Source: a virus. Taken from it: 46,845 nt of DNA. The first letter of the stretch is position 1. Every line of letters begins with the position of its first letter. Both the position numbers and the translations under genes were made by a program. Shown piece by piece: positions 1 to 46,845 of this stretch. The notes under the pieces were generated by a model. It ran no database searches and was not told the DNA's origin. It saw only the letters and a program-made list of their open reading frames with translations. The stretch is taken from positions 1-46,845 of IMG/VR virus record IMGVR_UViG_3300017989_000029, one strand, 5' to 3'.

Positions 1-123
1 CGCGAAGTCTACGGGCTGCTGTGTGACCCAAAGGCGGCAGAGCAGGCGTTTACGGCCAATGGGGTGCGCGTCGAGGGCTATGGGATGCGCGATGCGACCC
101 GCGGGCTGAACTTCGAGGGGCAA
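1..123. repeat. Terminal direct repeat, left copy
   Basis: These 123 bases are identical to positions 46723-46845. The terminase large subunit frame continues without a break from the right copy into base 124, so the repeat most likely records closure of a circular or circularly permuted genome in the assembly. A genuine short terminal repeat of packaged DNA is possible but less likely, because the repeat ends inside a gene and has a length typical of an assembly k-mer overlap. Confidence 0.95.
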
Positions 124-1263
124 AGGCCGACTCGGGTTTGCCTGGATGACGTTGAGGACGACGACGAAGCCACGAGTTTGTTGGTTCGGGAGCGGATTCG
201 GGACAAATACCGGCGCGTGGTCGATGCGATCGGGGCCGAACATACGAACTTCATGGCCGTGGGCACGATCATTTATCCGGATTCGCTGCTGGTTGAACTG
301 CTGGACCGGGCCGATTACCGGGGTTTGGTGTTCCGCAGCATCGAGGCCGAGCCGGAAAACGGAGCGCTGTGGGCCGAGTGCCGGGCGATCTACATGAATC
401 GCCGCGATCCGGACCGCGAAGCCAAGGCGGTGTCCTTCTACCGGCAGAACCGCAGGGCGATGGACAAGGGCGCCCGGGTGCTGTGGCCGGCGTGGGAGTC
501 GCTGTTCAAGTTGATGACGATGCGCTGGACGATGGGCGACTATGCCTTCCGGTCCGAGAAGCAGAACGAGCCGGTCAATCCGGCGCTGATCGTGATCAAG
601 AAGGAATGGTTCAGGTATTACGACGGGCAGCCTCCGCATGGGTGCGCGTGGTATTTGTTCGGCGATCCGGCATTCAGCAAGCGGCACACAGCCGACGAGG
701 CCGCGTTGGCGACCATGGCCGTCGATCCGGACGGGTATTACTACGTTCACGACTGCGAAGCCGACCGCTATGGTCCGGCCGAGTATGTCAACATGCTCTT
801 CCAGCGGATTCAGATGCTTCAGGATCGCCATGGCGACGATTTCAAGGGCGCCTTCCTGGAGCAGCTCGAGTATCTCCGGGACTGGATTCAGCGGCACATG
901 CGCGAAAACAAGATGTATTTCAACCTAGGCGAATTGCAGCCGGTCAAGGGCGAGGGGCCAGACGCCGCTGCGGTAGGGACGCCAAAGCGCCGGATCAAGG
1001 CTGTGATTCCGCATTATCAAGCCGGGGTGGTCCTCCATCATGCCGGCCTGAAGGGTTCGAAGGTGGAGGAACAGTTGTTGTTCCCGGCGGGCGAGCATGA
1101 CGATGCGGCTGATGTTGTGGCTTACGGAATCAAGTATGCGCAGGCGCCGCAGCGGGAATCGGGAAAGAAGCCATGGGAGAAGATGACGCCGGCAGAGCAG
1201 GTTCAGGCGGCGATAGATGCTGAAGAGCGCCAGCGGCAGGAAGTGGCTTGGGGGATGTTCTGA
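1..1263 (+). CDS. terL: Terminase large subunit, C-terminal part (gene continues from 46261-46845)
   Basis: This is the packaging motor ATPase and nuclease. The gene starts at 46261, runs to the window end and resumes at base 124 in the same frame, giving a 574-residue protein, which is normal for TerL. Walker A (APRGNAKSS, Lys106) lies in the right-hand piece. Walker B (VCLDDVED, Asp203/Asp204, Glu206) lies here at about 136-159. The RNase H-like nuclease follows: first metal Asp in YLFGDPAFS (about residue 376) and last Asp in DDAADVVAY (about 525). The stop TGA (1261-1263) overlaps the next ATG in a TGATG junction. The family is clear; packaging type (cos, pac or direct repeats) cannot be told from the sequence. 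Confidence 0.96.
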   Translation, partial: REVYGLLCDPKAAEQAFTANGVRVEGYGMRDATRGLNFEGQRPTRVCLDDVEDDDEATSLLVRERIRDKYRRVVDAIGAEHTNFMAVGTIIYPDSLLVELLDRADYRGLVFRSIEAEPENGALWAECRAIYMNRRDPDREAKAVSFYRQNRRAMDKGARVLWPAWESLFKLMTMRWTMGDYAFRSEKQNEPVNPALIVIKKEWFRYYDGQPPHGCAWYLFGDPAFSKRHTADEAALATMAVDPDGYYYVHDCEADRYGPAEYVNMLFQRIQMLQDRHGDDFKGAFLEQLEYLRDWIQRHMRENKMYFNLGELQPVKGEGPDAAAVGTPKRRIKAVIPHYQAGVVLHHAGLKGSKVEEQLLFPAGEHDDAADVVAYGIKYAQAPQRESGKKPWEKMTPAEQVQAAIDAEERQRQEVAWGMF

Positions 1264-1412
1264 TGGCCGAGAACACCCAAAATGTCATTGAGTGGGAAGA
1301 CATGATCGGTCCGGATGGCGAACGCTACCGGGTTTTGGTCGAGAAGGAATGGCTTCCGGGCTTCAACATGTGGTCAAAAATCGTGCGGGGGTTGAAGAAG
1401 GCATGTCCGTAA
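1263..1412 (+). CDS. Small protein coupled to terminase, 49 aa
   Basis: A short frame opens in a TGATG overlap with the terL stop and ends with TAA at 1410-1412, giving 49 residues starting MAENTQNVIEWEDMIGPDGE. It is acidic at the N-terminus and basic at the C-terminus (KIVRGLKKACP). I recognise no family. The tight stop-start coupling and its overlap with the next start (1403) fit the dense gene packing around it. It could be a chance frame, but normal residue composition and perfect coupling favour a gene. Confidence 0.6.
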   Translation: MAENTQNVIEWEDMIGPDGERYRVLVEKEWLPGFNMWSKIVRGLKKACP

Positions 1413-1675
1413 AAAGGCGCAGCAAACAAGAGCGCAAGCGGATTGAGGCAGTTATTCAAACTCGGGTAGATCGCGAGGTTGGGGCGTTCCTCCGGGCGTG
1501 GATGGAGTGGTATAAGGCTGAGTTCGGCGTGAATCGCTACATTGAGGTGTTTAAGGCGATGAACCGCCGGGAAAGTTCCCCTGACGTTCGGCAGGATGCC
1601 CAAAGTTCTCAGGATGAGACGGCGGAGGGGGAAACTTCGAGGATTAAAGCGATTGATGGGAGGCAGAGGGTTTGA
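1403..1675 (+). CDS. Hypothetical basic/amphipathic protein, 90 aa
   Basis: The start at 1403 (MSVKRRSKQERKRIEAVI) is chosen because an AAGAAGG tract precedes it; the frame is open further upstream but that part overlaps the preceding gene and looks non-coding. The first 20 residues are strongly basic and a helical segment follows (TRVDREVGAFLRAWMEWYKAEF). The tail is Ser/Asp/Glu rich. It sits between terminase and portal, where phages often carry small non-conserved genes. Function unknown. It ends in a TTGA overlap with the next gene. Confidence 0.65.
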   Translation: MSVKRRSKQERKRIEAVIQTRVDREVGAFLRAWMEWYKAEFGVNRYIEVFKAMNRRESSPDVRQDAQSSQDETAEGETSRIKAIDGRQRV

Positions 1676-2181
1676 GTCGAGCGATCGCTATTGTGGGTTT
1701 GGCCGGTCAAAGTCGCGACCGGGCGCCGTTCCATGATCCCGAGTGGGAGTTGTGGGGGCTAAATTCCGTTTGGCATCAGGTGCCCCGCGGAGTCAAGTGG
1801 GATCGCTACTTTGAGTTGCATGATCTGACAACAAGCAAACTGGCGCGGCTTTCTCGGCTCAAGTGCCAGATTTACCAGCGTCGGAATTTCCCATTCACTG
1901 AGATCATGGAGGAGTTTGACAAGCCAAAGCCCTACTTCACGTCCACGCCGGCCTGGATGATGGCTTTTGCCATGCTGCTCATGCGTGAGGAGGAGGGCCG
2001 CAAACGAATCGGCCTGTGGGGAATTCAGATGGAGGAGCGGATTGAATACAATAAGCAACGCGGATGCCTTGAATATCTGATTGGCCGGGCGGTGGAGCGG
2101 GGTATTGAGATTGTGCTTCCAAAGGGCTGCCTTTTGATGCGAGGCCGCCTATATGCGAGCGACTGCCGGGTGGCGATATGA
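1672..2181 (+). CDS. Rossmann-like phage protein, 169 aa
   Basis: The gene starts with TTG at 1672, overlapping the previous stop (TTGA), with GGAGG eight bases upstream. The N-terminus AIAIVGLAGQSRDRAPFHDP followed by EWELWGLNSVW resembles a small phage family in which a beta-strand and glycine loop precede a D-x-E-W-E-[IL]-WGLN motif; I take it as a nucleotide-binding Rossmann-like fold by inference. A later strand (RKRIGLWGIQME) fits alternating beta/alpha structure. The substrate is unknown. It may be a nucleotide or cofactor metabolism gene inserted in the head cluster. Confidence 0.7.
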   Translation: MSRAIAIVGLAGQSRDRAPFHDPEWELWGLNSVWHQVPRGVKWDRYFELHDLTTSKLARLSRLKCQIYQRRNFPFTEIMEEFDKPKPYFTSTPAWMMAFAMLLMREEEGRKRIGLWGIQMEERIEYNKQRGCLEYLIGRAVERGIEIVLPKGCLLMRGRLYASDCRVAI

Positions 2182-2399
2182 TTGAATGGCTGGCGATAGG
2201 TTGGATTGCCGGGATGGTCGGCGGGTTCGCCTTGGGCGTGATTTATGGGCGCAAAGACGATCTGGTGCGGCAGGAGATTGCGGTTCGTTGGGCATTGGCC
2301 AAGACACCGGGGGAGTTGATGCTGGAGGAGCCAGTGGAGAGCATGACCGAGGAAGAGTTGCGGCAACGCTACAATCTTCCTGACACGGCGATGAATTGA
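2178..2399 (+). CDS. Small single-pass membrane protein, 73 aa
   Basis: The ATG overlaps the upstream stop (ATGA at 2178-2181). Residues about 4-24 (WLAIGWIAGMVGGFALGVIYG) form one hydrophobic, glycine-rich transmembrane segment with GxxxG spacing. A soluble tail rich in Glu and Arg follows and ends EELRQRYNLPDTAMN. Predicted orientation is N-terminus out, C-terminus in the cytoplasm. Position next to terminase and portal gives no function. A holin role is possible but unsupported. Confidence 0.65.
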   Translation: MIEWLAIGWIAGMVGGFALGVIYGRKDDLVRQEIAVRWALAKTPGELMLEEPVESMTEEELRQRYNLPDTAMN

Positions 2400-2420
2400 T
2401 GCAAGACTAGATAGGCAGGA

Positions 2421-2463
2421 CCGGCGACACGGACGTTGCCGGGGACTCAGGCCAAGGAAGGCC
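2421..2463 (+). promoter_or_regulatory. Tandem hairpins before the portal start
   Basis: Stem CCGGCGAC / GTTGCCGG (2421-2428 with 2435-2442, one G-U pair) is followed by a small stem GGCC / GGCC (2450-2453 with 2460-2463) whose loop AAGGAA holds the ribosome binding site of the portal gene, nine bases before its ATG. The same GGCC-AAGGAW-GGCC element recurs at the capsid gene start. It probably presents the Shine-Dalgarno sequence or controls translation; this is inference. Confidence 0.5.
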
Positions 2464-2467
2464 GAAC

Positions 2468-4498
2468 ATGAGAACGGACAGCAATTTGCTTCGGGCCATG
2501 GCGCCCGGAGCGCAGTTCGAAACCGGCGTATCAGGGCAGGATGAAGCCTTGATGCGCGAGCGTGTCAGAGAAGGCGACCCGACGAACCAAAACGATCGGG
2601 CGGCGATTGCCTGGTGGAAAGAGGAGCGGATACGGCAGGCGAAAAACGCCACAGCCGAAATTCGCGGCAAAGCCGACGAAGCCGTTGCTTTCTACGAAGA
2701 CGATACGCACGTAGCCGTCAGCCCTGACGGACAATTGATTCACCCCGAGCAACTGAAAACCACAGCGATTCCTGTATCGTATCGAAACTGCAACTTCTAC
2801 GCCGTGATGGTTGATGCAATTTGCGCCCGCATCCTCTCGGAAAAAGCGGTCGCCAAAGCCATTGCCGGCGGGATGGGAATGGATGCGCAGAGAAACAAAC
2901 AGGCGGCAAAAGGCGCTGAACTGACGATCCAACATATCGAGCGCGTAAATAACGACGAGGACGAGAACCAGGCGTTGGTGCAAATGCAGGTCCTCGGGGG
3001 CGTCGGTTATCAGAAGGTTTGGTATGACGATGCAGCCTGGGGCAAGGTGTTGATGCAGGACAACAACGTGCATGAGGCGCAGACCGGGGAAATAACGTGG
3101 TCGGCTGTTCCCATGCAGGAAATATTACACGAACCGCAAACAAAATGGCGGCATATCGGTTGGGCAACGCATGGGTATCGGCGTAGCATTGGTTGGGTTC
3201 GCCAAGCGTTTCCGGACCGTGGCCAATATGTATGGGTAGGGCGCGAGGACCGGGCGAACGAGTTCTCGCTAGATACGATGATGCGCGGGGTTCCGGTTGA
3301 ACGTGCGAAGGATCGCGATCCGGACAGCACCCAGGTGGATGTGTTCGAGTGTTTTGCCAGGGCGCTTAACCCTGCAACCGGGCGTCCGGGGTGGCTGAGT
3401 TGGACCTTCTGTGAAGATACCGTTCTCTCCCCCCCTCATTTCCTCCGAGATATTCCACTGATTCCAGTCTATTTCAACCAGTCACTCCGGACAAAGGGGC
3501 CGCTGACACTGGCTTGGGATTTGATCCCCATGCAACGGGAAGTGCGCCAGACGCTTGAGGGCTGGTGTTTTCGCCGGCGCATCCACCAATACCCGAAGCC
3601 GATCCTCCCTCAGAGCATGAAGATGTCGGATTGGGACAACAGCCCGCGGCCAATGCGGGCGCCGGTTGATCCACGGACAGGCAAAATGATCCCGCCAGTT
3701 TGGATGGAGCCGCCCAAACTGGACAGCCAAGGGGTCAATGAGTTTCTCGACAAACAATTGTATTTGATGTCCGAGAGGGCCGGTATTCACGAGACGAGCC
3801 GCGGTATGGTCGGATCAGGGATCACGTCCGGTAAACAAGCGCAGATTGCTGCCGCGCAGGACAACACGAACCTTCAGCGGCCAGTGCAGAACTATCGAAC
3901 AGGCAAAAGCCGCTTGTGGACTGTTGTTCTGCGGCTGGCTGACGAGAAATACCCAAGGGGCAAGTTGATTGAGGTGATCGGTCGCGACAACCGGTATATG
4001 GCCGAGGCGTTTCAAAAGGGCGTGGGTGAGAAGATTGTTGGTATTCGAATCGGCACGATCAGCCGGATTCCTTTGGAGCCGCAGCAGCGCCAAGACTTTG
4101 TGAAGATGATGGCGGAGTTGGGGCTGTTTGCCGAAGGCGCCGAGCGACAGCGCCGCGAGTTCCTGCGTTTCATGGAATTCGAGAGCAACATTGAGGACGA
4201 CGTGGACGAGATTCTTGTGGCTCATGCGATGGCGCTGGAAGAAGAGGAATTGCTGTCACAGGGGAATTGGGCACCGGTCGGCGAGTTGGATTTGCACGAG
4301 TTTCATTTGGAGATTCACTACCAAGCCGCAAACGCGCCAGACGCAAGGGCGGACAAGGAATCTTACGATCTGCGAAAACAACACATCGATATGCACATAA
4401 ACGCGCAACACACGCTTTCAATGGAGGAGGCGCAACGGCAAGCGGAGTTGCAACAGGTGGTTCAACCGCAATTAGGGGGGCAAATGGCAGGGCAGTGA
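2468..4498 (+). CDS. Portal protein
   Basis: A 676-residue protein between terminase and scaffold/capsid genes, the standard place and size of a podovirus-type portal, the dodecameric ring through which DNA is packaged and to which the tail joins. The start at 2468 has AAGGAA nine bases upstream. It is rich in long helices. The segment TSGKQAQIAAAQDNTNLQRP (about residues 450-475) followed by a helix and KYPRGKLIEVIGRD resembles the wing/stem boundary of P22-like portals. No enzymatic motifs are present. The last 60 residues are Gln-rich. The role is assigned mainly from position, length and this segment; no better candidate exists in the window. Confidence 0.85.
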   Translation: MRTDSNLLRAMAPGAQFETGVSGQDEALMRERVREGDPTNQNDRAAIAWWKEERIRQAKNATAEIRGKADEAVAFYEDDTHVAVSPDGQLIHPEQLKTTAIPVSYRNCNFYAVMVDAICARILSEKAVAKAIAGGMGMDAQRNKQAAKGAELTIQHIERVNNDEDENQALVQMQVLGGVGYQKVWYDDAAWGKVLMQDNNVHEAQTGEITWSAVPMQEILHEPQTKWRHIGWATHGYRRSIGWVRQAFPDRGQYVWVGREDRANEFSLDTMMRGVPVERAKDRDPDSTQVDVFECFARALNPATGRPGWLSWTFCEDTVLSPPHFLRDIPLIPVYFNQSLRTKGPLTLAWDLIPMQREVRQTLEGWCFRRRIHQYPKPILPQSMKMSDWDNSPRPMRAPVDPRTGKMIPPVWMEPPKLDSQGVNEFLDKQLYLMSERAGIHETSRGMVGSGITSGKQAQIAAAQDNTNLQRPVQNYRTGKSRLWTVVLRLADEKYPRGKLIEVIGRDNRYMAEAFQKGVGEKIVGIRIGTISRIPLEPQQRQDFVKMMAELGLFAEGAERQRREFLRFMEFESNIEDDVDEILVAHAMALEEEELLSQGNWAPVGELDLHEFHLEIHYQAANAPDARADKESYDLRKQHIDMHINAQHTLSMEEAQRQAELQQVVQPQLGGQMAGQ

Positions 4499-4552
4499 CT
4501 GGGCAACGCTCGCGCTACATAGCGCAAATTCAAGCGTCCCGGTGGAGGAATA

Positions 4553-5365
4553 ATGAGTGCCATGGAAGGCATGGAAAGCGCCATGGACGGCGCGACGGAC
4601 CTGTCAGACGGCGGGCAACCGGAAGATTTCGACGGAGATGCGACCCACGATACGAGCGGGGCTACCGGTGCGCCGGCACAGCCTGAAACGTTCGAAATCG
4701 GCGGGCAACGCTACACGTCGGAGCAACTGCAACAGGCTCTTGATTATCGGGCGAACATGGACCGGTGGAACAAGAGCAACACCGAGCGTTCGGAGCAATT
4801 GGCGGCTGAGCGGCGGGAGTTGGAGGCCCTTCGGGCCGAAGTGAGTGCGGGCAAGGGCAAACGCGGACCGGATGAGGAAACCGAGGAGTTGCCGGATTAC
4901 GGCGACGATGATCTGGCGGAGTTCGGCAGCGCGGTTGAAACCCGCATTACCAAGCAGGTCGAACGGATGCTAAAACCGGTCCTCGACCATCTTGGCGAGG
5001 TGAACAAGACCGCAGAGGCGGAACGTGAAGCGGAAATGCTGAAGGGATTCAACAAGAACCTGGAATCAACGGCGAAGAAATGGGGGGTCAACGAAGATTC
5101 TCTGTATCGCATCGCGGTTGATGACGGCCTGAAGCACCCGCTGGATTACTACGCCAACAAGGTCTTTCAGAAGGCAAACCGGGCGGATGAGGTGCCAAAC
5201 GGCAACCGCCGGCCGGGTCAGGGTCAACCTTTGGTTGGTCCGGGCGGAACGCCAGCCTCGATCGGGGACCAGGACGGCTTGCAGTATGCGCCGGATGACC
5301 CGAGGGCGGAGGAATCGGACCGCAAATGGTTCCAAAAATTCCTCAAGAGCCAAGGGGCAGGTTAG
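4553..5365 (+). CDS. Scaffold-like protein
   Basis: A 270-residue, very acidic protein directly between portal and capsid genes, starting at 4553 with GGAGGAATA upstream. The N-terminus is low-complexity (Met/Gly/Asp rich, about 1-45). A QRYTSEQLQQAL segment comes next, then a long coiled coil (about 70-100 and 125-165: RSEQLAAERRELEALRAEV, EVNKTAEAEREAEMLKGF). The C-terminus is short, basic and helical (RKWFQKFLKSQGAG), typical of the capsid-binding end of scaffolding proteins. Together these features fit an internal scaffold lost during head maturation. Confidence 0.78.
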   Translation: MSAMEGMESAMDGATDLSDGGQPEDFDGDATHDTSGATGAPAQPETFEIGGQRYTSEQLQQALDYRANMDRWNKSNTERSEQLAAERRELEALRAEVSAGKGKRGPDEETEELPDYGDDDLAEFGSAVETRITKQVERMLKPVLDHLGEVNKTAEAEREAEMLKGFNKNLESTAKKWGVNEDSLYRIAVDDGLKHPLDYYANKVFQKANRADEVPNGNRRPGQGQPLVGPGGTPASIGDQDGLQYAPDDPRAEESDRKWFQKFLKSQGAG

Positions 5366-5383
5366 GCCAAACAATCAACTATG

Positions 5384-5423
5384 AGCGCCATGGAGGGCGC
5401 TTTGAAGGAGGCCAAGGATGGCC
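5384..5423 (+). promoter_or_regulatory. Hairpins at the major capsid gene start
   Basis: Stem AGCGCC / GGCGCT (5384-5389 with 5396-5401, six-base loop) lies just before AAGGAGG (5405-5411). A second element, GGCC / GGCC (5410-5413 with 5420-5423), encloses AAGGAT, which includes the first base pair of the ATG at 5418. A near-copy of the second element precedes the portal gene. Likely a translation or mRNA-stability element for the most expressed gene; inference. Confidence 0.45.
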
Positions 5424-6683
5424 GCAGAACTTGCAAATGCAGGAGGGTATATTGAACTGCTGAAGCAGCGACATTTCCCGCGCCTGCAAAATCAGATCGT
5501 CCGGGACAACTTCATGCTCAAAAAAGTGCGTGAAGCCGTTCCGGGAGTGGAGCGCATCGGCTCCAATGTCATCATCGCCAGCAAAACCGCCTACTCGGGC
5601 GGGATGACGGCGAGTTCCACAATCACAACGTCGATAACGATGCCAACACCGGGGAGTTCGAAGTCTGACCAGATGACTGTGCCGTTGGAAACGCTTTTCG
5701 GCGCATTCGAGGTGCCGGACATCGTGATTCAGCGGATGCAGGAGCCTGCGGGAGCGTGGGTCGATCCGTGGAAGAACGAGATGATGGACATCCAGGAGTC
5801 CATGCGAATCATGCTCAGCAAGGCTTATGTCGGCAGCGGCACAGGCGAGTTGGGCGTGGTCACGGCATTCACCAATGGCTCGCCTGACACGGTGACGCTC
5901 GATTCTTGTTACGCTCTTCAGGTCGGTTGGATTGTGGATTTCGTGCGTTCGGGTTCGACCATTGCCGACGGGACCGACGTTACAATCACGGCGATCACCG
6001 GTCCGACGACGTTCCAATGCACGATGAGCGGGACGCCGCAGGCAGGGGACATCGTGGTTTTGGCTGACTCCTACAACGCCGTTTCGAACGGGCTGGCCGG
6101 GTTCATGGACAACACGAACACCGACTTCCAGGGCGTCAACCGGGCCACGAATTCATGGGCGCAGGCGCAGGTTGTTAACAATGGCGCCGGCGATGGCGTC
6201 GCGGTCAGGTTCAAGCCGAAAAAGTTGAAACTGCTGCACAACCAGATCAAGCGGTTGGGTGGTGTCAAACCTTCGGCCTATGTTTCCCATTCGGACATCA
6301 TCAGCGTGATCGCGCATGTGATCTACCCAGGTCGGCAGTTCGACAACACGAAGAAGATGGAGTTGTTCGACACGGGCTTGAAGGTCCATGGGGCGCCGTT
6401 GTGGGAATGCGAGGACATCACGGACGACGTGATTTACGCTCCGCATTTCCCATCGATGCTTCGAGGGCAACTCGGACCGATCATCGCGCCTCACCAGAAT
6501 CCGGAAGGCGGCGGATTCATCCAGATGGCATTGAGTGGCGGGTCGCACACCAGCGCTTGGGTCGGTTATTACCGGCATTACGGCGCCTTGGCGGCGACGA
6601 AACTCAAGACCATGGGTATGTTGGATGAAGTGCTCGACCTCTCCGATGACGCTTATGGAGACATCGAGGGGTATTCCACCTGA
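5418..6683 (+). CDS. Major capsid protein
   Basis: A 421-residue protein right after the scaffold gene with an ideal ribosome binding site (AAGGAGG, six bases from ATG). The N-terminal helix region contains YIELLKQRHFPRLQNQI. The middle shows a Thr/Gly-rich beta region (about 150-215, ending in GDIVVLADS) that looks like an inserted surface domain. The C-terminal part (PSAYVSHSDIISVIAHVIYP, later WVGYYRHYGALAATKLKTMG) matches the style of the HK97-fold P/A domains of podovirus capsid proteins. A UUCG-capped hairpin follows the stop. Assignment rests on position, size and overall style; no catalytic motif is expected. Confidence 0.88.
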   Translation: MAAELANAGGYIELLKQRHFPRLQNQIVRDNFMLKKVREAVPGVERIGSNVIIASKTAYSGGMTASSTITTSITMPTPGSSKSDQMTVPLETLFGAFEVPDIVIQRMQEPAGAWVDPWKNEMMDIQESMRIMLSKAYVGSGTGELGVVTAFTNGSPDTVTLDSCYALQVGWIVDFVRSGSTIADGTDVTITAITGPTTFQCTMSGTPQAGDIVVLADSYNAVSNGLAGFMDNTNTDFQGVNRATNSWAQAQVVNNGAGDGVAVRFKPKKLKLLHNQIKRLGGVKPSAYVSHSDIISVIAHVIYPGRQFDNTKKMELFDTGLKVHGAPLWECEDITDDVIYAPHFPSMLRGQLGPIIAPHQNPEGGGFIQMALSGGSHTSAWVGYYRHYGALAATKLKTMGMLDEVLDLSDDAYGDIEGYST

Positions 6684-6689
6684 AATTGA

Positions 6690-6715
6690 GGGGGGCGGGC
6701 TTCGGTCCGCTCCCC
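6690..6715 (+). terminator. UUCG-capped hairpin after the capsid gene
   Basis: An 11-bp G-rich stem with two G-U pairs (6690-6700 with 6705-6715) closes on a TTCG tetraloop, seven bases after the capsid stop codon. The following bases (AACTTTCC) are a poor U-tract, so full termination is doubtful. An attenuator or 3'-end stabiliser that keeps capsid mRNA above downstream mRNA is the better reading. Confidence 0.55.
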
Positions 6716-6737
6716 AACTTTCCAGAGGGGGAGGGCG

Positions 6738-7052
6738 ATGGAAATTGAAATTGGGTTGTTTGAAGCGAAGGACAAACGTCCAGAGGGATTTTGTATCTAT
6801 CAGAACGGATGTGTCGAAGGTTCGACCAAGACGGCGGCTGTTTGGATCGAGCACCCGGGGCCGGCGCTGAGATATAACGCGAAGGCAATTGATATGGCTA
6901 AGCACATTTGCGCCATGCTTTGCGTGGTCCATGACGCCGATCCGATCAAAGAGTTGAGAGGGGAGTTTCGCGGCCTGCACATGCCAAGCTTCCGCCAAGG
7001 CGCGAAGAACGTAATTCAGCGCTCGAAGAAAAAACCAACTGAACTTTACTGA
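6738..7052 (+). CDS. Hypothetical head-cluster protein, 104 aa
   Basis: Starts at 6738 after GAGGGGGAGGGCG. The N-terminus alternates charged and hydrophobic residues (MEIEIGLFEAKD) and a Cys/His stretch HICAMLCVVHDAD lies in the middle. The C-terminus is basic. No family recognised. It sits between capsid and a 210-aa gene in the head module and is likely a virion or assembly accessory by position only. Confidence 0.65.
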   Translation: MEIEIGLFEAKDKRPEGFCIYQNGCVEGSTKTAAVWIEHPGPALRYNAKAIDMAKHICAMLCVVHDADPIKELRGEFRGLHMPSFRQGAKNVIQRSKKKPTELY

Positions 7053-7065
7053 GAAAGGCGATGAA

Positions 7066-7698
7066 ATGCCGATTTTAGCAGTCAACGCGCACAGGATGAA
7101 GAGTGCCTACCTTCAAAAACTGCTCACCAGTCCGTTGCATTGCGGGGTCAACGTCCAGAGGTATCGGGAATGGGAGCCACGACCTAGCGTTCCTAAGTCG
7201 TTTGAAGAGACGATGCGGCAATTCGGCGAGCAATACGGGGTGAAATTGCGGCTGGAGTGGGATGGCTTTGGCCGGTTTTTCATCATCATGCAAAAGGCGA
7301 AGGAATGGGATTTCGACGAGGAGAAATACGTTGAAAAAGACGGGCACGTTTTTGATTTGGTGACGCCGGATGGGCGACCAATCAAGGCAGCGGACTTTGG
7401 AACATACATTTTCGACGTGATCAGCGAGTTCCATATGGGTTTCACGGCCAAAGCGAAGCGGGAATACCGCAAGCGGCTGAAAGAAGCACAGGATTCAATC
7501 AAGCGGGACGAAAACGAGAAGATCATGGAGGAAGGGCTGGAGGTGGCCGAGCAGGCAGCCCGCAGCGCACACGATGGCGAATCTTACGAGAAAATGATTG
7601 GCCGGGATAAGGTCCATTCGATGGGCGCCAATTCAGCGGCTGATTCGAGCAAAGGGGCGGCGGCTACGAAGCGCCGGAGCAAACGGGCGAAAAAATGA
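7066..7698 (+). CDS. Hypothetical head-cluster protein, 210 aa
   Basis: Starts MPILAVNAHRMKSAYLQKLL after a GAAAGGCGATGAA stretch. Residues 1-125 look like a small globular alpha/beta unit (LRLEWDGFGRFFIIMQKAK). Residues 125-210 are long, charged and helical (AKREYRKRLKEAQDSIKRDE) and end in a very basic tail TKRRSKRAKK. A DNA- or portal-contacting accessory is plausible. It ends in an ATGA overlap with the adaptor gene, which suggests coupled translation. Confidence 0.65.
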   Translation: MPILAVNAHRMKSAYLQKLLTSPLHCGVNVQRYREWEPRPSVPKSFEETMRQFGEQYGVKLRLEWDGFGRFFIIMQKAKEWDFDEEKYVEKDGHVFDLVTPDGRPIKAADFGTYIFDVISEFHMGFTAKAKREYRKRLKEAQDSIKRDENEKIMEEGLEVAEQAARSAHDGESYEKMIGRDKVHSMGANSAADSSKGAAATKRRSKRAKK

Positions 7699-8600
7699 GC
7701 GATGTCAGGCAGCCAACACAGTTGATAGCGCGGATGGGCCGCAAGAGTGACAAGTACATCGCCTCGGGGTCGGATTGGGTGAATTATGCCAAAGCGATCG
7801 AGGCGTTGAACGAAGAACAAACGGAACTTTGTGATTGGCTGATCGACCAGGACAAGGGGTTGTTTCTGAAAAGCAGCCTTGTTTCTTTGGTTGCCAATCA
7901 GCAGGAATATTCGTTGCCGGCGGACTGTAGGCGGATCAAGCGGCTAGAGATTTACAACAACGGCTCCAGTAGTTTGTGGACAGGGCACGAGGTGGAAATT
8001 GTGCCGTTCATTGACCGCGAAATGTTTGTTAGGACAGCCTACCGGTCAGTGAATTGGTATTCGAGCAAGGCGGCGTTACGAAACAGAAAGATTCACGCAT
8101 TGCCGAATCCTTCCAGTTCGGTCACGAATGCTTGGCGGCTTTGGTATTTCGCGCAGCCCCCGGAAATGCTAATTGCCACAGCATCGGAAGGCGGGGCTTC
8201 GACAATAACGCTTCCGGAGACGGCAACGGCTGGAACGGTGAGCGCGGTCGATGACGCTTACAACGAGGCGTGGGTTTATATCTCTAGCGGGACAGGATCG
8301 GGGCAGTTGCGACAGTGCAGCGATTATGTGGGCGACACTCGGGTTTTAACGGTGTCGGAATCCTGGTCAACACAACCGGACGCAACAAGCGTCATCGAGG
8401 TGTTGGCGGCGTTACCGAGGGAGGACATGGAGGTTTTGGCCTTGGGGGCGCTGAGGCGAATTGAATCAAGTGATGCGGATCGGGACGGTTGGGAAAGGAA
8501 TCATCGAGCGGATTACGAAATGGCCAAACTTCGGCTTCTGGAAATCGAGAGTGCGCCACAGGTGCAGAATCCGCCAAGAATGAACATCGTCTGTGAGTAA
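7695..8600 (+). CDS. Head-tail adaptor-like protein
   Basis: A 301-residue protein with ATGA coupling to the gene before it. Residues about 25-95 (LNEEQTELCDWLI, FLKSSLVSLVANQQEYSLPA, DCRRIKRLEIYNNG) follow the helix-helix-strand pattern of podovirus adaptor (gp4/gp11/gp6-type) proteins, where Q-x-Y-x-L-P-x-D-x-x-R-I is typical. A beta-rich insertion lies at about 160-235 (Thr/Ser/Val). Helices return at the end (EDMEVLALGALRRIESSDAD). The position between capsid and nozzle-like genes supports a ring that extends the portal. Moderately sure of the class. Confidence 0.7.
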   Translation: MSDVRQPTQLIARMGRKSDKYIASGSDWVNYAKAIEALNEEQTELCDWLIDQDKGLFLKSSLVSLVANQQEYSLPADCRRIKRLEIYNNGSSSLWTGHEVEIVPFIDREMFVRTAYRSVNWYSSKAALRNRKIHALPNPSSSVTNAWRLWYFAQPPEMLIATASEGGASTITLPETATAGTVSAVDDAYNEAWVYISSGTGSGQLRQCSDYVGDTRVLTVSESWSTQPDATSVIEVLAALPREDMEVLALGALRRIESSDADRDGWERNHRADYEMAKLRLLEIESAPQVQNPPRMNIVCE

Positions 8601-8610
8601 AGGCAGGCGT

Positions 8611-8690
8611 TAATAACGGAAGCGGGCGTTCTGTTATTAAAGGCAAACGGACACAAGGATGTGTCCGGGCAGGAGGCACAAGGACGTGCC
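8611..8690 (+). promoter_or_regulatory. Three consecutive hairpins in front of the nozzle gene
   Basis: Hairpin 1 is an 11-bp stem TAATAACGGAA / TTCTGTTATTA (8611-8621, 8629-8639). Hairpin 2 is CGGACACA-AGGA-TGTGTCCG (8648-8667). Hairpin 3 is GGCAC / GTGCC (8675-8679, 8686-8690) with an AAGGAC loop; its 3' arm contains the GTG start and its 5' arm overlaps the AGGAGG ribosome binding site (8671-8676). The arrangement could repress or time translation of the downstream gene. Structures were found by eye only. Confidence 0.55.
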
Positions 8691-10653
8691 GGAACGCGCT
8701 GAATTCACGTTGGACAACTTTAGGGGCGAGGATCGTCAACTTGATCCTGCTCAATTGGGCGATGGAGCCAGATGGCAACTCAATTGGGAGATCGAGGACA
8801 AGGGGACCGCGCTCAAGACGAGACCTGGATGGGGATTTCTCGCAGCGGGAGACCGTTACGGGAATAACGATCTTCCGGCGCTGTTGTCGATCTACGCCAA
8901 GGACAAGGGCTTTCAGGGAATTCTGGTTGCGGTGGTTGCCGGGCATGTGCGGGAACGGGGCATAGCCATAGGCCAGCATGTGTTTGACGACGGCAGCGTA
9001 TTCGGCAGCGCACTGAGCCGCGTTGTCACAATGTATCCGCAAGACGCTTCGGCAACGTATTGGCCGAGGGGAGCCGATCTTGGGACCAATGAGTTTGAGC
9101 AAGTGGATTGGCGGGCGTCGTTGACCGCGGCGTTCGGTCGTTTGCTGGTTTTTCAGCCCCACCAGGTTCCTGTGCATGTTTATCCGAGTGGGACGGCAAA
9201 CGTTCCGATCGTGCGGACGTTGGGGATTGACAGGCCGGTTCTCTGTGGGGCTGGCTCCTTCACCGACCAAGACGATTTCCAGCCGACAGTGGCGACCGGG
9301 GCGGCGGGCAATTTGACCGGCGATTACCGGTATGTGCTGACACTGAAAAACAAGGACGACAAATTTCCTACGGAATCGCCGGGGAGTTTGCCGAGCGCGA
9401 GCGTTTCCCCAAGTAGCGAACAAGTGAACATTTCGGCGGCGAACGTCGATTGGGCGCTGCATCCGTCATCAGCCGTGACGCATGTGGGGATTTACCGAAA
9501 GAAAGTGAACGATACGGAGTTGTGGAGTCACTATTATTGGGTGGCAGATGTGGCGTTGGCGACGTTTGAATCTTCGGGGTATTCGGACAACGTGGAGGAT
9601 GGGACTGTCCTTTCAAGCGAGATATTGGACGAGGCAAAATACCCGATGCGGGGCTTCGGTTACGCACATTTTCACAAGGGGAGGCTGTATGCCGGCAACC
9701 AAGCCGATTGGAGCGGTTTGGCGGACATGACGCAAAACAACTATTACGCCACCTTAAAGCCGAGCGCGGGAACACCGGGGGATTCGCGTTATTCGGATTT
9801 CATCCAAGAAGGACGTCGGGTAGTTATCGCGGGAACGACCTATACGATTCTCAAGAGTTTCCAGGACGGCTCAGGAAACAATCGAATTTATTTGGCCGAC
9901 ACAGATCAGGCGCAAGACGTGGACGCTTACGCGAGGTTTTTCTACACGCCGAAGCAATACACAGGCACAACGTTGAGTGATGCGGCGGCAAGAATTCCAG
10001 GAAACAAAAGGACGATTTTTGCCAGTTATTACGGAGCGGCGTATTGCGGCTATCGGCACGTCCTTTATGAGATCGTGCCGGGGCAGGACACAGACGGGGA
10101 ATTGACGGGATTGGGGACGATGCGCGATGCGCTTCTCGGGTGCTACGAAAAAGCGCTGTTTTTGATTCATGGGGGGGATTTTGCCGACAACGCCGAAAAC
10201 GGCAACGTGTTTCCGGACTGGCAATGGCGCTATATCTCAAACGGAATTGGACTCGCGGCGCCCAAGACGTTGAGTTGGGATGCGGACGGGAACGCTTATG
10301 GGTATGGCGGGCCAAATGGCGGTGTATGGACGACGGACGGACTTTCAATTCGCTCGATCAGCGATTCCATTTTAGAGCGCCGGCTGTTGGAGTTTGCGGA
10401 CCAGAAGTTTGCGGTTGGCGGGTTTGATCATCAGAAGCGAGTTTACCGACTGTTCTTCCCTCATAGCCTAGATGGGCATGGGTTCGCGTTTTCCTTCGAT
10501 ACGGGGGATTGGTGGGAAACAAACCATGTGGCGCCAATGGCGCTCGCAAACCAATCGCCAGTGGCGGCCGGGACTATTCCCGCGTTCGAGGAAGTGGTCG
10601 AGGATGACATTGTGAATACATGGACACTAACGATTGACATAGAAGAGGTCTGA
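8686..10653 (+). CDS. Tail nozzle / stopper-like protein
   Basis: About 655 residues, beta-rich throughout with many Trp/Tyr/Gly turns and no long helices, in the slot after the adaptor. This fits the gp12/gp10-type nozzle or tail accessory of podoviruses, often a beta-propeller. The N-terminus (TLDNFRGEDRQLDPAQLGDG) and TALKTRPGW match the usual opening of such proteins. I place the start at GTG 8686 because AGGAGG lies nine bases upstream; an in-frame ATG at 8659 has no ribosome binding site and sits at a hairpin loop. The function is assigned from position and fold impression. Confidence 0.6.
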   Translation: MPERAEFTLDNFRGEDRQLDPAQLGDGARWQLNWEIEDKGTALKTRPGWGFLAAGDRYGNNDLPALLSIYAKDKGFQGILVAVVAGHVRERGIAIGQHVFDDGSVFGSALSRVVTMYPQDASATYWPRGADLGTNEFEQVDWRASLTAAFGRLLVFQPHQVPVHVYPSGTANVPIVRTLGIDRPVLCGAGSFTDQDDFQPTVATGAAGNLTGDYRYVLTLKNKDDKFPTESPGSLPSASVSPSSEQVNISAANVDWALHPSSAVTHVGIYRKKVNDTELWSHYYWVADVALATFESSGYSDNVEDGTVLSSEILDEAKYPMRGFGYAHFHKGRLYAGNQADWSGLADMTQNNYYATLKPSAGTPGDSRYSDFIQEGRRVVIAGTTYTILKSFQDGSGNNRIYLADTDQAQDVDAYARFFYTPKQYTGTTLSDAAARIPGNKRTIFASYYGAAYCGYRHVLYEIVPGQDTDGELTGLGTMRDALLGCYEKALFLIHGGDFADNAENGNVFPDWQWRYISNGIGLAAPKTLSWDADGNAYGYGGPNGGVWTTDGLSIRSISDSILERRLLEFADQKFAVGGFDHQKRVYRLFFPHSLDGHGFAFSFDTGDWWETNHVAPMALANQSPVAAGTIPAFEEVVEDDIVNTWTLTIDIEEV

Positions 10654-10658
10654 CCGAA

Positions 10659-10919
10659 ATGGGCGTTGGAGGCGGAAATAATGTTGCGGTGACGATTGGA
10701 GAGGAAACGGTTGTTTACAATTATCCGGTCGATGTTCCAGCCTCAATCGAGGACATTGCCGACGAAACCGAGGTGGAGTTGGAGGCGAACGCGGCAATAG
10801 GTTTTGCGTTTCAGACCTGGTTGGGCGATGTGCCGGCAGGGCAAGAAACAACCAATCCGTTGACAGTGACCATGGATCAAGCCAGATCGATCACGGCGAG
10901 GTTTGAATATCTATTATGA
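10659..10919 (+). CDS. Single InlB B-repeat-like domain protein, 86 aa
   Basis: Residues about 38-86 (VELEANAAIGFAFQTWLGDV ... TTNPLTVTMDQARSITARFE) match the divergent InlB B-repeat pattern: VxLxAxaaxGxxFxxWxGd, then NPlxvtMdxxxsixAxF. In bacteria this small beta-grasp-like domain occurs in long surface and adhesion proteins. Here it stands alone, five bases after the nozzle gene and coupled (ATGA) to the next gene. A likely role is a small virion decoration or a clip on the tail that contacts the host surface. Confidence 0.7.
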   Translation: MGVGGGNNVAVTIGEETVVYNYPVDVPASIEDIADETEVELEANAAIGFAFQTWLGDVPAGQETTNPLTVTMDQARSITARFEYLL

Positions 10920-11536
10920 ATCTAATGCAAGCGAGGGATATGGCGGGGCGGCTGACGTATTGGGCTGAGCCGATGAATTGCGCAGCATTCACCTTGCCGA
11001 CATCATACTGTCACACAGGAGTTGCGCTTTCGAAGAATCCAAAGGCGATTTGCTCGCAGTGCTATGCAAAGATAGGCAGCCGGTATATCGAAGCATCGGC
11101 AGCGGCGGCACAGCAGAAGCGGATTGATGCGATAACGAATCTGCCGGCGGGCCAATGGATTGACGCTTTGGTTTACATGCTCCAGCACCAACCTTTCCAA
11201 AGGATGTTCTGGCACGATTCCGGGGATTTGCAGGGGGAAGAGCATTTCGAGCGCATTTGTGAAGTTGCGCGAAGGACGCCCGATATTCAACACCGGATCA
11301 GCACGAAGGAATGGCAATACGTGAATACTACATCCATTCCAGAGAACATGATTTTGCGATATAGCGCATTGGCAATCAACCACCGGGGGCCGGATGAATT
11401 CGGGCTTACGTGCGGAGTCTATGAAAAAAGCAGGGTCCACGAGGCCAAAGCCGATGCTGTTTGCTACGATGACATGCGTCCGCATTGGGATAAGAGCAAA
11501 CAATTCGTGGTTGATATTTTGAGGTGGGAACGATGA
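10916..11536 (+). CDS. Phage CxxCYA-type protein (Gp88-like), 206 aa
   Basis: The features are C46-S-Q-C49-Y-A, followed by a helix and then F-x-x-x-FWHDSGDLQ (W99-H100-D101) and ERICEVARRTPDIQHRISTK. This matches a widespread phage family of unknown activity, sometimes labelled Gp88-like, whose cysteines may bind metal. Family members are usually found in early or accessory regions, so finding one between nozzle and fibre genes is unusual. It is translationally coupled on both sides (ATGA at 10916 and 11533). I do not know the reaction. Confidence 0.6.
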   Translation: MNLMQARDMAGRLTYWAEPMNCAAFTLPTSYCHTGVALSKNPKAICSQCYAKIGSRYIEASAAAAQQKRIDAITNLPAGQWIDALVYMLQHQPFQRMFWHDSGDLQGEEHFERICEVARRTPDIQHRISTKEWQYVNTTSIPENMILRYSALAINHRGPDEFGLTCGVYEKSRVHEAKADAVCYDDMRPHWDKSKQFVVDILRWER

Positions 11537-12291
11537 CCGTTGGCAGCGGATACGGAGACCCGGTTGAACCGGGCAACGAATCGACGGCGGCAAGCGCGGA
11601 CAATGCGGTTGCGAAAGGGGTTCCGTTCATTACCGCGGATGGGATCGTGGGGATCATCAGTGGTGATTATCCGTATGATGGGCATTCTCACCAAGGAACG
11701 ATAACGGCGCTGGAGACGGCCAGCACGTCAAATGTGCGGGTAACGGTTTCAGGAATTTCATGGACAACGGGGGGGCGCTACAACGGCGCGTGGCTGTATT
11801 TGGCCGATGGAGATGGGATTGGCACCTGGTATAAGGTGGATTGGGCAAACACGAGCGAGAACTATATCTATATTGCAGGGGTGACGGCAGACACGTTTGC
11901 CGGGGCGGTTGGAGATACGGTCGAAATTGGGCGGATTCACGCAATCCGCGATTTTGCGTATTTGCGGCCGGAGGGAAGTGCAAAGTTCGACCGGATTCTT
12001 GTGGACCACAATGGAGCGGATGGGACAGAGAGCGCGGACGAGGTGGCCGTTCTTCATGCGCAGGTGTTCAGCCAAGGGTTGACGCCAGACACGCCATTGA
12101 TTCAGGTGGGATCTACTCAGGTAGACGAGAGCCAGCGAAACAGCGTGAAGTGGCGGCGCTTGGGTTATGATGCGGCGCCGGCGGCGAATCCTCGATCAAG
12201 CCGGCTGCGGATGCGGCTGAAGGCGATGGTTCGCAATACGGCGATCACGATCCGGCAAATGCGAGTGGGGGCAAAGATATGGCCGAGATAG
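11533..12291 (+). CDS. Beta-rich fibre-associated protein, 252 aa
   Basis: Start chosen at ATG 11533 (MTVGSGYGDPVEPGN) in an ATGA overlap, with GAGG eight bases upstream; a GTG at 11524 is too close to that site. The sequence is Thr/Gly/Ala/Val rich. Its middle, about residues 50-135, contains NVRVTVSGISWTTGG, YNGAWLYLADGDGIGTWYKV and NYIYIAGVTADTF, typical of repetitive beta structure in tail fibres or collar proteins. The last 40 residues are Arg-rich. No enzyme motif seen. Likely a virion surface or fibre-attachment protein. Confidence 0.6.
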   Translation: MTVGSGYGDPVEPGNESTAASADNAVAKGVPFITADGIVGIISGDYPYDGHSHQGTITALETASTSNVRVTVSGISWTTGGRYNGAWLYLADGDGIGTWYKVDWANTSENYIYIAGVTADTFAGAVGDTVEIGRIHAIRDFAYLRPEGSAKFDRILVDHNGADGTESADEVAVLHAQVFSQGLTPDTPLIQVGSTQVDESQRNSVKWRRLGYDAAPAANPRSSRLRMRLKAMVRNTAITIRQMRVGAKIWPR

Positions 12292-12809
12292 ACATTTTCA
12301 CGGCTCCGCGCCTCGATGTGATTAACCTATTGCGACCGGAAACGGATCAGCGGGAAGTGATTCGAGCGCTGCATGAGGCGTTCCGTAGCGTGCAACAAGC
12401 GCTTGATTTTTTGGAATTGCTGGCGGGCAAGATCAAACCGATCCTTGAAGCCAATTCCGTCGAGGGTAAAGCGGGGACAGGGCTAACCGAAGGGATGGTG
12501 TGTTATTTGGCCGGGGATACGTGGTTGCCATGCAATACGGGCACGGCGGGGGCTTGGCCGCGGGGAGTGGCGACGGCGGTAACGAAAAAAACGGCAGTTG
12601 TGCAGGTTACAGGGATAGCCGAGGTTCGAATTATTTCATCGCCTGTGGCGGGTTCCCTGGTTTATCCAAGCGCGACTTCGGGGTATGTCTCGGACACGCC
12701 GCCAGACCCGGCAACGGCAGAGTTTTGGGCTTGGGTCGGATTTACCCTTGGGACAGCAAAAAGTGGGAAGGTTAAGATGATCATTCGACCGATAGGACCG
12801 GACCAATGA
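12279..12809 (+). CDS. Fibre connector-like protein, 176 aa
   Basis: Residues 1-60 are helical (LRPETDQREVIRALHEAFRS, VQQALDFLELLAGKI), suggesting a trimeric coiled coil. Residues 60-176 are beta-rich with Thr/Gly/Val repeats (GMVCYLAGDTWLPCNTGTAG). This two-part layout, with coupling to the large fibre gene downstream (ATGA at 12806), suits a short fibre or adaptor between the tail and the 1053-aa fibre. Function inferred from architecture and place. Confidence 0.55.
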   Translation: MAEIDIFTAPRLDVINLLRPETDQREVIRALHEAFRSVQQALDFLELLAGKIKPILEANSVEGKAGTGLTEGMVCYLAGDTWLPCNTGTAGAWPRGVATAVTKKTAVVQVTGIAEVRIISSPVAGSLVYPSATSGYVSDTPPDPATAEFWAWVGFTLGTAKSGKVKMIIRPIGPDQ

Positions 12810-15800
12810 AACAGACTCTTGTCATTGTGGCGCTTATTCTAGCATCCGCGATTTCAGCGAGGGCTGAGGATTTCTATATGCGGGCGGTTGAGGCGACCCA
12901 AGGCGCGGTGATTCTAAACGGGGCGGGCGATAAGCCGTCTTTTGTGGCGGATTCGACAGATGAGCAACTGGAGTTGCCTGCATCGTGGACGCTCTCAATC
13001 GGGACGTTGCGGCTGGACGACTCGGCGGGGGATGGTGGGGCGTCATTGATCGGGGCGAATCCGACGGCATTGACGTATTCAAGCGCGACGGATGTTCAGG
13101 CGATTTTGGAGGATATTGACGCTGCGATGAGCGGGGGATTTTCGGAGACGGAGTATTTCCCGGCATCACAGACCTTGAACGAGGGCACAACGGACTCAGG
13201 ATCGTATGAGGACTTGGACGATATTGGGACAAACGATTTTGTGATAAATGAGGAGGCAGGTGCCAGTTCAATTGATCTCGAATTTGGCTTTACGGGAGTC
13301 GGAAGCGAAATCAATCAGTTGATTGTGCGCGGGTATTATGACGGTGGCTCAGATCACAACGTGGCGATTCAGATTTACAACTACACAACAACGGCATTTG
13401 AGACACAGGGGTTGATGTCGGTGGCTACGGCCTACCAGTGGTTTGCGTTTCCAATTTTTCTTTCGAGCGATTACTTGGACACAGGGGCAGCGACGGTCCG
13501 GTTCCTGCATTTGGAAAATGGCAACGCATCGCATGATTTGATTTTGGATTATGTGGCTTTGAGAAAATCAACGGTCGGTGGGGGTGGAGTGACAGACCAT
13601 GGTTCGCTGGCAGGGTTGGGGCACGACGACCATACGCAATATTTACTTGCAGACGGGACACGAGGTTTAAGCGCGAATTGGGATGCTGGATCATGGGAAG
13701 TCCGGGCAGAAACGCTTGAAAGCGATGTAGGAACGGGAACAGCGCCGTTTACAGTGGCGTCGTCAACACTCGTAACCAACTTGAATGCGGATTTGCTGGA
13801 CGGGGAAAGCGCCGCAGCCTTCCAGGACCAGGATGCGCTATTGGATTTAATCGCGGGGCTGAGCGATCCGGGGGCGGATAGAATTTTAGCGTGGGACGAG
13901 GACCCGACCGATGGGATGGTGTGGCTCGATTATTCATCGTTTGGGGACACGCAAAATCTTTGGGAGACATTTACTGCGGATTCGGGAAGCGCGACAGCGA
14001 ACGCGACAGACGATTCATTTGCGATCACAGGCGGCACGGACATCACCACGGCGATCAGCGGCGATGAGGTCACAATCACGGCGGACGCGGCACTGGCGCG
14101 GGATTCAGAGGTCACAAGCGCGATCTCGGCTCATGCCGGGGTGAGCGACGCACACCACAGCCGCTATACAGACGCCGAAGCCGTGAGCGCGGTCGAAGCG
14201 GAGTCGCCATTGAACCTGGCGGATGAAGTCATTGTAACCGGCAGCACATCGGACATCCGGTTTCTCGCGGATGATTTCGGGTGGGAATACATGCAGATCG
14301 GGGCCAGTTCCGGGGACACCGGGGCCAATCTGGCGATCAGCCGGAGAGGGACAGCAGACGGCTCGATTGACAATGTGCGGATATTCGCGGTCAACATGCG
14401 GTTGGACGCCGACACGGCGCTGGACATCAACTCGCCTTCAACGGACTTCTCGGGCGATGTGACGGTAAACGGGACGCTGACGGCCAGTTTGAGCATCGGC
14501 TTGGACGGGCTGAGCGACACGACCATCACCGGGCCGCTCCAAAACAGAGACGCGCTCATATATAACGGTAGCGCTTGGGTGGACCGGCCGCTTGTGGAGG
14601 CGGATATTAGTGACCTGCAATCCTACCTGACAAGCGAGAGCGATCCGCTGTATGTGGCGAGCACGGCGTTCGGGATCGACGCTGGCGACGTGCTAAACTG
14701 GGACACAGCCTACGGATGGGGCGATCATGCAAGCGCCGGGTATTTGAGCGAGGCTGATGCGGCAACGACCTACTTGGCTCTGGATGCCAGCAACGACCCG
14801 TTGACCGGGGACCTGACCATTGGAACGGACGGCGTGGCTACGCGGCAGATTAGGCTGAATGGGGGAACGGAGAGCGATTATGGGCTGATGCGGAATGACG
14901 ACAGTACGTTCCTCCTGCAAGGGGTGGACAATCATGCTTCCGTGCAATCGACAACCGGATACGTATACCTAAGATCGGCCGGCGGGCAGCATCAATACTT
15001 CAATGCCGGGAACTACTGGCTTTTCCGGGATGAGGACTCCTTAAATGCAAATCGAGTAAGTATAAACAGCGCAAACGCGGACACGAATATTATCGTTGTC
15101 GGGACCGGGGTCGGCGTCGATGTGCAAAACGCGACGGGGCCATTGGGGTTTTTGGGTTCCGATTCCTCAGCAGCCAATCGCGGGGTGCTGAGCCTGTTCG
15201 AGGCCACGACGCCGGATGAAAAGGTCCGGCTGTCGGCGGTCGCAAGCGATGACAACTGGATCGACAACGGCGGGGATTTCGGGATTGGAACGGATTCCCC
15301 TTCGACGGATTTGCACGTTAGCAGTTCGGGCACGACCAAAGCCCGGGTCACGGGAACCTTCCCACAGGTGCAGATCGACGACACCGGGGGGCAATTGTGG
15401 TCCATCGTGTCGGACGTGAACAAGCTCTTCATTGCCCAGGGCGAAGGCACCAGCGACCCGGTGCTGACCATTGAGGCCGACGAGGACGCCTTATTTGGCA
15501 ACGACATCGAAGTCCAGGGCAATACAATCCGGGACAGCGGCAGCGGCGACGCCATTCAATTCGACGGCAGCCAGAACACGACTATTCTAGGTGATTTAAC
15601 AGTGGACGGGGCACTTACTTTGGGAAGTCGCGCCATTGTAAGTGTGGAGGCGATTGAACTGGACGCAGGCGACACCAATCAGCTCGATGTGGTGATCGGC
15701 AGCGACACGGTACTGGCGGATGTGGTGAATGCGACGGGATCAAATGGGGTGACACTCCCATCCGCTGTAGCGGGTCGCATGATTATGATCAAAAACGCCT

Positions 15801-15967
15801 ATCCAGCCTCACTGAAAATCTGGCCAAACACCGGGGATGTTATTGACCAGAAAACACCTGCCGGGACGCCTATAACCATTGGTAATTATGATGGAATCAC
15901 GCTGGTGGCGTTCAACGCCATGTATTGGGATGTCGTGGGTTACTGCGACAATTCAGCAGACTTTTAA
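12806..15967 (+). CDS. Tail fibre-like protein with an N-terminal signal peptide
   Basis: 1053 residues. The first 22 (MKQTLVIVALILASAISARA) form a textbook Sec signal peptide: Lys, a 14-residue hydrophobic core and an ARA cleavage motif before ED. The rest is Asp/Gly/Ser/Thr rich and beta-repetitive. It contains fibre signatures: H-G-S-L-x-G-L-G-H-D-D-H-T-Q-Y-L (about 265), NADLLDGESAAAFQ, DTAYGWGDHASAGYLSEADA (about 630-650) and DPLTGDLTIGTDG. No C-terminal chaperone protease (Ser-Lys dyad) is visible. The C-terminus is a compact domain ending VVGYCDNSADF. The fibre role is well supported; the signal peptide is unusual for a virion protein and hints at export or recent capture from a bacterial adhesin. 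Confidence 0.8.
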   Translation: MKQTLVIVALILASAISARAEDFYMRAVEATQGAVILNGAGDKPSFVADSTDEQLELPASWTLSIGTLRLDDSAGDGGASLIGANPTALTYSSATDVQAILEDIDAAMSGGFSETEYFPASQTLNEGTTDSGSYEDLDDIGTNDFVINEEAGASSIDLEFGFTGVGSEINQLIVRGYYDGGSDHNVAIQIYNYTTTAFETQGLMSVATAYQWFAFPIFLSSDYLDTGAATVRFLHLENGNASHDLILDYVALRKSTVGGGGVTDHGSLAGLGHDDHTQYLLADGTRGLSANWDAGSWEVRAETLESDVGTGTAPFTVASSTLVTNLNADLLDGESAAAFQDQDALLDLIAGLSDPGADRILAWDEDPTDGMVWLDYSSFGDTQNLWETFTADSGSATANATDDSFAITGGTDITTAISGDEVTITADAALARDSEVTSAISAHAGVSDAHHSRYTDAEAVSAVEAESPLNLADEVIVTGSTSDIRFLADDFGWEYMQIGASSGDTGANLAISRRGTADGSIDNVRIFAVNMRLDADTALDINSPSTDFSGDVTVNGTLTASLSIGLDGLSDTTITGPLQNRDALIYNGSAWVDRPLVEADISDLQSYLTSESDPLYVASTAFGIDAGDVLNWDTAYGWGDHASAGYLSEADAATTYLALDASNDPLTGDLTIGTDGVATRQIRLNGGTESDYGLMRNDDSTFLLQGVDNHASVQSTTGYVYLRSAGGQHQYFNAGNYWLFRDEDSLNANRVSINSANADTNIIVVGTGVGVDVQNATGPLGFLGSDSSAANRGVLSLFEATTPDEKVRLSAVASDDNWIDNGGDFGIGTDSPSTDLHVSSSGTTKARVTGTFPQVQIDDTGGQLWSIVSDVNKLFIAQGEGTSDPVLTIEADEDALFGNDIEVQGNTIRDSGSGDAIQFDGSQNTTILGDLTVDGALTLGSRAIVSVEAIELDAGDTNQLDVVIGSDTVLADVVNATGSNGVTLPSAVAGRMIMIKNAYPASLKIWPNTGDVIDQKTPAGTPITIGNYDGITLVAFNAMYWDVVGYCDNSADF

Positions 15968-15982
15968 GACAGGAGAATTCGG

Positions 15983-16441
15983 ATGAAAAAGGTCGATAAG
16001 GTATTTTGGTTTGTTGTCATGGTCCTTCTACTTTGCGCCGGAGTGGCCTTGGCGCAACGGGAGCCGAATCAGGCAGAGGAAGATTTGATGACGGCGCGGC
16101 AACTGCGGGGGGACCTGGTGATTGTCGCCAATGCAGCGGCTGCCCTGGTCGAAGAAGCCGATCCGCCGCTGAAGCCCGACGATCCTGCGGTGATCATCAG
16201 CAATATCCTCACGGCCATGGTAACGGACGGTCCCGGCGCATGGACGGCGCTGGCTAAACCGGACGCCCGGGACGAGGACGACTACAGCCTGGAGCAACTG
16301 GCCATCCGCAAGGGGGAACTTCGGGCGGTGCAATCGGAACGGGCTAAAGCGGAAGAGGTAGTCACAAAATTGCAAGCGCACGAAACCCGCGTCCAGGAGA
16401 AGATTGACGCGGCCGAAACCGGAGAAGAGGTGAGAGAATAA
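15983..16441 (+). CDS. Exported coiled-coil protein, 152 aa
   Basis: The N-terminus MKKVDKVFWFVVMVLLLCAG then VALA-Q is a signal peptide (two Lys, 17 hydrophobic residues, ALA cleavage site). The mature part is acidic and helical, ending in a coiled coil (KGELRAVQSERAKAEEVVTK). The start has AGGAG 11 bases upstream. It follows the signal-bearing fibre gene directly and overlaps the next gene by a single base (TAATG), so two exported products are made side by side. Possible roles are a fibre chaperone or periplasmic factor; neither is proven. Confidence 0.65.
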   Translation: MKKVDKVFWFVVMVLLLCAGVALAQREPNQAEEDLMTARQLRGDLVIVANAAAALVEEADPPLKPDDPAVIISNILTAMVTDGPGAWTALAKPDARDEDDYSLEQLAIRKGELRAVQSERAKAEEVVTKLQAHETRVQEKIDAAETGEEVRE

Positions 16442-17028
16442 TGGCTGGTTTTACGTATGGCGGCGGATTCTCGCCAATGATGAGTCCGAAGTGGGGCAAG
16501 AAGCATGGGTTCCTGCCAAAGAAAAGCGAGTTCAAAGAATACGGTGCTTTGGCGAAGCAGGAGAGGGAATTGGGTCGCCAGGGCAAGCAGGTTGCGATGC
16601 AGGGCATTGGCGACATTCTGAGCGGCAAAGCGCAGATGAGCCAGGCTGAGGCGATCCGGGCTGGTGGCGCCAGGGCCAACCGGCAGTTTTTGGGGCAGAC
16701 GGGTCGCGGGAGTGGATCGTTGGCTTCAGCGTTCGCGACGGGCAACAATGCGATCAACACGGCGGCGGCGGTTGCGCAGAGCAAGCGCCAAGATTTACTG
16801 GATCGGATCAGCTTAGGGAATTCGGTTTTCCAACCGATGACGCCAGGGGCGCGAAGGCAAACGACGACAACTTACCGTGGCGGAGGCGGCGGAGGCGGCG
16901 GAGGCGGCGGAGGTCGATACGGCGGACGCACCCCGCAAGCGTCATTTTTGCGGTCTGGCCGACACACAGGATTTACAAAGTTGGGCACAGCGCCGGCGTA
17001 TCAGTCGATGACGCGGCCAATTCGATAG
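16441..17028 (+). CDS. Gly-rich internal-type protein, 195 aa
   Basis: Begins MAGFTYGGGFSPMMSPKWGK. Residues 20-120 are helical and Ala/Gln/Arg rich (QGIGDILSGKAQMSQAEAIR, ANRQFLGQTGRGSGSLASAF). A run of about 12 glycines follows near residue 147, encoded by four copies of a 9-base GGC/GGA repeat, and then a basic tail. The pattern (small, Ala/Gly-rich, before the giant protein) recalls the short internal virion or ejection proteins of podoviruses. No motif proves it. Confidence 0.55.
   Translation: MAGFTYGGGFSPMMSPKWGKKHGFLPKKSEFKEYGALAKQERELGRQGKQVAMQGIGDILSGKAQMSQAEAIRAGGARANRQFLGQTGRGSGSLASAFATGNNAINTAAAVAQSKRQDLLDRISLGNSVFQPMTPGARRQTTTTYRGGGGGGGGGGGGRYGGRTPQASFLRSGRHTGFTKLGTAPAYQSMTRPIR
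16879..16913 (+). repeat. GGC/GGA microsatellite
   Basis: Four copies of the 9-base unit CGGCGGAGG, with edge variants, encode the glycine run of the 195-aa protein. The unit length keeps the frame, so copy number could vary by slippage without loss of the protein. Confidence 0.8.
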
Positions 17029-17039
17029 GAGATGGAAGA

Positions 17040-17402
17040 ATGTCAACGATGAGACGGCGCAAACTGATGCGCGAAAAAACCGGGGCGGGTCTTGGCGGAT
17101 TGCGCCCGGAGCAGGTTGAGCAGGCTTCGATTCACTCGCCGAAGGCGGCGCAGCGGGCGATTGCGCGGCAGAAGCGCAAGCAGGTTTTGGCAGCGTTGCG
17201 CTCGAATGCGGTGCCGAGCAGCGAGGCGCGGCAGATGTTGAAGCAGCGCGGACCGATGCGCAAAGACGAGCACGAGTATGTTTCAAGCCGCATGAGTGCG
17301 TTGCGGCGAGCCATGGAGGAGGAGCGGGAGCGGGCAGAGAAGGAAAGACGCGAACCAATGAAACGCAAGCGGATCGCGAGAAACTTGGGCCTGATCGGGT
17401 AG
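17040..17402 (+). CDS. Highly basic small protein, 120 aa
   Basis: AGGAG lies about eight bases before the ATG. The protein is extremely rich in Arg and Lys (MSTMRRRKLMREKTGAGLGG ... ERERAEKERREPMKRKRIAR) with helical segments and a short Ser/Pro turn. Charge and size suggest nucleic-acid or DNA-compaction binding inside the capsid, or a linker with the giant protein. No family recognised. Confidence 0.6.
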   Translation: MSTMRRRKLMREKTGAGLGGLRPEQVEQASIHSPKAAQRAIARQKRKQVLAALRSNAVPSSEARQMLKQRGPMRKDEHEYVSSRMSALRRAMEEERERAEKERREPMKRKRIARNLGLIG

Positions 17403-17419
17403 GCCGAACGAGGGGAACA

Positions 17420-18907
17420 ATGCCTTTTCCAACACTTACAATCCGGCGAGGTTCGCCGGGGCTGGAATTTGAGCGCAACCGGAGGGATTTGACGCGGGTT
17501 CCGGGGGTTCAAGAGTTGCTGCGGCGCAAGGATATTCCGGTGGGTTTGACGGATTACGTTCATGGGTTGCGCGAGGACACGCCGGATGGACGATTCGAGA
17601 AATATCTAAATCAGCAGTTGACCGGGACAGCGCCACGGCCGGCGGTGCAGACAATTGATCCGGACCCGGAACAGAACATCGAGATTTCTCTAACGGATGA
17701 AGATTTCGAGGGGATGCGCGAGCCGGAGGGCTATCCGCAAAGCGTGGCGGATCATGTGGCGCAGCGGCGCTCACAGATTTTGAATGCGGTCCAGAGGGAT
17801 ATGACAAAGCCGAAGTATGAGCGTTTGGGCGGCGTGTTGGTCGAAAACCGGAAGGGGCTGTATTATCCGGTCGAGGCGCCTGAAGAGGCTGAGGACGAGG
17901 GGCCGGCGGCGCAGTATATTGCGGACATCCGGGAGGCGAATGCTTCGGGAGGTATGGCGCCGTCAACGGTGCAGCCGTCAAACCCGATGGAAGAGAAGTT
18001 GCATGAGTTTGTCGAATCTTACGGCGGAGGATTCATCACGTCAGAAGATGGGAGCGTTCTTCTACAGAATGCCAATGGGCGAATGAAGGATTTGGATGAG
18101 TTCGAGGGAGAGTCGGACGTGGCGGCGTTCATGGCTGAAGGTGAGCAGGTGTTTGGCCTTCGGCAGCGCTTGACCCAAGATGGGGCAGCCAAAGCGCTGT
18201 TCACATGGGGGCCGGAAGATTTGGAGGCAGGGTTGGGGGAGATCGTAAACGTGAGGCGTGGACAATTGCTACGGCAAGGAGTTCCTCCAGAAGCGATTGA
18301 TGAGGCGATGTTGCAAGACCCGGTGGTAGTGACGTGGATGCAGCGGGTAGAGCAGGGACGCCAGGAGCGGCGGGAAGCGCAACAGCATTATTATGAGCAG
18401 ATGCAGGATGAGCAGGCGCAGCAGGAGAAAGCCGAGAAGGAGTTTTACAGCCAACAGCAAAAGGCCATGGGGTATTTGAAGGACCAGGTTGCCGCGGGGC
18501 AAGAGGCGTATATGGGCTTAAAGGAGGCGTTGGGGCCAAAGGCGGCGCAGATTCTTCAAAATTACCTAGAAACGGGCGAGATCAAAAAGCGGGGGTCTTT
18601 TGGGTTCGACGTTGGGGAATTGGAGAAGGCATTGGCGGTTCAAGGATGGACTCTTGAGGACGTGGAAGAAGCCTACAATGAGTTACGGGAACAGGAAATG
18701 GCGTTGGAGGGGGCCACGCAAGACATGTATCAGCGCTCGGGGCTGATGGGACAGCAGACAAGCCAAGGGCCGCAAAGTGCGATGCAGATGGATGATGCAG
18801 CGCTACAAGCAAGTTTGGCGCGGGATGATGCGGAGATCGCGGAATTAGCGCGTGAAATCGAAGAACTGAAGAAACTAGCGGAAAAGCAGAGCAAAAATGC
18901 CAAATGA
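17420..18907 (+). CDS. Internal virion-like protein, 495 aa
   Basis: Mostly helical and acidic, Gln/Glu/Ala rich. Residues about 310-370 form a long coiled coil (GRQERREAQQHYYEQMQDEQ, QQEKAEKEFYSQQQKAMGYL) and the last 40 residues form another (LARDDAEIAELAREIEELKK). The N-terminal 100 residues are less regular. It overlaps the start of the giant protein by 11 bases. Composition and place suit an ejected internal core protein of a podovirus. No enzyme motif seen. Confidence 0.6.
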   Translation: MPFPTLTIRRGSPGLEFERNRRDLTRVPGVQELLRRKDIPVGLTDYVHGLREDTPDGRFEKYLNQQLTGTAPRPAVQTIDPDPEQNIEISLTDEDFEGMREPEGYPQSVADHVAQRRSQILNAVQRDMTKPKYERLGGVLVENRKGLYYPVEAPEEAEDEGPAAQYIADIREANASGGMAPSTVQPSNPMEEKLHEFVESYGGGFITSEDGSVLLQNANGRMKDLDEFEGESDVAAFMAEGEQVFGLRQRLTQDGAAKALFTWGPEDLEAGLGEIVNVRRGQLLRQGVPPEAIDEAMLQDPVVVTWMQRVEQGRQERREAQQHYYEQMQDEQAQQEKAEKEFYSQQQKAMGYLKDQVAAGQEAYMGLKEALGPKAAQILQNYLETGEIKKRGSFGFDVGELEKALAVQGWTLEDVEEAYNELREQEMALEGATQDMYQRSGLMGQQTSQGPQSAMQMDDAALQASLARDDAEIAELAREIEELKKLAEKQSKNAK

Positions 18908-21900
18908 ATTGATGAGCCGAATCGCAGAACTGGAAAACCGGTTGAACGGTTTGATCAATCGGCGGAACGCAAAGGCGCGACTCTTGAAGTTGCGTCAGGA
19001 GCCGGAGCCGGAGCGGACAAGCGTTTGGAGTGAATTGCCGGGGGTGATGGATGAGAATTTCGGCAAGACACCGATTGCGCGAGCTTCTCATGCGTTCGAG
19101 GCGGGGATGGCGCAACCGCTTATTCAGGCGCCAAGTTTCATGCGGATGGGCGCCCAATTTATCCCGGACGTGCAGAGGCCGGATTATGAACTGTTTGACG
19201 AACCAGAATCGACAGGGGCCAAGCGTTTAGTCGAAGGCGCGGCGAATGTCGCCGAGAAGTATATCTCGAAGCCGTTGCAGGAGAGATATTCGCAACCGCA
19301 ATATCAGCCGCAAGGGCGGGCAAAAGAGAAATTTGCACCAACAAGCTTGGAATGGCTTTCATACCATGTCCCACAAACAGCCGGGCAATTTGCAGGACAG
19401 TTGGCAGCGGGGTCGGTTGCTGGACCGGGGGGCTTTTTGGGTCCCATTGCGGTGCAGATCGGCGGTCAAACGTTTGAAGAAGCCAAGGAAAAACACATAG
19501 CCGATGGGATGTCGCCGGATAGGGCCAAATGGGAAGCGGCGCGAGAAGCGACGTTGAACGCCGGGCTTCAAAGCCTAGGGGAACTGGCGGCAAACAAGAT
19601 TGGAAAATACGTAGACCGAAAAACGCTGACCGGCATGTTCACGCCATTTCAGCAACGCGTGAGAGCGGCATACGCCGAGGGGGCCACGGAAGCCGTTCAG
19701 GGCGAGGTAGAGGCGTTGCTGAAGTGGATATACCGGAACGATCCGGAAGGGCTGGCCGATGCACAGACGCGGTTTGCCGAGTTTTTCCTAGGTGGACTGA
19801 TAGGCTTTGGGGCAGCCGGCGGAGTAAGCGGACGTCCTGGGGGGGACGCTGGCGACGTAGAGCCGGGGTTTGATCCAGGTCAACAACCACCAGGACCGCC
19901 GCGACTTGTCACAAATATGCCAATAGCGCTTTTGCCTGAAACGGCGGAAGGCGCGGTAATCAATCCAGAACTGAGCAGCCTGCTTGAGAATGTTCCGTTG
20001 CAATCGGAGCCTCTCAGGGGTGTCGTGCGCGGAGAAACGCGGTTGCCTGGGGGAGAACCGGTTGGTGCAGCGAACAGGGAGGCACGGCGGGAAGAGTTGC
20101 AGAGAGGCATGGAGGGGCCGCCGCCCGAGCCATACGAAGTGGCGCCAAGACAGCCAACGCAGCCGCAGCAGTTGGGGCCGGAGCAACTTGCGGAATACAT
20201 TCAGGGCGAAGTCGAGGCGATTCCGACGCAGGATGACTTGGTGAGAAGCGCCGGCGCCAAGACCGTCAATGCGATCAGGGAAGTTTTGGGGTTGAGGAGC
20301 CGGGAAGAAGCGAGAGAAATTCGGGATCGAGTTTGGGGGAAGCCGGGGGACATCGGGGATCAAATTGCCGCCCGGGAGCGCCGGATTGCCGAGTTGGAGG
20401 CGCGGAAAGCCGCGGTCAGAGAGCAGTCGGGGCAGCGCCTTGGCGATGTAGGAATGGAGCAGATCAACGATCAGATCGCTGAGATGGGGATAGGCGCACA
20501 GCCCGTAACAGACTATTTCCAGGGGAACCGCATTCGCTATACAGGGAAAGGGGAACAAGAGCCTTCGGGTAGGCGCGTACAGCAACAGCCGGTGGAGGAG
20601 GAGCGCAGGAGCGGCGAAGAGCGGCGTAAAGAGGAGGAGTTGAGGGCGGAGTTTGACGAGCAGGTAAAGCGGGTCAAAAATCCCAAGGACATGACCCGAG
20701 AGGAACTTGAGGACGCGGTTTTGAGGGATGAAACGACGGGCGCGAAAACCAAGTTTGCCTATCTTCTCGAAATGGCTTCCGAAGAAACGCGCAAGCCTGT
20801 CCAAGTGAGTTCCGACCTGGAAGGCTTGAAATTTCTCAATGACGAGTATTCAAACGCAGCCGGCAATGAACTTTTGCAGGAGATAGTTGGAGCCTTTCAG
20901 GATGAAGGGGTGGAGGTTTATCGATACGGCGGGGACGAGTTCGCTTCGCAATTCGATACGGAAGAGCAGGCTGTTGAAGCCTTGGAGCGAATCAAAGCGA
21001 ATTTTGCGAAAAGGCCCATTCGGGGACACAGGCCCAATGGGGAGACCGTTGTTTTCAAAGGAGCGAGTTTCGATTATGCCACAGGAAAAGATTGGGCGGA
21101 AGCCGATGCGAGGCGGAATGAACTTAAAAAGCAGGCTACAGATGAAGGGCAAAGGGCAGAGCGAGGGACAAAGCCTTTTGGATTGGTTGAAGTCGCAGCC
21201 AAAGGGGACAAGGCTGGAGATCGAGAGGCCGGACAAGAAGGGGTGGAAGTATCTCGGGACGCGGAAGTGACCCGCGAGCAAGTTGAAGATAAGAGGTTTC
21301 CTGCGGCCAAGGATGTTGTGGGTAGCCTGAAAGTTCGGGATGACATACCGAACCAAGATTCAATCGGCGCGAGTTTCAACAATTATCGGATTCTCCGGGG
21401 GGTGCGCGAGGTTTCGATGTCTGAGTTTCCGGGCGAGCCGGATGTCAACAGCCGGACGCGGGCTCTGGCGGAAGAGATACGGCAGTCGGGGGAGATTAAC
21501 CCGCTGATCGTGGCGGTTGACAAAGACGGGGCTTATATTCTTGAGGGCGGGCACCGTTGGGACGCCTTGAACATTCTCGGGGTCAAGTCGTTTCCGGCGC
21601 TGGTGGTCTATGACAACGATGGGGAAGGCGGAGAGCCGATTTCGGTTCGGCAATACGGAACGCCCGGAGCGCCGGACCGGGTTGCGCTCGGGAATTTTTT
21701 CGGTAATGAGTTTGATTCCCTGGTGTCCTATTCGACGATCATTGAGGCAAGGAAGGCGGCTGAACGGCTTCTTGGCGGGCCGGTGAAGGCGGGGACCAAA
21801 GCGGCCAAGGAGGTTGACGAGGCGGTTGAAGTCGGGGTGATTATCGCGGCGCGGCGAATTGGCGAAGCGTTCCGCGAAGGAACACTAAATTACTCGCAAG

Positions 21901-24900
21901 CGTTCGACCAGATGGTTGATCTGTATCGCCGTCAGCCGAACCTCGGGGTGCGGACTTCGGAAAGCATTGAGTTGCAGGCGTATTCGACGCCGGCTCCGTT
22001 GTCGTTCGCAGCGCAGGTTATACTCGGACTTCCCAACGACAACCCGAATCTCACGCTCTATGAGCCTTCGGGGGGGCAGGGCGCCTTGGTAACGCTGGCG
22101 GACCCGGAATTTGTTCACATCAATGAGTTGGACACGGAGCGGGCTAAAACGCTGGAGTTGACGGTTGGGCCAGGGGCGCAAATCACATCAGAGGACGCGA
22201 CCAAGACAAAAGGTGGCGGAACGCGCTACGGCCTGGAGATAATCTATCCGCCTTTCGGTAAACTTCGACGGCGGAACGAACAGGGGGAATTGAAGGCTGA
22301 TCAATGGACGATTTTTGATGGAAAGGTCAGAACGAAGGAATTAGACCATGCCATTGTAGGCCGGGCATTAAGCCAGTTGAGCGACAACGGGCGAGCCGTG
22401 GTGATCATTGGCGGTCCAAGCGAGCAGATTTTGAAGAAAGGCGAGGCGAAGCATAAAAACTTTTACCGCGGGCGGACGCGGCTAGATTTCTATTATAATT
22501 TATATTCCAAATTCAACGTTGTCGAACACTTGACGGTGGACGGGAAGTTGTATTCGCGCCAAGGGGCGAAGTTCCCTGTTGACGTGATTGTTATTGATGG
22601 CCGGGGAAAATCTGTGCGAGAATTACCGCAACTGAAAGCCCCGAAGCGAATCCGATCATGGGAGGATTTGAAAAGTGCCACCCAAGAAATATCAACGCAA
22701 TTGGCCGTATCCGGGGATAAAGCGGGCGTGGGCGCCGGGAGTCTTGGAGTTGGCGGCGGTCCCCGTCCCCTGGGGCCAAGAGGGTCTTCAGAGGCGGGAG
22801 GTCTGGACGTTGTTGGCGGTGGACAGGCTGACGTGGGCGGCGAAAAAGGCGGGCTTGGGGTTGCCGGAAGTAAAAGCGATGCTGGCTCAGAATCTTCTGG
22901 AGCCGATGGGGGTTCTGACCGACCTGGACAACGCGGAGACGGTGGAAGAGGCAATCTCAATCGCCCTGGAGCAAGACCTGGTGCAAGAGGCGATCAGCCT
23001 GCGGGCAGAGTTGAATCTTCGGGAACCATTCAAATCGACGCAGGAAGCGGTGTTGGCGGTGCAGGAGACATCTCTGGAGGGTTGGCTGGCAGCGATCAGG
23101 CCATAGAGGACATTTCGACCGAGGACCTGGAGAACCTGATTTTCGACGGGTTGACAGGCTCTTTCGGTGTAGAAGACACGCAAGTATCCGATCAACCGGC
23201 AAAGAGTTCAGAGCCAAAGTATGAGCCGCCGCCTTCGCTTCTCACTTCACAGCGACCGGGCGGGATTGCCATTCCGCCGAAACGCGAGAAGGCTGGAGCG
23301 GGGCTTTCCCGATTGTCTCGCGGCGAGGCGAAAAGCGGCAGAAGTCCGCTGAAGTCCCGCGGGGCATTGGCGGCGGGCGGCGCTCGCCGGGTTGGCGTGT
23401 CGGCGCGTGGTCGGCTTTTGGAGAGAGGGGCGGTGGAGACTTCTCTGGATTCTACCCGCAAAAGTCCCCCGAAAAGTCCCCCGAAAAGTCCCCCAGCGAG
23501 CGATTTGGAAGCGGAATTGGAGGCGTATTTTCGCGATCAAGCGTCGGCCAATCCGTTCGTTGATCCAAAGTTGTTGCGGATCGTGGCGAAGTATTTGGCC
23601 GAGGCGGTGAAGTCAGGAGTGCGGAAGTTCGCGGACGGGGTTCGATATATCGCACAGAGGACGCCAAAGTTTATTGACCGGATTCACGATGCGATTGAAC
23701 AGGGGTGGGAGGTTCTTCGCAAGAAGTTTCCGGTTCTTGATCGAGCGGGGAAGGTTCGCGACGTCTTGAACGCGGATCGAGAGGGGAATGAGTTTCAAGT
23801 TCCCTACACGCCGCAAAGCAAGAATTACACGGTCGAAACGCTGATTCCGAAGAATCAAGCGCAGTCGGTTCACCGAGCGCTGAGAGAGTTGGAAGAGAAA
23901 TACGGGGAGATTGATCAATTTGTAGCCGATGAGTTGGGATTTTCCAAAGATGAGGCCATGGAAGCGTTTTCGGCTGAACAGATCGACGCCATTGGGATCG
24001 GGATCGGAAATATCAAAGGGGGTTCCGGTTTCATTATCGGAGATCAAACGGGAGTTGGGAAAGGCCGGTTTGTCGCGGCGATGATCCGTTATGCGCAACG
24101 CAACGACCTTCTCCCGGTGTTCATTACTGAAAAGCCAACCTTGTATGCCGATATGGTTCGCGACCTGGGTGACATCGGCATGAACAGCGCGGATCGACCT
24201 TTCAGCATTCTCGCGACCAACAACAATTTACGGGTTCCTTTGCCGGACGGGCGAATGTTGCGGACCAAGATGAGCCATGCGAGGCTTTTTTCTGAGGCAA
24301 TCAGCAATTACCGCCAGGATGGCCGCTTGTATGTGGAAGTCGGGATTGGCCGCAAGAAGGAAGTTGTTGATTTCGATGCGGTATTTACGACCTACGATCA
24401 AATGAACACCGTCAATCGGGTTTTGCCGGCCAGAGCGCAAGCGCTTCTGGATGTAGCGCCGCAAGCGATGTTTATCCTGGATGAAAGTCACAATGCCGGT
24501 GGGCAGGGAGCGCCGGCGCCACCGAAGCCAGGGGAGCCGTCGTCAATCCCCCGCAGCCAGACGATTCGGGATATGGTTTCGCGTGGATTGGGGACGGTTT
24601 ATTCGTCGGCGACGTTTGCGAAGCGCCCCGAAGTCATGGACTTGTATTTGACTACGGACCTGAGACATGCGTTTAACGATCGTATTTCGATGGAGGCGGC
24701 CATAAATCGTGGGGGGGTGCCTTTGCAACAGGTAGTTTCAACTATGCTGGCCGAGGCGGGGCAGTATTTGAGGCGGGAGAAGAGCTTTGGCGGGATCGAT
24801 TTCAAGAACGAAGTGGTTGAAGGAGACCGTGCTGCTGTTGACCGCTTCGGGGACCGCCTTCGGGACATTCTCGAATTTGATCTTTATACGGCGGGATTGA

Positions 24901-27900
24901 TCGAAGATGGAGGCATACTTTCCGCGATAGGAACGGTCCATATCAACGCGCAGGGGAAGCATGGAGCGACGAGTTCTAGTTTTGCTTCGGTCCTTCATAA
25001 CGTCATCGATCAGGCTCTTTTGTGCTTGAAGGCGGATCAGGCGGCGAATCAAGCCATTAATGTGTGGAGGAACAAAGAAAAGCCGGTTGTCGCGGTGGCG
25101 AACACGCTGGAAGCGGTAATTGAAAATGCGGTCGAGCGGTATGGGGCCAATGTGAATGAGCCTTTGGACATTACTTTGGAGGACCTTCTGCTGCGGTATT
25201 TAGACCGGACTCTTCAGTTTACCGAAAAGCGCCCTGGGAACGTGAAGGTAGTTCATCACCTAGACCCGTCTGACCTGGGACCGTTCGGAGAGGCACAATA
25301 CAATCAGATTCGAGATGCAATTCAGAATTCCGATTTGAAACACATTCCGGTTTCTCCGATCGACTACATGGCGTTCAAAATGAGGCAAGCGGGGATGAAG
25401 GTCGGTGAGATTACCGGGCGAGGATATGCGCTAGATTATCGCGAGGATGGTCCGCCGCTTTTGGTGACGCGCCCGGCGAAAGCGAGGAATGCGGAGGGAC
25501 GAATTAAGGTTGTAAGTGATTTCAACAACGGGGAGATAGACGCGCTGATCGTGAATCAATCCGGGGCAACGGGCATTAGCGCCCATGCCTCTCAGAAGGT
25601 CGGCAAAGACTTGCGTCCGCGACACATGATTATCGCCCAACCCGAGCGCAATATTGATGTGTTCATGCAGATGTTGGGGCGGATTAATCGAACGGGCCAG
25701 GTCAAGTTGCCAAAATATTCCTTGTTCATGACGGACTTGCCCATTGAAAAAAGACCTGCGGCTGTTTTGAACCGAAAATTGAAATCCTTGAACGCCAACA
25801 CGACAGCCGCCGCCGACTCCCATGTTGATTTCAAAGCGCCAGACTTTATGAACCAAGTCGGGGATCGGGTCGTTGCAAACGTGATGTTGGAAATGTTGGA
25901 CCTGCACGAGCGGATGGGACAGCCCTTGTCTGAAGGAACAGAGGGGCTTGAGCATGAGAACGCGGCGGCAAAGGTTACGGGGCGTCTGGCGTTGCTTAGG
26001 GTGACGGACCAGGAAGCCATTTTGGACGAGATCGAGGGTCAGTATAATGCGGAGATCGCACACCTGGACGCCATTGGGGCGAATCCGCTAAGCGCCAGGA
26101 CGTTGGACTTGGACGCGGAGACGTTGGATTACGATGTCCTTTTCGAGGGTGACAACAGTATTAAAAGCCCGTTTTCCGCGGCGGCCTTGTTGGAAATGGT
26201 GGATGTAAAGCGCATTGGGAAGCCTTATTTGCCTGAGAAGGTTCGGGAGTTGGTGGAGAAAGCGCTGGCAGGCGAGGATGCGGAGGCTCAGGCGAATCGT
26301 GTGGTGGCGGAGGTTAGCCAGCAGACTGAGGATTTCGCGCAAGCGGCTTATGACAAGGTGATTCGGGAGAAAATGCGGGCGGCGAGAATGACCAATCCGG
26401 ATGCCGAAATCACTCAGGACATGCGGGATCAAGCGGAGCGGCGTCGGCAGTTGCATTTGGAGGCGTTGCGGCAGTTGCGCCCGTTTTTAACGCGGTTTCC
26501 CATAGGATTGGCGGTAAGGTTGAAGTTTCGGGAAAATGGGGAAGTCATGTTTGGTGTTGTGACGAACATCGAGCGGAAGGGCAAGGCGCAGAATCCAGCG
26601 GCGCCAGGCAGTTGGATCGCGACCGTTGCGGTTGCGGACGCGGCGCAGGAGATCAAGTTTCCGATCAGCAAGACAGTTATGCCATCTAATGTGAGTGGGG
26701 GTTCGCCGACAATTGAGGTAGAGGAAGCAGACCCGAACGAGTTGATTGCGTCGTTTCAGACAGACGACATTGAGAAGGTGTTTCTGGTTAGCCAGCAGGC
26801 GACACGTGAGCGTCGCTACATGATAACGGGAAATTTGCCTGCGGCCTACGGGCAGGCTATTCCGAACGGTCAAATTGTAACCTATACAATCAAAGGCGGG
26901 GAATTGCGCCAAGGCGTGTTGTTGCCGCGAAACTTTGATCCAGACCGTTACCTGGAGGGCGTTCCGAATCATTTGCAGGGCGTTGACGCGGTTGTGCAGA
27001 CTTTGGATCACGATTTTGCGATGCGAAGAGTTGGCGGAGGGCGCTCGCGCGGCGCGGCTCCAGTTCAGTCTCGAAATCAGGATTTGACGATTATTCGGAT
27101 TGGCGGCGCGGGTTCAGGCCAATATCGAATCGAGGCTCCGGCCAGTCGATCAAAAGGAGCGAAGTATTATTTGGACGAGGGCATTCGGGACGCGATTTCG
27201 CCCGAGACATTTGTAAAAAGCGGTTCGAAGATGCGCGTGGAAGTATCCGATAAAACGATAATCCGCCGAGTGATAGAGCGGCTTATAGGCATTTTGGATA
27301 CGCCTTTATTTGTCCACAATTCGATGATGATGACGGACGCACGAGGTGAGGTCAGGGCGATCAACGAAGAGTATGGCGTTGGCGAAGGGATTAGGCTGAA
27401 CGCGGGCATTCCTATTGACATTTTCGCGAGAGAGTTGTGGCGGGGAGCAAAAGGCGTGTCTCGCGTGATGCGCAAGGTTGGCGATTGGGCAAATAACGAA
27501 GGGAAAAAGGCGCTGCAAGAGATTCCCGTTCTTGGCCGGATGCGGTTGAAGAAAATCAAGGAGTCCTTGCCCGAGTGGGTGCGGCAGGGGATTTCGGGGG
27601 AATTTGACCAGGACCCGCACGTGAAGGCGCTGTCCGAAGAAATGCGGATCAATTTGCAGCGGTTCAAGAGCGAGTTCGATGCGGTTGTGCGGACATTGTT
27701 GGGCGGGGATTTCACAGAAGAACAGTTGATCGCGTTTCATCACTATCTCGACGGGCATCCGGAAGACTTCTTGAATTTACCCACGGAAGTAATGGAGCGG
27801 TTTGCGAAGCCTGCGGAGGAATGGATGCGCGTGGCTCATGCGATGAGCGCCCGGTTTTCGTCGTTGGGGCTACCATTCCGCGAGGAATGGATAAGGCCGG

Positions 27901-29873
27901 GGAAATGGTGGTATCCGCGCTTTTTCGCGAAGCATGAGGGCCGGATGCTGATGGGCCGCTTCTTCGCAAAACCGAAGGAAAGAGGGGCAAAAATTCGAGA
28001 AGGGGCGTTGGGGCGGGCGAAAAGTCGTTATACGGATCGGTATTCGGTGTGGACGAAACAGGGGCAGATTGCGGCGAAGGGTAAGGCGATATTCGAGACG
28101 CTGGATGAAGCCGAGCGGTTCATCGAAAAGCAACGGGGGTTTTGGCTGAAATACCGGGACCTGGACTTGAAAAAGACGATTACAGAGCGGTTCGATACCC
28201 GCGAGGAACGGGCGAAGTTTACGCGGGACAAGGGCATTGAGAAGGTGGGACCGTATGACCTGATCCCTTCGCGGCTGAAGTTCCTGAAGATGTGGCAGGA
28301 CGGCGAGGGGCTGAGGATCATGGAGCCTTGGAGCCAAGAGCAACTGATTGCCCATGGAATGCTGGAGGACCCAATTTTCACGATGCGCCGGGGCGGGCAG
28401 ACAGCGAGCGAGCTAGTGGCGAAGGTTCAGTTTTTTGACCGATTGGGCGAATATGCGCAACAAACATGGGAAATGGAAACTCAAGAAAAGCCGCTGTGGG
28501 TTCCAGCCGGCGCAAGCGTTCCTGCCGGATATGTGAAACTGGAAACGCTCGGGATCAAAGTCCCGCAATCGGCGCTGCAAAACAACGAGAACGTCAAGGC
28601 ATTGTTTGAGGGTTATCTGAGGCCGGATTTAGCGGCCGACATTGCCGGGCTGTTTGGAAAGGGGGGGCTGCTGGAGGCACTGCGATTGCAAGGGCCGGAA
28701 AGGCAGTTGCGCAAGTGGCTCACGAGCAGGAACTTAACGAGACATCCCAAGCAGTTGATGGAAAATTCGCTAACGATGTGGTGGCATGACTCGGAACTTT
28801 GGCTGAACTTCGATCATCGTTTTGAGTCAACCAAGAGGCTCTATAAGCATTTGTATAAAGGGGAGTATGATCCGCTGGTTCAGGAGTTCGTGGATTTCGG
28901 TTTTCCGGAGCATGACTTTTTGAGCGGTGAGGTTGGGTATGGGCTTGGGGAATCGATAACGTCATTAGCGGATGCGGATACGGGCGACACGTCGGTGAAA
29001 AAGCCGTTGCGAGCAGTGGAGATGTTCAGAAAGGCCGACAAGAAACTGGCGAACGCCTATCATTTTGAGGACCTGATGTATAAATTCCAGGCGTATCGAT
29101 GGGCGCGAGAAAAAAGAGGGATGAGTCCGGAACAAGCAAAGGCAGAGGTGGATAAGAACTATTTCGATTGGTTGAATGCTCCTCGGTGGGTAAACAAGTT
29201 GCGCTTCATCCCGTTCAAGCCGGCGGTTTACTGGCAGTTTGGGCGGATCATTGCGAATTCATTCATTGATCGACCTGTTACGTCGGCGATGAAGGCCGGT
29301 TTGCTGGCGGGCTTGTTTTGGCTATTGCGGGAATGGGGAGACGAGGCAAGCGGAGTTAATCGAGAGGAAAGAGACGACCTTAGAGCAACGGACATTGTGT
29401 TGCCGATGACGGACGCGTATGGCAGGAATCTCAAACTGAGCCTTGGCTGGATTCTGCCGTATGGGGATTTGACGAGTATTTTGCCGAGGGAGGGCGCCAA
29501 GTCGCTACCGGCAATTGGTAGAGGGCTTACGCCGTTGATTTTGCAACCAGGTTGGACGGCGGCTAATGTCGGACCGTTCGGGAGGCCGCTTTGGAATCAA
29601 TGGACGGATTCACAAAAGGCCACGTTGCGCGTTTTGATGCAGATGGCTCGGGATGTGGCACCGCAATTTGCAGGGGATATTTACGTTCGGCTTTATCGCA
29701 ACGCCATGAAAGCGCCGGCGGATCGTCAACCGTGGTGGATGCAGGTGGGGACGGGGCCGACCCTGGGGCTGCGGCGAGACATTGATTACAGCGAGGCGGC
29801 ATATAAGAAACGGAAAAGTAAAAAGAAGGGGCAAGGCCAATATAAAAGCTTTTCGGGGCGCGTGACCCGTTGA
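18897..29873 (+). CDS. Giant polyvalent protein: GGDEF, ParB-like, methylase-like and strawberry-notch helicase domains
   Basis: 3658 residues, a DarB-like polyvalent protein probably packaged and ejected with the DNA to protect it. Domains in order: N-terminal helical region with hydrophobic stretches (1-330); GGDEF domain (about 630-705; metal Asp640 in SDLEGLKFLND, intact GGDEF at 678-682); ParB-like domain (about 830-910; LEGGHRWDAL at 882-891); Rossmann methylase-like domain (about 1029-1240; EPSGGQGA at 1056-1063, YPPF at 1117-1120 instead of NPPF/Y); Gly-rich linker (1265-1400); KSPP repeats (1522-1533); strawberry-notch type helicase (about 1690-2420; Walker A GDQTGVGKGR 1715-1724, DESH 1862-1865, motif VI GRINRTGQ 2261-2268). 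The long C-terminal region (2820-3640) is helical and rich in Trp/Arg, like the large polyvalent-associated domains. No phage lysozyme or ADP-ribosyltransferase motif was found. Confidence 0.88.
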   Translation: MPNELMSRIAELENRLNGLINRRNAKARLLKLRQEPEPERTSVWSELPGVMDENFGKTPIARASHAFEAGMAQPLIQAPSFMRMGAQFIPDVQRPDYELFDEPESTGAKRLVEGAANVAEKYISKPLQERYSQPQYQPQGRAKEKFAPTSLEWLSYHVPQTAGQFAGQLAAGSVAGPGGFLGPIAVQIGGQTFEEAKEKHIADGMSPDRAKWEAAREATLNAGLQSLGELAANKIGKYVDRKTLTGMFTPFQQRVRAAYAEGATEAVQGEVEALLKWIYRNDPEGLADAQTRFAEFFLGGLIGFGAAGGVSGRPGGDAGDVEPGFDPGQQPPGPPRLVTNMPIALLPETAEGAVINPELSSLLENVPLQSEPLRGVVRGETRLPGGEPVGAANREARREELQRGMEGPPPEPYEVAPRQPTQPQQLGPEQLAEYIQGEVEAIPTQDDLVRSAGAKTVNAIREVLGLRSREEAREIRDRVWGKPGDIGDQIAARERRIAELEARKAAVREQSGQRLGDVGMEQINDQIAEMGIGAQPVTDYFQGNRIRYTGKGEQEPSGRRVQQQPVEEERRSGEERRKEEELRAEFDEQVKRVKNPKDMTREELEDAVLRDETTGAKTKFAYLLEMASEETRKPVQVSSDLEGLKFLNDEYSNAAGNELLQEIVGAFQDEGVEVYRYGGDEFASQFDTEEQAVEALERIKANFAKRPIRGHRPNGETVVFKGASFDYATGKDWAEADARRNELKKQATDEGQRAERGTKPFGLVEVAAKGDKAGDREAGQEGVEVSRDAEVTREQVEDKRFPAAKDVVGSLKVRDDIPNQDSIGASFNNYRILRGVREVSMSEFPGEPDVNSRTRALAEEIRQSGEINPLIVAVDKDGAYILEGGHRWDALNILGVKSFPALVVYDNDGEGGEPISVRQYGTPGAPDRVALGNFFGNEFDSLVSYSTIIEARKAAERLLGGPVKAGTKAAKEVDEAVEVGVIIAARRIGEAFREGTLNYSQAFDQMVDLYRRQPNLGVRTSESIELQAYSTPAPLSFAAQVILGLPNDNPNLTLYEPSGGQGALVTLADPEFVHINELDTERAKTLELTVGPGAQITSEDATKTKGGGTRYGLEIIYPPFGKLRRRNEQGELKADQWTIFDGKVRTKELDHAIVGRALSQLSDNGRAVVIIGGPSEQILKKGEAKHKNFYRGRTRLDFYYNLYSKFNVVEHLTVDGKLYSRQGAKFPVDVIVIDGRGKSVRELPQLKAPKRIRSWEDLKSATQEISTQLAVSGDKAGVGAGSLGVGGGPRPLGPRGSSEAGGLDVVGGGQADVGGEKGGLGVAGSKSDAGSESSGADGGSDRPGQRGDGGRGNLNRPGARPGARGDQPAGRVESSGTIQIDAGSGVGGAGDISGGLAGSDQAIEDISTEDLENLIFDGLTGSFGVEDTQVSDQPAKSSEPKYEPPPSLLTSQRPGGIAIPPKREKAGAGLSRLSRGEAKSGRSPLKSRGALAAGGARRVGVSARGRLLERGAVETSLDSTRKSPPKSPPKSPPASDLEAELEAYFRDQASANPFVDPKLLRIVAKYLAEAVKSGVRKFADGVRYIAQRTPKFIDRIHDAIEQGWEVLRKKFPVLDRAGKVRDVLNADREGNEFQVPYTPQSKNYTVETLIPKNQAQSVHRALRELEEKYGEIDQFVADELGFSKDEAMEAFSAEQIDAIGIGIGNIKGGSGFIIGDQTGVGKGRFVAAMIRYAQRNDLLPVFITEKPTLYADMVRDLGDIGMNSADRPFSILATNNNLRVPLPDGRMLRTKMSHARLFSEAISNYRQDGRLYVEVGIGRKKEVVDFDAVFTTYDQMNTVNRVLPARAQALLDVAPQAMFILDESHNAGGQGAPAPPKPGEPSSIPRSQTIRDMVSRGLGTVYSSATFAKRPEVMDLYLTTDLRHAFNDRISMEAAINRGGVPLQQVVSTMLAEAGQYLRREKSFGGIDFKNEVVEGDRAAVDRFGDRLRDILEFDLYTAGLIEDGGILSAIGTVHINAQGKHGATSSSFASVLHNVIDQALLCLKADQAANQAINVWRNKEKPVVAVANTLEAVIENAVERYGANVNEPLDITLEDLLLRYLDRTLQFTEKRPGNVKVVHHLDPSDLGPFGEAQYNQIRDAIQNSDLKHIPVSPIDYMAFKMRQAGMKVGEITGRGYALDYREDGPPLLVTRPAKARNAEGRIKVVSDFNNGEIDALIVNQSGATGISAHASQKVGKDLRPRHMIIAQPERNIDVFMQMLGRINRTGQVKLPKYSLFMTDLPIEKRPAAVLNRKLKSLNANTTAAADSHVDFKAPDFMNQVGDRVVANVMLEMLDLHERMGQPLSEGTEGLEHENAAAKVTGRLALLRVTDQEAILDEIEGQYNAEIAHLDAIGANPLSARTLDLDAETLDYDVLFEGDNSIKSPFSAAALLEMVDVKRIGKPYLPEKVRELVEKALAGEDAEAQANRVVAEVSQQTEDFAQAAYDKVIREKMRAARMTNPDAEITQDMRDQAERRRQLHLEALRQLRPFLTRFPIGLAVRLKFRENGEVMFGVVTNIERKGKAQNPAAPGSWIATVAVADAAQEIKFPISKTVMPSNVSGGSPTIEVEEADPNELIASFQTDDIEKVFLVSQQATRERRYMITGNLPAAYGQAIPNGQIVTYTIKGGELRQGVLLPRNFDPDRYLEGVPNHLQGVDAVVQTLDHDFAMRRVGGGRSRGAAPVQSRNQDLTIIRIGGAGSGQYRIEAPASRSKGAKYYLDEGIRDAISPETFVKSGSKMRVEVSDKTIIRRVIERLIGILDTPLFVHNSMMMTDARGEVRAINEEYGVGEGIRLNAGIPIDIFARELWRGAKGVSRVMRKVGDWANNEGKKALQEIPVLGRMRLKKIKESLPEWVRQGISGEFDQDPHVKALSEEMRINLQRFKSEFDAVVRTLLGGDFTEEQLIAFHHYLDGHPEDFLNLPTEVMERFAKPAEEWMRVAHAMSARFSSLGLPFREEWIRPGKWWYPRFFAKHEGRMLMGRFFAKPKERGAKIREGALGRAKSRYTDRYSVWTKQGQIAAKGKAIFETLDEAERFIEKQRGFWLKYRDLDLKKTITERFDTREERAKFTRDKGIEKVGPYDLIPSRLKFLKMWQDGEGLRIMEPWSQEQLIAHGMLEDPIFTMRRGGQTASELVAKVQFFDRLGEYAQQTWEMETQEKPLWVPAGASVPAGYVKLETLGIKVPQSALQNNENVKALFEGYLRPDLAADIAGLFGKGGLLEALRLQGPERQLRKWLTSRNLTRHPKQLMENSLTMWWHDSELWLNFDHRFESTKRLYKHLYKGEYDPLVQEFVDFGFPEHDFLSGEVGYGLGESITSLADADTGDTSVKKPLRAVEMFRKADKKLANAYHFEDLMYKFQAYRWAREKRGMSPEQAKAEVDKNYFDWLNAPRWVNKLRFIPFKPAVYWQFGRIIANSFIDRPVTSAMKAGLLAGLFWLLREWGDEASGVNREERDDLRATDIVLPMTDAYGRNLKLSLGWILPYGDLTSILPREGAKSLPAIGRGLTPLILQPGWTAANVGPFGRPLWNQWTDSQKATLRVLMQMARDVAPQFAGDIYVRLYRNAMKAPADRQPWWMQVGTGPTLGLRRDIDYSEAAYKKRKSKKKGQGQYKSFSGRVTR
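22675..23106 (+). CDS. Overprinted gene inside the giant gene's Gly-rich linker, 143 aa
   Basis: A frame shifted +1 relative to the giant gene opens with GTG at 22675, exactly nine bases after GGAGG (22661-22665), and runs 143 codons to TAG. The product has normal protein composition and predicted helices (REVWTLLAVDRLTWAAKKAG, TVEEAISIALEQDLVQEAIS), while the giant protein's frame here encodes low-complexity Gly/Ser/Ala/Asp linker with unusual codons (GGT, GGA, TCT, GTT). The alternative frame uses the genome's favoured codons (GAG, GCG, CTG, GTG). I read this as a real second gene constraining the linker. No family recognised. A chance open frame in GC-rich DNA is the alternative. Confidence 0.6.
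   Translation: MPPKKYQRNWPYPGIKRAWAPGVLELAAVPVPWGQEGLQRREVWTLLAVDRLTWAAKKAGLGLPEVKAMLAQNLLEPMGVLTDLDNAETVEEAISIALEQDLVQEAISLRAELNLREPFKSTQEAVLAVQETSLEGWLAAIRP
23460..23495 (+). repeat. Three 12-base tandem repeats (KSPP)
   Basis: Three near-identical copies of AAAAGTCCCCCG encode KSPPKSPPKSPP in the giant protein, just before its helicase region. A flexible, extended proline linker. Confidence 0.85.
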
Positions 29874-29893
29874 GGATTTCAGGGAGTTATGTT

Positions 29894-30151
29894 ATGACAC
29901 CAAGATGTCCAGAGCCGGGAAGGGAGTGTTTTTGGTCGATGGAAAAGATTGAGGAATATGTTCGCGGTATGGAGGCTGTTCGCCAGGAGATTCGACAATC
30001 GAATGCCAGGTTGCGCAAGATCGAGGAACAGTTGGAAATTTTGAATACATTTCGCTGGAGAATGATCGCTGTGATTGTCGCGCTAGGGATCGGCGGCGGG
30101 GTTGGCGGAAATGCAATGTTTCAGGTGGCGATGAAGATGTTTGGGGGATAA
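29894..30151 (+). CDS. XhlA-like coiled-coil membrane protein (holin candidate), 85 aa
   Basis: Start chosen at ATG 29894 (MTPRCPEPGRECFW) with AGGGAG seven bases upstream; the upstream TTG at 29870 overlaps the giant gene and lacks a site. Residues about 20-52 form a coiled coil (MEAVRQEIRQSNARLRKIEE). Then one transmembrane helix near the C-terminus (MIAVIVALGIGGGVGGNAMF). This N-coil plus C-TM layout is that of XhlA/hemolysin-type holin-associated proteins. It opens the probable lysis/late-accessory block. Membrane insertion is well supported; the holin role is inference. Confidence 0.6.
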   Translation: MTPRCPEPGRECFWSMEKIEEYVRGMEAVRQEIRQSNARLRKIEEQLEILNTFRWRMIAVIVALGIGGGVGGNAMFQVAMKMFGG

Positions 30152-30153
30152 CG

Positions 30154-30900
30154 ATGGTTTGGGTTCATGCGCATATTCCAAAATGTGCTGGCACGACATT
30201 CCGGCATTACTTGTATGATTTCGGAAAAGGGAAGGTGAAGTTTGACAATCCGTTTTTCCGACATCGCTATTCAGCGGCGGAATGGCGGGCGATGCTGAAT
30301 GGGTGGCCGTGGGTAAAGTTTTACACAGGGAACGCTGATTCCGCGGTGACGTTGGACTTGCCGTATGAGGAGTTTCCAGATTTGCGGGGCATTGCGTTTG
30401 TTCGTGATCCGGTCGAGCGAATGGTTTCCCACTACTGGTTTTGGAGGAAACACGCGGCGACATGCGCGTATGAGGAGTTGTTGAATAGCGGACTGGATGA
30501 GTTCGCGCAGATGGCGCTTGAGCCTAAAAGTCGGTATCATCTATTTGGGGAATTTCAGGTTCGAGGTATTGCGGGCGATCCTGGAGGGTTAGAGCAAATC
30601 AAGGAATGGATGCAGGCGGGGCAAGCGCTGGTGTTTCCGGTGGAACGGTTTGGAGAGGCGATTAGGTATTTGGAGCGGACATTTCCACAGGATTTCCGTC
30701 CAGGCGGCAGCCAAATGCGCCGCAATGTGACAGGCCGGCGGCATGGTCCAAGTTCGCAAACGGTGGCGTTGATTCGGGAGCGGACGCCGAATGATCTGGA
30801 GTTGCATCGAATTTCGCATGAGTTTCTGGATTCGCTGTTGCAAGGAGTTAAGTATGATTGTGGGCGTTCACAATTGCAATTGGTGGAATGTGAAAAATGA
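30154..30900 (+). CDS. PAPS-dependent sulfotransferase
   Basis: A 248-residue protein with both cofactor motifs of the sulfotransferase family: the 5'-phosphosulfate loop IPKCAGTTFRHYL (residues 8-20) at the N-terminus, and the 3'-phosphate element FVRDPVERMVSHYWF (Arg84, Ser92). Such enzymes move a sulfuryl group from PAPS to a sugar, lipid or Tyr hydroxyl. The acceptor cannot be read from the sequence. It lies between a membrane protein and small late genes. Modification of a host surface glycan (superinfection exclusion) or of virion parts is plausible. The length is at the short end for the family but both motifs and the C-terminal helices are present. Confidence 0.85.
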   Translation: MVWVHAHIPKCAGTTFRHYLYDFGKGKVKFDNPFFRHRYSAAEWRAMLNGWPWVKFYTGNADSAVTLDLPYEEFPDLRGIAFVRDPVERMVSHYWFWRKHAATCAYEELLNSGLDEFAQMALEPKSRYHLFGEFQVRGIAGDPGGLEQIKEWMQAGQALVFPVERFGEAIRYLERTFPQDFRPGGSQMRRNVTGRRHGPSSQTVALIRERTPNDLELHRISHEFLDSLLQGVKYDCGRSQLQLVECEK

Positions 30901-31294
30901 TCCGGCGGGACGGTGGACATGGGATGGCTCGATAGGCTCTGACGCCGAGGGCCACGCGATGTTCATGCCGGGCCAGGAGTTTTGGGCGGCTCGGGCGTTT
31001 GTGCGCAATTCGGCGCAGATGATCCACAACGGCGGCGACACGCCGAGGCGGTTTTTCCAGCGGTATACGCATGTAGTGAAAGACCAGTTGCCGTATGCGG
31101 AGTTTGTGGCCGGCGAGTTGAATATGGGGTTGGACGATCCGTTTGAAATCTTTGATGGGGATGAGATTGTGGACGAGGAACGGCTGATCCGGCTGATGAA
31201 GGCGGTTCCGCAGTATGAGATTTTCCGGGGGTTTGTGGTGTGTGAGGCGGTGATACGGACGGGGATTGCTGCGTATGAAAGGACGTGGGGATGA
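30854..31294 (+). CDS. Hypothetical protein, 146 aa
   Basis: Start placed at ATG 30854 (MIVGVHNCNWWNVKNDPAGR) with AAGGAG six bases upstream, overlapping the sulfotransferase end by 47 bases. Aromatic-rich N-terminus, then helices (EFWAARAFVRNSAQMIHNGG) and a negative patch (FEIFDGDEIVDEERLIRLMK). I do not recognise it. It might be a peptidoglycan-active protein by neighbourhood, but no catalytic signature is visible. Confidence 0.6.
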   Translation: MIVGVHNCNWWNVKNDPAGRWTWDGSIGSDAEGHAMFMPGQEFWAARAFVRNSAQMIHNGGDTPRRFFQRYTHVVKDQLPYAEFVAGELNMGLDDPFEIFDGDEIVDEERLIRLMKAVPQYEIFRGFVVCEAVIRTGIAAYERTWG

Positions 31295-31467
31295 GCGGTG
31301 CGGCGCAAAGCCAGGGTGAACAAGGTGAACAGGGTGAACGGGTTTCTGGAAAAGTTTCGCGGCGCAAGCCGATGACGCTTAAAGAGGCTCGGGCGTCGTT
31401 GCGGGAGTGGCTTTCGGAATTACGGGAAAAAGGGAAGATGGCGGATGGCAACGACCGAGGCGATTAA
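31291..31467 (+). CDS. Small hydrophilic protein, 58 aa
   Basis: ATGA overlap with the preceding stop (31291-31294). The N-terminus has a GEQGEQGER repeat encoded by a GGTGAACA-type DNA repeat, then a basic segment and a short helix (LKEARASLREWLSELREKGK). No family recognised. Coupling and helix quality favour a real gene. Confidence 0.5.
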   Translation: MSGAAQSQGEQGEQGERVSGKVSRRKPMTLKEARASLREWLSELREKGKMADGNDRGD

Positions 31468-31846
31468 ACGGGAGCGGCGCCAGTGGAAAGAGTGCGGCTG
31501 CTCGGGGTTGCCGGATGCGGTGTTTTGCTGGTTAGCGCGTCGGTTCAGCGGTTGGCGCTGGTATTTAGAAATGAAGTGGATTTGTTGTGAGCACGACCAT
31601 GGATATTATGAATTAGGGGAGATTGCCGATCCTGTGGAGCGCCGGCGGTATCGGGATTGGTTGGACGATTGCGTGTTGCGGGATGGGGTGATGCGGATTT
31701 CGGCGCTGAAGGACCAGGATCGGCGAAAGTGGGCGCGGAGGGTTTCGGCTGCGGTGGCGTTTTTTGGAGATGGTCATATCAAGGCGCGGGAGTCGGTGAT
31801 TCAATTGGGTTTGGTGGCGCTCGATGGCGGGCGCGACATTCAATAG
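31445..31846 (+). CDS. Cys-rich protein with an HDxxYY motif, 133 aa
   Basis: The central part, WICCEHDHGYYELG followed by a charged helix RRRYRDWLDDCVLRDGV, resembles the His-Asp plus helix pattern of small phage DUF1353-like or phospholipase-A2-like proteins (C-x-HD-xx-Y then a helix with Asp). The spacing does not fit classical PLA2 exactly. Three more Cys are at the N-terminus (ECGCSGLPDAVFC). It lies in the late accessory block. A lipid-active or lysis role is a weak inference. Confidence 0.5.
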   Translation: MATTEAIKRERRQWKECGCSGLPDAVFCWLARRFSGWRWYLEMKWICCEHDHGYYELGEIADPVERRRYRDWLDDCVLRDGVMRISALKDQDRRKWARRVSAAVAFFGDGHIKARESVIQLGLVALDGGRDIQ

Positions 31847-31864
31847 AAGAGAGGGGGTGAGAAT

Positions 31865-32182
31865 ATGAGGCTGTTTTTTGCAGTGATGGCAGCAATCTTG
31901 TTGGCGTCGTGCGCGAAAATGACGGGACCGGATGGGACAAGCGTTCACTCGTTGGCCTTTTTCCACAATCCGGAAATTGTCACGAGCATCGATGCGCAAA
32001 CAGGGGCCATTGAAACGCGAGTGTTGATGAATCGACGGGTTCAAGAAGACGTCGTTTCGCCGCTGGTTGGTGCAACATTGCCGACCTACGAACAACTGTT
32101 GGCGCTGTATGCGGCACAGGCGCGGGGGGCCGTAATCCCTCCGGAAACGCCGCAGCCGTTGGAATCGCGAGGCCCGCCTTAA
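31865..32182 (+). CDS. Lipoprotein, outer-spanin candidate, 105 aa
   Basis: MRLFFAVMAAILLASCAKMT is a lipoprotein signal with lipobox L-A-S-C. The residue after Cys is Ala, not Asp, so sorting to the outer membrane is expected in a diderm host. The mature 90 residues are moderately charged and end in a Pro-rich tail (VIPPETPQPLESRGPP). AGAGGGGGTG lies upstream. It is the last gene before the terminator at 32212. Size, lipid anchor, Pro-rich end and location suit an outer-membrane spanin; no inner-membrane partner is obvious. Confidence 0.6.
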   Translation: MRLFFAVMAAILLASCAKMTGPDGTSVHSLAFFHNPEIVTSIDAQTGAIETRVLMNRRVQEDVVSPLVGATLPTYEQLLALYAAQARGAVIPPETPQPLESRGPP

Positions 32183-32211
32183 CGGGCAGTTCAAGGATGT
32201 TTGATTATGGG

Positions 32212-32241
32212 GGGCGCTCGGCGACGGGCGCCCTTTGTTTT
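32212..32241 (+). terminator. Intrinsic terminator ending the late genes
   Basis: Stem GGGCGCTCG / CGGGCGCCC (32212-32220 with 32225-32233, one G-U pair) is capped by a GCGA tetraloop and followed by TTTGTTTT. This is a strong rho-independent terminator 30 bases after the lipoprotein gene, and it separates the late genes from the early block. Confidence 0.9.
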
Positions 32242-32261
32242 AAAAAAATATAAAAATGGGG

Positions 32262-32291
32262 TTGACAAATGGCAAGCGGTTGAGCGAAAAG
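32262..32291 (+). promoter_or_regulatory. Possible early promoter region
   Basis: A perfect TTGACA (32262-32267) lies just after an A/T-rich stretch and the late terminator, where a promoter for the early block is expected. No good -10 hexamer stands 16-18 bases downstream, so a sigma-70 promoter is only partly supported. An activator-dependent promoter or an operator is possible. Confidence 0.35.
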
Positions 32292-32321
32292 GGGGGCAGA
32301 TGAGATCGGAGGTGAGCCACA

Positions 32322-32543
32322 GTGAGTGTTAATTTGCCGACAGAGGCAGAGGTAGCGCGGGCGCGTGAAGAAGTTATGCGGGCGCTTGATAACAGGCCGG
32401 CCGATATGACGATTGCGGAAATTGCCAAGAGGAGCGGGATTCCATATGGCACAATCGCCCAAATGCGGGTAAACGGATCAATTTCTGTGGCGAGGCTGCG
32501 AAAGCTTCAGCAGGGGTTGATCAAGATCGGCCTGTTAAAATAG
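32322..32543 (+). CDS. Helix-turn-helix protein, 73 aa (early regulator candidate)
   Basis: GTG start at 32322 with GGAGG nine bases upstream. Residues about 29-55 (MTIAEIAKRSGIPYGTIAQM) form a helix-turn-helix of the type found in small repressors: the first helix enters through T-I-A-E-I-A and the recognition helix is YGTIAQM. It is the first gene after the terminator and the TTGACA element, as expected of an early regulator or transcription switch. Confidence 0.65.
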   Translation: MSVNLPTEAEVARAREEVMRALDNRPADMTIAEIAKRSGIPYGTIAQMRVNGSISVARLRKLQQGLIKIGLLK

Positions 32544-32569
32544 GCGGAAACGGGAAAGGAGAGTCAATC

Positions 32570-32803
32570 ATGGGATCGGAAACGATGGAACGGCTTCGGC
32601 AACCGGGGATGAGCCTTGACGACGCGAACGAGGCGATGCACGTGGCGGCTAAGCGGATTGCTGAGCGGCTGTTGGACGGGGCCGGGGATTGGATCATTGA
32701 GAACCTGGACTATGAGATTAAATCGGAAGGGATCGGCGTGAGCGATCAGGATTTCCGGGATTTGGTGAAGGAGAGCGTCCGGGAAGGGCGGGTGCTACTG
32801 TGA
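32570..32803 (+). CDS. Hypothetical acidic protein, 77 aa
   Basis: AAAGGAG lies eight bases before the ATG. The product is helical and acidic (DDANEAMHVAAKRIAERLLD, SDQDFRDLVKESVREGRVLL). No family recognised. Early-operon position, second gene. Confidence 0.6.
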   Translation: MGSETMERLRQPGMSLDDANEAMHVAAKRIAERLLDGAGDWIIENLDYEIKSEGIGVSDQDFRDLVKESVREGRVLL

Positions 32804-33006
32804 TTCCAGCGGCGTTCGATGTGGGCGTGAGGGGGTTCGTTGGCCGGCTGTGGTTGCGCTGGAAGAGGAAAGCCGCCCTGCGGGAACAAGGCGGCTTAGG
32901 ACGGAAACGGCGCTCCATACAGGAGCGAAAATCAATGGACGAGCGACTTATAGCGCTCGGAAGGCGAGAGATCAATGGAAAAAACGAGCCTGAAATTCGA
33001 AATTGA
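32800..33006 (+). CDS. Doubtful small gene, 68 aa, containing three hairpins
   Basis: A GTG in a GTGA overlap with the previous stop opens a 68-codon frame rich in Arg/Lys. It runs through three consecutive hairpins and overlaps the next gene by 32 bases. An alternative is a 23-codon leader from ATG 32935, which has AGGAG nine bases upstream and would couple to the start at 32975. Composition (many Arg, Gly, Trp) is typical of a shadow frame. I keep it only as a possibility. Confidence 0.3.
   Translation: MIPAAFDVGVRGFVGRLWLRWKRKAALREQGGLGRKRRSIQERKSMDERLIALGRREINGKNEPEIRN
32870..32958 (+). promoter_or_regulatory. Three-hairpin leader before the 190-aa gene
   Basis: Stems are AAGCCGCC / GGCGGCTT (32870-32877, 32890-32897), CGCTCC / GGAGCG (32911-32916, 32922-32927) and GAGCG / CGCTC (32941-32945, 32954-32958). 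The second stem covers AGGAG, the ribosome binding site of a possible short leader frame at 32935. This could set translation of the downstream DNA-metabolism genes. Confidence 0.4.
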
Positions 33007-33547
33007 ACATGACGGGTTTGAGGTCGCGGTGGATTGCCCTTGTGCCGCGGGTCAACCGGAAGTGGTGGTTGAACAGGTCAAGCGGCTGGTCGAGGCGTTC
33101 AAGACGGCGGGATTCAAGCAGAAGGTTTACCGCGGCAAGGGTGGGTTCGGCAAGGGGCCATCGGCGCCGGAGGAATGGGCGGCGATAACGGGAATCCGGG
33201 CGTTCCAGTATGAGCGGGACGGCGAGAAAAAGCGGGCGCTCGCATTCAAGTTGCAGCCGGAAGAAGGGAAATTTGAGGCTCGCGAGGCAACGTGTTGGGA
33301 CCCTGATTCTGTTGTGGGGCAGATGCCGGAGGCGTTGGGCGCGGCGGTGAAGGCTGCGTTCGAGTCGGGCGAGAAGTCCAAGGAGTTCACGATTCCCGAG
33401 AGCATGGGGCTGGAGTGCGGTTTTGCGCGAAACGGAGGCGGGAAGCTGAAGGCGTTCGAGGTTCGGGTAAAGGGCGCCGGGGTGGAGTTGAAGCCGGAAG
33501 AGGTCAAGGCCGAACCGGCCAAGGCGACGGGGACGGAAGATTTCTGA
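32975..33547 (+). CDS. Possible single-strand DNA binding-like protein, 190 aa
   Basis: I do not recognise the fold: mixed alpha/beta, acidic overall, with CPCAAGQPEVVVEQVKRLVE near the N-terminus. A Lys/Gly-rich segment (KVYRGKGGFGKG) lies near residue 50. The C-terminus is disordered and acidic and ends TGTEDF, the style of SSB tail tips (acidic residues then a terminal Phe) that recruit repair proteins. It sits directly before an SbcC-like ATPase that also ends EDF. A ssDNA-binding or recombination accessory role is inferred from tail and neighbours only. Confidence 0.5.
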   Translation: MEKTSLKFEIEHDGFEVAVDCPCAAGQPEVVVEQVKRLVEAFKTAGFKQKVYRGKGGFGKGPSAPEEWAAITGIRAFQYERDGEKKRALAFKLQPEEGKFEAREATCWDPDSVVGQMPEALGAAVKAAFESGEKSKEFTIPESMGLECGFARNGGGKLKAFEVRVKGAGVELKPEEVKAEPAKATGTEDF

Positions 33548-33599
33548 GATTTGAGACAAAAACGGCGTTGAGTGAAACAAAAAACGGAGATAATGGATC

Positions 33600-35135
33600 A
33601 TGGACAAGGGAAAAGAACCAGAGGTGGGCGAGGGGCTGCGGCTGATTCGCCTGAATATCGAGAATTTCTTACGGATCAAGGGGCTGGAGGTCGATGCGCG
33701 GGGCAATCACGTCATTATCCGGGGCAAGAACGGCTCGGGGAAAACATCGGCGATCGATGCGCTGTGGTGCGCGTTGGCCGGGGGGAAGGGCCGGAAACTG
33801 GACAAGCCGATTCGTGATGGCGAGGACAAGGCCGTTGTGTCGGTCGATTTGGGCGAGTTCACGGTGGAGAAATCGTGGACGGCGAGCGGGACGCGGCTGG
33901 CGGTGAAGTCGGCAGGGAAGAAGGTGAAGAACGCCCAAGCGCTGCTGGACGGGTTGTTTGGGGTGTTTGCGCTCGATCCGCTGCGGTTTTTGGGGCTGCG
34001 GAGTCAGGATCAGGTGGACGAGGTGTTGAATGCGGCGAAGGTCGCGCCGCCAGTGGACCAGGTGCGGGAGATTACCGGCGAGGATTGCCCGGTGAAAGAG
34101 GGCGAGTCAGCGGACGAATATTTGATGCGGCTGAGTGCGGACGAGACGGGCGAGTTTTACGTTGAGCGCCGCGGAGTGGGCCGGGACAAGGACGCCAAAG
34201 AGGCCAGTTTGCAGGAGGCGCGGGCGATACTGGCAGAAATGGGCGGGGAGCCGAAAGGGGATGAACGACTTTCGAGTTCGGGCATTGTGGAGGAGTTGAC
34301 GCGGTTGCAGGGCCAGGCGGACGAGCGGCGCGAGGCGCGGGAACATGCGCAAGAGGCGCGGCGGTCGTTCGAAGAGGGCCGGGCGAAGTTGGACGGCTTG
34401 AGCCGGGAGTTGTCGGGGGTGGATGAGGCGATTGGCGATCTGGAACAGAAATTGGCCCTGGCGCGGGAGTCTCGCGAGGAGTTGTTGGGGCGGATCGATA
34501 AGGGAACTGTGGTTGTGAAGGAACGGGAGATTGCCGCAGCGAGCGCCAAGGTGGCTTTTGAGGAGTTGGCCGATCCGGCAGGAAAGATCGAGGAATTGCG
34601 CGGGCGGCTGGCTGATGCAGAGAAACACAACGAAACGCTGATCAAGCGGCGGGCCAAGGCTGAGGACGTGCAGCGGCTCTCGGGAGAGGTTGAGAAGGTG
34701 TCGGCGGAACATGAGCGGTTGGAGGGAGTTCTGGCCGGTTTGCGGGATCTCCGCAAGAATCTTCTGGTGGGGGCGGATTTAGGCGTTGAGGGGCTTTCGG
34801 TGGGAGAAGGCCAGTTGATGCTCAATGGCAATCCGTTCAGTCAGGCCAGCCACGCGGAGCGGATCAGCGCAGCTTGCGCGATCGCCAGGGCGCAGAATCC
34901 GCGGCTGCGGGTGCTCCGGATCGATGACGGGGAGCATTTGGACGCGGAAATGAAAACGGCGTTGATTGCGGCGGCGGAGCGGCAGGGGTTTCAGGTCGTA
35001 ATGACCTGTGTCACCGATCACGACGATTTGAGTGTTGAGATTGTGGACGCCGAGGGCGCCGGGCCGGTTGAGGCCAAGGACGGACAGGGGGACATGGTGG
35101 AAGCGTCGGCCAAGAAGGCCGGCGAGGATTTCTAA
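33600..35135 (+). CDS. SbcC/RecF-like SMC-type ATPase, 511 aa
   Basis: N-terminal RLIRLNIENFLRIKGLEVD is the usual opening of RecF/SbcC ATPase heads. Walker A is RGKNGSGKTS (residues 41-50). A central coiled coil spans about 190-390 (ARRSFEEGRAKLDGLSRELS). The C-terminal head has SQASHAERISAACAIARAQN (a signature-like helix) and a Walker B-like strand LRVLRIDDGEHLD (Asp442/Asp443, Glu445). It is shorter than bacterial SbcC, like phage versions (T4 gp46 class). No SbcD/gp47 nuclease is next to it; a DEDD exonuclease follows instead. Likely a repair/recombination DNA-end processing ATPase. Ends AGEDF. Confidence 0.85.
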   Translation: MDKGKEPEVGEGLRLIRLNIENFLRIKGLEVDARGNHVIIRGKNGSGKTSAIDALWCALAGGKGRKLDKPIRDGEDKAVVSVDLGEFTVEKSWTASGTRLAVKSAGKKVKNAQALLDGLFGVFALDPLRFLGLRSQDQVDEVLNAAKVAPPVDQVREITGEDCPVKEGESADEYLMRLSADETGEFYVERRGVGRDKDAKEASLQEARAILAEMGGEPKGDERLSSSGIVEELTRLQGQADERREAREHAQEARRSFEEGRAKLDGLSRELSGVDEAIGDLEQKLALARESREELLGRIDKGTVVVKEREIAAASAKVAFEELADPAGKIEELRGRLADAEKHNETLIKRRAKAEDVQRLSGEVEKVSAEHERLEGVLAGLRDLRKNLLVGADLGVEGLSVGEGQLMLNGNPFSQASHAERISAACAIARAQNPRLRVLRIDDGEHLDAEMKTALIAAAERQGFQVVMTCVTDHDDLSVEIVDAEGAGPVEAKDGQGDMVEASAKKAGEDF

Positions 35136-35150
35136 GGGATACCCTGGAAA

Positions 35151-35303
35151 GGGGCTTCGCGAATGCGGTTGGGTGTGCTGGAATCCCGAATTTGCCGGAT
35201 TATAGGGAATCCACGGGCCAAGCGAATATCCGGACCGCAGAAGCCCCGCAGAATGGAGGACTGAAGTCAGAGCGCTTTGCCCGGCTGAATTCTCTGGCTT
35301 CAG
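35151..35303 (+). other. Structured intergenic RNA element
   Basis: The 201 bases between the ATPase and exonuclease genes hold nested stems. GGGGCTTC / GAAGCCCC (35151-35158, 35240-35247) stacks on TGCGGT / ACCGCA (35164-35169, 35234-35239) with a 5-base bulge; inside is TGGAATCCC / GGGAATCCA (35179-35187, 35205-35213, one A-A mismatch). Then a separate 12-bp stem CTGAAGTCAGAG / CTCTGGCTTCAG (35261-35272, 35292-35303, one G-U). No gene fits here. It may be a cis-regulatory leader of the exonuclease gene or a small RNA. Confidence 0.55.
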
Positions 35304-35336
35304 CATAAATCGGACGGAAACGGAAAGGAAATGGAC

Positions 35337-36302
35337 ATGGAAACGAGCGCGAAACGGATTGTGTTGGACGTGGAAACGGTGGGGCCGCGGGGCGACGAGC
35401 AGATCGAGAAGTTGTTCGAGGAGAACCTGCGGGCGAGTGAGCCGCCAGTATCGGTTCGGCGGGGTTCGAAGGACGCCGAGGCGCTGGAGCGGGCGGAGTA
35501 TTGGGACTATTACCAGGAGTTGAAGAAGGGCAAGGGGGAGTGGCTGGCAGAGAACTGGAATTCGGGCGTGGTGCTCGAGAAGCGGGTGGAGGTCGCGCTG
35601 GAGGCGGCGGCGACGGACCCGCTGTTGGCTGTGCCGATTGTGATTGCGGTGGCGATTGATGACAATCCGGTTGGGGTGACTTCGACAGAAGAGAGAGGGA
35701 CGGAGCGGGAGTTGATAGATTACATCGCGAGTTTTTTGAACGAACACGCCGGGCCGGATACGGTGTGGATCGGCCACAATTCCGATTCGTTCGATCTGCC
35801 GTTGCTGGTGACGCGGTGGCGGCGGCTCGGGATTTTGCCGCCGGCGTGGTTCCCGGAGTGGCGGTATGGGCGGATTCGCGGGGCAACCTTCGACACGATG
35901 AAAGAATCGGCGAGCAAGACGCCGTTCGTGTCGGCGCAAACGGCTGCGATCGCCCACGGCCTTGACGGGTTCAAGGTGACGATGTGGGGCGATGCGCCAA
36001 TGGATGGCTCTCGGGTCGCCGAGGCGCACAAAGCGGGTGAATGGGCGCTGATCCGGGAGTATTGCCGGGCGGACGTGGAGGCAACGCGCGAGTTGGCGCG
36101 GGTGATGACGTTCGGTTGGCGGTGGCTGGACAGGCGTCAGGGCGCTCCGATGCAGACGCCGGTTCAGGGCGAGGAGTTGTTGGCGGTCGCCTGCGGCTCG
36201 AACGATCCGGGCGAGCGGCTGAATGGGCTGCTGGATTGGCTCGTCGAGCGCGGTCTGGTCGATGCTACGATGGTTGCCGCGATGCGGACGAAGGCGGCGT
36301 AG
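35337..36302 (+). CDS. DEDD-type 3'-5' exonuclease
   Basis: All three exonuclease motifs are present: ExoI IVLDVET (Asp11, Glu13), ExoII GHNSDSFDLPLL (Asp153) and ExoIII YCRADVEATRE (Tyr242, Asp246), of the DEDDy kind seen in PolB-like proofreading domains. 321 residues, a stand-alone exonuclease with an insert after ExoI (about 20-85). Start at ATG 35337 is preferred over 35331 because AAAGGA then lies seven bases upstream. Together with the SbcC-like ATPase it probably processes DNA ends during replication or recombination. No polymerase gene is present. Confidence 0.85.
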   Translation: METSAKRIVLDVETVGPRGDEQIEKLFEENLRASEPPVSVRRGSKDAEALERAEYWDYYQELKKGKGEWLAENWNSGVVLEKRVEVALEAAATDPLLAVPIVIAVAIDDNPVGVTSTEERGTERELIDYIASFLNEHAGPDTVWIGHNSDSFDLPLLVTRWRRLGILPPAWFPEWRYGRIRGATFDTMKESASKTPFVSAQTAAIAHGLDGFKVTMWGDAPMDGSRVAEAHKAGEWALIREYCRADVEATRELARVMTFGWRWLDRRQGAPMQTPVQGEELLAVACGSNDPGERLNGLLDWLVERGLVDATMVAAMRTKAA

Positions 36303-36319
36303 AAAGGCAAACGGTCAAA

Positions 36320-36595
36320 ATGTGCGAAGAACTAGGCGAAAAAGAGAACGACAGGACTCTAGTCGGCCTATGGTTTCACTCACGCTATGAATCGGGTGAA
36401 ATTAAATGGCAAGGGCAGATCGTCCGCGAGTTGAAAGACGGAAGTTGTGTCTGCCAATTATACAGTTGGCTCATGGGTGATCCAACTATGTGCAAACTGG
36501 TGAAGCGAGAGGATGTGGAACAGTTCGAGTTTTATCAAGACGATGCCGCAATGCGCGAGCAAGCCGCAATTGAAGGGTTAGGTGATTTCGATTGA
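36320..36595 (+). CDS. Hypothetical protein before acb2, 91 aa
   Basis: Start taken at ATG 36320 (MCEELGEKENDRTLVGLWFH) with an AAAGG tract upstream; the longer open frame overlaps the exonuclease and is not protein-like. The pattern LVGLWFHSR ... WQGQIVRELKDGSCVCQLYS ... FEFYQDDAAM resembles a small SH3-like or beta-barrel protein seen in bacterial accessory genes, but I cannot name it. Its position next to an anti-CBASS gene makes a second anti-defence role worth testing. Confidence 0.6.
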   Translation: MCEELGEKENDRTLVGLWFHSRYESGEIKWQGQIVRELKDGSCVCQLYSWLMGDPTMCKLVKREDVEQFEFYQDDAAMREQAAIEGLGDFD

Positions 36596-36616
36596 AAGCG
36601 CCAAGAGGCGCTCAAT
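36591..36616 (+). promoter_or_regulatory. Hairpin before the acb2 ribosome binding site
   Basis: Stem AGCGCC-AAGA-GGCGCT (36597-36612) is extended by ATTG / CAAT across a two-base bulge. It overlaps the stop codon of the gene before and ends eight bases before GGAGG (36624-36628). The same AGCGCC / GGCGCT stem precedes the capsid gene. Confidence 0.5.
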
Positions 36617-36635
36617 TCAAACTGGAGGAAACGAT

Positions 36636-36854
36636 ATGCCGTGGTTTACCGAGGAACAGTTGGAGAATCTGTTTACATATCACGCGCCGAAGGAGGATCA
36701 GGCCGAACGCTATCAGGACATTCGCGACACCGGGCGTTTTTTGGCGGAAACCATTCAGAAACATGCGCCGGACTCTGTCGAGAAAACGTTGGCGATCCGC
36801 AAGGTGCAAGAAGCCGTGATGTGGGCGAACGCGGCGATTGCCTGCAACGAGTAG
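36636..36854 (+). CDS. acb2: Acb2-type cyclic-nucleotide sponge (anti-CBASS)
   Basis: 72 residues starting at ATG 36636 with GGAGG seven bases upstream. The pattern LFTYHAP-x-x-DQAERYQDIRD near the N-terminus and EAVMWANAAIACNE at the C-terminus are the hallmarks of the Acb2 hairpin family, small helical proteins that form hexamers and bind cyclic di- and tri-nucleotides made by CBASS (and some Thoeris) systems, keeping them from their effectors. Length agrees with the family. Recognised from memory of the family pattern; ligand range cannot be read from sequence. Confidence 0.88.
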   Translation: MPWFTEEQLENLFTYHAPKEDQAERYQDIRDTGRFLAETIQKHAPDSVEKTLAIRKVQEAVMWANAAIACNE

Positions 36855-37284
36855 GCCCTTCCGGGCGCGTTTCTGAGTCGGTGCATGACGATTCAGGGGC
36901 GCGTTGGGACGCCGGGAGATCAAGCAAGGGTTTTCCTCTCCTTTCCCTGTTTGGTAGCAAACCGGCTTCCCAATGCGCCATAGGCGCAACGCCACTTTTG
37001 AGTCATAGGAGGTCGTCAAACCGATCTACAACAAGCGCTTACGAGTGGCGGGGCGCCCGGGGACGTCGAAAGTTTCCCGGGTGCCCTCGGATTGGGTATC
37101 AACCGCCCTTTGGGCGGATTATTTCAAAGACCAGGAGGAATGGATGGGATATTAGCAGACATTGCAAAAAGCCCTAAGTTACGTTCGATTAACGTGAGCC
37201 TGTCGGGAGCGCATTCCCGGCAGGCCAACTCCAAAGCCAGGATGCGGAGAGGCGAATGGCTTTTGATTTGCAGGTGGATTTCTG
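36855..37284 (+). other. 430-base non-coding stretch with at least six hairpins
   Basis: No convincing gene lies here. Hairpins: GCCC-TTCC-GGGC (36855-36866); CTGAGTCG / CGATTCAG (36873-36880, 36889-36896); TGCGCC-ATA-GGCGCA (36974-36988); GGGCGCCCGGG / CCCGGGTGCCC (37051-37061, 37076-37086); CCGCCC-TTT-GGGCGG (37103-37117); GCCTGTCGGGA / TCCCGGCAGGC (37198-37208, 37215-37225). Two ribosome-binding-like AGGAGG sites (near 37008 and 37133) have no matching long frame. It may encode small RNAs or be the remains of lost genes. Confidence 0.5.
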
Positions 37285-37485
37285 ATGTCTCATGCAGACG
37301 GATCGTGGACGGCCGCGGATTTCCGCATGGCGAAAGCGGAGCGAAAGGCGTGGCTGATTGAAATGGACGCGCAGCCGGAGGACAAGGCTGAACGGCTGGC
37401 AATGGAGTATGTGCGGCAGTTGTGGGAATCGGCAGGACGGCCGAATGTAAACCGGAAAGGGGCGGGGAATGCAAAACCAGATTAA
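37285..37485 (+). CDS. Small hypothetical protein, 66 aa
   Basis: Starts MSHADGSWTAADFRMAKAER, mostly helical and charged (AWLIEMDAQPEDKAERLAME). The ribosome binding site is weak. It overlaps the next gene by 17 bases. No family recognised. Confidence 0.5.
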   Translation: MSHADGSWTAADFRMAKAERKAWLIEMDAQPEDKAERLAMEYVRQLWESAGRPNVNRKGAGNAKPD

Positions 37486-37831
37486 GCGATTTGTGAAGTT
37501 CGGAACGCTTTCAGTGGGCGAAGAAGAGGCCACGCTGTCAATGAAGTTTGACCGGGACGGGCTGGATTTGCAACGGGCCGCAGCGACCTTTTGCGGGACG
37601 GTATTGCAGGTCCGGATTCGCAGAGGGTTCGATGAGGAGTTGCCGGGAGTCGAGCCGATCATGTTGAAGGGCCGGGCGATTTCGGAGAAATTGGGGGTTA
37701 CGAAAATCGGCTATGCCGCCCGGCTGGAGTTTGCATTGGGCAATTATGATTTGGCGACGTTAGCGGCGTTTTCGAAGGCTGAAGCGCGGCTGGAGTGTGC
37801 GGTTGAGCGCGGGATGACGGAGGACGACTGA
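37469..37831 (+). CDS. Hypothetical beta-rich protein, 120 aa
   Basis: AAAGGGGCGGGGA precedes the ATG. The product is mixed (FVKFGTLSVGEEEATLSMKF, DRDGLDLQRAAATFCGTVLQ) and acidic at the end. It shares one base with the RuvC-like gene (TGATG). In phages a small unknown gene often precedes the resolvase; I cannot assign a function. Confidence 0.6.
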   Translation: MQNQIKRFVKFGTLSVGEEEATLSMKFDRDGLDLQRAAATFCGTVLQVRIRRGFDEELPGVEPIMLKGRAISEKLGVTKIGYAARLEFALGNYDLATLAAFSKAEARLECAVERGMTEDD

Positions 37832-38358
37832 TGAAGATTCTTGGGCTTGACCCTGCAACGAAATTCGGTTGGGCGGTCCTCGATGGGGAGCAGATTGTGG
37901 GGGGCGGAACTTGGAAATTGCTGTGGAACAAGCAGCCCGCGGACGAGGTTTTGGCGGATTTGCAATGGCGCTTGGAGCAGGTGAAAACACGCTTCGGGGC
38001 GTTGGATATCTATGCGTTCGAGTCGGCAAGGCACATGCCGATCAACAATGCAAAATGGTCGATTGCGGTCAGAAGCGAGTTGATTGCGGCGGCTAGATTA
38101 TGGGGGTTCAAACATGACCTTGAAGGGCTGGAACTTGACATTGAAGAGATCAAGCGACACGCAACGGGACACGCGAGGGCAAAAAAATCGATGATGGTAG
38201 GGGCGGCGGAACGACGCTGGCCCAAGGTCACTTGGACGGACGACAATCACGCCGACGCCGCCTGGATAGCCGACTTCGGGCGAGCAACTTTGAGGCAACA
38301 AGGACGGTTCCATGAAGGGCAAAACGAGGGATTCCTTACCGGGCTTATTGAGGATTAG
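37831..38358 (+). CDS. RuvC-like Holliday junction resolvase
   Basis: 175 residues with the RNase H-fold acidic set of RuvC: ILGLDPATKFGWAVL (Asp7), YAFESARH (Glu64) and DDNHADAAWIADF (Asp138, Asp142). The length equals bacterial RuvC. It cuts four-way or branched DNA during replication/recombination and prepares DNA for packaging. Coupled to the gene before it by a one-base overlap and overlapping the initiator start after it by 47 bases. Confidence 0.85.
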   Translation: MKILGLDPATKFGWAVLDGEQIVGGGTWKLLWNKQPADEVLADLQWRLEQVKTRFGALDIYAFESARHMPINNAKWSIAVRSELIAAARLWGFKHDLEGLELDIEEIKRHATGHARAKKSMMVGAAERRWPKVTWTDDNHADAAWIADFGRATLRQQGRFHEGQNEGFLTGLIED

Positions 38359-39349
38359 GGACTACGACGCGCACTACGAACACGGAAAATCGAGATCAGT
38401 TCGTAAAAAAAGTTACTCCTGTCGCCCAATCAAATGCGGGCCGAAGAAGCGGAGAATCATATCACTTCGCAACGGGGAAAAGATTTGGGGGGCTTGGCAA
38501 AGCCTTTTGGACGTTATCGAGGGCTTCGAGGCGCCGCGCCAGGGCTATTTGACGACGAACGGACGCACGGACGGCGAACCGTTGACATATACGGACTTAG
38601 TAAAAGAAACCGATTACAGCAGGGCAACGCTGGTTGCTATGATCGAGTTGATGGTTTCGCCGGGACTTCGCTTTTTAGAGTTTGCGGAACCGGGACGCAA
38701 CAGGGACGGAGACGGGACGGAACCGGGACGCGACGAAGATGGAGCCGGGACGCCTCATAAAGTAAAGGAAAGTAGGGAAGGGAAGAGAAGAGTAGTATTA
38801 ACTCGCTCTCCGTCCCCTGTCGGGACGCAAAGCATCAGCGATCACGAGCCATTGTTCGCGGACGATCCTGGAATTGCCATATACCAATCCATTGCATCCA
38901 AACATGCTCCAGAGAAAATTCAGCAATCCCATATCAAAATCCCATGCGATCCCTACTCGCTGGCTTTTTGGCAATGCGTTGTTTCCTCGTGGTGCGCCGC
39001 TTCGGGTGGCCGGGGGAACTTTTCGCCACAGAACGTCCAGGGCATGATGGAGTGGTTCAAGGCGGGCTCAATTCCGGGACAGGTTGCGCACGTTACCAAG
39101 CCGGCGATGGATCGACTGCCAGCGGACAGGCAAGCGGCAGCCTATTGCACGCCCAATGACTACGCGCAGAAAATTCATGTGTTGGCTGATGTCGGTTTGG
39201 ATGAGGCCAGGGTGTTTGAGGAAATCGGAGTTTACCGCTTTGAGCATTTGTGGCGCCGACCGCCTGAAGGAGAGTGGCAATATCAAGGATGGTCCCCAAG
39301 CCCGCCGACTGCGAAAGGACAGGACGAGACGGAGGATGAAACGGCATGA
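38312..39349 (+). CDS. Lambda-O-like replication initiator with internal iterons
   Basis: 345 residues. The N-terminal part (about 55-125: NGEKIWGAWQSLLDVIEGFE, YTDLVKETDYSRATLVAMIE) looks like a winged-helix domain. A charged linker (about 125-170, EPGRNRDGDGTEPGRDEDGA) follows. The C-terminal domain is helical (FWQCVVSSWCAASGGRGNFS). This two-domain-plus-linker plan, with DNA repeats inside the linker code, is that of lambda O and DnaD/replisome-organiser proteins. It should bind the origin and recruit the host helicase loader. Family inferred; no diagnostic residue. Confidence 0.55.
   Translation: MKGKTRDSLPGLLRIRDYDAHYEHGKSRSVRKKSYSCRPIKCGPKKRRIISLRNGEKIWGAWQSLLDVIEGFEAPRQGYLTTNGRTDGEPLTYTDLVKETDYSRATLVAMIELMVSPGLRFLEFAEPGRNRDGDGTEPGRDEDGAGTPHKVKESREGKRRVVLTRSPSPVGTQSISDHEPLFADDPGIAIYQSIASKHAPEKIQQSHIKIPCDPYSLAFWQCVVSSWCAASGGRGNFSPQNVQGMMEWFKAGSIPGQVAHVTKPAMDRLPADRQAAAYCTPNDYAQKIHVLADVGLDEARVFEEIGVYRFEHLWRRPPEGEWQYQGWSPSPPTAKGQDETEDETA
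38690..38827 (+). other. Predicted replication origin: iterons plus purine-rich stretch
   Basis: Copies of (C)CGGGACG or close variants lie at 38690-38697, 38702-38708, 38713-38719, 38723-38730 and 38745-38752. A strongly purine-rich, A-rich strand of about 40 bases (38758-38800) follows, then an inverted pair CGTCCC / GGGACG (38811-38816, 38822-38827). All are inside the initiator gene, as in lambda. This is a convincing layout of initiator sites beside a DNA-unwinding element. Confidence 0.6.
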
Positions 39350-39825
39350 TGAATTTGTTGGGCTATATCGCGGGGGCATATCGTGATCGATCAATCTGGA
39401 AGATTCGTCAGAACATCAGGGAAGCGGAGTCTGTCGCTTCAAGGTTCATCGAGGCCGGCGTTCCGATGTTTATCCCGCACAAGAATACCGGGCTGTTAGA
39501 CGGACTGGTGCCGGATCGGGAGTTTCTGCGTCAGGCTCGGGTGGTGTTGCGGCGGTGCGATTTTATGGTGGTTCTGCCGTCGTGGGTGAATTCGATGGGA
39601 ACAAGGGAAGAAATAAACGATGCAGACGAGTTGGGAATTCCGTTTGTTGCCTGGAGCGAGCCTTTCGAGGACGTGGTTGCGTTTTTGAATCCGCTTTTGG
39701 CGCTCAACGGGAAGCCGAAGATCAAATTGATTGGAAACGGGGAATATGAAAAACAGCAAGATCGAATGGACGGATCACACAGTGAATTTTTGGTGGGGCT
39801 GCCAGAAGGTGAGTCCCGGTTGTGA
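39346..39825 (+). CDS. Nucleoside deoxyribosyltransferase-like (DUF4406-type) protein
   Basis: YIAGAYRDRSIWKIRQNIRE at the start, FIPHKNTGLLDG in the middle and later CDFMVVLPSWVNSMGTREEI are the typical strands and loops of the nucleoside 2-deoxyribosyltransferase-like phage family (DUF4406/DUF1937). About 110 residues form the domain; the last 45 overlap the next gene. Likely acts on nucleosides or deoxynucleotide-like ligands. ATGA coupling with the initiator gene. Substrate unknown. Confidence 0.75.
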   Translation: MMNLLGYIAGAYRDRSIWKIRQNIREAESVASRFIEAGVPMFIPHKNTGLLDGLVPDREFLRQARVVLRRCDFMVVLPSWVNSMGTREEINDADELGIPFVAWSEPFEDVVAFLNPLLALNGKPKIKLIGNGEYEKQQDRMDGSHSEFLVGLPEGESRL

Positions 39826-40735
39826 GAATTGCTACGCCGAGGCGTTGGCCAAACGGACCGGGCGAGACTGTTGGGGCGACTCGCCGCGGATCATTCGGGC
39901 GGAGAAGGCGCGGAAGGAATGCTTGAGCCTCGATCGAAAAGCGCGGCAGTCGGGCAAGCGCGAAATCGTGTTTGTGAATTCGATGTCGGACTTTTTCGAA
40001 TTAGGCGGCGATGATATTATTTGGGCTAGGGCATTGGCTTTAAAGACGTTTGAGGAATGCCGTTACCTATTTTTTTTACTGCTTACCAAGCGACCACAGT
40101 TTGCTCTGTCAATTCTTGAATATTTGGCGGATTGGTGGGACTGCAAGACCGACCTGCCGAACGTTGGTCTTGGCGTAACGGCAGAGAGCCAGAAGCAGGC
40201 GGATGAGCGGATTCCGCACCTTCTGCAAATTCCGGCGGCGTTGCGGTTCGTTTCCTGTGAGCCACTGTTGGGGCCGGTTGACTTGGGAAAGACAGGGGCG
40301 CTCGGTTGTGATTGCCATGATGACGACGAATGCTATGGGAGTTGTAAATTTTACCGTAACGCAGTTGACCATACTAAAATAATCGATTGGATCATTGCTG
40401 GCGGGGAGAGTGGGCCGCGAGCCAGGCCGATCCATCCGGATTGGGCGCGGTCGTTGCGCGATCAGTGCAAAGCGGCGGGCGTTCCTTTCCTGTTCAAGCA
40501 GTGGGGGGAATGGGCACCTATTAGATGGCAGGGCGCCACGACAAATCCGGGAGATTTGTTCCTTGACCAGGATGGGACATACATTCGCATTAAATTCGGC
40601 GAACAGATTCCCGCGAGCCTTCCGGACCTTCCGCACAGTATGGCGTTGATGCGCCGTTGCGGCAAAAAACATGCAGGCCGGTTGCTGGATGGCGTTGAAA
40701 ATCTCGAGTTCCCGGGGGTGATCAAAAATGGGTGA
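39746..40735 (+). CDS. Phage Gp37/Gp68 family protein (DUF5131)
   Basis: Start at ATG 39746 (MKNSKIEWTDHTVNFWWGCQ). The pattern WTDxTxNxWWGC19-QKVSPGC26-ENC29-YAEALAKR, then VFVNSMSDFF, LLLTKRPQ, LGVTAESQKQADERIP, SCEPLLGPVDL, WIIAGGESGPRARP and VPFLFKQWGEW, is the complete signature of the Gp37/Gp68 (DUF5131) family. The three cysteines suggest a metal or Fe-S site; the TIM-barrel-like motif order recalls radical SAM enzymes. The reaction is not known. 329 residues, full length. It overlaps the preceding gene by 80 bases. Confidence 0.9.
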   Translation: MKNSKIEWTDHTVNFWWGCQKVSPGCENCYAEALAKRTGRDCWGDSPRIIRAEKARKECLSLDRKARQSGKREIVFVNSMSDFFELGGDDIIWARALALKTFEECRYLFFLLLTKRPQFALSILEYLADWWDCKTDLPNVGLGVTAESQKQADERIPHLLQIPAALRFVSCEPLLGPVDLGKTGALGCDCHDDDECYGSCKFYRNAVDHTKIIDWIIAGGESGPRARPIHPDWARSLRDQCKAAGVPFLFKQWGEWAPIRWQGATTNPGDLFLDQDGTYIRIKFGEQIPASLPDLPHSMALMRRCGKKHAGRLLDGVENLEFPGVIKNG

Positions 40736-41012
40736 ATGGAAATCGTATGCTGACGAATCCCGGCTCGATTGGGGCACTGAGCAGGATGGCAACCTAAACC
40801 GCGATCAGATCAACACAGGTTGTCTGATACGTATCGCATACGCCATGGAGGCGATGGCTCAACGTCATATCGAGTTGTTACAGGAGAATGAAAGACTGAG
40901 CGAACAAGTGATGCGCTTTATCCATCGATATGAGAAAGCGGAACGCAGCCGAGCGGCGCTGCAAGGTTGGGTGACACGATTAAAGGAGGCGAAGCGCGAT
41001 GAAAAGGCTTAA
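40728..41012 (+). CDS. Small helical protein, 94 aa
   Basis: Starts MGEWKSYADESRLDWGTEQD; residues about 40-85 form a coiled coil (IELLQENERLSEQVMRFIHR). Overlaps both neighbours slightly. Typical of small early phage genes. No family recognised. Confidence 0.6.
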   Translation: MGEWKSYADESRLDWGTEQDGNLNRDQINTGCLIRIAYAMEAMAQRHIELLQENERLSEQVMRFIHRYEKAERSRAALQGWVTRLKEAKRDEKA

Positions 41013-41325
41013 AGAATACGCGGTTCAGGTGGTCGTTTTTGCGGCGGTGTTCAACGCGGCGTTTTGGGCGTTGATGATGACGCAGAACGAGGCAATGGGG
41101 CAAGCGCAGTGGGACGCGCACGGCGCCCCGTTGATCTTGCAAAAACAAGCGGAGGATGATTTAGGCGGGCCGGTTGAGTGCGTTTCTCGCAGCCGGGCGT
41201 TTGTGACCGACGACGCAGCAACGACATTCACCTTGGCGCTTTCACTCGTCGAATACCGTTACACGTTTCGTCGCGTGAATGTGAGTTCTCACAGCGCGGC
41301 GGTTGCCGAGATAGAGGGCGAATGA
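40999..41325 (+). CDS. Small membrane-anchored protein, 108 aa
   Basis: AAAGGAGG lies about eight bases before the ATG. One N-terminal transmembrane helix (YAVQVVVFAAVFNAAFWALM) after two Lys/Arg residues, then a soluble, probably periplasmic domain of about 80 residues with two strands (LALSLVEYRYTFRRVNVSSH). Could be a superinfection-exclusion or envelope protein. Function unknown. Confidence 0.6.
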   Translation: MKRLKEYAVQVVVFAAVFNAAFWALMMTQNEAMGQAQWDAHGAPLILQKQAEDDLGGPVECVSRSRAFVTDDAATTFTLALSLVEYRYTFRRVNVSSHSAAVAEIEGE

Positions 41326-41630
41326 TGGATGGCCGTGATTTGATGGATGATTACAACGAGATTGCGGCGCTCAAGAGGCGAATTCGTGCGCTCGAAGCGG
41401 AGAACGAGAGGCTGCGTGCGGCCAACCTTGCACAACAAGGCTTGGTCTCAGCGGCAAAAATGGAGCGCCGGGAGAACGAGCGTTTGGAAGCGGAGATCGA
41501 GCGCTTACGTGGTCTGTGCAAGCAAATCCGGCATATCCTCAACGGAGCCTTGCCGCTGAACGAAAAACTCTACCGCGTTATTGAAATAACCATGACGGCA
41601 GAGAAAAAAGAAAGCGAGGGCGGGGAATGA
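41322..41630 (+). CDS. Coiled-coil protein, 102 aa
   Basis: Start at ATG 41322 in an ATGA overlap; the frame upstream is a shadow of the previous gene. A long coiled coil covers about residues 10-70 (ALKRRIRALEAENERLRAAN, ENERLEAEIERLRGLCKQIR). No other domain. Probably a dimeric or trimeric accessory protein. Confidence 0.6.
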   Translation: MMDGRDLMDDYNEIAALKRRIRALEAENERLRAANLAQQGLVSAAKMERRENERLEAEIERLRGLCKQIRHILNGALPLNEKLYRVIEITMTAEKKESEGGE

Positions 41631-41911
41631 GCGACAAGCCGCAATACACGCCGGGGCCGTGGAATCCGTCCAGAAATTACATAGTCAATGCAGCGCGGGG
41701 ACTTGAGGCGGATCGCCGCGGAGAGTCGTGGAAGGATCGCCACGGTGAATTTGAGGATACTGTAGCGGACAACGCGAACCTAATCGCCGCCGCGCCGGAC
41801 ATGTATGTGGCATTGGCGACCCTCGTTCGATGGGTTAGCTTGGACATAACCGAAATGGAGCAGGCTTGCGACAGGGGGCGAGCAGCGCTGCAGAAAGCGA
41901 GGGGTGAATAA
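41627..41911 (+). CDS. Common small phage protein with NANLIAAAPDMY motif, 94 aa
   Basis: TPGPWNPS near the N-terminus and DNANLIAAAPDMYVALATLV in the middle define a very common small early protein of phages of diderm bacteria; its function is unknown. ATGA coupling at both ends. A good indicator of host type more than of a role. Confidence 0.7.
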   Translation: MSDKPQYTPGPWNPSRNYIVNAARGLEADRRGESWKDRHGEFEDTVADNANLIAAAPDMYVALATLVRWVSLDITEMEQACDRGRAALQKARGE

Positions 41912-42165
41912 TGGCGGGGCGGGAACAGGTGGTTGCGACCAGGTTGGATGATATGGAGTGGCGGTTGTTGAGGATAACGGCAGAGGCGCGGGATATTCCT
42001 GTGGCTACGCTTCTACGGCAATTGGTAAGGACGGAACTAGAAGAGGTGTTCCCTGCAATCAAATTCGAGCATCCGGTGGCGCGGCAGCGGTATGGGTATC
42101 GCGAGCATTGGCGCCTAGCGGACCGGGACGGAGGGTGCAATGTGCTGCATGAGGGTGTCATATAG
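41911..42165 (+). CDS. Hypothetical protein, possible ribbon-helix-helix, 84 aa
   Basis: Residues 5-50 (VVATRLDDMEWRLLRITAEA, RDIPVATLLRQLVRTELEEV) have the strand-helix-helix pattern of ribbon-helix-helix DNA-binding proteins (VxTRLDxxExxxLxxxAxxRxIxxxxLLRxLVRxxL). A basic and aromatic tail follows. Probably a small regulator. The stop overlaps the Cys-rich gene next to it. Confidence 0.6.
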   Translation: MAGREQVVATRLDDMEWRLLRITAEARDIPVATLLRQLVRTELEEVFPAIKFEHPVARQRYGYREHWRLADRDGGCNVLHEGVI

Positions 42166-42376
42166 CGGAAGGCCGGATTGTTATTATTGCGGCGCCAAGG
42201 TGGGTTTGGATGACTGGTCAAGGGTGTGCGGAGGGCTTCGGTATCACTGTTGCCGGCCGGCGTGTCAAGATCAGTTGGACCAGGATCGAGTGGAAGCGAG
42301 CGAGGACACAATTTTCACAAGCCGGGAAACGGCAGAAAGGCAATCAAATGGAGATGGAAACGGTTGTGGATGTTAA
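42140..42376 (+). CDS. Cys-rich, zinc-ribbon-like small protein, 78 aa
   Basis: C-Y-Y-C near residue 14-17 and a second set CGG...HCCRPAC form a probable zinc ribbon; the C-terminal 30 residues overlap the start of the Tas-like gene and are low in structure. GGAGGG lies upstream; ATG 42149 is an alternative start. Overlap with the Tas-like gene suggests coupled expression, so it may be an accessory factor. The His-Asn-His set of an HNH nuclease is not visible. Confidence 0.5.
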   Translation: MCCMRVSYSGRPDCYYCGAKVGLDDWSRVCGGLRYHCCRPACQDQLDQDRVEASEDTIFTSRETAERQSNGDGNGCGC

Positions 42377-43250
42377 TGGCATGGAGACTGTGCAGCGTTT
42401 ATCTAAGGACCTGAGGCGGGCTGCAACAGAGATGTATGACCGTGAGGCGCGGTGTCTCGTCAAGTCGTATTACATCATGCAGGAGCAACGGGTTCGAGTC
42501 GGCAATCAGATTTCGTCCGGAGGGGACACACCGAACGAGGTGTTGAAGTATTTCTTTGAGCAATCCGGAATCCTCGAAAAGCAGATGCACGGAGCATTGA
42601 CCGCCTATGCCAAAAGCCACGATATGGGGGTTTGGGCGATGGGTATTTGCGGGATCGGGCCGATTATCAGCGCCGGCCTGCTTGCCCACATCAACCTTGA
42701 GCCGTGGGTTTGCGCCCCGCATCACGGCACAAAGAAAGTCTGTTGGCCAGGTAAGCCATGCACACCGGAATGCAAATTTCAGCGCCTGACAACGGCGGGC
42801 CATATCTGGTCGTTTGCCGGGCTGGACCCAAGGGCGGAGTGGAAAAAAGGAAAGCGCCGGCCATGGAACGCCGCATTGAAAACGCTGTGCTGGAAGATCG
42901 GGGAGAGTTTCGTCAAGGTCAGCGGACGAGACAATGACATTTACGGCAAATTATATCTACAGCGCAAAGCCGAAGAGATCGAGCGGAATGAGCGCTTGGA
43001 ATTCGCGGACCAGGCCAAAGAGAAGTTGGAAAAGTTCGACATCGGCGAATCGACGGACGCTTATAAGGCGTATTCAATCGGGAAACTGCCACCGGGACAC
43101 ATACACGCCAGGGCGAAACGGTGGGCGGTCAAAATCTTTCTGTCCCATTGGTTCGAACGAGCCTATGAATTAAAGTGGGGAGAAAAGCCGCCGATGCCGT
43201 ATGCGCAAGCGATCCTCGGGCATGCGCACAAGATAGAGCCACCGGAATAA
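42348..43250 (+). CDS. tas: Tas-like protein: Nop/IS110 C-terminal-type domain without nuclease
   Basis: Start at ATG 42348, seven bases after AAAGG; 300 residues. MGICGIGPIISAGLLAHINL (about 98-116) is the helix-hairpin segment of IS110-type Transposase_20 and Nop-like domains, and HIWSFAGLDPRAEW...RRPWNAALKTLCWKIGESF (about 154-190) continues it. A Cys cluster (VCAPHHGTKKVCWPGKPCTP-ECK) is inserted between them. The N-terminus is helical and lacks the DEDD RuvC domain of IS110 transposases, and there are no terminal inverted repeats. The gene ends inside the first repeat of the 43245-44381 array. Nop/IS110-related proteins beside tandem interspaced guide arrays are called Tas; this one looks like the form without a nuclease. 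Confidence 0.72.
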   Translation: MEMETVVDVNGMETVQRLSKDLRRAATEMYDREARCLVKSYYIMQEQRVRVGNQISSGGDTPNEVLKYFFEQSGILEKQMHGALTAYAKSHDMGVWAMGICGIGPIISAGLLAHINLEPWVCAPHHGTKKVCWPGKPCTPECKFQRLTTAGHIWSFAGLDPRAEWKKGKRRPWNAALKTLCWKIGESFVKVSGRDNDIYGKLYLQRKAEEIERNERLEFADQAKEKLEKFDIGESTDAYKAYSIGKLPPGHIHARAKRWAVKIFLSHWFERAYELKWGEKPPMPYAQAILGHAHKIEPPE

Positions 43251-44381
43251 GCCATAGTATGAGAAAGTAACACAGGGACGGGTCGAGCCAAGAAAGAAGA
43301 ATGAACAAGGTTCGCGAGCGAACCAAGACGAGTGAATGCACATTGAGAAGGAGTGAACTAAGGTTAGAGAATGAACACTGTCATAGATTGGACCATACTG
43401 GGGGAACGCGCATTGGCTTTGAGTGAGCCACACTCGCCGAATGACCATTGAAAATGATCGAATCAGCCTCGTAAAATGAACACGATGAGCGAATGAAACA
43501 TCCTCGCCGAAGGAACAATATGCACGATTGAATCATGGGCAGAGGAGGGAACATGACAATGGAGTGAACCATGGCACATGACGGCACATTGGGGAGGATT
43601 GAATCACAGTGAGTGAACGCGCATTGGTTGGGAGTGAATCAAGAACAAGGAACGCACCATACCCGACGAATGAAACACTGCCTACGAAGGAACACGATAC
43701 TCGATTGAGCCAGCAGTCAGGAAGGCACATGAAGGGCGATCAAATCATCAAGATAGAATGAGCACCGCAGACGAGTGAACCATAGAAAAAGAAGGTAACA
43801 TCGTGAGAGAGTGAGACACGAAGTATGAAAGAACATTGGACCAGATCGAGTCAAACCTGAAGAACGAAACATAGAATTGGAACGCGCCACGACCTTCGAA
43901 TGAACATAAAAGGGGAGCGAATCACAGGGGTTGAATGCTTATGGACCGGGAATGATCCAAAATCCAAGAAGGGAACAGCCGCTTTGAGTGAACCACAGGT
44001 TTTGAACGCACAAGATCGCCGAGTGAGCCACGAAGATTGTAGGAACAAAGGAACTAGGCGAGCCATCGTGCCAGAATGAACATTGGTCAAGAGCGAGCCA
44101 AAAGGATCGATTGAACAGAATCGGTAAGCGAATCACGGCAGTGGAAAGAAAAACACATTGGAATGATCCAAAATGCGGGAAGGAAACAAGGGATTCGAGT
44201 GAACTATAATGGTTGAACGAACATGGTAGCCGAGTGAGCCATGAACAAGGTAGGGACAAGTAGTCAGAGCGAGCCATTGAGAACGAATGAATATCGCGTG
44301 TGAGCGAGCCAAGTTTCAAGACTGAACAGGCTGATTGAGCGAGCCATTGTGCATGAAAGAACAAACGGGCAGAGCGAACCA
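43245..44381 (+). repeat. TIGR-like array: 33 A cores, 32 B cores, 64 spacers of exactly 8 nt
   Basis: The stretch parses without remainder into A (10 nt, GANYGARYCA, e.g. GAGCGAGCCA), 8 nt, B (9 nt, or 10 in seven cases, GAAYGAACA), 8 nt, and so on, ending with A. Lengths add up exactly: 330 + 295 + 512 = 1137 bases. I found no two spacers alike; examples are TAGTATGA, CTGTCATA, TTGGCTTT, CCGCAGAC, AGTTTCAA. The unit is 35-36 nt. The first A core is the last codon plus stop of the Tas-like gene (GAA TAA GCCA). No long reading frame spans it on either strand because B varies by one base. Known TIGR arrays have the same plan (alternating repeats, two short spacers per 36-nt RNA). The + strand is the likely sense strand because the cores hold UGA elements as in C/D-type RNAs. 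Confidence 0.85.
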
Positions 44382-44415
44382 GGGGGAGAAAAAGACTGTT
44401 GCGGTGATCCCGCGC

Positions 44416-44443
44416 AAAGAAAAACCCCGGCGCAAGGCCGGGG
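44416..44443 (-). terminator. Intrinsic terminator of the minus-strand operon
   Basis: Read on the minus strand: CCCCGGC-CTTGC-GCCGGGG followed by TTTTTCTTT (plus-strand 44443 down to 44416). It stops the leftward operon 30 bases after its last gene and 35 bases before it would run antisense into the array. There is no U-tract in the + direction. Confidence 0.85.
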
Positions 44444-44472
44444 CGTAGTTGACGGGTAGTTGACTGGGGAGA

Positions 44473-44676
44473 CTATTGGACGTCCCCAACAGGATCGTCG
44501 CAGCCGTGTCCCCATGATCCGTATTCCGCAGTTTCATCGACCCATGCGACGGGCACATACCAGCGCCAGCCGATCCGGATTGCGGGCATGGTGCCTCGAA
44601 GGCGCCAGCGGTGTAAGGTGCGGGTCGAGACGCCAAGGCGCTCGGAAACTTGCCGGAATGTCAGGTTGTCGGGCAT
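44473..44676 (-). CDS. Excisionase/AlpA-like helix-turn-helix protein, 67 aa
   Basis: LTFRQVSERLGVSTRTLHRW (residues 5-24) followed by RGTMPAIRIGWRWYVPVAWV is the MerR-like winged helix of the HTH_17/excisionase group: helix-turn-helix, then the beta hairpin wing with Arg/Trp. Ribosome binding site GGAGG nine bases upstream. It is the last gene of the leftward operon. With no integrase present it is more likely a regulator than an excisionase. Confidence 0.8.
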   Translation of the reverse strand: MPDNLTFRQVSERLGVSTRTLHRWRLRGTMPAIRIGWRWYVPVAWVDETAEYGSWGHGCDDPVGDVQ

Positions 44677-44692
44677 AGTTCAATTCCTCCAA

Positions 44693-44935
44693 TCAGATTG
44701 AGTAAACCAGGTATATCCATTCACCGTGACGTTCGCCCCATACTGATGCGTTCCCGGCGCTCTCGCGTTCGGCCAGGGCTTTGTCGCGCTCGATATACAT
44801 GCGGGCCACGTTGTCGGCGGTGACCGCGTTGCCGTTCAACAGGTGCTCGGCGATCGTGGAGCCAAGGGTGGCGATTGCCACGTCCAGGCGGACCGGATGA
44901 CCGCCCATGGCTTTCAGTTCATCGACTCGGGTCAT
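44693..44935 (-). CDS. Hypothetical protein, 80 aa
   Basis: Start at ATG 44935 (MTRVDELKAMGGHPVRLDVA) with AAAGGAG upstream; the longer open frame has poor composition. Helical, with TLGSTIAEHLLNGNAVTADN and a final YLVYSI. No family recognised. Third gene of the leftward operon. Confidence 0.65.
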   Translation of the reverse strand: MTRVDELKAMGGHPVRLDVAIATLGSTIAEHLLNGNAVTADNVARMYIERDKALAERESAGNASVWGERHGEWIYLVYSI

Positions 44936-44962
44936 GTTCAAGTGCTCCTTTCGTGGAAGTGC

Positions 44963-44982
44963 GGGGAGGCCGAAGCCCCCCC
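44963..44982 (-). promoter_or_regulatory. UUCG-capped hairpin in the minus operon
   Basis: On the minus strand GGGGGGGC-TTCG-GCCTCCCC lies between the second and third genes of the operon, shortly before the third gene's ribosome binding site. Same style as the hairpin after the capsid gene. Possibly an mRNA-processing or stability point. Confidence 0.5.
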
Positions 44983-44991
44983 TGGTCGGTT

Positions 44992-45231
44992 TCAGGTGAC
45001 GAGCGGACCGGCAATGTGCCGTTGCATCCAAGCAATAGCCATGGTCCCCTCAAGAACTTCAGTGGTGAACCAATCCTGTTCGATTTTGGAAAACTCGACG
45101 AATTCGACGCTCCATTGACGGGAGCGTTTGTCAAAGACGACGTTGGCGTTTTCGTCCGGGCCTTGGTGAGTCCAGGTCACTAATTCCCCATCGTCGCTTC
45201 CGATGTTGTGGGGGTTGATCGTTCTAGGCAT
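44992..45231 (-). CDS. Hypothetical protein, 79 aa
   Basis: Start at ATG 45231 (MPRTINPHNIGSDDGELVTW), AAAGGAG nine bases upstream, overlapping the previous stop by eight bases. Acidic and aromatic, with a strand-like RSRQWSVEFVEFSKIEQDWF. No family recognised. Confidence 0.65.
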   Translation of the reverse strand: MPRTINPHNIGSDDGELVTWTHQGPDENANVVFDKRSRQWSVEFVEFSKIEQDWFTTEVLEGTMAIAWMQRHIAGPLVT

Positions 45232-45544
45232 TGGCTGAGTCTCCTTTCTTGCTTTCGGTTTCGGGTTCATCCCACCATTTGCACTCGGGGCCGCATGGCT
45301 CAATGCCCATTTGAATATCATCCCAAACGCAGCCGTAGGCGATCAGAAGCGGGCAAAATTCGTTGAACTCCACAACAATCTCGTGAACCTGTGGGCCGCG
45401 CCAGTGGTGGCCGGTGGGCGCTTCGCAAAGGACTTCGCCTTTGCAAATGCCATCCTTGTCATAAGCGACAAGCAAGCGTCCCCCGTAGGATTTGACCTTG
45501 GCGGCGATCTTCTGACGGTTTAGCGGTTTGATCGGTTTAGGCAT
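45224..45544 (-). CDS. Hypothetical protein, first gene of the minus operon, 106 aa
   Basis: Start at ATG 45544 (MPKPIKPLNRQKIAAKVKSY) with AAAGGA six bases upstream, about 47 bases after the predicted transcription start. Mixed alpha/beta with several Cys, some paired (CGPECKWWDEP). The N-terminal MPKxI-x-P resembles that of the next gene (MPRTINP). No family recognised. Early regulator or host-takeover role possible by position. Confidence 0.65.
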   Translation of the reverse strand: MPKPIKPLNRQKIAAKVKSYGGRLLVAYDKDGICKGEVLCEAPTGHHWRGPQVHEIVVEFNEFCPLLIAYGCVWDDIQMGIEPCGPECKWWDEPETESKKGDSANA

Positions 45545-45597
45545 GTTCCGTCCTTTCGTCCATTGATTTGCTGGCCTTCCCGGGCCAGTGTCGCGCC

Positions 45598-45625
45598 AGT
45601 ATAATGTCAACATCGGCCAAGTCAA
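45598..45625 (-). promoter_or_regulatory. Sigma-70-type promoter for the minus operon
   Basis: On the minus strand TTGACT (-35, plus-strand 45620-45625) and TATACT (-10, 45598-45603) are 16 bases apart, and the first gene starts about 50 bases downstream. The surrounding A/T-rich tract (TTGTCAAGTTTTGTC) may act as an UP element. The best promoter visible in the window. Confidence 0.75.
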
Positions 45626-45682
45626 GACAAAACTTGACAACTAATGATAAGCGGGCAATTTTGTTTGATGGGTGCTTGATGG

Positions 45683-45715
45683 GGTTGCAAGCGGTTGCTG
45701 CAACCTTTTGCAACC
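45683..45715. promoter_or_regulatory. Nested palindromic operator
   Basis: GGTTGCAA, two bases, GGTTGC, one base, GCAACC, two bases, TTGCAACC: a perfect two-level palindrome centred at 45699, containing GGTTGC twice and its complement twice. The inner loop of one base cannot fold as RNA, so a DNA-binding site for a dimer or tetramer is likely. It lies between the divergent minus operon and the terminase genes, so it may control both. Confidence 0.7.
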
Positions 45716-45737
45716 AATGTTTCACGTAGAACGATTT

Positions 45738-45751
45738 CGAACACATGTTCG
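45738..45751. promoter_or_regulatory. GAAC-N4-GTTC site
   Basis: CGAACA-CA-TGTTCG is a 6-2-6 inverted repeat containing GAAC-N4-GTTC, the form of LexA boxes in Gram-positive and some other phyla. It lies in the same divergent control region, 150-165 bases before the small terminase gene. A repressor site is likely; LexA itself is only one candidate. Confidence 0.5.
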
Positions 45752-45902
45752 GTTTGGGACAGTTTGGCTTGACAACCTGATTGACGATCTGGCAGTTTGC
45801 GCGTGCGACTGTAAAGCCGCATCCTCCTGACTGAAGCCCGCCTGGGTGGCCATGCCTGGGCGGGCAGCGCGAACAAATACAGGGGGTAGGGGGCAAGTAG
45901 AT

Positions 45903-46364
45903 GTGGCACACCAGCGTTGCGCAGCACAGACGAGGGCTGGTAAGCGCTGTAAAATCAAGGCGCATGGAGATTCAAAATTCTGTTACTGGCACGATCCAGT
46001 TTTCGCCGACGCTCGGGCCGAACTATGCCAGCGGACAGGTAGGGCGACACAAGAGGCTTACAAACGGGCCAAGGCGGAGGCCGAGAGAACGGGGCGAGCG
46101 TGGCTAGAAACGTTAAATCTGACCAGTCAGGCCGATTGCCGGGCGGCGTTGAGCCATATCGCCAAACTGGCAGCTCGAGGAGAAATGACCCTGCAAGAGA
46201 TCAGGGTTTGGACGAATCTCATTCAGGCAGCCTCACGCACATTGCCGGCGGACCCGCCCAATGACGCAACCAAATCCAGCGCTGATCGCCGTTCTGCAAG
46301 AGTCCTTGCGCTTGCGACAGGTCTACGCGCAGAGCACCGCGGCAATCGAGAGGATACAGGCTGA
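45903..46364 (+). CDS. Terminase small subunit-like protein with N-terminal zinc-binding motif
   Basis: GTG start at 45903 is preferred (GGGGG/AGGGGG tract nine bases upstream, protein begins MAHQRCAAQTRAGKRCKIKA); an upstream GTG/ATG at 45846/45852 would add about 19 poor-quality residues. RCxxxTxAGKRCK-x7-FCYWHDP is a small Cys3-His motif common in phage proteins next to terminases. Helices follow (RATQEAYKRAKAEAERTGRA, ALSHIAKLAARGEMTLQEIR). It overlaps terL by 104 bases. Position, size (153 aa) and helical C-terminus fit a small terminase that recognises DNA; identity is inferred from context. Confidence 0.65.
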   Translation: MAHQRCAAQTRAGKRCKIKAHGDSKFCYWHDPVFADARAELCQRTGRATQEAYKRAKAEAERTGRAWLETLNLTSQADCRAALSHIAKLAARGEMTLQEIRVWTNLIQAASRTLPADPPNDATKSSADRRSARVLALATGLRAEHRGNREDTG

Positions 46365-46845
46365 GGGCCATATTCAAGACGCCTCGGACGCCTACGTTGA
46401 GTTGTGGCGGTGGGATGTCGAGTCTTGGGCCAAGGCGATGTTCCCGGAACTCTGCACCGCGGAGTTTTCGCCCTTTCACGAAGCCGTATTTCAAATCTAC
46501 CGTGAATCGATCTGCTATGACCTGCCGGGCCGGATTGGCCGGCGGGACGTGATCGCGGCGCCTCGGGGCAACGCCAAATCCTCGGTGGCAACCTTTCTCT
46601 GCAACGTCCATGCGATTTGCTATGGCATTGAGAAATATATCGTTATCTTCGCCTCGACCGCCCGGCAGGCCGTCCAGCGGACCAGGAACATTCGTGATGC
46701 GCTGATCGAGAACGAGAACATCCGCGAAGTCTACGGGCTGCTGTGTGACCCAAAGGCGGCAGAGCAGGCGTTTACGGCCAATGGGGTGCGCGTCGAGGGC
46801 TATGGGATGCGCGATGCGACCCGCGGGCTGAACTTCGAGGGGCAA
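46261..46845 (+). CDS. terL: Terminase large subunit, N-terminal part (continues at base 124)
   Basis: First 195 codons of terL, cut by the window end. Contains the Walker A motif AAPRGNAKSSVA (Lys106) of the packaging ATPase and the following strand YIVIFASTARQAVQR. The frame ends exactly at a codon boundary and resumes at window base 124, so the gene is intact in the circular genome (574 residues). The start ATG at 46261 lies inside the small-subunit gene. Confidence 0.95.
   Translation, partial: MTQPNPALIAVLQESLRLRQVYAQSTAAIERIQAEGHIQDASDAYVELWRWDVESWAKAMFPELCTAEFSPFHEAVFQIYRESICYDLPGRIGRRDVIAAPRGNAKSSVATFLCNVHAICYGIEKYIVIFASTARQAVQRTRNIRDALIENENIREVYGLLCDPKAAEQAFTANGVRVEGYGMRDATRGLNFEGQ
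46723..46845. repeat. Terminal direct repeat, right copy
   Basis: Exact copy of bases 1-123; see the left copy. One of the two should be removed to obtain the 46,722-bp circle. Confidence 0.95.

Follow-up and report, generated by a model that had tools for sequence, protein, structure and literature searches.

A conserved putative gene nested out of frame in the linker of phage and plasmid methyltransferase-helicase genes

We analyzed a viral DNA of 46,845 nucleotides (IMG/VR record IMGVR_UViG_3300017989_000029; hereafter, the window is this whole stretch), a 46.8-kb tailed-phage record with genes for terminase, major head protein and tail fibre. Its giant gene encodes a polyvalent protein whose parts include weak GGDEF-like and ParB-like stretches, an adenine-methyltransferase (MTase)-like region and a Strawberry-notch-type helicase, with matches to PF13871 and PF13872 above cut-off (Table 1). 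A Gly/Ser-rich linker sits between the MTase-like region and the helicase. Judged by its helicase domains and adenine MTase motif, the host gene appears to be of the DarB-like MTase-helicase dyad kind; a PPF-type motif is found in most relatives, and the MTase assignment of the host gene is made at the level of this motif. The DarB-like dyad of polyvalent proteins is treated in passages of Iyer et al. (2017, PMC5512222), which also hold that P1 DarB protects DNA from restriction; like that dyad, the host gene is an adenine MTase joined to a Strawberry-notch-type SWI2/SNF2 helicase and occurs in phages and plasmids. The searched passages of that paper on the dyad contained no linker-hidden gene. 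Elsewhere in the window, a transposase-like gene lies at 42210-43250 (PHROG 4285, E 2.6e-38), and the phage may be a transposing or temperate one.

Table 1. Coordinates of the features discussed, in the window unless a relative is named
Feature	Location	Strand	Remarks
Giant host gene, 3658-aa polyvalent protein	18897..29873	+	Largest gene of the window
YPPF, (N/D/Y)PPF/Y catalytic-type motif of the methyltransferase region	22245..22256	+	Upstream of the linker
Shine-Dalgarno GGGAGG, nine bases before GTG	22660..22665	+	Within giant-frame Trp-Glu-Asp codons
Nested-frame TGA just 5' of GTG	22669..22671	+	Sequence reading
Giant-frame reading over the nested ORF	22674..23105	+	Gly/Ser/Ala-rich low-complexity linker, atypical synonymous codons
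Nested ORF, 143 codons, GTG start, frame +1 of the giant gene	22675..23106	+	Acidic, mostly helical product
Strawberry-notch-type helicase region (AAA_34, Helicase_C_4)	23820..26096	+	Bait for collecting relatives
Nested ORF of Gloeobacter plasmid pGMOR1, 149-aa hypothetical protein WP_230844304.1	L015 2444-2893		Annotated gene
HNH endonuclease, 171 aa, +1 in the giant gene, giant frame open throughout	L029 1209-1724	+	PHROG 3377, E 8e-46
Short +1 ORFs, 66-71 codons, in other linkers	L002 10193-10408; L005 3143-3358; L032 2046-2255; L067 8538-8738		Strong SD, coding-like phase

Overprinted on the linker is an open reading frame (ORF) that, by sequence reading, begins with the GTG at 22675 and ends with the TAG at 23104-23106. 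A sequence-only reading of this DNA had described it as a 143-codon +1 gene with GGAGG at nine-base spacing from its GTG, coding for a helical protein with favoured codons and set in a Gly/Ser linker with atypical ones; the sequence coordinates bear out the ORF and its start signals, the translation of the giant protein confirms the linker, and the predicted structure described below is indeed mainly helical. Because the TGA at 22669-22671 is in the same frame, the GTG is the earliest possible start and read-in from upstream is excluded. A programmed frameshift into the ORF was considered and is unlikely, with the TGA standing just before the GTG and no +1 slip site obvious on inspection.

Over the nested region, G+C at the three codon positions is 0.74/0.66/0.43 in the giant frame and 0.66/0.43/0.75 in the +1 frame, and about 0.6/0.44/0.67 in the genes of this genome. 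Part of this +1 phase is trivial because GGN-rich linkers yield G-ending +1 codons, and the GGN GGN bias meant that the claim of favoured codons required a control by synonymous resampling. We therefore redrew the synonymous codons of the linker 20,000 times, with weights taken from the phage's own codon usage. In 3.75% of resampled linkers the +1 frame remained open, and none of these reached the observed +1 coding score (31.8 versus 3.2 ± 5.0 in open resampled linkers). Synonymous usage in the linker itself was -0.168 as compared to 0.128 ± 0.040 after resampling, with no sample as low, placing its codon choice 7 standard deviations worse than the linker protein itself would need. Such a codon deficit is what a second constraint on the DNA produces, and the codon asymmetry between the two frames persists against all 20,000 resamplings. 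A sliding frame test along the giant gene gave a strong +1 win at 22647-23096 alone. The same test also marked a weaker stretch at window 20967-21266 in which +1 exceeds the giant frame, and no SD-led ORF of at least 65 codons was found there.

These data bear on the possibility that a Gly-rich linker automatically gives an open, G-ending, helical-looking +1 frame by chance. The fraction of resampled linkers that stay open in +1, together with a weak +1 preference in a few other linkers, agrees with such an origin; the observed coding score, however, lies far beyond the simulations, and as described below the product is conserved across relatives and predicted to fold, the substitution pattern in relatives and the choice of GAG in the SD codon speak against chance, and the nested ORF is also present in an AT-rich genome. 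We consider a chance frame extremely improbable, and for the family it is already refuted.

Used directly as the query, the window ORF yielded no relative by tblastn in phages, an IMG/VR pattern search, Pfam or PHROGs, and relatives were reachable solely by way of the helicase, which is about 41% identical. Helicase-collected loci comprised 13 and then 80 viral loci (IMG/VR), plasmid and phage records, and 67 genome loci, and a wider scan range was needed for nested ORFs where an extra domain precedes the helicase. At the MTase-helicase junction the +1 frame is open for 90-170 codons in nearly all relatives, and the +2 frame is usually much shorter. We then ran a profile of the nested products over every ORF in three frames at 143 distinct loci, with 60 codons as the minimum length, and obtained matches in +1 at 119 loci, in +2 at none and in frame 0 once, where a Leptolyngbya genome has a frameshifted copy; most of the profile-negative loci have a divergent +1 ORF at the junction. 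As a blind test we left the genome loci out when building profiles, which then matched 43 of those loci, all in +1, with +2 and in-frame ORFs also on offer. The giant frame runs uninterrupted across the nested gene in 118 of the 119 loci. A long +1 ORF is found even in a phage relative at 31% G+C, where a composition effect is excluded. Carriers include cyanobacterial plasmids, Desulfovibrio, alphaproteobacteria, a Bacteroides phage and many uncultivated phages.

The start signals are shared as well. Nested starts are ATG in 111 of 119 loci (the window start is GTG), an SD match of at least 5 bases precedes 101 of the 119, and a strong SD at the nested-start position is retained in relatives of the window locus. 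Of 83 giant-frame Glu codons within the SD, 73 are GAG, compared to 44.9 expected from each helicase's own usage, an excess which argues that initiation itself is under selection. These comparisons show a candidate +1 gene of 90-170 codons between the MTase and helicase parts of this class of polyvalent proteins from mobile elements, equipped with its own start codon and SD, and the sequence-only reading's expectation that the +1 frame should stay open in homologues held.

The relatives also decide whether the +1 stretch might truly be part of the giant protein, joined to it by compensated frameshifts or assembly errors. The codon phase switches cleanly at both edges, as two frameshifts would make it do, yet the +1 arrangement with stop, SD and start recurs in more than 100 independent sequences, and one truly frameshifted copy looks quite different. 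The relatives already refute compensated frameshifts, to which we assign next to no probability. The frameshifted copy (L166, about 4300-5000) is one of two in a Leptolyngbya genome: an indel runs the nested frame into the helicase frame, and the MTase frame stops at 4894. It is a natural frameshift, and the copy may be decayed or newly split.

We then compared selection on the two frames. In 456 pairs the nested product was always more similar than the linker, in alignments that were guided by the nested protein. An unbiased substitution test, which counted single-base effects against simple expected counts, was done on cousins of the window phage because the latter has no close relative, and used ten disjoint gapless pairs from one subfamily. 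Changes over the nested region fell at giant codon positions 1/2/3 in numbers of 222/113/108, while in the helicase of the same genomes most lay at position 3 (0.23/0.15/0.56), as is usual for an ordinary gene. Changes silent in the nested frame and nonsilent in the giant frame were in excess (182 observed versus 114.6 expected), and those silent in the giant frame and nonsilent in the nested frame were in deficit (98 versus 124.7). In these pairs the putative nested protein is thus shown to be constrained more strongly than the linker it overlaps, and the predicted shortage of amino acid changes in the +1 frame relative to the linker was found in close pairs of relatives. For the window itself, second-frame selection is read indirectly, through codon phase and profile match. 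Codon phase and relatives together uphold the proposal that the overlapping gene is real and is served by its own ribosome-binding site, and we are highly confident that the nested gene is real, translated and conserved.

The window ORF is a divergent member of this family, with an identity of about 15-36% to the others. Against the family profile (hhalign) it scored 52.6 at a probability of 95.9%, and 150 shuffles scored no more than 28.0. It retains the invariant Trp and Pro (residues 19 and 21) of the N-terminal 'AWxP' motif as well as the C-terminal 'SLxxWL' helix of the family. In a helicase tree the window groups with relatives L026 and L043, both carriers of the nested gene.

AlphaFold predicted a mainly helical fold with a short beta element near the N-terminus, both for the window ORF (pLDDT 79.8, pTM 0.77) and for the relative L049 (pLDDT 93.6, pTM 0.87). 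Foldseek returned no match with E below 1 for either model in the PDB or for the window model in BFVD, and VIA returned a single row (Z 2.3, rmsd 5.0, 83 residues). Among 39 members searched against Pfam, PHROG, NCBIfam and PADLOC, no two supported a common family. We judged the weak matches of single members to unrelated Pfam, NCBIfam and PADLOC models to be chance, and likewise a match between Nup155 chains and the nested profile (E 0.045). The proteins are acidic, with a median pI of 4.46, a net charge of -10 and 95% below pI 5.5 over 120 members; the window copy is mildly so (pI 4.96, net charge -4). The models predict that the nested gene encodes a folded protein family without description in the databases searched, and the family was likewise undescribed in the literature searched, in which coverage of subscription journals is thin.

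The distribution of the nested gene follows the helicase. The deepest branch as drawn in the helicase tree sets off a group of 73 rows, 72 of which carry it; the root was placed merely to draw the tree, and about a dozen carriers were recognized by eye, through a divergent +1 ORF, and not by the profile. The one row inside the carrier clade without it is Persicobacter, whose MTase and helicase genes are split; the non-carrier side holds a Pseudomonas plasmid, Vogesella, an Acinetobacter phage, Burkholderia and Competibacter. Across 292 cyanobacterial genomes every match to the nested profile lies directly upstream of a helicase, and on plasmids profile or protein matches are always at the helicase gene. 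A limited sampling of these genomes and plasmids found no standalone homologue, and as far as sampled the nested gene appears never to be free-standing. Wide sharing within essentially one helicase-tree clade suggests that the nested gene is old, and from its distribution it appears to be obligately nested.

These data do not support the earlier suggestion of a new gene fixed in a tolerant linker, as the gene appears old and codon usage and fold point the other way. Codon usage has been used as a criterion for the ancestral frame of overlapping genes (PMC8227390). At 85 of 119 loci the nested frame fits local codon usage better than the linker does, and in 120 of 120 the nested product exceeds the linker in complexity. 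Reversing the order of the sequence-only reading, we suggest that the linker is more likely the younger reading: in codon usage and in fold the nested frame resembles an ordinary protein, and the linker does not. This polarity is tempered by the fact that old overprinted genes can gain typical codon usage. We regard as evenly balanced the fuller proposal that a widespread, undescribed family occurs only nested in +1 in the MTase-helicase genes of plasmids and phages from several phyla and came between the two enzymes as an independent gene, with the linker as its read-through, and that such linkers may commonly hide genes.

As to how the nested gene might work, ribosomes would initiate inside the giant mRNA at GGGAGG...GTG and thereby make a free acidic helical protein of 143 aa from the giant protein's own transcript; given the start signals, internal initiation yielding a free small protein is very likely. 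The giant-frame reading of the region would serve as a flexible spacer. The small protein might act with the MTase-helicase as an assembly factor, as an inhibitor until delivery, or as a specificity or activity subunit, and the partnership would protect incoming DNA against host restriction. We tentatively favor such a partner role in antirestriction, at somewhat under even confidence and from linkage, because the nested gene is found only with the MTase-helicase, is inherited with it and would be made from its mRNA.

Less probable, and still worth considering, is that the nested protein has no more than its locus in common with the MTase-helicase and acts alone in anti-defence, for example by blocking a host nuclease as an acidic DNA mimic. 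Ocr and ArdA are acidic DNA mimics with anti-restriction activity. The strong acidity of the family fits this idea, as does the membership of the host gene in the DarB-like dyad, which passages of PMC5512222 place in antirestriction. The window copy, however, is only mildly acidic. Neither Foldseek nor VIA linked the family to the fold of a known inhibitor, a negative that is still compatible with a DNA-mimic fold. Genes for anti-defence typically move about and turn up by themselves, whereas the nested gene was never found away from the MTase-helicase.

We also weighed a homing-type insertion like ShiLan, in which an out-of-frame endonuclease would have invaded the gene and been tolerated through read-through of the other frame. 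The ShiLan domain is a hidden HNH endonuclease in phage methylases (Arsenault et al. 2025, PMC11855218), so the same trick is documented; as at our locus, an out-of-frame ORF lies within a phage DNA methylase gene, the in-frame reading stays open as a loop, and the window ORF and ShiLan share a GTG start. In addition, the giant gene of the relative L029 contains, at another place and out of frame, a true HNH endonuclease, which looks like an independent case of a ShiLan-type hidden homing endonuclease. ShiLan, however, is a homing HNH endonuclease of patchy occurrence for which no ribosome-binding site is detectable (PMC11855218), whereas the nested family has no match to HNH or any other recognisable nuclease. 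Its SD sites are strong, and nearly all rows of its clade carry it. A homing origin is therefore very unlikely, and a partner of the MTase-helicase remains our preferred reading.

Complete genes within other genes are familiar from phages, where phiX174 E lies in D and K across A/C, and lambda Rz1 lies in Rz. The nested family resembles these as a complete gene within another, in a different frame and with internal initiation. The phiX174 and lambda nested genes, however, are confined to particular phage groups, whereas the nested family occupies an interdomain linker and extends over several bacterial phyla, in plasmids as well as in phages. E and K of phiX174 are de novo overlaps (PMC8227390).

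The nested gene has mostly been missed in annotation because gene callers drop overlaps. On pGMOR1, where the nested ORF is an annotated gene, the helicase gene is annotated to begin after it, though the fused frame can be read without a stop from 1429 on. In the remaining carrier records that we examined, from plasmids and phages, the giant gene alone is annotated at the junction. Extra SD-led ORFs in giant-gene linkers, among them the short ones of Table 1, are all in +1 and none in +2.

Overlapping genes are usually small, young and limited to a few related viruses. The nested gene described here is predicted to be folded, appears to be old, and is spread across phages and plasmids of several phyla while being confined to its host gene. 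Cultured carriers, namely cyanobacterial plasmids, among them that of Picosynechococcus PCC 7117 and Gloeobacter pGMOR1, and the Bacteroides phage BS-TP4, exist for direct testing. A large class of antirestriction proteins would thereby gain an unstudied component, and its linkers would be worth searching for hidden genes.
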